From Verrucomicrobiota bacterium (GTDB lineage: Bacteria; Verrucomicrobiota; Verrucomicrobiia; Opitutales; UBA953), in NCBI GenBank assembly GCA_030831965.1, contig JAURJZ010000014.1:1-35712 (forward strand): a DNA stretch of 35,712 nt, given 5' to 3'. Below the pieces are notes generated by a model. That model did no database searches and was not told the DNA's origin. It saw only the letters and a program-made list of their open reading frames with translations. The position numbers and the translations under genes were made by a program. This document shows positions 1-35,712 of the stretch, piece after piece; within the stretch, counting starts at the first letter, position 1, and each line of letters starts with the position of its first letter.

Positions 1-1619
<1,619 letters not shown>

Positions 1620-1688
1620 GAGGGCGGGGGTTGGCGGAAGGTGGACGCGCCGCCGAGGTCGGGCAATAAAAAGAGGCGGGGGCCGCCT

Positions 1689-1716
1689 TTGACCTCGCGG
1701 GACCTTCGCTTACGCT
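1689..1716 (+). promoter_or_regulatory. Possible sigma70-type promoter of the deacetylase-family gene
   Basis: TTGACC (1689-1694), a 16-base spacer and TACGCT (1711-1716) lie about 28 bases before the GTG start at 1745. The -35 box matches 5 of 6 consensus bases; the -10 box keeps only the three most conserved bases. This is a reading by eye in a 125-base divergent intergenic region, so confidence is low. Confidence 0.35.
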
Positions 1717-1744
1717 GCCCTCGCCCATCCGCGCGCGCCGCCCC

Positions 1745-2638
1745 GTGCTCTGCTTCCACCATCCCGACTACCACTATCCCCTGCCCGAGGGGCACCCGTT
1801 CCCGATGGACAAGTTCAGCCGCTCCCGGGCCCTGCTCGAGGACGAGCTCCGTGGCGCCCGCTTCGCCGGACCCGCCCCCGCCCCCGAGGCCCTGCTCCAC
1901 CTCGTCCACTCGCCCGGCTATCTCGCCGCCGTGCGCGACAGCCGGCTCAGCGAGCACGACCGCAACCGGCTCGGCCTGCCCGACAATCCCCGCTTGCTCG
2001 ACCGCTGCCGGCGCGAGACCCATGGCACGCTCCTCGCCGCCCGCGCCGCGCTCGGGGAGGGTCTCGCCGCCAACCTCGGCGGCGGCACCCACCACGCCTT
2101 CGCCAACCGCGGCCTGGGGTTCTGCGTCCTCAACGACGTGGCCGTCGCCTGCGCCGTCCTCGAATCCGAGCGTCCCGGGCTCTCCGTGCTCGTGGTCGAC
2201 ACCGACGCGCACCAAGGCAACGGCACCCACGCCCTCCTCCGGGGCCGCCCCGGCCGATTCTCCCATTCCATCCACGTCGGCTCCAACTACCCCTCGGCCA
2301 AGGAGCCGGGCGATCTCGACGTGGCGCTGGCCCGCGGCGTCGAGGGCCCCGCCTACCTCGCCGCCCTCTCCGCCTCCCTCGAGGAGGCCCTGGCCCGCTC
2401 CCGCCCCGGCCTGGTTTTCTGGAATTCCGGCGCGGACGTCCATCGCGACGACCGTTTCGGCCAGATGGCCCTGGATGACGCCGACATCGCCGAGCGCGAC
2501 CGCCGCGTCCTCGCCGCCACCCTCGGCGCCGGCATCCCCACCGTCGTCCTCTACGGCGGCGGCTACAACGCCGACCGACGCAAGACCGCGCGCCTCCACG
2601 TCGAGACCATCCTCCGCGCCGCGGCCTATCCGCGCTAG
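1745..2638 (+). CDS. Histone deacetylase family protein
   Basis: A 297-residue arginase/deacetylase-fold metalloenzyme predicted to hydrolyse acetyl-lysine or a related amide. It shows the paired histidines in GGGTHHAF (116-117), NDVAVA, the zinc-ligand block VDTDAHQGNGT (D154, H156), the third ligand in SGADVHRDDR (D231) and the catalytic-tyrosine motif YGGGYN (Y274). Length fits the compact bacterial class-IV-like group rather than the longer AcuC (about 390 residues). The start is GTG preceded by a C-rich stretch with no Shine-Dalgarno. It diverges from acs. In Bacillus the deacetylase-family gene acuC also sits divergently from acsA and its product reactivates acetylated Acs, so a similar job is plausible here but not shown. 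Confidence 0.93.
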   Translation: MLCFHHPDYHYPLPEGHPFPMDKFSRSRALLEDELRGARFAGPAPAPEALLHLVHSPGYLAAVRDSRLSEHDRNRLGLPDNPRLLDRCRRETHGTLLAARAALGEGLAANLGGGTHHAFANRGLGFCVLNDVAVACAVLESERPGLSVLVVDTDAHQGNGTHALLRGRPGRFSHSIHVGSNYPSAKEPGDLDVALARGVEGPAYLAALSASLEEALARSRPGLVFWNSGADVHRDDRFGQMALDDADIAERDRRVLAATLGAGIPTVVLYGGGYNADRRKTARLHVETILRAAAYPR

Positions 2639-2702
2639 CGCGCGAGGGATTTGAGGGATGCCGTTGACCGGTGACTGGCGACCGGCGCGAGCGCTCGCTC
2701 CG

Positions 2703-2870
2703 CTCGATGCCTCAATGACGGATTAAAGGGATGAAATGATGAAGGGACGGGTGTCAGCCTGCCTCCCCATCCTCCCATCCTGCATCTGCAATCCTTCGGC
2801 TCCCTCGGGTCCTGTCTCTTTCCCGTGCCCCTGTGCCCCTGTGCCCCCGTGCCCCTGTGCCCCCGTGCCG
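2703..2870 (+). repeat. Dispersed intergenic repeat, family A, copy 1 (GGATTAAAGGGATG module plus CYGTGCCC tandem)
   Basis: The 254-base gap between the deacetylase and HAD genes holds no gene. Two modules are visible. Positions 2720-2741 are identical over 22 bases to 35494-35515, with weaker similarity extending upstream (TGCCTCA at 2709 and 35480). Positions 2823-2870 are six tandem 8-mers of the form CYGTGCCC, which also occur at 35563-35618 and, inverted, at 15549-15580. A palindromic GAGCGCTCGCTCCGCTC stretch precedes the first module near 2690. Function unknown. Confidence 0.75.
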
Positions 2871-2892
2871 CTGATGTCCTGGGCCGGCGGCC

Positions 2893-3564
2893 TTAGCCGC
2901 CGGCTCCCATCCCGTCCAGGATCTCGTGCAGCTCCGCGAAGCTGTCGATCACCGCGACGCCATGGCCCTCGAGCCGGCTGCGATGCTGGCCGCCGTGGGC
3001 CACCAGGAGGCAGTCGACCCCCATCGCGCGCGCGGCCTCCAGGTCGTGCGCCGTGTCGCCCACGAACAGGGCGTCGTCCGCCCCGACCCCGAGGTCGCGC
3101 AGGTGATGGCGCGCCCGCTCCGCCTTGCTTCGCGCATGGATGTCGCCGCCGCCGCAGACCTTGCGGAAACGGTCCGCCAGGCGCATGCCCTCGAGCGTGG
3201 CGTTGAGCAGGCGGCTCTCGTAGGCCGAGAGCACGGAGTGCGTGGCCCCGCGGGCGCTCAGGGCGTCGATCAGCTCAAGCGCACCCGTGTGCAGGCCGCA
3301 CTCGACCTTGCGCGACTCATAGGAGTCGACGAACTCGCGCGACACCGCCTCGAAGCCCGCCTCGTCGAGGAGCAGGCCCACCTTGCGGTAGACGCGCTGC
3401 ACCGGGAACTCGAAGATCCGGGTGTAGTCCGCCGGGTCGACCAAGGGCAGGCCGCGGTCGGCCAGCATCCGGTTGAGCGACTCGCAGCACAGCCAGGTGT
3501 CGTCCAGCAGCGTGCCGTTCCAGTCCCACACGAAGTGGCGGTAGTCGGTCAGCCGGCGGCGCAT
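2893..3564 (-). CDS. HAD-superfamily hydrolase (phosphoglycolate-phosphatase-like)
   Basis: A 223-residue haloacid-dehalogenase-fold phosphatase. The nucleophile motif is DWNGTLLDD (D14), in which the usual second acid of DxDxT is Asn, a variant seen in a known HAD subgroup. The cap region follows, then a Ser in SVLSAYES as motif II, a Lys in HARSKAERA as motif III, and GDTAHDLEAA as motif IV near the C-terminus. Substrate cannot be told from the sequence. It starts 7 bases after the stop of the DUF2071 gene on the same strand, so the two are probably one transcript. Asn for the general acid could lower turnover or change the substrate class. Confidence 0.9.
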   Translation of the reverse strand: MRRRLTDYRHFVWDWNGTLLDDTWLCCESLNRMLADRGLPLVDPADYTRIFEFPVQRVYRKVGLLLDEAGFEAVSREFVDSYESRKVECGLHTGALELIDALSARGATHSVLSAYESRLLNATLEGMRLADRFRKVCGGGDIHARSKAERARHHLRDLGVGADDALFVGDTAHDLEAARAMGVDCLLVAHGGQHRSRLEGHGVAVIDSFAELHEILDGMGAGG

Positions 3565-3571
3565 GCCCCCA

Positions 3572-4306
3572 TCAGACCGTCCCGCGAACCGGAGGCAAGT
3601 CGGCGTCCACCAGCGACCAGCACCGGACCGACACGCCCGGCGAGGCCATCGCGTGGCATGGCTCGCCCAGGCCCGGCAGCCCGTCCCAGCGCAGGGGCAG
3701 GTCGGAGCTCGCCCGGACGCCCGCCCGCGTCAGCGGGTAGGGCGCGTGCCTGACCTCGCCCGCCAGCAAGCCCGCCGGTCCCGGCGTGAAGAAGGTGTAG
3801 CGCTCGGCCAGGAAGTGCTCGAGGGTTCCCGGATCCGCCGCCCTCGGCGGACCCCCCGATGTCCAGCTGAGCCTCGCCGTCTCCGCCTCGCCTTTGCGCC
3901 GGCAACGGAAGTCCCACGCCCCGTTCCCGCCTGACCGGCTCATCTCGGCGTGGCGGTAGGGAAGGTGGTAGCGACGCCGCGCCACCTCGACCGCCAGCCG
4001 TCGGTCGCAGTCGAGCGAGAGGAAGAACACCCCGGGCCGTCCGTGCGGCCCCCTGACATACAGCCGCACGTTGAGCTCGAGGAAGTTCGAGATCCAGGGC
4101 ACCCAGGGCAGGCCGCGCGGCCGCACGCGCCGCATGGCGAACGCCACCAGGCCCGCATAGGTCCGGCCTTCCCAGAGGTCGGGCACCAGGCCCCCGGGCA
4201 ACCGCCGCGCCGCCTCCGCGGCCGGGATTTCCCAATGCAGGAAAAGCAGGTCGTCCCACCTTTGGAGGAGCGAGGGTTGCCCCGCGGGTTCGGGCTGGAT
4301 CGCCAT
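3572..4306 (-). CDS. DUF2071 family protein (YqjF-like)
   Basis: About 244 residues. The pattern RWDDLLFLHWEIP, LPGGLVPDLWEGRTYAGLVAF, FLELNVRLYVRG, GVFFLSLDCDR and a C-terminal FLAERYTFFTPG block is that of DUF2071, a soluble beta-rich family of unknown biochemical role. I chose the ATG at 4306; a GTG three codons upstream (4315) is an alternative. It is the first gene of a two-gene minus-strand unit with the HAD hydrolase and diverges from hisN across about 80 bases. Nothing in the sequence tells its substrate or ligand. Confidence 0.88.
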   Translation of the reverse strand: MAIQPEPAGQPSLLQRWDDLLFLHWEIPAAEAARRLPGGLVPDLWEGRTYAGLVAFAMRRVRPRGLPWVPWISNFLELNVRLYVRGPHGRPGVFFLSLDCDRRLAVEVARRRYHLPYRHAEMSRSGGNGAWDFRCRRKGEAETARLSWTSGGPPRAADPGTLEHFLAERYTFFTPGPAGLLAGEVRHAPYPLTRAGVRASSDLPLRWDGLPGLGEPCHAMASPGVSVRCWSLVDADLPPVRGTV

Positions 4307-4389
4307 CCCGCCCACCCTACGCGGCCGTCCCCCGCGCGCAAACGCGGTTCCGCCTTGTCGCCCCCGCTCCCTGCCGACAGCGTCTCCCC

Positions 4390-5163
4390 GTGCTGCCCCA
4401 GGCCCAGAACGAGGAACTTCGGCGCTTCGCCGGGCACCTGGCCGACCTGGCCGGGGAGGTGGTCCGCGCGGCCTGGGCCCGGCCCGTCATCGAGGTCGAG
4501 GCCAAGGCCGACGGCTCCCCCGTCACCGTGGCCGACCGCGAGGCCGAGCGCGCCATGCGCGAGGCCATCGCCCGGACCTATCCCGGCCACGGCATCGTGG
4601 GCGAGGAGTTCGGCTCCGAGCGCGCCGACGCCGAGTTCTGCTGGGTGCTGGATCCGATCGACGGCACCAAGTCCTTCGTCTCCCGCGTCCCCCTCTTCGC
4701 CATCCTGGTCGGCCTCCGCCACCGCGGCGCCCCCGCGCTCGGCGTCATCGACCAGCCCATCCTCCGCGAGCGCGCGGTCGGGGACGGCCGCTCGGCCACC
4801 TTCAACGGCGCGCCGACCCGCGTGGCCGAGGCGCCCCTGGGGGCCGCCGTCGTCCTCACCACCGACGCCGAGAACGTCGCCCGCGCCCATCCCTCCACCC
4901 GCTGGGCCGAGCTGACCCACGCCTGCGCCTTCGCCCGCACCTGGGGCGACGGCTACGGTCACCTCATGGTCGCGGCCGGACGCGCCCACGTCATGGCCGA
5001 CCCCGTGATGAACCCCTGGGATCTCGTCCCCGTGCTGCCCGTGCTGCGCGGCGCCGGCGCCACCGCGACCTCCTGGGACGGCGGCGACCCGGTCGCCGCC
5101 GGCAACGTCGTCGCCGCCGCCCCGCGCCTCCACGCCGAGGTCCTGCGCCGACTCCGCGGCTGA
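4390..5163 (+). CDS. hisN: Inositol monophosphatase family phosphatase, probably histidinol-phosphatase HisN
   Basis: A 257-residue metal-dependent phosphatase. Metal-binding motifs are GEEFG (E72-E73), the family signature DPIDGTKSF (D88, D91) and NPWDLVP (D211). The GDGYGHLMVAAGRAHVMAD run before the last aspartate resembles the HisN-type branch, which removes phosphate from histidinol phosphate. The start is GTG at 4390 after a C-rich leader without Shine-Dalgarno. It runs convergently into hisD, with only three bases between the two stop codons (5161-5163 and 5167-5169). The histidine context supports HisN over a true inositol phosphatase, though substrate remains inferred. Confidence 0.88.
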   Translation: MLPQAQNEELRRFAGHLADLAGEVVRAAWARPVIEVEAKADGSPVTVADREAERAMREAIARTYPGHGIVGEEFGSERADAEFCWVLDPIDGTKSFVSRVPLFAILVGLRHRGAPALGVIDQPILRERAVGDGRSATFNGAPTRVAEAPLGAAVVLTTDAENVARAHPSTRWAELTHACAFARTWGDGYGHLMVAAGRAHVMADPVMNPWDLVPVLPVLRGAGATATSWDGGDPVAAGNVVAAAPRLHAEVLRRLRG

Positions 5164-5166
5164 GCC

Positions 5167-6465
5167 TCAGCGCCCGAGCCGGATGGCCAGCGACCGGCCG
5201 TGCGCGTCCAGCCGCTCCATCGCGGCGAAGGCCGCCACGGTCGGGGCCGCCTTGCGCAGGCTCGCCGCGTCGTAGCGCACCACGCTCGTGCGGCGCAGGA
5301 AGTCCGCCACGCGCAGCCCGCTGAAGAACCTGCCCGTGCCGCCGGTCGGCAGGGTGTGGCTGGGTCCGGCCACGAAGTCGCCGAGCACGGTCGGCGTGCG
5401 ATGCCCGAGCAGCATCGCGCCGGCGGTCGTGATGGCGCGCGCGAGCCGGTCGATCGCGCGGTCGGCCACGAGCAGCTCGAGGTGCTCGGGCGCCACGCGG
5501 TTGGCCACGTCCGCCGCCTCCGCCAGGTCGCGGACCAGCACGGTCAGCAGCCGCTTGGCGAGGATGGCGCGCACCTTCGCGCCGTGGCCGAGGGCGCGGC
5601 ACTGCCGGGCGGCGGCCTTGGCCGCGTCGGCGGCCAGCTTGGCCGAGTCGGTCACGAGGTAGAGCGTCTCCTTGCCGCTGCCGTGCTCGGCCTGGGCGCA
5701 GAGGTCGGCCGCCACCCACTCGGGGTTGGCGGTGCGGTCGGCGATGACCATCACCTCGCTCGGACCCGGCAGGAGGTCGACCCCCACCCGCCCGAACAGC
5801 TGGCGCTTGGCCTCGGTCACGAAGGCGTTTCCGGGGCCGAAGACCTTGTCCACCGCCGCCACCGCGCGCGTGCCCAGGGCCATCGCCGCGACCGCCTGCA
5901 CGCCGCCGATGCGATAGACCTCCCGCACCCCGCAGAGGTGGAGCGCGGCGAGCAGGTCCGGGTGCACCTCGCCGCCGGGGCCCGGCGGGGTGCAGGCGAC
6001 GACCTCCGGCACGCCCGCGACCTTGGCGGGGATGGCGGTCATGACCACCGTCGAGACGAGCGGGACCTGCCCGCCGGGGATGTACAGGCCGCAGCGGCGG
6101 ATCGGCAGGTGGCGCTCGCCGACGCGCGCGCCGTGCGCGTTCCGGGCCATCCAGCCCCGGGGCAGGGTGCGGCGATGGAAGTCGCGAACCGAGGCGATGG
6201 CGTCCTGGATCGCGCGCCGCCGCTCGGGCGTCAGGGCCCTCGCCGCCGCGGCCAGCCGGGCGGGCGGGATGCGCAGGTCGCCGGCGGCCAGCTTGGCCCG
6301 GTCGAAGCGCAGGGTGGCGGCGAGCACGGCGGTGTCGCCGCGCCGGCGCACGTCCGCGATGATCGCCGCGGCGGCGGCGCGCGTGGCGGGGTCGGCCTCC
6401 CCGGTGCCGACAAAGGCGGCGAGACGGGAGGGGAAGTCCCGGTCGCTGCTGCGCAGGGTCGGCAT
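5167..6465 (-). CDS. hisD: Histidinol dehydrogenase
   Basis: Catalyses the last two NAD-dependent oxidations from histidinol to histidine. The 432 residues are the usual family length. Visible landmarks are YIPGGQVPLVSTVVM, the NAD and substrate loop VFGPGNAFVTEAK, LPGPSEVMV, the zinc ligands in CAQAEHG (Q258, H261), the catalytic pair in APEHLE (E327, H328), GDFVAGPSHTLPT (D363) and the terminal MERLDAHGRS (H422). It is the last gene of a minus-strand group, 6 bases after the LolA-like gene and 3 bases from the convergent hisN stop. All catalytic residues are intact. Confidence 0.98.
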   Translation of the reverse strand: MPTLRSSDRDFPSRLAAFVGTGEADPATRAAAAAIIADVRRRGDTAVLAATLRFDRAKLAAGDLRIPPARLAAAARALTPERRRAIQDAIASVRDFHRRTLPRGWMARNAHGARVGERHLPIRRCGLYIPGGQVPLVSTVVMTAIPAKVAGVPEVVACTPPGPGGEVHPDLLAALHLCGVREVYRIGGVQAVAAMALGTRAVAAVDKVFGPGNAFVTEAKRQLFGRVGVDLLPGPSEVMVIADRTANPEWVAADLCAQAEHGSGKETLYLVTDSAKLAADAAKAAARQCRALGHGAKVRAILAKRLLTVLVRDLAEAADVANRVAPEHLELLVADRAIDRLARAITTAGAMLLGHRTPTVLGDFVAGPSHTLPTGGTGRFFSGLRVADFLRRTSVVRYDAASLRKAAPTVAAFAAMERLDAHGRSLAIRLGR

Positions 6466-6471
6466 CGTCGC

Positions 6472-7212
6472 TTAGCGGACGGGGAAGTCGAAGGCCGTGG
6501 GGGCGAGCTCGCCGTTGACCACGATCTTGTCGAAGACCAGGGTGCCGAGCAGCTCGCCCTTGTCGTCCTTGACCTGGACCGACTTCGGGAAGCGGATGCC
6601 GTCGACCACCTGGGTCTCGGTCTCGACCTGCCGCTCCAGCTTGCCGTCGGGGCGGGGGTAGTCCGTGGCGACGAGCTCGTGGGTGGCGGCGTTGAAATGG
6701 CGCGTGTAGGTGTAGGTGCCGGGATGGCGGTAGGTCACCGAGACCACGTCCTTGCCCTCCACCTTGTCGCCCTTCTTGGCGACCTCCGCCTTGGTCCCCT
6801 CGGGGGCGGCGTAGAGGCCGAGGTCCGACTTGCCCATCTCCCGGAGGTTCGAGGCGACCTCGAACGGCAGGACGCGGGCGGACTCCGACTGGCCGTTGGC
6901 CAGGTTGGTCCGCCGCACCCAGGCCTCGAGGCCGTTGGTCACGGTGCTGAACTCGAGGGTGTAGTCCTTGTCGTAGCGGAACTCGCGGCGCTTGCCCCCC
7001 GCGGCGACCTCCAGGATGAACGACTGGGTGAGCTTGCCCTCCTTGTCCATCACCTTGCCGGAGAAGTGGAGGTTGCGGACACCCGCGAGGGTCGCGGCAT
7101 CCTTGGCCAGCGTGGCGCGAGCCTTGGCGATGGCCTCCGCGGCGTCCTTGGACACCTGGGCTTGGGCGGTGGCGGCGAGCAGGCCGGCGACGAGAAGGAG
7201 GAGGCGGGGCAT
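6472..7212 (-). CDS. Secreted LolA-like / outer-membrane lipoprotein-sorting-like protein
   Basis: A 246-residue exported protein. Residues 1-19 (MPRLLLLVAGLLAATAQAQ) are a signal peptide with an AxA cleavage site. The body, with VRNLHFSGKVMDKEGK, FILEVAAGGKRREFRY, TRHFNAATHELV, ETETQVVDGIRFPKSVQV and a closing VNGELAPTAFDFPV, has the beta-strand rhythm of the LolA/LolB-like or DUF4292-like periplasmic fold. I infer the family from pattern, not from a catalytic motif. It lies between hisA and hisD with gaps of 51 and 6 bases, which is odd for an envelope protein in a histidine gene group. Whether it helps lipoprotein transport or does something else is unknown. Confidence 0.8.
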   Translation of the reverse strand: MPRLLLLVAGLLAATAQAQVSKDAAEAIAKARATLAKDAATLAGVRNLHFSGKVMDKEGKLTQSFILEVAAGGKRREFRYDKDYTLEFSTVTNGLEAWVRRTNLANGQSESARVLPFEVASNLREMGKSDLGLYAAPEGTKAEVAKKGDKVEGKDVVSVTYRHPGTYTYTRHFNAATHELVATDYPRPDGKLERQVETETQVVDGIRFPKSVQVKDDKGELLGTLVFDKIVVNGELAPTAFDFPVR

Positions 7213-7263
7213 GACCCACCCATAACAGCCCGCCTCGCCTTGGCTGGCAAGCCTCCGCAGGGG

Positions 7264-7998
7264 TCAGGCTCCTGTCCGGGCGGCCTCGAGCAGCTCCCGC
7301 ACGGTGGCCCGGCCCTCGTAAAGGGCCTTGCCGACGATGGCCCCCTCGAGGTTCGGCCGGGTCCGGGCCAGCCGGGCCAGCCTCGCGACGTCCCCGCGGC
7401 CGGCGACCCCGCCCGAGGCGATCACCTTGGCCGGGCAGGCCTCCAGCATGGCCTCGAGCGACGTCCAGTTGGGCCCCGAGAGCATCCCGTCCGTGGCGAT
7501 GTCGGTGAAGATGACCGTTCCCGCGCCGAGCGCCGCGGCCGCCTTGGCCAGCTCGGTCGCGCGGACCTCCGTCACGTCCTTCCAGCCGCGCACCGCCACC
7601 CGGCCGTCCTTGGCGTCGATGCCCACCGCGAGGCGGGGGCCGTGCGCGCCCGCCACCTCGGCGAGGAACTCCCGGTCCGCCGCGGCCCGCGTGCCCACGA
7701 TCGCCCGCGAGGCGCCCGCGGCCAGCGCGGCCTCGACCGTCGCGCGGTCGCGCAGCCCTCCGCCGAACTGCACCTTGGGGCCGAGCGCGGCGATGCGACG
7801 GAGAATCTCGAGGTTGCGCGGGGCCCCGTCGAACGCCCCGTCGAGGTCCACCACGTGGATCCACGCCGCGCCTGCCTCGGCGAAGCGACGGGCCGGCTCG
7901 ACCGGGTCGTCGTGGTAGCGGGTCTGCGCGTCATCCCTTCCCTGGACGAGCCGCACGCAGCGGCCTCCTCGGATGTCGATGGCGGGGTAGAGGATCAT
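7264..7998 (-). CDS. hisA: Phosphoribosyl-formimino-AICAR ribotide isomerase HisA
   Basis: A TIM-barrel isomerase in the fourth step of histidine synthesis. The 244 residues are full length. It shows YPAIDIRGG with the catalytic acid D8, HVVDLDGAFDG, QFGGGLRD, the second catalytic region VGIDAKDGRVA (D128), TDIATDGML and ASGGVAGRGD. TDIATDGM is typical of HisA, not HisF. It is the first gene of the hisA / LolA-like / hisD group. It follows clpX by about 110 bases occupied by a repeat, so it may have its own promoter there. The bases just before its ATG belong to the repeat arm and contain no Shine-Dalgarno. Confidence 0.97.
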   Translation of the reverse strand: MILYPAIDIRGGRCVRLVQGRDDAQTRYHDDPVEPARRFAEAGAAWIHVVDLDGAFDGAPRNLEILRRIAALGPKVQFGGGLRDRATVEAALAAGASRAIVGTRAAADREFLAEVAGAHGPRLAVGIDAKDGRVAVRGWKDVTEVRATELAKAAAALGAGTVIFTDIATDGMLSGPNWTSLEAMLEACPAKVIASGGVAGRGDVARLARLARTRPNLEGAIVGKALYEGRATVRELLEAARTGA

Positions 7999-8107
7999 TG
8001 GGTGAGGAGCGAGAAGTGAGGAGCGGGGAGCGAGCGAAGGAAGGGAAAGGAATGGAAGGATGGGGAGTATGCGGAGGGAGAAGGTGCCGGGTCAGGGACT
8101 TGGGCCC

Positions 8108-9469
<1,362 letters not shown>

Positions 9470-9473
9470 CGCC

Positions 9474-10070
9474 TCAGGCCTTCTCCGGGCGCGCCGGCAC
9501 CACGACGTCGACCAAGCCGTAGGCCTTGGCCTCCTCGGCGGTCAGGTAGTAGTCGCGGTCGGAGTCCTGCTGGACCTGCTCGGGCGACTTGCCGCTGTGC
9601 TTGGCGAGCGTGCGGTTGAGGATGTCGCGCCAGCGGAGGATCTCCTTGGCCGCGATCGAGATGTCGGATGTCTGGCCGCCCGCGCCGCCGCTGGGCTGGT
9701 GGATCATCACGCGCGAGTTCGGCAGGGCGTAGCGCTTTCCCTTGGCGCCCGCGGCGAGGAGGACGGTGGCCATGCTGGCCGCGCTGCCCAGGCAGTAGGT
9801 GTGCACCTCGCAGGGGATGAAGTTCATCGTGTCGTAGATCGCCATGCCGGCGGTGACGGAGCCGCCGGGCGAGTTGATGTAGAGCGAGATGGGCTTCTTG
9901 GGGTCCTCCATCTGGAGGAAGAGCATCTGGGCGATGACGGCGTTGGCCACCTCGTCGTAGATGGGGGCGCCGAGGAAGATGATGCGGTCCTTGAGGAGGC
10001 GGCTGTAGATGTCCCAGGCGCGCTCCCCTCGGGCATCGCGCTCGACGACGTTCGGGATGATGTAGCTCAT
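9474..10070 (-). CDS. clpP: ATP-dependent Clp protease proteolytic subunit ClpP
   Basis: A 198-residue serine peptidase that forms the two-ring chamber partnered by ClpX. The catalytic triad is complete: S99 in GSAASMA, H124 in VMIHQPSGG and D173 in [27 protein letters not shown] and LVDVV near the C-terminus are typical. It sits between tig and clpX in the common tig-clpP-clpX order, 31 bases after tig. There is no Shine-Dalgarno; the bases directly before the ATG are ACTGTCCCC, the same nine as before the fumarase start. Confidence 0.98.
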
Positions 10071-10101
10071 GGGGACAGTCTGGGGCCTCGGCGGGGGTTT
10101 G

Positions 10102-11400
10102 TCAGCCCTGCTTCGCCGCCTGGCCGCCGGCCAGCACGTGGTCGAGGGCCTTGTTCAGGAGGGCGTCGCGCTGGATCAGGCGGAGCTGGTCGCGGTCCTT
10201 GGCCAGCTTCTCCGGCGGGGTGCGGCTGGCGTAGGCGGCGCGCATGACGGCCGAGCCCAGCTCCTCCTGCGTCAGGGAGAGCTTCTCCTCCTTGGCGATG
10301 CGCGAAAGGACGATCTGCGAGCGGACCCGCGTGCCGGCCGCCTTGCGGGCGTCGGCCAGGATCTGCTCCCGGTCCTTCTCGAGGGCCTCGGGCGAGGCGC
10401 CGCCGCGCAGGCGCAGGTTGGCGTACTCCATGAAGAGGTCGTAGGACTCGCGCTCCACCGCCGACTCGGGCAGGGGGAAGTCGAGGGGCTTGAGCAGCAG
10501 GTCGAGCGCCTGCTCGCGGCGCTTGTTCTCGGCCTGGGCCCTGCGCTGGCCCTCGAGGCCCTTGCGGACCTGCTCGCGGAGCTGGTCGAGCGTCTCGACG
10601 CCGACCGACTTGGCGAAGGCCTCGTCGAGCTCGGGCAGCTTGCGGGAGCGGACCTCGCTCACCGTCACCGCGTAGCGGGCCGCCTTGCCGCGCAGGGCCT
10701 CCTGGGCGTGGTCGGCCGGGAAGCTGTGGTCGACCGTCGCGGCGTCGCCGGCCTTCAGGCCCACCAGCGCCTTGGCCACGGAGGGAATCAGCGCGAGGTC
10801 GCCCTCGGCGCCGGCCTCCTCCCAGGCGCCGTCGGACTTGGCGAGGATGCCGGCGTCGGGCGCCGCCTCCGCCAGGTCCTTGCCGTCGATCGTCCCGGCG
10901 TAGGACAGGCGCACGTAGTCGCCCTTGGCCGCGGGTCCCTCGGAGACGGCGTAGCTGGCCTTCTGCGAGCGGACCTCGTCGATGCGGCGGGCCACGTCCT
11001 CCTCGGTCACGGCCTCGACCGCGACCTCGACCTTGATCGCGCGCCAGTCGGGCAGGGTGTAGGAGGGGATGACATCCACCTCGAAGGTCAGCGTGACGTC
11101 CTTGCCGGGCTCGCCCGCCTGGTCGGCCGAGACGAGGGCGAAGACCTCGAGCTTGTCGTCGGCGCGCAGCTTCTCGTAGCCCTCGCTGAGCAGCCGTTGG
11201 CGACTCTCCGCCTCGATGTCCTTGGCGAAGCGCGCCGCCACCATGCCCTCGGGCGCCTTGCCGGGCCGGAAGCCGGGCAGGCGGGCCTGCCTGGCGAACT
11301 GGAGGGTGACCGCCTTGCGCCCCTCCGCCGCCTGGGCGGCCGGGACGGTCACGGTGACCGTGCGACGGGTGGGGGAGGACTCTTTGATCTGGATGTTCAC
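10102..11400 (-). CDS. tig: Trigger factor (ribosome-associated chaperone and peptidyl-prolyl isomerase)
   Basis: Binds nascent chains at the ribosome exit. I chose the GTG at 11400, giving 432 residues, the same as the E. coli protein, and an N-terminus beginning VNIQIKES. The frame stays open upstream, but into repeat sequence. The ribosome-binding signature is FRPGKAP in the first 50 residues. The FKBP-like domain spans about 150-240 ([28 protein letters not shown]), and the helical C-terminal arms follow ([10 protein letters not shown] and onward). It is the first gene of the tig-clpP-clpX operon. Confidence 0.95.
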
Positions 11401-11474
11401 GGGTGTCTGAGGGTGGTCCGCCGGGGGCGGAAGGTCGGAGCAAAACGCCCCTCGCCCCGGGGGCAAGCAAGGAT

Positions 11475-11673
11475 GAGGAGGAGCGGGGAGCGGGGAGCGG
11501 GGAGCGAGAGGGGGCGAAACAGCGGGAAAAATCCCAGGTTCGGCGCAGTCAGGCGAGGGTCGCCGACCCCGGCGTTCCGCTGCCTGGGAAGGGTGCGTTG
11601 GATGGCCGGCAGACCCCGGCCGCGAGGCTAGTCTCACGGACTCGCTCCTCACTCCCCGCTCCTCGCTCCTCCC
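11475..11673. repeat. Inverted pair of GAGGAGCGGGGAGCGAG repeats, family B, copy 2
   Basis: The 273-base gap between coaD and tig contains no gene. At 11475-11508 is GAGGAGGAGC followed by three tandem GCGGGGA heptamers and GCGAG. At 11641-11673, directly against the coaD stop codon, is the inverse (CTCGCTCCTC, CTCCCCGCTCCTCGCTC). The 130 bases between show GGGTCGCCGACCCCGGCG and other small palindromes but no recognisable RNA. Its two arms match the arms found at 8002-8155. Whether the two arms pair in RNA is untested. Confidence 0.72.
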
Positions 11674-12168
11674 TTATCCCCCGACTTTTGCCTTCAGACG
11701 GGGCATCACGCAGGCGGGCACGAAGTCCGCCGCGGCCGTCAGCCGGTGCCGGGCGATGTCCTTCACGAACGAGGACGAGGTGACGAACTGCTCCTTGCTC
11801 GGCATCAGCACCACCGTCTCGATCTCAGGGGCAAGCAGGCGGTTGGCGTGGGCGAGGTCGAACTCGAACTCGAAGTCGCTGAACTTGCGCAGGCCGCGGA
11901 TGATGGCGGCCGCCCCCCTCTCGCGGGCGAACTCCGCGGTCAGCCCGTGGAGCGGAGCCACCTCGACCGCGGGCAGGTCGGCCAGCGCCTCCCGGGCCAT
12001 CGCCAGCCGCTCCTCCAGCGCGAACCAAGGGCGCTTGCTCTCGCTCGGCGCGATGGCCAGCACCACGCGGTCGAACAGGTGGGTGGCGCGGCGGACGACG
12101 TCCACGTGCCCGAGGGTCACGGGATCGAAGGTGCCGGGGTAGATGGCGATGCGTTGGGCGGCGGGCAT
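11674..12168 (-). CDS. coaD: Phosphopantetheine adenylyltransferase
   Basis: Transfers AMP to 4'-phosphopantetheine to give dephospho-CoA. I chose the ATG at 12168 (MPAAQRIAIYPGTFDPVTLGH, 164 residues, the normal length); an upstream ATG at 12204 would add 12 residues with no homology and crowd the divergent pgsA. The nucleotidyltransferase motif is TFDPVTLGH (13-21), followed by IIRGLRKFSDFEFEFDLA, ANRLLAPEIETV, LMPSKEQ and SSSFVKDIA, all typical of CoaD. It is a single minus-strand gene ending at a repeat and diverging from pgsA across 53 bases. Confidence 0.97.
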   Translation of the reverse strand: MPAAQRIAIYPGTFDPVTLGHVDVVRRATHLFDRVVLAIAPSESKRPWFALEERLAMAREALADLPAVEVAPLHGLTAEFARERGAAAIIRGLRKFSDFEFEFDLAHANRLLAPEIETVVLMPSKEQFVTSSSFVKDIARHRLTAAADFVPACVMPRLKAKVGG

Positions 12169-12221
12169 CCTTTGGTGTTGCCCCGCATCCTCGGCGGGCG
12201 GCATCCTGCCCGCAAGCCCGC

Positions 12222-12869
12222 ATGAGCGCCCTGCGACACCTCCCCAACCTGCTCACCGTCGCCCGCATCCCCGCCGTCGCCCTCATCGCCCACTGGACCC
12301 ACCTCGCCGGCCCCTGGGCCTCCGCCGCGCTCGCCCTGTTCATCGCCGCCGCCGTCACCGACCTGCTCGACGGGTGGGTCGCCCGCAAGGTCGGGGCCGT
12401 CTCCGACTTCGGCCGGCTCATGGACGCCCTGGTCGACAAGATCTTCATCCTCGGGCTGCTCGTCGCCCTCCTCGCCCTCGATTGCCTGCCCGTCCGGGTC
12501 CTCGCGCCCGCCGGCGCCTCGCCCGCCCACCTGCCCGCCGGCGGCGACGCCCGCCTCCTCGCCGCGCTCGGCGTCTTCCTCATCCTCACCCGGGAGTTCC
12601 TCATCACCGGACTGCGCCTCGTCGCCGCCGCGAAGGGCCAGGTGCTCGAGGCCGAGGGCTGGGGCAAGTCCAAGACCTTCCTCCAGATCCTCGCCATCGG
12701 CCACCTCATCGGCCTGCGCGCCTACGAGACCCACTGGCACCTCTCCGCCGAGTGGCACCAGCGCTGGCAGCTCGTCATCATGGGGCTCTTCTGGGCCTCG
12801 GTCGCCCTGACCGTCTGGTCGGGCGCGGTCTACCTCGTCCGGCATCGCCGCCACCTCGCCGCCGCATGA
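12222..12869 (+). CDS. pgsA: CDP-diacylglycerol--glycerol-3-phosphate 3-phosphatidyltransferase
   Basis: Makes phosphatidylglycerophosphate from CDP-diacylglycerol in the inner membrane. The 215 residues begin with LPNLLTVARIP and contain the full CDP-alcohol phosphotransferase motif D47-xx-D50-G51-xx-A54-R55-x8-G64-xxx-D68-xxx-D72. Several hydrophobic helices follow, including the conserved LTREFLITGLRLVAA. Its TGA overlaps the ATG of the next gene as ATGA, so translation is likely coupled to pgpA, whose product takes the next step. That pairing supports PgsA over other CDP-alcohol transferases. Confidence 0.95.
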   Translation: MSALRHLPNLLTVARIPAVALIAHWTHLAGPWASAALALFIAAAVTDLLDGWVARKVGAVSDFGRLMDALVDKIFILGLLVALLALDCLPVRVLAPAGASPAHLPAGGDARLLAALGVFLILTREFLITGLRLVAAAKGQVLEAEGWGKSKTFLQILAIGHLIGLRAYETHWHLSAEWHQRWQLVIMGLFWASVALTVWSGAVYLVRHRRHLAAA

Positions 12870-13330
12870 TGGTGGCCGTCGCCACCCTCGGCCCCCTCGG
12901 CCGCCTCCCCGCGCCGGGCACCTGGGGGTCCGCCGCCGGCCTGCTCTGGTGGTTCCTCCTCGTCGACCCCATCCGGGCGAGGCACGGCCTTGGCCACCAG
13001 GTCGCCTTCTGCCTGCTTGTCGTCCTCGCCGCCGTCTTCCTCTGCGGCGCCGCCGCCGCCCTCATCGGGCGCAAGGACCCCCCGGAGGTCATCCTCGACG
13101 AGGCCGCCTGCATGCCCCTTGTCTTCATGGGTTTGCAGGGGCTGACCCTCCCCTGGGTGCTGGTCGGCTTCCTCCTCTTCCGCCTGCTCGACATCGCCAA
13201 GCCCCTCGGCATCGCCCGCCTCCAGAGGCTCCCTTCCGGGCTCGGCATCGTGGCCGACGACCTCGCCGCCGCCCTGGTCGCCAACGGCGCGCTCCACCTC
13301 CTGATGGTCTTCCTCGGGTCGGTCGCCTGA
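12866..13330 (+). CDS. pgpA: Phosphatidylglycerophosphatase A
   Basis: Removes phosphate from phosphatidylglycerophosphate to give phosphatidylglycerol. The 154 residues start at the ATG inside the ATGA overlap with pgsA. GRLPAPGTWGSAAG, the acidic motif DPPEVILDE (D71-E79) and FRLLDIAKP...GLGIVADDLAAAL are diagnostic of PgpA. Three or four membrane segments are visible. With pgsA it forms a complete two-step phosphatidylglycerol unit. Confidence 0.95.
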   Translation: MMVAVATLGPLGRLPAPGTWGSAAGLLWWFLLVDPIRARHGLGHQVAFCLLVVLAAVFLCGAAAALIGRKDPPEVILDEAACMPLVFMGLQGLTLPWVLVGFLLFRLLDIAKPLGIARLQRLPSGLGIVADDLAAALVANGALHLLMVFLGSVA

Positions 13331-13388
13331 GGGCTCCCACCCGGTTCGCCGACCGGGGGATTTTTTGGCGCCCCGCCTTCTTTCCCTG

Positions 13389-13417
13389 TTGACCAGCGGG
13401 TTTCAGGGCGGTTCATT
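13389..13417 (+). promoter_or_regulatory. Possible promoter of the HU gene
   Basis: TTGACC at 13389-13394, a 17-base spacer and TTCATT at 13412-13417 lie about 64 bases before the HU start. The region between (13418-13480) is C- and A-rich (CCCAACCCAAACCAACCC) and has no Shine-Dalgarno. The -10 match is weak, so this is tentative. Confidence 0.3.
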
Positions 13418-13480
13418 TCCCACCGCCGGCCACCGCTGGCATCCCAAACATCATCCCAACCCAAACCAACCCACACCCAC

Positions 13481-13756
13481 ATGAACAAGTCTGAACTCAT
13501 CGAAGCCGTGCAGAAGGCCCTCGACGGCACCCGTGCCGACGCCGAGCGCGCCGTCGACGCCGTCATCACCGCCATCGAGCAGGGCATCATCAAGAAGAAG
13601 GGCGTCTCGCTCGTCGGCTTCGGCAACTTCACCGTCACCAGCCGCGCCGCCCGCGACGGCATCAACCCCGCCACCGGCGCCAAGATCAAGATCAAGGCCT
13701 CCAAGGGCGTGAAGTTCAAGGCCGGCACCGCCCTCAAGAAGGCGGTCAACAAGTAA
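13481..13756 (+). CDS. hup: HU family DNA-binding protein
   Basis: A 91-residue nucleoid-associated protein that bends DNA as a dimer. It starts [10 protein letters not shown] and has the helical N-terminus, the [11 protein letters not shown] beta core, the DNA-binding arm [15 protein letters not shown] and the closing [15 protein letters not shown]. Length and sequence are those of HU rather than IHF. It is a monocistronic gene: 150 bases upstream with a candidate promoter and a strong terminator just downstream. Confidence 0.97.
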
Positions 13757-13781
13757 TCCTCGGATCACTCGTTGGAATCAC

Positions 13782-13810
13782 GACCCCGCCGCGAGGCGGG
13801 GTCTTTTTTT
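13782..13810 (+). terminator. Rho-independent terminator of the HU gene
   Basis: GACCCCGCC and GGCGGGGTC form a perfect 9-bp stem around GCGA (13782-13803), followed directly by seven T (13804-13810). It ends 26-54 bases after the HU stop codon. Confidence 0.93.
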
Positions 13811-13871
13811 GCCCGCGCGTTTTCCGCCCGCCTCGGCTTGCCCCCGCGGCGCGCCGCCGCACACTGTCCCC

Positions 13872-15518
13872 GTGGCCTCCTTCCATTACCAGGACCCGTT
13901 CCCGCTCGGCCCCGACGCCACCCGTTACCGCCGGATCACCGCGGACCATGTCTCGGTCGGCGCCTTCGAGGGGCAGCCCATCCTCAAGGTCGACCCCGCG
14001 GCCCTGACCCTCCTCGCCAACCAGGCCTTCCACGACATCAACTTCCACCTCAGGACCGGGCACCTCGAGCAGGTCGCCGCCATCCTCGCCGACCCGGAGG
14101 CCAGCGCCAACGACCGCGCCGTCGCCCTCGCCATGCTCCGCAACGCCGAGGTCGCCGCCAAGGGCGTGCTCCCCTTCTGCCAGGACACCGGCACCGCCCA
14201 GATCGTGGCCAAGAAGGGTCAGCAGGTCTGGACCGGGGGCGGCGACGACGCCGAGGCCCTCTCCCTCGGCGTTTACCAGGCCTACGCGCAGAACAATCTC
14301 CGCTACTCCCAGCTCGCCGCGCTCGACATGTACGCCGAGCGCAACACCGGCACCAACCTGCCCGCGCAGGTCGACATCGCCGCGGGCAAGGGCGCCCGCT
14401 ACGACTTCCTCTTCGTCGCCAAGGGCGGCGGCTCCGCCAACAAGTGCTTCCTCTACCAGGAGACCAAGGCCGTCCTCAACCCCCGCTCCCTCGTCGCCTT
14501 CCTCACCGACAAGATGCGGTCCCTCGGTACCGCCGCCTGCCCGCCCTACCACCTCGCCTTCGTCATCGGCGGCACCTCGGCCGAGGCCACCATGAAGGCC
14601 GTCAAGCTCGCCTCCACCCACTGGTACGACGCGCTCCCCGCCTCGGGCGACGCCCATGGCCGCGCCTTCCGCGACCTCGCCCTCGAGGCCGAGCTCCTCA
14701 AGGCCGCCCACACCCTCGGCATCGGCGCCCAGTTCGGCGGCAAGTGGTTCGCCCTCGACGCCCGCGTCATCCGCCTCCCCCGCCACGGCGCCTCCTGCCC
14801 CATCGGCCTGGCCGTCTCCTGCTCCGCCGACCGCAACGCCAAGGCGTACATCGACGCGACCGGCGTCTGGATCGAGCAGCTTGAGACCGACCCCGGCCGC
14901 CTCATCCCCGCCGAGCACCGGACCAAGGCCGACACCTCGGCCACCGTCCGCGTCGACCTCAACCGCCCCATGGCCGAGATCCGCGCCGAGCTCTCCCGCC
15001 ATCCCGTCACCACCCGGCTGGCCCTCACCGGCACCCTCGCCGTCGCGCGCGACCTCGCCCACGCCAAGATCAAGGAGCGCCTCGACCGCGGCGAGGGCCT
15101 CCCCCAGTACCTCAAGGACCACCCCGTCTACTACGCCGGCCCCGCCAAGACGCCCCCGGGCCTGCCCTCGGGCTCCTTCGGCCCCACCACCGCCGGGCGC
15201 ATGGACAGCTATGTCGACCTCTTCCAGAAGGCCGGCGGCTCCCATGTCATGATCGCCAAGGGCAACCGCGGCCAGGCCGTGACCGACGCCTGCAAGGCCA
15301 ACGGCGGCTTCTACCTCGGCTCCATCGGCGGCCCCGCCGCCATCCTCGCCCAGGAGAACATCCGCAAGGTCGAGGTCGTCGACTTCCCCGAGCTCGGCAT
15401 GGAGGCCGTCTGGAAGATCGACGTCGTCGATTTCCCCGCCTTCATCCTCGTCGACGACAAGGGCAACGACTTCTTCTGCCAGATTCCCGGCACCGGCTGC
15501 GGCGTCTGCGCCGTCTGA
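13872..15518 (+). CDS. fum: Class I fumarate hydratase (iron-sulfur fumarase)
   Basis: Interconverts fumarate and malate in the TCA cycle with a [4Fe-4S] cluster. The GTG at 13872 gives 548 residues, matching E. coli FumA; the frame remains open upstream only into the HU terminator. The three cluster cysteines are in [19 protein letters not shown] and [12 protein letters not shown]. The C-terminal domain shows [17 protein letters not shown] and [10 protein letters not shown]. The C-terminus ends [13 protein letters not shown], a cysteine-rich tail I do not recall for the family. The start is preceded by ACTGTCCCC, as for clpP. The stop codon is inside a perfect palindrome. Confidence 0.96.
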
Positions 15519-15540
15519 GCCGGGCTTTGCCCGGCTCAGA
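15514..15540 (+). other. Perfect 12-bp stem-loop across the fumarase stop codon
   Basis: TCTGAGCCGGGC (15514-15525) and GCCCGGCTCAGA (15529-15540) are exact complements around a TTT loop, and the TGA stop lies in the first arm. No T-tract follows, so it is not a classical terminator. It may stabilise the mRNA end or pause ribosomes or polymerase. Confidence 0.8.
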
Positions 15541-15548
15541 CGGGAGAG

Positions 15549-15637
15549 GCACGGGGGCAGGGAAGCACAGGGGCGCGGAAGATGCCAGGTCCGAGCCGGA
15601 GAAAGGGACCCAAGGGATGAGGAGATGAAGGACCCCG
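15549..15637 (-). repeat. Dispersed intergenic repeat, family A, copy 2
   Basis: The plus strand reads GGCACGGGGGCAGGGAAGCA and then CAGGGGCGCGG, the inverse of the CYGTGCCC repeats at 2823 and 35563. About 30 bases on comes CAAGGGATGAGGAGATGAAG (15611-15630), a variant of the GGGATGAAATGATGAAGG module. Relative to copy 1 the two modules are in opposite orientation. The 200-base gap holds nothing else except hairpins. Confidence 0.6.
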
Positions 15638-15682
15638 CGCGCGCCTCCGCCCCTTTGAATCCTCCTGATCCTTCGAATCCCC

Positions 15683-15714
15683 AAAAAAGGGCGGCCCTCG
15701 GGCCGCCCTTTTCA
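15683..15714. terminator. Bidirectional rho-independent terminator between fumarase and the DUF5684 gene
   Basis: AAAAAAGGGCGGCCC and GGGCCGCCCTTTT face each other around a two-base centre, giving a stem of at least 9 G/C pairs with T-runs on both strands. It lies between two convergent genes and can serve both. Confidence 0.88.
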
Positions 15715-15731
15715 CTGTCAGGAGGCGTCGC

Positions 15732-16166
15732 CTAGGCCTGCGCCGGAGCGGGGATGGCCGGACGATACTGAGAGTCGCCGAAGCCCAGCACGCACCAGAA
15801 GATGGGCGAGAGGAAGGTCATGCCCAGGGCGAAGCCGACGCCGTGCCCGAACCGCTCGGCGATGCGGATGTGGGCCCAGATGAAGATGCCGAACAGCGCC
15901 AGCGCGCCCAGGACGGGGATGCCTGCGAGCAGGATGGAGGCCGCCCACCAGCCGGAGAGGCCGCCGACCCTGAACATCACCACCAGGTTGTAGACGGGGA
16001 TGATCGCCGCCCAGCCTGGCTGGCCGGCCTTCTCGAAACACTTCCACCAGCCGATGGTTGTCGCGATTAAGACGGCGAGGTAGGCGACGCCTAGGAAGAT
16101 CAGGATGCCGGCGAAGGCGGCGCCGTCGCCGTCGCCGAAGTCTTGGGAGAGCAGGGTGGGGTTCAT
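15732..16166 (-). CDS. DUF5684 family membrane protein
   Basis: A 144-residue membrane protein with about four helices: AGILIFLGVAYLAVLIATTI, the segment around AAIIPVYNLVVMF, ILLAGIPVLGALALFGIFI and a last one around FALGMTFLSPIFWCVLGF. The block WWKCFEKAGQPGWAAIIPVYN is the signature of DUF5684, found beside or fused to signal-peptidase-like proteins in several phyla; no peptidase motif is present here. I chose the ATG at 16166 because an upstream frame extension adds only non-conserved residues. It follows nuoA by 89 bases on the same strand and may be read through from it. Function unknown. Confidence 0.86.
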   Translation of the reverse strand: MNPTLLSQDFGDGDGAAFAGILIFLGVAYLAVLIATTIGWWKCFEKAGQPGWAAIIPVYNLVVMFRVGGLSGWWAASILLAGIPVLGALALFGIFIWAHIRIAERFGHGVGFALGMTFLSPIFWCVLGFGDSQYRPAIPAPAQA

Positions 16167-16255
16167 GGGGTGGGGTGCGCCATCGACCCTAGCCAAGGCG
16201 TGTGCCTGCGCAATTATCAATTCCGCTCAGACCGCCCGGGGTCGCCGCGGACGCC

Positions 16256-16645
16256 TCACTTCTCCCACTCGAGCGCGCCGCGGCGGAGCTCGTAGACCAG
16301 GCCGAAGACGAGGATGCCGAGGAAGACCGCGGTCGCGCCGGTGATGGCGATGCTCGCCGCGAGGAACTCGCGGTAGACCAGGGCCCAGGGCACGAGGAAG
16401 ACCACCTCGATGTCGAACAGGATGAAGAGCATCGCGGTCACGTGGAACTTCACCGCGAAGCGGGGGTGGACCTTCCCCTCCGAGGGCAGCCCGCACTCGT
16501 AGGCCTTGTCCTTGATGTAGTTGCCCTTGGCCCGCTGGCCGAAGATGTGGCTGACCAGGAGGATGGCGGCCGGGATGGAAAGGCCGAGGACGACCTGCAC
16601 CAGGACGGGCAGGTAGGTGGCGAGGGATTGGTTCTCGGCGGCCAT
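16256..16645 (-). CDS. nuoA: NADH-quinone oxidoreductase subunit A
   Basis: A small membrane subunit of respiratory complex I, 129 residues with three helices. [30 protein letters not shown] and a C-terminal [16 protein letters not shown] are diagnostic of NuoA. I chose the ATG at 16645 (MAAENQS); upstream frame extension runs through the hairpin and the divergent zupT start. nuoB, C, D and the other subunits do not follow, so nuoA stands alone here. Confidence 0.96.
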
Positions 16646-16666
16646 CGCCCCCATCAAGGCAGGCGG

Positions 16667-16704
16667 GCCCCGCTTGGCAAGCGCGCTCGCCAAGCGGGGC
16701 TTTT
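16667..16704 (+). promoter_or_regulatory. Terminator-like hairpin in the leader of the ZIP transporter gene
   Basis: GCCCCGCTTGGC (16667-16678) and GCCAAGCGGGGC (16689-16700) are exact 12-bp complements around a 10-base loop, and TTTT follows. It lies only 18 bases before the ZIP start and reads as a terminator in the ZIP direction, although no gene upstream on the plus strand needs one. A metal-responsive attenuator is one explanation; a terminator of stray transcription is another. Confidence 0.55.
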
Positions 16705-16721
16705 CCCCCATCGTCCCGCCC

Positions 16722-17564
16722 ATGGATCTGCCGAACTTCTGGGTCGCGCTCGGGCTGACCCTGTTCGCCGGCCTCTCGACCGGCCTGGGCAGCCTCATCG
16801 CCTTCGGCGCCCGCCGCGCCAGCTACCGCTTCCTCTCCGTGTCCACCGGCTTCTCCGCCGGCGTCATGCTCTACGTCTCCTTCATGGAGATCCTGCCCAA
16901 GGCCGAGGGCGCCCTGGGCAGGGCCCTCGGCCCGGCCGCCGGGCCGTGGTGGGCCATCGGGGCCTTCTTCCTCGGCATCCTCCTCATCGCGGCGATCGAC
17001 GCCGCCCTGCCGCACGCCGACAACCCCCACGAGCAGCCCAGCGAGGACGAGACCGCGGCCCTCCGCTCCGGCGCCCCCGCCGTGCCGCGCTCCCGGCTCC
17101 GCCGCATGGCCGTGCTGACCGCGCTCGCCATCGCCATCCACAACTTCCCCGAGGGCCTCGCCACCTTCCTCGCCGCGCTCGAGGATCCCGGCGTCGGCCT
17201 CGCCATCGCCGTCGCCATCGCCCTGCACAACATCCCCGAGGGCATCAGCGTCTCCGTGCCCCTCTTCTACGCCACCGGAAGCCGCGCCAAGGCCCTCTTC
17301 CTCTCGTTCCTCAGCGGGCTCGCCGAGCCGGTCGGGGCCCTCATCGGCTTCGGCCTCATCCAGCTCCTCTCGCCCGGCTCCGGCCCGTCGCCCGCCTTGC
17401 TCGGCGGCTGCTTCGGCGCCGTGGCCGGCGTCATGGTCTACATCAGCATCGACCAGCTCCTGCCCACCAGCCGCGCCTACGGCAGGGGGCACGACAGCAT
17501 CCTCGGCCTGCTCGGCGGCATGGCCGTGATGGCGGTCAGCCTGCTCCTGCTTCGCGCAGCCTGA
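16722..17564 (+). CDS. zupT: ZIP family divalent metal transporter (ZupT-like)
   Basis: Imports zinc and possibly other divalent metals across the inner membrane. The 280 residues carry eight hydrophobic segments. The metal-binding helices read [10 protein letters not shown] and [10 protein letters not shown], exactly the ZupT pattern, followed by GLAEPVGA. The cytoplasmic loop (residues about 105-125) is acidic with a few histidines (PHADNPHEQ). The start ATG at 16722 follows a C-rich leader with a terminator-like hairpin. The gene is convergent with the DUF4340 gene, with six bases between. Confidence 0.95.
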
Positions 17565-17570
17565 GCGCCG

Positions 17571-18581
17571 TCAGCGTCGCGCAGGGTCGACCTCGAGGAC
17601 CGGCCCGCCGGGCGCGGGAGCCGGGGGCTGGCCGCGCGCCGCCAGCTCCCTGGCCGAGCCGGGAATCTGCTCGGCGAGCCAGGGAGGGCAGGTGAACAGG
17701 GCCTTGGCGGCGGCCGCGTTGGCGGGGTGCTTCGGGTCGGAGTGGGAGACCGTCATCCAGGCCTGGGGCGGGGCCCCGTTGGCGGCGGCGGCGCGTCCCA
17801 CCGTGATCGTGGCCTTGGCGCCGCCCGGGAGGGTCAGCGAGGCCACGACGGGCTTGGCCAGCGCGGCCGTCGCGGCCGCGTCGTCCTTGGCCACGGCGTC
17901 GCCGGCCCGAAGGTTGGCGAGCGACATCAGGAGCTCGCCCGCGGCGGCGGCGGTGGGGGCGTCGGCGCCCTTCAGCGGTTCGCCCGCCTTGTCGCGGGTC
18001 AGGCTGACGGACGAGCCGTCGGGGAAAGTCAGGGACAGGGCCGTCACCTCGTCGGCGCTGGCCGTCAGCAGCATGGGATCGATCCAGTTGGCGGGATCGC
18101 CCTCGAGGTGGCCCGCGAAGGTGGTGCGCAGCACGGCGGCCTCGCCCTCGGGGCGCGCCGCCGCGCCCGCGCCGTCGTCGGTCATGCGGCCCAGCTCGAC
18201 CTTCCAGGACTTGCCGTCGGCGCCCTCGAGGCGCACCCACTGGCCGGCCAGGCCGAGGCGCTCGATGCGCCGGGGATCCGCCGTCAGGATGCCGAGGGAT
18301 TTCGCGCTGCGCAGCGACTGGAGCATCGGGCGCAGGCGGTTCTCCGCGTCGGCCCGCAGCCCGAATCGGGCCGGCACCACCCACCCGTCGGCCGAGCGCT
18401 CGATCCGCGCGGTCTTGCCGCCCGCCGCGATCTCGACCGCCCGGAGGTCGGCGAGCAGCCCGGCGGGCACGAGGGGTTTCTCCTCCGGCGCCGCCGGCTC
18501 GGCGGCGGGCTCGAGCCAGAGGAGGGCGGCGGCGGCGGCGCCCAGGGCGAGGGTGGTCAGTAGGAGCGTGCGGTGGCGCAT
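17571..18581 (-). CDS. DUF4340 domain protein, last gene of a Gld-type ABC cluster
   Basis: 336 residues with an N-terminal membrane anchor (residues 4-22, then a Pro/Glu-rich linker). The body holds two similar halves of the kind seen in DUF4340: AVEIAAGGKTARIERSADGW with WVRLEGADGKSWKVELG, and VTALSLTFPDGSSVSLTRD with ASLTLPGGAKATITVG. The family is exported but anchored and commonly follows GldG-like genes. It starts 6 bases after the gldG-like stop. Its exact job in the ABC complex is not known. Confidence 0.88.
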   Translation of the reverse strand: MRHRTLLLTTLALGAAAAALLWLEPAAEPAAPEEKPLVPAGLLADLRAVEIAAGGKTARIERSADGWVVPARFGLRADAENRLRPMLQSLRSAKSLGILTADPRRIERLGLAGQWVRLEGADGKSWKVELGRMTDDGAGAAARPEGEAAVLRTTFAGHLEGDPANWIDPMLLTASADEVTALSLTFPDGSSVSLTRDKAGEPLKGADAPTAAAAGELLMSLANLRAGDAVAKDDAAATAALAKPVVASLTLPGGAKATITVGRAAAANGAPPQAWMTVSHSDPKHPANAAAAKALFTCPPWLAEQIPGSARELAARGQPPAPAPGGPVLEVDPARR

Positions 18582-18587
18582 GGCGGT

Positions 18588-20453
18588 TCAGGCGGCGCGG
18601 CGGCGGCGAAGGAGGGCGTAGGCGAGGCCGGCGAGGATGGCGAGGACGGGGCCGGCGAGGAGGTTGACCAGCGCGAGCCGGCGCCCGAGGGCGTCGACCT
18701 CCTCGCGGGCGGCGCGGCGGATGTCGCGCAGGGTCTTGCGCACCTCGGCCTGCTGCTCGGTGAACCTCTGCACCTCGCGCTCCACCTCCGGCGTCAGCAC
18801 GATGCCCTTCGAGAGGTCGCCCCCGGTCGAGCGGGTCAGCTCGGCGAGCTTCTGGGCGAGGTCGTTGAGCAGCTGCTCGTTGCGGTCGATCTCCCCCTGG
18901 TAGCGCGCCTGGGCGGCGCGCTGGAGGGCGAGCACGCGGTCGAACGGGCGGATGGCCGCGCCCTTCGCGCGGAGGGCGGCGAGCTCGGCGTTGCCGCCGA
19001 GGGTCTCCAGGGCGCCGAGCAGCAGCGCCTGGTTGTCGTTGATCGGCTCATACACCTGCTGGCCGTAGGCCTGGCCGCGGCGGAGGGAGTAGTAGTCGAG
19101 GGCGAAGTCGGAGTCGGCGACGACCAGCAGGCGGCCCTCCTTGGCCGAGGCCTTGAGGCCGGGCTCGGCCACGGGCTTGCCGTCCTCGCCCTTCGGCGGG
19201 CCGTCGGGGAAGGCGGAGCGGAAGCTGCCCGTGACCAGCGCGGCGAGGACGCGCTCCCTGCCGTCGGGCTTGAACTGGGCGGCGACCTTCTCGAACGGGC
19301 CGGCGTTGGCGGCCGCGATGGGCACGGCGCCGATCCCGGGCCCGCGGAACCAGGCGAGGGGGCGGAAGACCAGGCCCTTCGGCGCGTCGCCCGCCAGCTG
19401 CACCGAGCCGGCGTCGAGCACGTTGAGCATGCGGAGGTTGGCGGTGACGGGATGGTCGTCGGCCAGCCCCTCGGCCTCGATGGCCGCCGCGGGCGGGTAG
19501 CTCACGGGCTCGCCGCGGGGCGAGGGCATCATGAGCGAGCGGGCGGCGTCGCCGACCACGGCGTCGACCGGCACCTCCACGCCCCAGCCGCGCACGAGGG
19601 CGGGGTCGCTCGAGGCGCCCATCGCCGCCGCGGGCACCACCATGAACGGCATGCCGCCCTGCTGGAACTTCTGGTAGCGACTCAGCGGGTCGACCAGCGC
19701 GAGCACCGGGCCGCCGTTGAGGAGGAATTGGTCGACGGCGTAGGCCAGGCTCGGGCTGAGGTGGTGCGGGTGCACCAGGCAGACGACCGCGGTGTCCTTC
19801 GGCAGCTCCGTCGCGGTGTTCGAGAGGGTCGCCACCTCGAAGCTGCGCCCCAGCTCCTGGATGAGGATGTCGCCCGGCCCCTCCTGCTGCTGTCCGGGCG
19901 GAAGGTCCGACGAGATGGGCAAGGTGGTGACCAGCGCGAGCCGCGGGCGGGTCAGCCGCGTCACCGACGCGATCAGCTGCGACAGGTCGTGCTCGAGGAA
20001 GCGCTCGCGGCGGGGGTCGAGGAAGGGCAGGGCGCGCAGGGTGTCCGCCTGCTGGGCGGTCACGCCGAGGTAGGCCGCGCCCCCCTCGGCGCGCGTGCCG
20101 CCGATGCCGTGGCGCTGGGCGCGCGTCTCGGCCTCGGTGTCGGGCTGGGGGTCGGTCACGCGCAGCCTGATCTTCCCCCCGGAGGCGTCGGCATAGGCGC
20201 GGAGCAGGCCCTCGGCGCGCCGGGCGTAGGCCTGCAGGTAGGGCGAGAGGCGGGTGTCCGATCGGCTGGCGAACAGCTCGAGGGTCACCGGCTCGCCCAC
20301 GCCGGCGGCCAGCTTGCGCGAGGCGTCGGAGAGGGTGAAGATGCCGTCGTCGGTGAGGTCGGCCTGCAGCCCGAGGCGGCCGGCGATGACGTTGGCGAAG
20401 AGGGCGGCGGCGGCGATGGCCGCGGCGGCGAGGAGCAGGGAGGCGCGGTTCAT
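18588..20453 (-). CDS. gldG: GldG-like ABC transporter auxiliary protein
   Basis: 621 residues. An N-terminal helix (about 5-25) precedes a large extracytoplasmic domain beginning LTDDGIFTLSDASRKLA and VTLELFASRSD, the GldG/ABC_transp_aux signature. A coiled-coil region lies around 520-590 (ELTRSTGG, VEREVQRFTEQQAEVRKTL). A C-terminal helix (about 598-615) is followed by RRRRAA. The family works with a GldF permease and GldA ATPase; in Bacteroidota these are linked to gliding, while elsewhere the substrate is unknown. It is 7 bases after the permease gene. No gliding genes are visible nearby. Confidence 0.92.
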   Translation of the reverse strand: MNRASLLLAAAAIAAAALFANVIAGRLGLQADLTDDGIFTLSDASRKLAAGVGEPVTLELFASRSDTRLSPYLQAYARRAEGLLRAYADASGGKIRLRVTDPQPDTEAETRAQRHGIGGTRAEGGAAYLGVTAQQADTLRALPFLDPRRERFLEHDLSQLIASVTRLTRPRLALVTTLPISSDLPPGQQQEGPGDILIQELGRSFEVATLSNTATELPKDTAVVCLVHPHHLSPSLAYAVDQFLLNGGPVLALVDPLSRYQKFQQGGMPFMVVPAAAMGASSDPALVRGWGVEVPVDAVVGDAARSLMMPSPRGEPVSYPPAAAIEAEGLADDHPVTANLRMLNVLDAGSVQLAGDAPKGLVFRPLAWFRGPGIGAVPIAAANAGPFEKVAAQFKPDGRERVLAALVTGSFRSAFPDGPPKGEDGKPVAEPGLKASAKEGRLLVVADSDFALDYYSLRRGQAYGQQVYEPINDNQALLLGALETLGGNAELAALRAKGAAIRPFDRVLALQRAAQARYQGEIDRNEQLLNDLAQKLAELTRSTGGDLSKGIVLTPEVEREVQRFTEQQAEVRKTLRDIRRAAREEVDALGRRLALVNLLAGPVLAILAGLAYALLRRRRAA

Positions 20454-20460
20454 GGCGGGT

Positions 20461-21186
20461 TCAGCGGCGTTCGATGGCGAGGGTGCCCAGGCCGAGCCCG
20501 GCCAGGGCGACGCTTACGAAGTAGGTGGCGGGCTGCAGCGCGAGCGAGCCGAGCGTGAAGGGCTCGAGGTTGCGCCACAGCCCGAGGCGCGCGACCCACG
20601 AGACCTGCTCGGGCGAGAGCGCGCCCGAGAGCAGCTCGTCGAGCACGCCGTAGCCGACGATGACGAGGACGAAGCAGGCGAGGAAACCCGTCACGAAGGC
20701 GATGACCTGGCTGCGGGTCAGCGCGGAGCAAAGGGAGGCCACGCCGAGGCAGGCGCCGCCGCAGAGCAGGGAGCCCGCGTAGCCGCTGGCGACCACGCCC
20801 CAGTCCGGGTCGCCCAGCCAGCCGACCGTCAGCGCCATCGGGAGCGTGGCGAGCAGGGCGGTGGCGAGGAAGAGCCACCCGGCGAGGAACTTGCCCAGCG
20901 CCGCCTGCCAGACCGTCACCGGCCAGGTCAGGAGCAGCTCGAGCGTGCCCTGGCGGCGCTCCTCCGCCCAGAGCCGCGCGCCCGCGGCGGGGGCGAGGAA
21001 GGCCCAGAGCCAGGGGTGGTAGAGGAAGAACCGGTCGAGGTTCGCGACGTTGGCCTCGTAGAACGAGCCCACGAAGAAGGCCAGCGACACCGCGAAGGCG
21101 TTGAAGACGGCGAGGAAGACGTACGCGAGCGGCGTGCGGTAGTAGCCGAGGAACTCGCGGGCGAGGATGGCAAGGAAGGCGCGCAT
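20461..21186 (-). CDS. gldF: ABC-2 type permease, GldF-like
   Basis: 241 residues with six hydrophobic helices. The first block AILAREFLGYYRTPLAYVF and the mid-protein RLWAEERRQGTLELLLTWPV are typical of ABC-2 permeases of the GldF and NosY type. ATG at 21186 is chosen because the upstream frame overlaps the ATPase gene. It lies between the ATPase (5-base gap) and the GldG-like gene (7-base gap), so the three form one transcription unit and likely one complex. Confidence 0.93.
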   Translation of the reverse strand: MRAFLAILAREFLGYYRTPLAYVFLAVFNAFAVSLAFFVGSFYEANVANLDRFFLYHPWLWAFLAPAAGARLWAEERRQGTLELLLTWPVTVWQAALGKFLAGWLFLATALLATLPMALTVGWLGDPDWGVVASGYAGSLLCGGACLGVASLCSALTRSQVIAFVTGFLACFVLVIVGYGVLDELLSGALSPEQVSWVARLGLWRNLEPFTLGSLALQPATYFVSVALAGLGLGTLAIERR

Positions 21187-21191
21187 GGGAG

Positions 21192-21902
21192 TCAGGCGGT
21201 GAGGTGGCGGAAGATCTCGTCGAGGCGCTTGCCCGGGAATCGGGCCAGCAGGGTGGCGGGGCTCTCGTCGCAGCGGACCTTGCCGCGGGCGATCAGGATG
21301 ACGCGCGTGCAGAGGGCCTCGACCTCCTCGAGCAGGTGGGTCGACACGATGACGGCCTTGCGCTCGGCCATGCCCTTGAGGATGCGTCGCACCTCGTGCT
21401 TCTGGTTGGGGTCCAGCCCGTCGGTCGGCTCGTCGAGGATGAGCGCCTCGGGGTCGTGGATCACCGCCTGGGCGAAGCCCACCCGCATCCGGTAGCCCTT
21501 CGAGAGCGTCTCCACCGCCTGGTGGGCGACATCCGAGAGGCGGCAGAGCTCGAGCGTCTCGCGCACCCGGTCGGTCGGCTCGGCCAGGCCCCGGAGGTCG
21601 GCGGCGAAGGCGAGGAACTCGCGAACCGTCATCTCGCCGTAGGCGGGCGCGCCCTCGGGCGAGTAGCCCAGGCGGGACTTGGCCGCCACGGGGTCGGCGG
21701 CGACGTCCACGCCGGCGATGCGGGCCGCGCCCGCGTCGGGCCGGAGGTGGCCGGCAAGCAGGCGCATGGTGGTCGACTTGCCCGCGCCGTTCGGCCCGAG
21801 GAAGCCGACGACCTCGCCGCGGTCGACGGAGAAGGAGACGTCGTCCACCGCTCGGATCTCGCCGTAGCGCTTGGACAGGTGGGAGGCTTCGATCAGTGCC
21901 AT
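21192..21902 (-). CDS. gldA: ABC transporter ATP-binding protein, GldA-like
   Basis: 236 residues. Walker A is GPNGAGKS (36-43), the signature motif LSKGYRMRVG (133-142), Walker B ALILDEPTDGLD (153-164) and the H-loop VSTHLLEEVEA. LSKGY in place of LSGGQ, and PEGAPAYGEMTV at the Q-loop region, are characteristic of the GldA/ABC-2 subgroup. It is the first gene of the ATPase / permease / GldG / DUF4340 unit and diverges from trpS over 170 bases. Confidence 0.96.
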   Translation of the reverse strand: MALIEASHLSKRYGEIRAVDDVSFSVDRGEVVGFLGPNGAGKSTTMRLLAGHLRPDAGAARIAGVDVAADPVAAKSRLGYSPEGAPAYGEMTVREFLAFAADLRGLAEPTDRVRETLELCRLSDVAHQAVETLSKGYRMRVGFAQAVIHDPEALILDEPTDGLDPNQKHEVRRILKGMAERKAVIVSTHLLEEVEALCTRVILIARGKVRCDESPATLLARFPGKRLDEIFRHLTA

Positions 21903-22072
21903 GGGTCGGAAAAACAGCGGGAGCGGGCGTGGGTTCCTCCGGCGGGCGACGGGCGCCGTACCGTCGGGCTGGCGATGGAAGCAGGTTCCCGCCCTTTGAC
22001 AAGCGCCACCCGCCGGCGTCCCCGTCTCCTATCCGCTTGTCCCGCCCCCCGGCCCTCCCCACGCTTTCCCCC

Positions 22073-23080
22073 GTGAGCGAGCCCGCCGCCAAGCCCGTCG
22101 TCCTGACCTGCGCCCAGCCGACCGGGCGCCTCCACCTGGGGAATTACCTCGGGGCCGTCCTCAACTGGGGGCGGATGCAGGACGACCACGAGTGCTACTT
22201 CGGCATCGTCGACCAGCACGCCATCACCGTGCCCACCGTCCCCGCCGACCTCCGGGCCAACACCTACGCCTGCCTCGCCCAATACATGGCCTGCGGCCTC
22301 GACCCCGCCCGCAGCCGCCTCTTCGTCCAGTCCCACGTCACCGGCCACACCGAGCTGGCCTGGGTCCTCGGCTGCCTCTGCCCCCTCGGCCAGCTCGAGC
22401 GCATGACCCAGTTCAAGGACAAGGCGGCCAGGCAGGAGTCCGTCCGGGCCGGCCTCCTCACCTACCCGGTCCTGATGGCGGCCGACATCCTCCTCTACAA
22501 CGCCGCCAAGGTGCCCGTGGGCGAGGACCAGAAGCAGCACCTTGAGCTCACCCGCGACCTCGCCCAGAAGTTCAACCACACCTACTCCGACACCTTCGTC
22601 ATCCCCGAGCCCTACATCGCCGCGACCGGCGCCCGCGTCATGTCCCTCCAGGATCCCGGGGCCAAGATGTCCAAGTCCGACCCCAACGCCTCGGCCACCC
22701 TCTTCATCACCGACTCCGCCGACGACATCCGCCGCAAGGTCGGCTCCGCCGTGACCGACTCCGGCGCCGAGGTCCGCGCCGCCCCCGACAAGCCCGGCGT
22801 CTCCAACCTGCTCCAGATCCTCTCCGCCTGCTCCGGCCGGCCCGTGGCCGCCCTCGAGGACGACTTCCGCGGCAAGGGCTACGGCGACTTCAAGCGGGCC
22901 GTGACCGACGCCGTGGAGGCCGTCCTCGCCCCCGTCCGCTCCCGCTTCGCCACCTTCTCCGCCGACCGAGCCGAGCTCGACCGCGTCCTCAAGGCCGGGG
23001 CCGAGGGGGCCCAGCGCGCCGCCCACCGCACCCTGGCCAAGGTCCACCGGAAGGTCGGCTTCGTCGAGCGCCCCCGCTGA
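22073..23080 (+). CDS. trpS: Tryptophan--tRNA ligase
   Basis: A class I aminoacyl-tRNA synthetase of 335 residues. The HIGH-equivalent motif is PTGRLHLGNYLGA (H21), and KMSKSDPN begins at residue 198. QFKDKAARQ, VLMAADILLYNA and VPVGEDQKQHLELTRDLA are typical. The GTG at 22073 fits the family length; the open frame upstream is non-conserved and crosses the divergent promoter region. TTGACA at 21996-22001 could be its -35 box, but no convincing -10 follows. No T-box leader is visible. Confidence 0.97.
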   Translation: MSEPAAKPVVLTCAQPTGRLHLGNYLGAVLNWGRMQDDHECYFGIVDQHAITVPTVPADLRANTYACLAQYMACGLDPARSRLFVQSHVTGHTELAWVLGCLCPLGQLERMTQFKDKAARQESVRAGLLTYPVLMAADILLYNAAKVPVGEDQKQHLELTRDLAQKFNHTYSDTFVIPEPYIAATGARVMSLQDPGAKMSKSDPNASATLFITDSADDIRRKVGSAVTDSGAEVRAAPDKPGVSNLLQILSACSGRPVAALEDDFRGKGYGDFKRAVTDAVEAVLAPVRSRFATFSADRAELDRVLKAGAEGAQRAAHRTLAKVHRKVGFVERPR

Positions 23081-23156
23081 GCCGCCCCGCTTCCGTCCTT
23101 GTCCCCGGGCCGTTCCGCGCCATCCTGCGGCTCGAGCCCGCGCTCACCCCCTGCCC

Positions 23157-24296
23157 ATGAAACAACTCGAACAGTTCCTGAAGGAGAAGTGGTTCCTGGT
23201 CGCGGCGGACGCCCTGGTTGTCGTCGGGATCCTCAGCATCGGGCTGGACCCCAAGGACAGCTTCCAGGCGTTCCTCGCCGTGGCCGGCATCCTCGCCGCC
23301 TCCGCCATCGTCGTGGTCCCCGTCCTCCGCGAGGAGGGCACGCGCAAGCAGCGCCAGCAGGAGGAGCGCCGCCTCCGCGCCGCCCTCGCCCAGGAGCTCG
23401 ACCTGCTCCGCGGCGAGATCCGCGCCTCCGGCGAGGTCGCCGCCCGCCGCGCGACCGACATCGAGATGGGCGCCCGCAAGGCCGGCGAGGCCGCCGCCGA
23501 GGCCGTCGCCCGCAAGGCCTCCTCCGAGATCGCCGCCCTGCGCGCCGAGCTCGCCGCTTCCGCCGGCGCCAACGAGGGCTTCGACGAGCTCCGTGCCCAG
23601 ATCCAATCCGTGGCCGACGCCGCCCGCGGCGCCACCGCCGACGCCGAGACCGCCCTTGAGCAGGCGGAGGCGGCGGGCAAGGACACCGACGCCCTGCGCG
23701 GCGCCTTCGGCGACGCCCGCGCCAAGGCCGACGCCGCCCTCAAGGCGCACCAGGCCGAGATCGCCGCCCTGCGCGCCGAGCTCGCCCAGCTTCGCGCCCA
23801 GACCGACGCTTCCCGTCCAAACCCCTCTGAGGCCTCCGCTCCCGCCGCCAGCGTCGCCCCCCGCGACGCCGAGCCGGAGGCCTTGGTTGCGGCGGAGGAG
23901 GAGCCGAAGGAGGACGAGGAGCGGCGGCAGGAGGCCGCCGAGGAGGAGGAGCCCCGGGCCGCCGAACCCGCGGCCGAGACCCAGCCTGCGCCCAAGGCCG
24001 CTCCCCGGACCGTCATGGCGACGGAGGACGACGCCACCGGCACCTGCCTCATCGTCAACCTGATGATCGGCATCGGCAACAAGCCCTTCGTCCGCGGCAG
24101 CGGCCCCGGGCTGTCCGAGGAGGCCGGCGAGCCCATGCAGTTCCTCGCCATCGGACGCTGGCTGTGGCGCGCGCCCTCCGCCGACGCCCCCGTCACCGTT
24201 CAGGTCTGGAAGAACGACCGCTCGCCCCTCGGCGAGCCCGTGCGCATCCCCGCCGGGGAGACGCGCGAGCTCGACGAGGATTTCTTCGCCGGCTGA
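23157..24296 (+). CDS. Uncharacterised membrane-anchored coiled-coil protein
   Basis: 379 residues, family not recognised. Two hydrophobic segments near the N-terminus (about 13-28 and 37-56) are followed by a long Ala/Glu/Arg-rich coiled coil (about 60-225) and an acidic Pro/Ala/Glu linker (about 225-290). A compact C-terminal domain of about 85 residues then follows, with CLIVNLMIGIGNKPFVRG, QFLAIGRWLWRAP and VTVQVWKNDRSPLGEPV. The C-terminal part looks like a small beta domain. A 32-base perfect direct repeat (23525-23556 and 23755-23786) encodes EIAALRAELA twice in the coiled coil. Its stop is 2 bases before the next gene. Structural or scaffolding role is only a guess. Confidence 0.82.
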   Translation: MKQLEQFLKEKWFLVAADALVVVGILSIGLDPKDSFQAFLAVAGILAASAIVVVPVLREEGTRKQRQQEERRLRAALAQELDLLRGEIRASGEVAARRATDIEMGARKAGEAAAEAVARKASSEIAALRAELAASAGANEGFDELRAQIQSVADAARGATADAETALEQAEAAGKDTDALRGAFGDARAKADAALKAHQAEIAALRAELAQLRAQTDASRPNPSEASAPAASVAPRDAEPEALVAAEEEPKEDEERRQEAAEEEEPRAAEPAAETQPAPKAAPRTVMATEDDATGTCLIVNLMIGIGNKPFVRGSGPGLSEEAGEPMQFLAIGRWLWRAPSADAPVTVQVWKNDRSPLGEPVRIPAGETRELDEDFFAG

Positions 24297-24298
24297 GG

Positions 24299-25399
24299 AT
24301 GTCCCTCCGGGTCCGCCTCGCCGCGCTCGGCTGCCTCGCCGCCCTGTCGGCACAGGCCGCACCGCCCGACCCCGCCGCCCCGTCGCCCTCGGCGGTCTCG
24401 CGCGTCACCGTGCGCGAGACCGATCTCGCGACCGTCGTCTCGCCCAGCGTCGCCGAGATGTCCTACGTCGCCGCCCACGCCGACGCCCTCGAGGTCCACC
24501 TGCGCGCGGTCGCCCGCGTCGGCGCGCCCCCGGGGCCCAAGCCCCGCATCGAGGCGGCCGATGTGCCCGGCCTGCCCGACGTCGCCTGTTCGGTTTCCGG
24601 CGGCTACGTCCTGGTCGCCGTGCGCCTGGGTTCGCCGGCCGACGCGCCGCTGCGCGCCGGCGAGGCGGTCGCCCGCGCCTGGCTCGCCGCCGCCTCGGTC
24701 GCCTCGGGTCTTCCCTCCGCCCAGGCCTCGCCCTGGGCGTCCGCCGCCCTCGCCGCCGAGACGGTCGCCCAGCTTCGCCCGGCCATGGTCGACCTTTGGT
24801 ACCGCCGCGCCGCGGCCTCGCCGCCCGCCGCCCTCGCCGAGCTGGTGGCCGGGCGCGGCCCTCCCCACGAGGCCCTTCTCTTCGGACGCGCCCTGCGCCG
24901 CGCCCTCGGCCATGAGCGCTTCGCCCCGGCCCTCGCCGCGGCCGGCCGCGGCGAGTCGCCCGAGCCGCTCCTGCGCGGCATCGACGCCCAGCCCGAGGTC
25001 TGGTGGCCCGCCGCCCGCCAGGCCCTGCTCGACGCGCGTCCCGCGCCCTCGCTCGGCATGGCGGAGTCGCTCGCCGAGCTCGACGCCCTCACCCGCTTCG
25101 TCCACGACCCGGTCGGGCAGGGCGACGTCGTCCTGACCGGCCCCCAGGCGGCCCGCCTCCGCCGCCTCCCCGCGCTGAGGGAGGCGATGGCCGACCGGCT
25201 CGCCCGCCTCCGGCTCGCCATCCTCCGCCAGAATCCCGTCGCGCACAACGCCTGGCGCTCGCTCGGGAACTGGCTCGAGTCCTACCCCACGGCCACCGAG
25301 GAGCAGCTCGACGGGCTCTGGGCCGCCTACCTCGCCGACCGCGCCGCCGCCGGCCGCCTCGCCGAGGAGGTCGAGCACGCCTTCGGCGGAGCGCGCTGA
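24299..25399 (+). CDS. Uncharacterised secreted Ala-rich protein
   Basis: 366 residues, family not recognised. Residues 1-20 (MSLRVRLAALGCLAALSAQA) are a signal peptide with AxA cleavage. The mature part is mostly helical and Ala/Arg/Leu-rich with no clear catalytic motif; WYRRAAASPPAALAELVAGRGP, LLRGIDAQPEVWWPAARQ and NAWRSLGNWLESYP are its most distinctive stretches. It starts 2 bases after the stop of the coiled-coil gene, so the two are translationally coupled and probably work together in the envelope. The correct frame is supported by the signal peptide. Confidence 0.78.
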   Translation: MSLRVRLAALGCLAALSAQAAPPDPAAPSPSAVSRVTVRETDLATVVSPSVAEMSYVAAHADALEVHLRAVARVGAPPGPKPRIEAADVPGLPDVACSVSGGYVLVAVRLGSPADAPLRAGEAVARAWLAAASVASGLPSAQASPWASAALAAETVAQLRPAMVDLWYRRAAASPPAALAELVAGRGPPHEALLFGRALRRALGHERFAPALAAAGRGESPEPLLRGIDAQPEVWWPAARQALLDARPAPSLGMAESLAELDALTRFVHDPVGQGDVVLTGPQAARLRRLPALREAMADRLARLRLAILRQNPVAHNAWRSLGNWLESYPTATEEQLDGLWAAYLADRAAAGRLAEEVEHAFGGAR

Positions 25400-25406
25400 G
25401 CGCGAC

Positions 25407-25670
25407 TCAGCGTCCGGCGCCGCGCTGCGCGTTGCGCTGGAAGATCTGGTCGACCAAGGTCACGCGGAAGAGCGAGAGCGAGAGCCAGAGCACACCCGAA
25501 AGGCAGAGCGAGCAATAGGCGGCGCCGAGCAGGACGGCCGTCTCGCCGGCCTCCTCCCAGGGCACGTGCTTCCTGAGGATGCCGGTCATCCACGCGAAGA
25601 AGAGCGCCGTCACCGCGATGTCGATGATCGCGCCCGCCTTGGTGACCAGCTTGGGCCGGAGGTTGTCCAT
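25407..25670 (-). CDS. Small uncharacterised membrane protein
   Basis: 87 residues with two predicted helices (about 14-32, AIIDIAVTALFFAWMTGIL, and about 44-67). The helices are joined by a charged stretch with PWEEAGETA, and the C-terminus is basic (QRNAQRGAGR). No family recognised. It is convergent with the secreted-protein gene, with seven bases between stops, and diverges from ileS over 150 bases. Codon usage resembles the neighbours. Confidence 0.72.
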   Translation of the reverse strand: MDNLRPKLVTKAGAIIDIAVTALFFAWMTGILRKHVPWEEAGETAVLLGAAYCSLCLSGVLWLSLSLFRVTLVDQIFQRNAQRGAGR

Positions 25671-25822
25671 GCCTCATCCCAAGGCCGCCGACATCCGCCT
25701 GTCAAACCCGCAGGATTCGCGGGGGTTGACACCCCGCCCCCCCTCTCCAACCTCCGCCGCCCCCGGGCCCGCCCGGACCCAGCCGCCGGGCCGCCCCCGG
25801 GCCGGCCCCAACGACCTTCCAC

Positions 25823-28636
25823 GTGGAGCTCAAAGACACCCTCAACCTGCCGGTGACCGACTTCCCCATGAAGGCCGGCCTCGCCGAGCGCGAGCCCAAG
25901 CGCCTCGCCCACTGGGAGCGCACCGGCCTCTACGCCCGCATCCAGGCCCGCAACGCCGGCCGCCCCGCCTTCGTCCTCCACGACGGCCCTCCCTTCACCA
26001 ACGGCGACGTCCACATCGGCACGGCCCTCAACAAGCTGCTCAAGGACGCCATCCTGCGCTACAAGTCGATGCGCGGCTTCCGCACCCCCTACGTGCCCGG
26101 CTGGGACTGCCACGGCCTGCCCATCGAGCACAAGGTCATGAAGGAGCTCCAGGCCCAGGGCCGCTCCCTCGACGCCCTCGGCGTGCGCAAGGCCTGCGCC
26201 GAGTTCTCCGCCGCCTTCATCGAGAGGCAGCGCGGCCAGTTCCGCCGTCTCGGCGTCCTCGCCGATTGGAAATCCGAGTACCGCACGATGGACCCGGCCT
26301 ACGAGGCCGAGATCCTCCGCGCCTTCGCCGCCTTCGTCGAGCAGGGCCTCGTCTACCGCTCGAAGAAGCCCGTCTACTGGTCCATCCCCTGCCAGACCGC
26401 CCTCGCCGAGGCCGAGATCGAGTACAGGGAGAAGCGCTCGCCTTCCGTGTGGGTCGCCTTCCCCGTCCCCGCCGACGCCGCCCGCGCCAAGGGCCTGGAC
26501 CCCGCGCACCCGCTCTCGGTCGTCATCTGGACGACCACGCCCTGGACCCTGCCCGCCAACCTCGCCGTCGCCGTCCATCCCGAACTCGAGTACGTCGAGG
26601 TCCGCCACGCCGGCCGCTCGCTCCTCGTCGCCGCCGCCCTGCGCGACGCGTTTGTCGCCGCCTGCAAGCTGGAGGGCGCGACCGACGGCTTCCGCGCCAG
26701 GGGCGCCGCGCTCGAGGGCCTCGCCGCCCGCCATCCTTTCATCGACCGCGCCTCGCCCCTCGTCCTCGCCGACTACGTGACCACCGACGCCGGCACCGGC
26801 TGCGTCCACACCGCGCCCGGCCACGGCGTCGAGGACCACCAGACCGGCCTCCGTTACGGGCTCGAGGCCTACTGCCCGGTCCAGGACGACGGCACCTACG
26901 CCGCCGACGGCCGCGTCCCCGCCCCGCTTGTCGGCGTCTCCGTGCTCGAGACCGACGGCAAGTGTCCGGCCAACGGCGCCGTCCTCGGCCTGCTCGAGGC
27001 CGCCGGCGCCCTCGTTCACCGCGCCCCGCTCGTCCACAGCTACCCCCATTGCTGGCGCTCCAAGGCCCCTGTCATCTTCCGCGCCCTCGACCAGTGGTTC
27101 ATCGGCCTCGACCGCGGCGGCCTTCGCGCCCGCGCCCTCGACGCGGTCGGCAAGGTCCAATGGATCCCCTCCTGGGGCGAGAACCGCATCCGCGCCGCCC
27201 TCCAGGGCCGGCCCGACTGGTGCGTCTCCCGCCAGCGCGCCTGGGGCGTGCCCATCCCCGCCTTCGTCTCCGCGTCCACCGGCGAGTCCCACCTCGACGC
27301 CGCCGTCACCCGCCACGTCGCCGACCGCGTCGCCGAGAAGGGCGCCGACTGGTGGTGGTCCGCCCCGGTCGGGGAGATCCTCGCCGGCGCCCCCGTCCCC
27401 GCGGCCTGGCCGCGCGACCTGCGCAAGGGCGGCGACACGCTCGACGTCTGGATCGACTCCGGCACCAGCCACCTCGCCGTCTGCGCGCGCCATCCCGACC
27501 TGCACTGGCCGGCCGACCTCTACCTCGAGGGCTCCGACCAGCACCGCGGCTGGTTCCAGTCCTCGCTCTGGACCGCCGTCGCCACCAAGGGCGCCGCGCC
27601 CTACCGCGCCGTCCTCACCCACGGCTTCGTCGTCAACGAGAGGCGCCAGAAGATCTCCAAGTCCGACGGCAAGCCCCAGACCGCCGACGGGTATGTCTCC
27701 AAGTACGGGGCCGACATCGTCCGCCTCTGGGTCGCCTCCGAGAACTACCAGAACGACATCCCCCTCTCGGACGCCATCTTCGACACCCTCTCCAACCAGT
27801 ACCGCGCCGTCCGCAACACCCTCCGCTGGCAGCTCGGCTCCCTCGCCGACTTCGACCCCGCGCGCGACGCCCTCCCGCTCGCCTCCCTCCGCCCCCTCGA
27901 GCGCTGGCTCCTCGCCGAGACCGCCCGCCTCATCCGCGAGGTGACCGAGGCCTGCGAGGCCAACGAGTTCCACCGCGCCACCGCCGCCCTCGCCACCTTC
28001 ACCACCGCCACCCTCTCCGCCGCCTACACCAGCATCGTCAAGGACACCCTCTACACGCTGGCACCCGCCGACCCCGCGCGCCGCTCCGTCCAGACCGCCC
28101 TGCACCTGGTCTCGCGCGCCTATCTCCGCCTCCTCGCGCCGTTCCTGCCCTTCACCGCCGACGAGGCCTGGTCGCACGCCGTCGCCGGCGCCGAGTACAC
28201 CGACGCCGACTCCGTCCATCTCCAGCCCTGGCCCGAGGTCCCCGCCGGCTGGGAGGACGCCGGCGCCCACCGCGTCGTCGACGCCCTCCTGCGCCTCGGC
28301 GTCGCCCACGCCAACGGCCCCCTCGAGCGGCTCCGCCAGGACAAGCTCATCGGCCAGAACCTCGACGCCGCCCTCGAGGTCACCGGCGACCCCGCCGACC
28401 CCGACTTCGCCCTCCTCGCCCGCCACGCCGACCTCCTGCCCGACCTCTGGATCGTCTCCGCCGTCCGGGTCGCGCCGCTCGCCGGCGCCGCCCTCGCCGT
28501 CACCGCGGCCAAGGCCCCGGGCGTCCGCTGCCCCCGCTCCTGGCGCTGGGTCCCCGAGCTCGTCGCCGCCGGCAAGTTCGGCCCCGTCTCGCCGCGCTGC
28601 CGCGAGGCGCTCCTTGCCAAGTACGGCGACCTTTGA
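25823..28636 (+). CDS. ileS: Isoleucine--tRNA ligase
   Basis: A class I synthetase of 937 residues, the same as the bacterial type. HDGPPFTNGDVHIGTALNK carries the HIGH-equivalent (here HIGT). The editing domain is present (TTTPWTLPANLAVAVHPE), then EGSDQHRGWFQSS and RQKISKSDGKP as the KMSKS loop. At the C-terminus the zinc knuckle expected as CxxC...CxxC is CPRSW...SPRC, with two of the four cysteines replaced by serine. The GTG start at 25823 has no Shine-Dalgarno. TTGACA at 25726-25731 may be a -35 box. It opens a run of genes with dksA-like and lspA. Confidence 0.97.
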   Translation: MELKDTLNLPVTDFPMKAGLAEREPKRLAHWERTGLYARIQARNAGRPAFVLHDGPPFTNGDVHIGTALNKLLKDAILRYKSMRGFRTPYVPGWDCHGLPIEHKVMKELQAQGRSLDALGVRKACAEFSAAFIERQRGQFRRLGVLADWKSEYRTMDPAYEAEILRAFAAFVEQGLVYRSKKPVYWSIPCQTALAEAEIEYREKRSPSVWVAFPVPADAARAKGLDPAHPLSVVIWTTTPWTLPANLAVAVHPELEYVEVRHAGRSLLVAAALRDAFVAACKLEGATDGFRARGAALEGLAARHPFIDRASPLVLADYVTTDAGTGCVHTAPGHGVEDHQTGLRYGLEAYCPVQDDGTYAADGRVPAPLVGVSVLETDGKCPANGAVLGLLEAAGALVHRAPLVHSYPHCWRSKAPVIFRALDQWFIGLDRGGLRARALDAVGKVQWIPSWGENRIRAALQGRPDWCVSRQRAWGVPIPAFVSASTGESHLDAAVTRHVADRVAEKGADWWWSAPVGEILAGAPVPAAWPRDLRKGGDTLDVWIDSGTSHLAVCARHPDLHWPADLYLEGSDQHRGWFQSSLWTAVATKGAAPYRAVLTHGFVVNERRQKISKSDGKPQTADGYVSKYGADIVRLWVASENYQNDIPLSDAIFDTLSNQYRAVRNTLRWQLGSLADFDPARDALPLASLRPLERWLLAETARLIREVTEACEANEFHRATAALATFTTATLSAAYTSIVKDTLYTLAPADPARRSVQTALHLVSRAYLRLLAPFLPFTADEAWSHAVAGAEYTDADSVHLQPWPEVPAGWEDAGAHRVVDALLRLGVAHANGPLERLRQDKLIGQNLDAALEVTGDPADPDFALLARHADLLPDLWIVSAVRVAPLAGAALAVTAAKAPGVRCPRSWRWVPELVAAGKFGPVSPRCREALLAKYGDL

Positions 28637-28680
28637 GCCTTCCCGCTTCCTTTCCTCCGCCTTTCCAACACCCTCCCCCC

Positions 28681-29787
28681 ATGGCCAAGCCCAAGCCCAA
28701 GAAGCCCTCCGCGAAGAAGCCCGCCGCCAAGGCCAAGCCCGCCGCGAAGAAGCCCGCGCCCAGGAAGCCCGCGCCCAAGGCTCCGGCCAAGAAGCCCGCC
28801 CCGGCCAAGGCCGCCGCCGCCAAGGCCAAGCCCGTCCTCGCCAAGGCACCCGCCAAGCCGGCTCCTGCCGGCAAGCCCGCCGGCAAGGTTGTTCCGCCCG
28901 CTCCCGCGAAGGGCGGAAAGGGTTCCAAGCAGGCCCCCGCTCCCGTGGCCAAGGGTGGCAAGCCTGCCAAGGGCGCCAAGGCCGAGCCCGCGCTCTCGCA
29001 TGACGAGCAGCGCAAGCTCCTCGACTCGCATCGCCAGGGCCACCACCAGGTCTCGCCCGTCGAGGCCCCGCCGGCCAAGCCCAAGCTCCAGGTCTTCACG
29101 GTCGACGACGTCCGCAACTACCTCAAGGGCCGCGGCAAGTCCAAGCTCAACCTCTGGGTGCCCGACGAGGAGCGCAAGGCGCGCGAGCGCGTCGCCGGCT
29201 CCGCCAAGGGCGACCGCAGCAAGCCCCACGCCGTCGCCGCCGCCTCGGTCGCCAGCCTCCTTGGCTTCAATCCCTTCAAGAAGAGCGCCGCCGCCGAGGA
29301 AAACCGCCGCATTCCCGACAAGTGGAGCCGCTACCACAAGCTCCTCCTCGCCAACCGCGCCAAGCTCGAGGACGTGCTCGCCCGCCACACCGACGAGGCC
29401 CTGAAGAAGTCCGGCAAGGACGACGCGGGCGACCTCTCCGGCTACTCCCAGCACATGGCCGACGCCGGCACCGACACCGCCGACCGCGACTTCGCCCTCA
29501 ACCTCATCTCGAGCGAGCAGGCCCAGATCAAGGAGATCGACGACGCCATCGAGCGCATGCGCCAGGGATCCTACGGCATCTGCGAGATCACCGGCCGCCC
29601 CATCCCCGCCTCGCGCCTCGTCTCCGTCCCCCACACCCGCTACTCCATCGAGGGCCAGAAGGAGCTCGAGCGCCAGCGCCGCGCCCTGCGCCGCCGCGGC
29701 GGCAACCCCCTGGGCCCCGACGGCGACGAGGTCGGCTTCGGCACCGGCGGCGGCGGCGGGCCCGACGGCGACGGCGACGACGCCTGA
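28681..29787 (+). CDS. TraR/DksA-type protein with histone-H1-like Lys/Ala/Pro N-terminal extension
   Basis: 368 residues. The first 115 or so are low-complexity KKPAAKAKPAAKKP sequence resembling bacterial histone-H1-like tails. A middle region follows (LQVFTVDDVRNYLKGRG, LLGFNPFKK). The C-terminal 150 residues are a DksA-type coiled coil with DTADRDFAL and the zinc-finger region YGICEITGRPIPASR...TRYSIEGQKELE (298-330). Of the four zinc cysteines only C301 remains; the others are T304, S322 and G325. The tail after it is Gly/Asp-rich. It lies 44 bases after ileS and 5 before lspA. RNA polymerase or DNA binding is inferred. Confidence 0.9.
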   Translation: MAKPKPKKPSAKKPAAKAKPAAKKPAPRKPAPKAPAKKPAPAKAAAAKAKPVLAKAPAKPAPAGKPAGKVVPPAPAKGGKGSKQAPAPVAKGGKPAKGAKAEPALSHDEQRKLLDSHRQGHHQVSPVEAPPAKPKLQVFTVDDVRNYLKGRGKSKLNLWVPDEERKARERVAGSAKGDRSKPHAVAAASVASLLGFNPFKKSAAAEENRRIPDKWSRYHKLLLANRAKLEDVLARHTDEALKKSGKDDAGDLSGYSQHMADAGTDTADRDFALNLISSEQAQIKEIDDAIERMRQGSYGICEITGRPIPASRLVSVPHTRYSIEGQKELERQRRALRRRGGNPLGPDGDEVGFGTGGGGGPDGDGDDA

Positions 29788-29792
29788 GCCCG

Positions 29793-30380
29793 ATGGACAA
29801 CCCCGCGCCGCGCACCGCCACCTTCGGGTGGGTCGCCCTCGCGGCGCTCCTCGCCGACCAGCTCACCAAGTGGCTGGTCGTCGCCTCGATTCCCTACCCG
29901 ACCTACCACCCCGGCGCCGGCGCCGGCGAGCCTGTCCGCGTCCTCGGCGACGCCGTCTGGCTCGTCCACGTCGGCAACAAGGGCGCGGCCTGGGGCCTCG
30001 GCGCCGACCACCCCGGCACCAAGCTCTTCCTCGTCGGCCTCGCCCTCGCCGTCCTCGCCCTTGTCTGGTTCAAGCGCCGCGAGTTCCTCCACGAGCTCGC
30101 CGGCGGCCAGCTCGCCTTCGGCCTCTTCGTCGGCGGCGCCCTCGGCAACGTCGTCGACCGGGTCGCGCGCGACCATGTGGTGGACTTCGTCGACATCCAC
30201 CTGCCCTTCGAGCTCCTCGGCAGCCGCCGCTGGCCCGCCTTCAACGTGGCCGACGCCTGCATCTGCGTCGGCGTCGCCCTCTACTTCGCCTTCCTCTGGC
30301 GCCACGACCGCGCCCTCCGACGGCGCATCGCCGAGCAGTCCGGCCGCGGCACCGCCGACCGCGGCCCCGCCGACTCGTGA
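29793..30380 (+). CDS. lspA: Lipoprotein signal peptidase (signal peptidase II)
   Basis: An inner-membrane aspartyl protease that removes lipoprotein signal peptides. The 195 residues have four helices. The catalytic aspartates are D122 in GGALGNVVDRV and D154 in FNVADACI; GNKGAAWG matches the conserved NxGAA block. It starts 5 bases after the DksA-like stop, and its TGA overlaps the GTG of the flavin reductase gene (GTGA). Clustering with ileS is a common bacterial arrangement. Confidence 0.96.
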   Translation: MDNPAPRTATFGWVALAALLADQLTKWLVVASIPYPTYHPGAGAGEPVRVLGDAVWLVHVGNKGAAWGLGADHPGTKLFLVGLALAVLALVWFKRREFLHELAGGQLAFGLFVGGALGNVVDRVARDHVVDFVDIHLPFELLGSRRWPAFNVADACICVGVALYFAFLWRHDRALRRRIAEQSGRGTADRGPADS

Positions 30381-30994
30381 GCGCGCCCGCCGACCGCTTC
30401 GACCTCTCGGCCCATCCCGGCGCGCGCGCCTACCGCCTGCTCGCCGCCCTCGTCGTCCCCCGGCCCATCGCCCTCGTCACGACCGTCGACGCGCTCGGCC
30501 GCCCCAACGCCGCCCCCTTCTCCTTCTTCAACGTCATGGGCGCCGATCCCGCCCTCCTCGTCCTCGGCCCCGCCGACCGCGACGACGGCACGCCCAAGGA
30601 CACCGCGGCCAACCTCATCGCCAACGGCGAGGCCGTTGTCCACCTCTGCGACGAGCCCCTCGCCGCCGCCATGGTCGCCTGCGCCGCCGAGCTCCCGCCC
30701 GGCGTCTCCGAGCTCGAGCGCGCCGGCCTCGCCGCCGTCCCCTCCGAGCGCGTGCGCCCGCCCCGCATCCCCGCCTGCCCGGTCGCCCTCGAGTGCCGCG
30801 TGCTCGACATCCGGACCTACGGCCGCAACCGCCTCGTCGTCCTCGAGGCCCTCCTCGCCCACGTCCGCGCCGGCCTCGCCGACCCCGTGTCCTGGAAGGT
30901 GCGGGTGGCCGACCACGCCCCCGTCGGCCGCATGGAGAGCCCCGACGGCTACCTCCGCACCCGCGACCGCTTCCGGCTGCCCTGGCCGGACTGA
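30377..30994 (+). CDS. Flavin reductase-like domain protein
   Basis: 205 residues of the FMN-binding split-barrel flavin reductase (DIM6/NTAB) family. YRLLAALVVPRPIALVTTVD, PNAAPFSFFNVMGADP, KDTAANLIANGEAVVHL and a C-terminal PVGRMESPDGYLRTRDRF give the family pattern. The start GTG overlaps the lspA stop, so translation is likely coupled. The substrate or partner oxygenase cannot be told. Its place in an operon with lspA and ileS suggests convenience of expression rather than a shared pathway. Confidence 0.92.
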   Translation: MSAPADRFDLSAHPGARAYRLLAALVVPRPIALVTTVDALGRPNAAPFSFFNVMGADPALLVLGPADRDDGTPKDTAANLIANGEAVVHLCDEPLAAAMVACAAELPPGVSELERAGLAAVPSERVRPPRIPACPVALECRVLDIRTYGRNRLVVLEALLAHVRAGLADPVSWKVRVADHAPVGRMESPDGYLRTRDRFRLPWPD

Positions 30995-31056
30995 ACCGCC
31001 GGCCGCCAAATCGGCATTGACTACCGCCCCCCGCCTCGGCACCCCTCTTCCCTCCA

Positions 31057-31305
31057 ATGGCCAACATCAAAGCCAACAAGAAAGCCGCCCGCCAGACCGC
31101 CGCTCGCACCGTGCGCAACCGCGGCACCCGCACCCACCTCAAGGGCGTGCTCAAGGATTTCGGCGCCACCCCCTCCGCCGCCGCCGCCTCCAAGGCGAGC
31201 TCCGCCCTCGACAAGGCGGTCAAGACCGGCGTCATCCACCGCAACAAGGCCAACCGCCTCAAGGCGAAGTTCGCCGCGGCCCTCGCCAAGGCGAAGGCCA
31301 AGTAA
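31057..31305 (+). CDS. rpsT: 30S ribosomal protein S20
   Basis: 82 residues, Ala/Lys/Arg-rich, with the family ends MANIKANKKAARQ and VIHRNKANRLKAKFAAAL. It binds 16S rRNA early in 30S assembly. A TTGACT (31017-31022) could be a -35 box. The leader between is C- and T-rich (CCCCTCTTCCCTCCA before the ATG) with no Shine-Dalgarno. Its own transcript is likely, given the 62-base gap to the flavin reductase gene and the hairpin after the stop. Confidence 0.97.
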   Translation: MANIKANKKAARQTAARTVRNRGTRTHLKGVLKDFGATPSAAAASKASSALDKAVKTGVIHRNKANRLKAKFAAALAKAKAK

Positions 31306-31326
31306 GCGACCTCGCGGTCGATCCTC

Positions 31327-31351
31327 GGGCCGGCCTCAGACCGGCCCTTGT
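31327..31351 (+). terminator. Possible terminator after rpsT
   Basis: GGGCCGG (31327-31333) and CCGGCCC (31341-31347) form a 7-bp stem around a 7-base loop, followed by only TTG. It overlaps the last codons of the convergent pseudouridine-synthase-like gene, which stops at 31336. The weak T-run makes it uncertain. Confidence 0.4.
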
Positions 31352-32151
31352 CGTGTCCGGGCCCTGAGCCTCCTCAGCGTCACCGCGAACTCGTCCGGCT
31401 GCGGCGACTCCACCCGGAACGCCTGCCCGCCGACCGTCCCCGCGACCCAGGCCAGCCTGAGCAGCACCCCTCGGTGGAGCGGTCGGTCGCCGCCCTTGTT
31501 CAGCCGTCCGTGGGCGACCGTCTCCGAGAGCGTCACGCGCCCCGCGCGGCCGTAGCGGAGCTCGCCCGCGATGCGGATCCCGCACTCGGCGGCGTGCGCC
31601 TGCACCTGGTCGCGCCGCGCCAGCGAGCAGGTCGCGGTCCACAGCCGCCAGTCGCCGAGCCGCTCGCCGGCGGCGAACCGAGTCTCGCTCTGCTTGCCGT
31701 TGCGGTGCGACACCGTCGTCCGCCGCCGCGTCTCGTCGTGCCGCAGCGGCAGGTCGCAGAGCCCGCCCTCCTCCGGGGCGTCGTCCGTCCGGGCCAGCAT
31801 CTCGTAGCCCAGCTCGAAGGCCCCCGAGCCGAGCGCCTCGCGCCACGCGGCCAGCGAGCCCGCGCGGTCGGCCAGGATCGCCACCCCGGACAGCTCCGGC
31901 TCGGGGCCGACCACCGCGGCGGGCTCGGCCAGCCCGAGCCGGGCCATCTCGGGCTTGCCCGCGTCGAGCTGCGAGCGCAGGCAGCCGAGCAGCGTGGGGG
32001 CGCCGTCCTGCCAGGGATGGTCTTCCAGCGCCACGTCCGCCGGCTTGTCCAGGGCCACCCAACCGGGTCCGCCGGCGAGCACCGGCACGCGCAGCGCGAT
32101 CTCGCCGAGCATGCCCGCGGGGAATCCGATGGCCTTGGGCGGCGAGTCCAT
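31336..32151 (-). CDS. RluA-like pseudouridine synthase with degenerate active site
   Basis: 271 residues. The RluA fold is recognisable from GWVALDKPADVALE near residue 35, FELGYEMLAR, RRDQVQAHAAECGIRIAGELRYG, and a late LHRGVLLRL. The catalytic loop that should read HRLDxxTSG is VVGPEPELSG (80-89), placing E84 where the aspartate nucleophile belongs and losing the Arg-Leu. The later HQIR and GD positions are also changed (DQVQ, GE). No S4 domain is present. It may be an inactive RNA-binding relative or use another mechanism. ATG at 32151 chosen; it diverges from the lipoprotein gene. Confidence 0.85.
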   Translation of the reverse strand: MDSPPKAIGFPAGMLGEIALRVPVLAGGPGWVALDKPADVALEDHPWQDGAPTLLGCLRSQLDAGKPEMARLGLAEPAAVVGPEPELSGVAILADRAGSLAAWREALGSGAFELGYEMLARTDDAPEEGGLCDLPLRHDETRRRTTVSHRNGKQSETRFAAGERLGDWRLWTATCSLARRDQVQAHAAECGIRIAGELRYGRAGRVTLSETVAHGRLNKGGDRPLHRGVLLRLAWVAGTVGGQAFRVESPQPDEFAVTLRRLRARTRQGPV

Positions 32152-32257
32152 GCCCACAGGGAACCGCCGCGCCGCCCAAGGCGGAAGCCTTAATCGCGCC
32201 CCCGCCCGACCTTTGTGCGTTGCCCTTCCTCCCTCGGTCCGACAAGGCTCCCGGGCG

Positions 32258-32521
32258 ATGCGATTCCCCCTCCTGGTCGCCCTTCCCCTGCTTGCCGGCT
32301 GCATTCCCCTCACCCCCGCCGAGCGCGAGGCCGAGCAGCAGCGCCGCGCCGAGGCCGACCGCGCCCTCCGCCGCCAGCACATGCAGGAGCGGGGCGGGAT
32401 CAGCGAGACCGAGTACGAGGTCCTTTCGCGCCGCACCGGCGAGACCGCTCCCGCCTCCGGCGGCATTCCCCGCGCACCGACCACCCAGGAGCTCGAGCGG
32501 AAGGTTGAGTCGCAGCGCTGA
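32258..32521 (+). CDS. Small lipoprotein
   Basis: 87 residues. MRFPLLVALPLLAGC ends in a clear lipobox (LAGC), so the mature protein starts at C15. The rest is a charged helix rich in Glu, Arg and Gln (REAEQQRRAEADRALRRQ) followed by a Ser/Thr/Pro-rich end. No family recognised. It is 3 bases upstream of the Opp-type permease gene, so probably co-transcribed. It is far too short to be an oligopeptide-binding protein. Confidence 0.78.
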   Translation: MRFPLLVALPLLAGCIPLTPAEREAEQQRRAEADRALRRQHMQERGGISETEYEVLSRRTGETAPASGGIPRAPTTQELERKVESQR

Positions 32522-32524
32522 TCC

Positions 32525-34483
32525 ATGGGACCCTACCTCCTGCGTCGGCTGGGCGAGATGGTGCCCGTCCTCCTCGTCGTCGCCACCGCCGCCTTCCTCC
32601 TCGTCAAGGTCGTGCCCGGCAGCCCCTTCGACTCCGACCGGCCCATGCCCGCCGAGATCAAGGCCCGCTACGAGCGCTTCTACGGCCTCGACCAGCCCAC
32701 CCACGTCCAGTTCGGCCGCTACGTCGCCAACCTCCTGCGCGGCGACCTCGGCCTCTCCACCAAGTACCACGGCTGGTCCGTCAACGAGCTCGTCGCGCCC
32801 CGCGTGCCGGTCTCCATCCAGCTCGGCCTTCTCTCCCTCCTCCTCGCCGTGGCCGTGGGCATCCCCGTCGGCGTCCTCGCCGCCTCGCGGCCGGACTCCT
32901 GGCTCGACCGCATCCCGATGGGCTTCTCGCTCCTCGGGATCTGCCTTCCCTCCTTCGTCATCGGCCCCCTCCTCTCCCTCCTTCTCTCGCGCTGGCTCGG
33001 CCTCGTGCCGCCCTGCGGCTGGGGCGGCCCCGAGCACCTCCTCCTGCCCGTCCTGACCCTCGGCATCGTCGTCGCCGCGCCCATCGCCCGCCTCACCCGC
33101 GGCGCCATGCTCGAGGTCCGCGCCTCCGACTATGTGCGCACCGCCCAGGCCAAGGGCCTAGGTCCCTTCCGCGTCTGGTTCGTGCACACGCTCCGCAACG
33201 CCCTCCTGCCCGTCGTCACCTACCTCGCCCCCGCCGCCGCCGGCCTCGTCTCCGGCTCCTTCGTCGTCGAGTCGATGTTCGACGTCCCCGGCCTCGGCCG
33301 GCTCTTCGTCACCTCCGTCACCAATCGCGACGCCACCCTCATCGTCGGCCTCACCCTCCTCTACGCCTCCTTCCTGCTCGTCCTCAACCTTGTCGCCGAC
33401 CTCGCCCTCGCCTGGCTGAACCCTCGCCTCAGGCGGAGCCAGGCTGAGTCCTCCGGCATGACCCCGGGCTACCTGGCGGGCATCTTGCTCGCGCCCGCCG
33501 CGCTCCTCCTCCTCCACGCCGGCGTCGGCGCGCTCGGCAAGGCCCTCGGCCCCGCGCCCGCCTGGCTGACCGGCGACGCCGCCCGCGTCACCGCCGCCGT
33601 CCTGGTCGCCATCCCCGTCCTTCTTCTCCTCGCCGTCGTCGCCCGCGCCATCCTCCGCGGCTGGGAACGCTTCCGCCGCAACCGCCCCGCCGTCGTCGCC
33701 GCCGTCTTCCTCCTTCTCGTCGGCGGGCTCTGCCTCGCCGCCGGCTGGGTCGCCCCCCACGATTTCCGCGCCCAGAATCTCGCCCTTGGGCCCGTCCCGC
33801 CCGAGGCCTCCCACTGGCTCGGGACCGACATCCTCGGTCGCGACCTCCTTTCCCGGGTCCTGCACGGCGGCGGCGTCTCCATCCGGGTCGGCCTCATCGC
33901 CACCGTCATCGCCCTCCTGTTCGGCACCGCCTACGGCATCGCCGCCGCCCAGGTCGGCGGCACGCGCGGCGAGGCCATGATGCGCGTGGTCGACGTCATC
34001 AACACGCTCCCCCTCACCCTCATCATCATCCTCTGCACCGTCGTCTTCGGCCAGGAGCTCTGGCTCCTCTACGTCGTCGTCGGCGGCATCTCGTGGCTCA
34101 CCATGGCGCGCGTCGTCCGCAACCAGGTCCTCGCCTTCCGCTCCACCCCGTTTGTCCAGGCCGCCGAAACCATGGGCGCCTCCACCGGCCGCATCATCCT
34201 CCGCCACTACCTGCCCAACCTCGCCGGCACCCTCGCCATCTACGGCACCCTCACCGTCCCCGGCGTCATGCTCCTCGAGGCCTTCGTCTCCTTCCTCGGC
34301 CTCGGCGTGCAGGCGCCCATGACCTCCTGGGGGCTGCTTATCAAGGAGGGCGCCGACGTCATGGAGGAATGCCCCTGGATCCTCCTCGCCCCCTCGACCC
34401 TCTTCGCGCTCACCCTCCTCGCCCTCAACTACGTGGGCGACGGCCTGCGCGACGCCTTCGACCCGCGCGACACGCGCCGCTAA
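32525..34483 (+). CDS. OppB-OppC fusion: oligopeptide-type ABC transporter permease in one chain
   Basis: 652 residues. Residues 1-303 are a full OppB: PYLLRRLGEMVPVLL, VVPGSPFDSDRPMP, SVNELVAPRVPVS and the coupling EAA-loop RASDYVRTAQAKGL. Residues 380-652 are a full OppC: WERFRRNRPAVVAAVF, WLGTDILGRDLLSRVL, FVQAAETMGAS, SFLGLGVQAPMTSWG and a final GDGLRDAFDPRD. The linker (304-379) has two extra hydrophobic helices, which keeps both halves in the same orientation. Normally OppB and OppC are separate genes. No ATPase or peptide-binding protein gene is nearby. The single frame is uninterrupted. Confidence 0.93.
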   Translation: MGPYLLRRLGEMVPVLLVVATAAFLLVKVVPGSPFDSDRPMPAEIKARYERFYGLDQPTHVQFGRYVANLLRGDLGLSTKYHGWSVNELVAPRVPVSIQLGLLSLLLAVAVGIPVGVLAASRPDSWLDRIPMGFSLLGICLPSFVIGPLLSLLLSRWLGLVPPCGWGGPEHLLLPVLTLGIVVAAPIARLTRGAMLEVRASDYVRTAQAKGLGPFRVWFVHTLRNALLPVVTYLAPAAAGLVSGSFVVESMFDVPGLGRLFVTSVTNRDATLIVGLTLLYASFLLVLNLVADLALAWLNPRLRRSQAESSGMTPGYLAGILLAPAALLLLHAGVGALGKALGPAPAWLTGDAARVTAAVLVAIPVLLLLAVVARAILRGWERFRRNRPAVVAAVFLLLVGGLCLAAGWVAPHDFRAQNLALGPVPPEASHWLGTDILGRDLLSRVLHGGGVSIRVGLIATVIALLFGTAYGIAAAQVGGTRGEAMMRVVDVINTLPLTLIIILCTVVFGQELWLLYVVVGGISWLTMARVVRNQVLAFRSTPFVQAAETMGASTGRIILRHYLPNLAGTLAIYGTLTVPGVMLLEAFVSFLGLGVQAPMTSWGLLIKEGADVMEECPWILLAPSTLFALTLLALNYVGDGLRDAFDPRDTRR

Positions 34484-34541
34484 GTCAGCCGGATTGGGGT
34501 GTCAGCGATAAGTGAGCCAAGCAGCGAGGGAGCCAAAGAGC

Positions 34542-34576
34542 TATACCTCCGTGCCCCTGAGCCCCCGTGCATCCTG
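34542..34576 (+). repeat. Short family A repeat fragment
   Basis: TATACCTCCGTGCCCCTGAG and then CCCCCGTGCATCC carry three CCGTGCCCC-like units in the 100-base gap after the permease gene. Only the CYGTGCCC module is present; the GGATTAAAGGG module is not. Confidence 0.45.
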
Positions 34577-34583
34577 CCGACGT

Positions 34584-34964
34584 TCAATCCAACCACCTTT
34601 GGTCCCTCGCGTCCGGCAGCGTGCAGTCCGGCTTGCTGCGCCGCCGTCGCCTCGCGACCGCCGCATAGACCCGATGCGTGAGACAGCCGGGCAGGGCGCC
34701 GAGGACAAGGCCGGCCAGGGGCCAGCCGCCCCGGAGCTCGAGCAGCGCGCGGGCCACGGCCGGCACCCCAACGAGTCGGCGGGCTCCGTCCCAGACCACG
34801 ATGCCGGCGTCCTCGCCTCCGGCGGGCTCGCCGGCGACGCGGGCCGTCACGCCGGTGTTCGGCGCCATCAGCAGCCTCCGGCGGGCGTCCCGCCGCGCAA
34901 GCCAGCGCGCGCTCCGGTTGCAGAGCCCGCAGTCGCCGTCGTAGAGCAAAATGAGCTCGTCCAT
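34584..34964 (-). CDS. DUF393 / DCC-family thiol-disulfide oxidoreductase-like protein
   Basis: 126 residues. It starts MDELILLYDGDCGLCNRSARW, with the diagnostic DGDCxxC (C12, C15). The rest follows the DUF393 pattern: a WDGARRLVGVPAVARAL middle and a hydrophobic helix (WPLAGLVLGALPG) before a basic end. The family is thought to have a thioredoxin-like fold; its natural partners are unknown. It is 7 bases after the FmdB-like gene on the same strand. Confidence 0.9.
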   Translation of the reverse strand: MDELILLYDGDCGLCNRSARWLARRDARRRLLMAPNTGVTARVAGEPAGGEDAGIVVWDGARRLVGVPAVARALLELRGGWPLAGLVLGALPGCLTHRVYAAVARRRRRSKPDCTLPDARDQRWLD

Positions 34965-34971
34965 GGCCGCC

Positions 34972-35217
34972 TCAGGTCACGTCCGTCCAGCCCGTGCCGT
35001 CCTTCTCCATCTTGCGGAAGCCGCCTTCCTTGAGTCTGTTTGATATCCCCCTGTCCGTCCATTTGCCCCCCACGCTCGGCGCCTCGAGCAGCTTCCGCAG
35101 CTCCCGCCCGTCAAGCGGGTGCCGGGCCAGGTCGGGGCTCCCCGCGGGCTGCTCGACCTCGAGGATCTCGGCCTCCCGGCCGTCCTTCTCGACCACGCGG
35201 TAGCGTCGGATGGGCAT
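34972..35217 (-). CDS. FmdB-like small protein lacking the zinc-ribbon cysteines
   Basis: 81 residues: MPIRRYRVVEKDGREAEILE, DLARHPLDGRELRKLLEAPS and WTDRGISNRLKEGGFRKME. Start, length and the HPxxG...R pattern resemble the FmdB-type family, whose members usually begin MPxYxYxC and bear two CxxC pairs. There is no cysteine here, so no zinc ribbon. The ATG at 35217 is chosen because the longer frame upstream enters the tRNA. It is likely co-transcribed with the DUF393 gene and possibly with the tRNA. Family assignment is by eye. Confidence 0.72.
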   Translation of the reverse strand: MPIRRYRVVEKDGREAEILEVEQPAGSPDLARHPLDGRELRKLLEAPSVGGKWTDRGISNRLKEGGFRKMEKDGTGWTDVT

Positions 35218-35264
35218 GTCGACATCATGCCGGGCTTTTCGGCCCGCGCAAGCGCCCCTGTTCG

Positions 35265-35351
35265 TGGTGGAGGGAGTGGGATTTGAACCCACGAACAGCA
35301 ATGCTGAACGGATTTACAGTCCGCGCCCTTTAGCCACTTGGATATCCCTCC
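35265..35351 (-). tRNA. tRNA-Tyr (anticodon GTA), CCA encoded
   Basis: The acceptor stem is GGAGGGA (35351-35345) paired with TCCCTCC (35275-35269), then discriminator A and a genomically encoded CCA (35267-35265). The anticodon arm reads CGGACTGTAAATCCG, giving anticodon GTA. The T-arm is GTGGGTTCAAATCCCAC. The long variable arm (TTCAGCATTGCTGTTC region) is as expected for bacterial tRNA-Tyr. It lies 47 bases upstream of the FmdB-like gene on the same strand. Confidence 0.97.
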
Positions 35352-35439
35352 CAACGAACAGGAAGGTTGGTTTTGGAAAAGCCTCCCCAAGGGGCAAGGG
35401 AAAAGGGAGACCAGGGGCCCGGGGCCCCGAGGCCAAGGG

Positions 35440-35644
35440 GCACGGAAGCACAGGGGCATAGGAGGGTGCTGCCGTTCGTTGCCTCACGAGAAGGGATTAA
35501 AGGGATGAAATGATGGAAGGATGAAAACGCGCGCAGCTGGCCCGCTTCCCCGCGTTCTGCCTCCGTGCCCCTGTCTCGTCCCGTGCCCCCGTGCCCCTGT
35601 GCCGCCGTGCCCCTGTCTCGTCCCGTTCCCCTGTGCTTCCGTGC
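35440..35644. repeat. Family A repeat, copy 3, bounded by a perfect 17-bp inverted repeat
   Basis: GCACGGAAGCACAGGGG (35440-35456) and CCCCTGTGCTTCCGTGC (35628-35644) are exact complements. Between them lie the 22-base module at 35494-35515 shared with 2720-2741 and a run of CYGTGCCC 8-mers (35563-35618), including two copies of CCCCTGTCTCGTCCCGT (35568-35584 and 35611-35627). The whole looks like a fold-back element of about 205 bases. No open frame in it looks real. Confidence 0.75.
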
Positions 35645-35668
35645 GCCGGCGTTCTTCTGTCGGCCCAA

Positions 35669-35693
35669 CAAAAAACCCCGCATCCGCGGGGTT
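35669..35693 (-). terminator. Rho-independent terminator for minus-strand transcription from beyond the window
   Basis: Read on the minus strand, AACCCCGC and GCGGGGTT form an 8-bp stem around GGAT (35674-35693), and the T-run extends to 35669. Its position upstream of tRNA-Tyr means it ends a gene located to the right of the window and insulates the tRNA. Confidence 0.78.
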
Positions 35694-35712
35694 CCTTGCT
35701 AGGCCGACGGAA

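Follow-up and report, generated by a model that had tools for sequence, protein, structure and literature searches.

DksA is known mainly as the partner of ppGpp. A gene in a 35,712-nucleotide stretch of DNA from a Verrucomicrobiota bacterium of the order Opitutales (assembly GCA_030831965.1, contig JAURJZ010000014.1; the whole stretch is called the window here) raises the question of what a DksA relative does when its zinc site and its ppGpp contacts are gone and a histone-like tail has been joined to it. A whole order keeps a near-universal protein of this kind, and that order belongs to a phylum in which RSH domains are rare. Two questions become testable in such bacteria: what role DksA has without ppGpp, and whether chromosome packing is coupled to transcription through one bacterial protein.

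The layout of the gene is given in Table 1. As the sequence-only reading had proposed, it is embedded between ileS and lspA, both of which were identified by their Pfam domains (PF00133 and PF01252). Two open reading frames upstream of ileS (positions 23157–24293 and 24296–25396) gave no Pfam match, and the first has a high content of A, E and R. Among 133 loci of the order, many of which are cut by contig ends, lspA lies 3′ on the same strand in 120 and ileS lies 5′ on the same strand in 115. For loci from other classes of the phylum, the corresponding figures are 28/32 for lspA and 2/32 for ileS. In other orders of the same class the count for lspA in this position is 4 of 48; it comes from short loci and a single LspA query, by which a divergent or distant lspA could be missed among the other 44. 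The ileS-dksA-lspA triple is mainly a trait of the order, and the lspA neighbour is found also in most of the other-class loci sampled.

Table 1. Features of the DksA-like gene and its neighbours, with positions in the window
Feature	Positions	Strand	Basis
DksA/TraR-type protein, 368 aa	28681..29787	+	ORF translation
K/A/P-rich histone-H1-like tail, residues 1-105, net charge +28	28681..28995	+	
FTVDDV, conserved linker motif, residues 139-144	29095..29112	+	
AAS-xx-LLG motif, residues 187-195, ahead of coiled coil	29239..29265	+	
First long helix of DksA-like coiled coil, residues 213-244	29317..29412	+	AlphaFold2
Second long helix of coiled coil, residues 264-295	29470..29565	+	AlphaFold2
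PF01258 finger, residues 296-331, ligand positions C301, T304, S322, G325	29566..29673	+	
Glycine-rich acidic C-terminal tail, residues 341-368, net -7	29701..29784	+	
ileS, upstream neighbour	25823..28636	+	PF00133, 1.7e-120
lspA, downstream neighbour	29793..30380	+	PF01252, 2.3e-32

A homologue is present in 52 of the 57 genomes of the order, the family profile is matched by 128 of 132 genomes of the class, and a PF01258 gene occurs in 274 of 288 genomes of the phylum. Among the best 80 of 388 relatives in named genomes, most are labelled Opitutae, Opitutales, Puniceicoccales, Opitutaceae or Verrucomicrobia; a few carry the labels Akkermansia or Polynucleobacter, which are probably wrong. 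In some relatives the gene is accompanied by another PF01258 gene that lacks the tail and has four cysteines in L230, L232 and L233 and one in L228, L229 and L231. The order loci were assembled from two overlapping sets (L001–L053 and L054–L133), and once duplicates are removed the 133 loci leave 106 unique domains; further order loci (L214–L227) were inspected by eye and stand outside all counts. The A1 profile search supplied 40 of the 48 other-order loci, at one to three per family. The remaining eight (L166–L173) and all 32 other-class loci were taken from the listed best PF01258 matches, which biases them towards intact fingers.

Membership of the DksA/TraR family rests on sequence models and on a predicted fold. 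The PF01258 finger was matched at 31.7 bits (gathering cut-off 24.9), and the best PDB sequence match was Chlamydia DksA (6ptg, 1.2e-19). Among NCBIfam models the best was the YteA family TIGR02890, at 87.2 bits over residues 214–332, which misses the curated cut-off of 134.4; two DksA equivalogs were missed as well, at 45 versus 105 bits (NF033459) and 42.6 versus 115.5 bits (TIGR02420). The AlphaFold2 model, run with 40 rows, shows a pair of long helices together with a compact finger region. VIA-align placed it nearest to DksA2 of Pseudomonas aeruginosa (4ijj; Z 12.0, rmsd 2.2, 115 aligned) and E. coli DksA (1tjl; Z 11.7), followed by polymerase-bound DksA (Z 10.8) and Chlamydia DksA (6ptg_B; Z 9.4, 84 aligned). 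Unrelated coiled coils scored 9.4 and below, and pairs of long helices reach moderate Z against many unrelated chains; Foldseek put the same DksA proteins at the top of its ranking. At the level of the model, the two highest scores support the DksA fold of coiled coil plus globular domain. A common fold does not establish function.

The finger itself is dismantled. Three of the four zinc cysteines were indeed found to be T, S and G, leaving one of the four ligands, and since the four-cysteine feature of DksA/TraR was looked for and is missing, the protein is a DksA variant and not a canonical member. Outside the order the state of the finger is mixed: the 48 loci from other orders of the class have four cysteines in 3 cases, three in 5, two in 27 and one in 13, while the 32 other-class loci, a sample favouring intact fingers, have four in 25, three in 1, two in 4 and one in 2. 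Across the phylum the count runs from four down to one, a pattern that would fit stepwise loss on a weakly resolved tree (110 rows after thinning of near-copies, four too-short rows left out, 128 columns and many open forks). Within the order one ligand cysteine is kept in 105 of the 106 unique loci and none in the other. Such retention of C301 might suggest that the residue acts as a redox or metal switch, yet a lone cysteine cannot make a four-ligand zinc site, and one relative (L053) has D in its place; a switch of this kind seems very improbable. In the shorter of the models the finger region reaches a pLDDT of 93–94 without zinc ligands, and it would be held by ordinary packing, as in the zinc-free DksA2.

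The contacts with ppGpp have gone the same way. One paper assigns K98, R129 and K139 of E. coli DksA to site 2 and describes the first two as contacting ppGpp (PMC7676912). Aligned to 1tjl, these positions read E285, V316 and Q326, and the replacements are shared by the order, 131/133 loci having E where K98 would be and 128/133 having V in place of R129. The K98-position lysine is missing also from at least 23 of 28 four-cysteine loci, so the loss of site 2 is not tied to that of the finger. As regards the nucleotide, a review states that Planctomycetes, Verrucomicrobia and Chlamydiae lack RSH genes (PMC8118318). For the synthetase domain PF04607 the present survey found 2 positive genomes among the 57 of the order and 15 among the 288 of the phylum, against 11 among 14 controls; a few genomes of the order (G018, G032, G142 and G182) have a RelA/SpoT domain. 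No RelA/SpoT domain was detected in the genome of the window (PF04607 in 0 of 1). Because the site-2 residues are replaced as well, the ppGpp question looks moot here, as far as sequence comparison can tell.

With zinc ligands and ppGpp residues gone, it could be supposed that the role at RNA polymerase has been lost altogether and that the DksA fold now serves as the scaffold of a nucleoid protein. Chlamydia DksA lends some weight to this, as it fails to complement the growth defect of E. coli dksA in the account given by a review (PMC10995303), from which it follows that proteins of this type may no longer share the function of E. coli DksA. Against the supposition, the region of the coiled-coil tip is still acidic, with D261 in 131/133 order loci and D or E at 265 in 132/133 (R269 is kept too, in 131/133), and nearly every genome of the class has the gene. 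A pure scaffold is therefore judged unlikely.

The basic N-terminal tail is the second departure from DksA. The earlier description of a KKPAAKAKP sequence fused to the coiled coil was right about the fusion and overstated the length, which is about 105 residues instead of about 115; residues 1–105 comprise 27% K, 31% A and 23% P. If a tail is counted wherever 40 consecutive residues ahead of the coiled coil contain at least 20% lysine, it is present in 100/106 unique order loci, 38/48 other-order loci and 24/32 other-class loci, and the concern that relatives might lack it is answered by the fact that most are tailed. Before removal of duplicates the tail was missing in 10 of the 133 order loci, seven of them in frames running off a contig end. 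Three members with the same finger and frames that are not truncated (L036, L040 and L050) are tail-less, and the tail is thus not indispensable everywhere. Between tail and coiled coil, the FTVDDV linker motif recurs in 119/133 order loci (2.9 in shuffles). A search of the genome of the window with the tail alone gave no other strong match, in a kind of search that low-complexity queries make weak, and among the open-licence papers listed by literature searches, no title or abstract opening reports a tailed DksA in this order.

Tail length differs widely between relatives; for instance, unusually long tails of 300 to >500 residues, as counted in the open frame from putative starts, are seen in L023, L027, L029 and L044. 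This variation, together with a correlation between A+P content and GC content (r = 0.65 over 213 loci), is what would be expected of neutral low-complexity sequence produced by high GC. Lysine content, on the other hand, is independent of GC over the same 213 loci (r = 0.02), and in each of the four GC bins spanning 0.30 to 0.75 the net charge per 40 residues averages between 10 and 12. Neutral origin is accordingly hardly credible, and positive charge is the property that is kept. Given this behaviour of lysine and of A+P, and the presence of a homologue in nearly all genomes of the order, the observation is more than chance; the finding is real and conserved.

What the charge may be for is suggested by two relatives in which the tail has been exchanged. 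L047 has nine RGRP AT-hook cores where the tail stands (shuffle mean 0.03, maximum 1), and L052 has two AT-hook motifs counted in its N-terminal part instead of a K/A/P tail; a clear AT-hook relative was found only once. The suggestion of a DNA-coating tail is backed indirectly by a charge that is kept whatever the GC content, by the substitution of AT-hooks in one relative and, by analogy, by the CarD precedent treated below. A polycation alone is non-selective, however, and the tail might bind a non-chromosomal target such as RNA, ribosomes or polyphosphate. The AT-hooks at the tail site in both relatives point to DNA, and AT-hooks are also able to bind RNA. There is a precedent for such a target in AlgP of Pseudomonas, a histone-H1-like protein that is reported to be linked to polyphosphate granules (PMC9239181). 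Binding of this sort is doubtful, if more plausible than a pure scaffold.

It might be expected that tail and finger loss co-vary, and this proved not to be so: 22 of 28 unique four-cysteine loci are tailed, as are 109 of 121 with one cysteine or none, and across the phylum the tail is often borne by intact fingers. On the tree, the independent pairs on starred branches numbered 3 and gave no signal. Within the class it is instead the AAS-xx-LLG motif that, judging from the sampled loci, tracks the one-cysteine finger. The strict pattern occurs in 107 of the 133 order loci. A relaxed form, A(A/T)(S/A)xx(L/I)LG, set post hoc after inspection of the 26 strict-pattern misses, occurs in all 106 unique order loci (shuffle expectation 0.9 of 133), and in other orders of the class the motif is found in 13/13 one-cysteine loci and 0/35 others. 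The motif occurs in none of the 32 other-class loci, six of which have lost the fourth cysteine, and the link between motif and finger is therefore confined to the class. Shared ancestry may explain it, since a single clade of the order and CTTA loci is not rejected: the two stand apart in a free quick tree, and the tree constrained to one clade is 20.2 log units better (p-AU 0.84). Docking of an AAS-xx-LLG helix on the finger in the place of zinc was considered and set aside, the motif block having a pLDDT of 45–57 in both models.

The other end of the protein is acidic. At least three net acidic charges occur in the last 20 residues of 132/133 order loci, 47/48 other-order loci and 6/32 other-class loci. 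A basic and an acidic arm on one protein are reminiscent, by analogy, of HMGA-type proteins.

The reading preferred here, at a probability of roughly 0.55, is that of a zinc- and ppGpp-independent DksA-type secondary-channel factor that is tethered to DNA by a disordered basic tail. Computation shows the fold (as a prediction), the loss of the ligands, a genome with no synthetase detected and the conservation of charge; binding to polymerase and DNA, as well as regulation, are inferred. The coiled coil would enter the secondary channel of RNA polymerase. The disordered N-terminal tail would bind DNA with no marked preference for particular sequences and so enrich the factor at promoters and on the nucleoid, in a way similar to what the HMGA/H1-like domain does for Myxococcus CarD. 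The acidic C-terminal tail may temper DNA binding. On this view a DksA-type regulator would take the state of the nucleoid, instead of ppGpp, as one of its inputs. A bolder version is offered only tentatively: the order would have built a CarD-like device independently on a DksA scaffold, with the tail as an interchangeable DNA-architectural domain (H1-like or AT-hook), nucleoid state rather than ppGpp tuning the secondary-channel factor, and AAS-xx-LLG as a new docking element gained as the last zinc ligands were lost.

Several known systems share parts of this architecture. Like AlgP, the protein carries basic low-complexity, histone-H1-like sequence. Hc1 and Hc2 are also bacterial histone-H1-like proteins, and to our knowledge none of these is fused to a DksA domain. 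The YteA model has 159 positions and no counterpart of the tail. DksA of Chlamydia trachomatis (6ptg) resembles the present protein in that its finger, where aligned, reads C, S, T, S with a single cysteine, and in belonging to a phylum described as RSH-less in the review cited; unlike it, the deposited chain has 132 residues, without a long K/A/P tail. DksA2, the best structural match, has a zinc-free DksA fold comparable to the predicted one. It is a two-cysteine, zinc-starvation paralogue beside a four-cysteine DksA1 (PMC9213440), whereas the genome of the window, judged 98% complete, yielded a single PF01258 gene and no such second copy, with one ligand cysteine plus a tail. Finally, CarD of Myxococcus xanthus joins a basic disordered domain to an RNA-polymerase-binding module, an arrangement that the K/A/P tail and the DksA-like module may parallel; its HMGA-like RGRP-repeat domain, echoed by the nine AT-hooks of L047, can be replaced by histone H1 with function retained (PMC8156234, PMC4374960). 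The CarD module is PF02559 with the tail C-terminal; the protein described here has PF01258 as the only domain found, a DksA-like module with the tail N-terminal.
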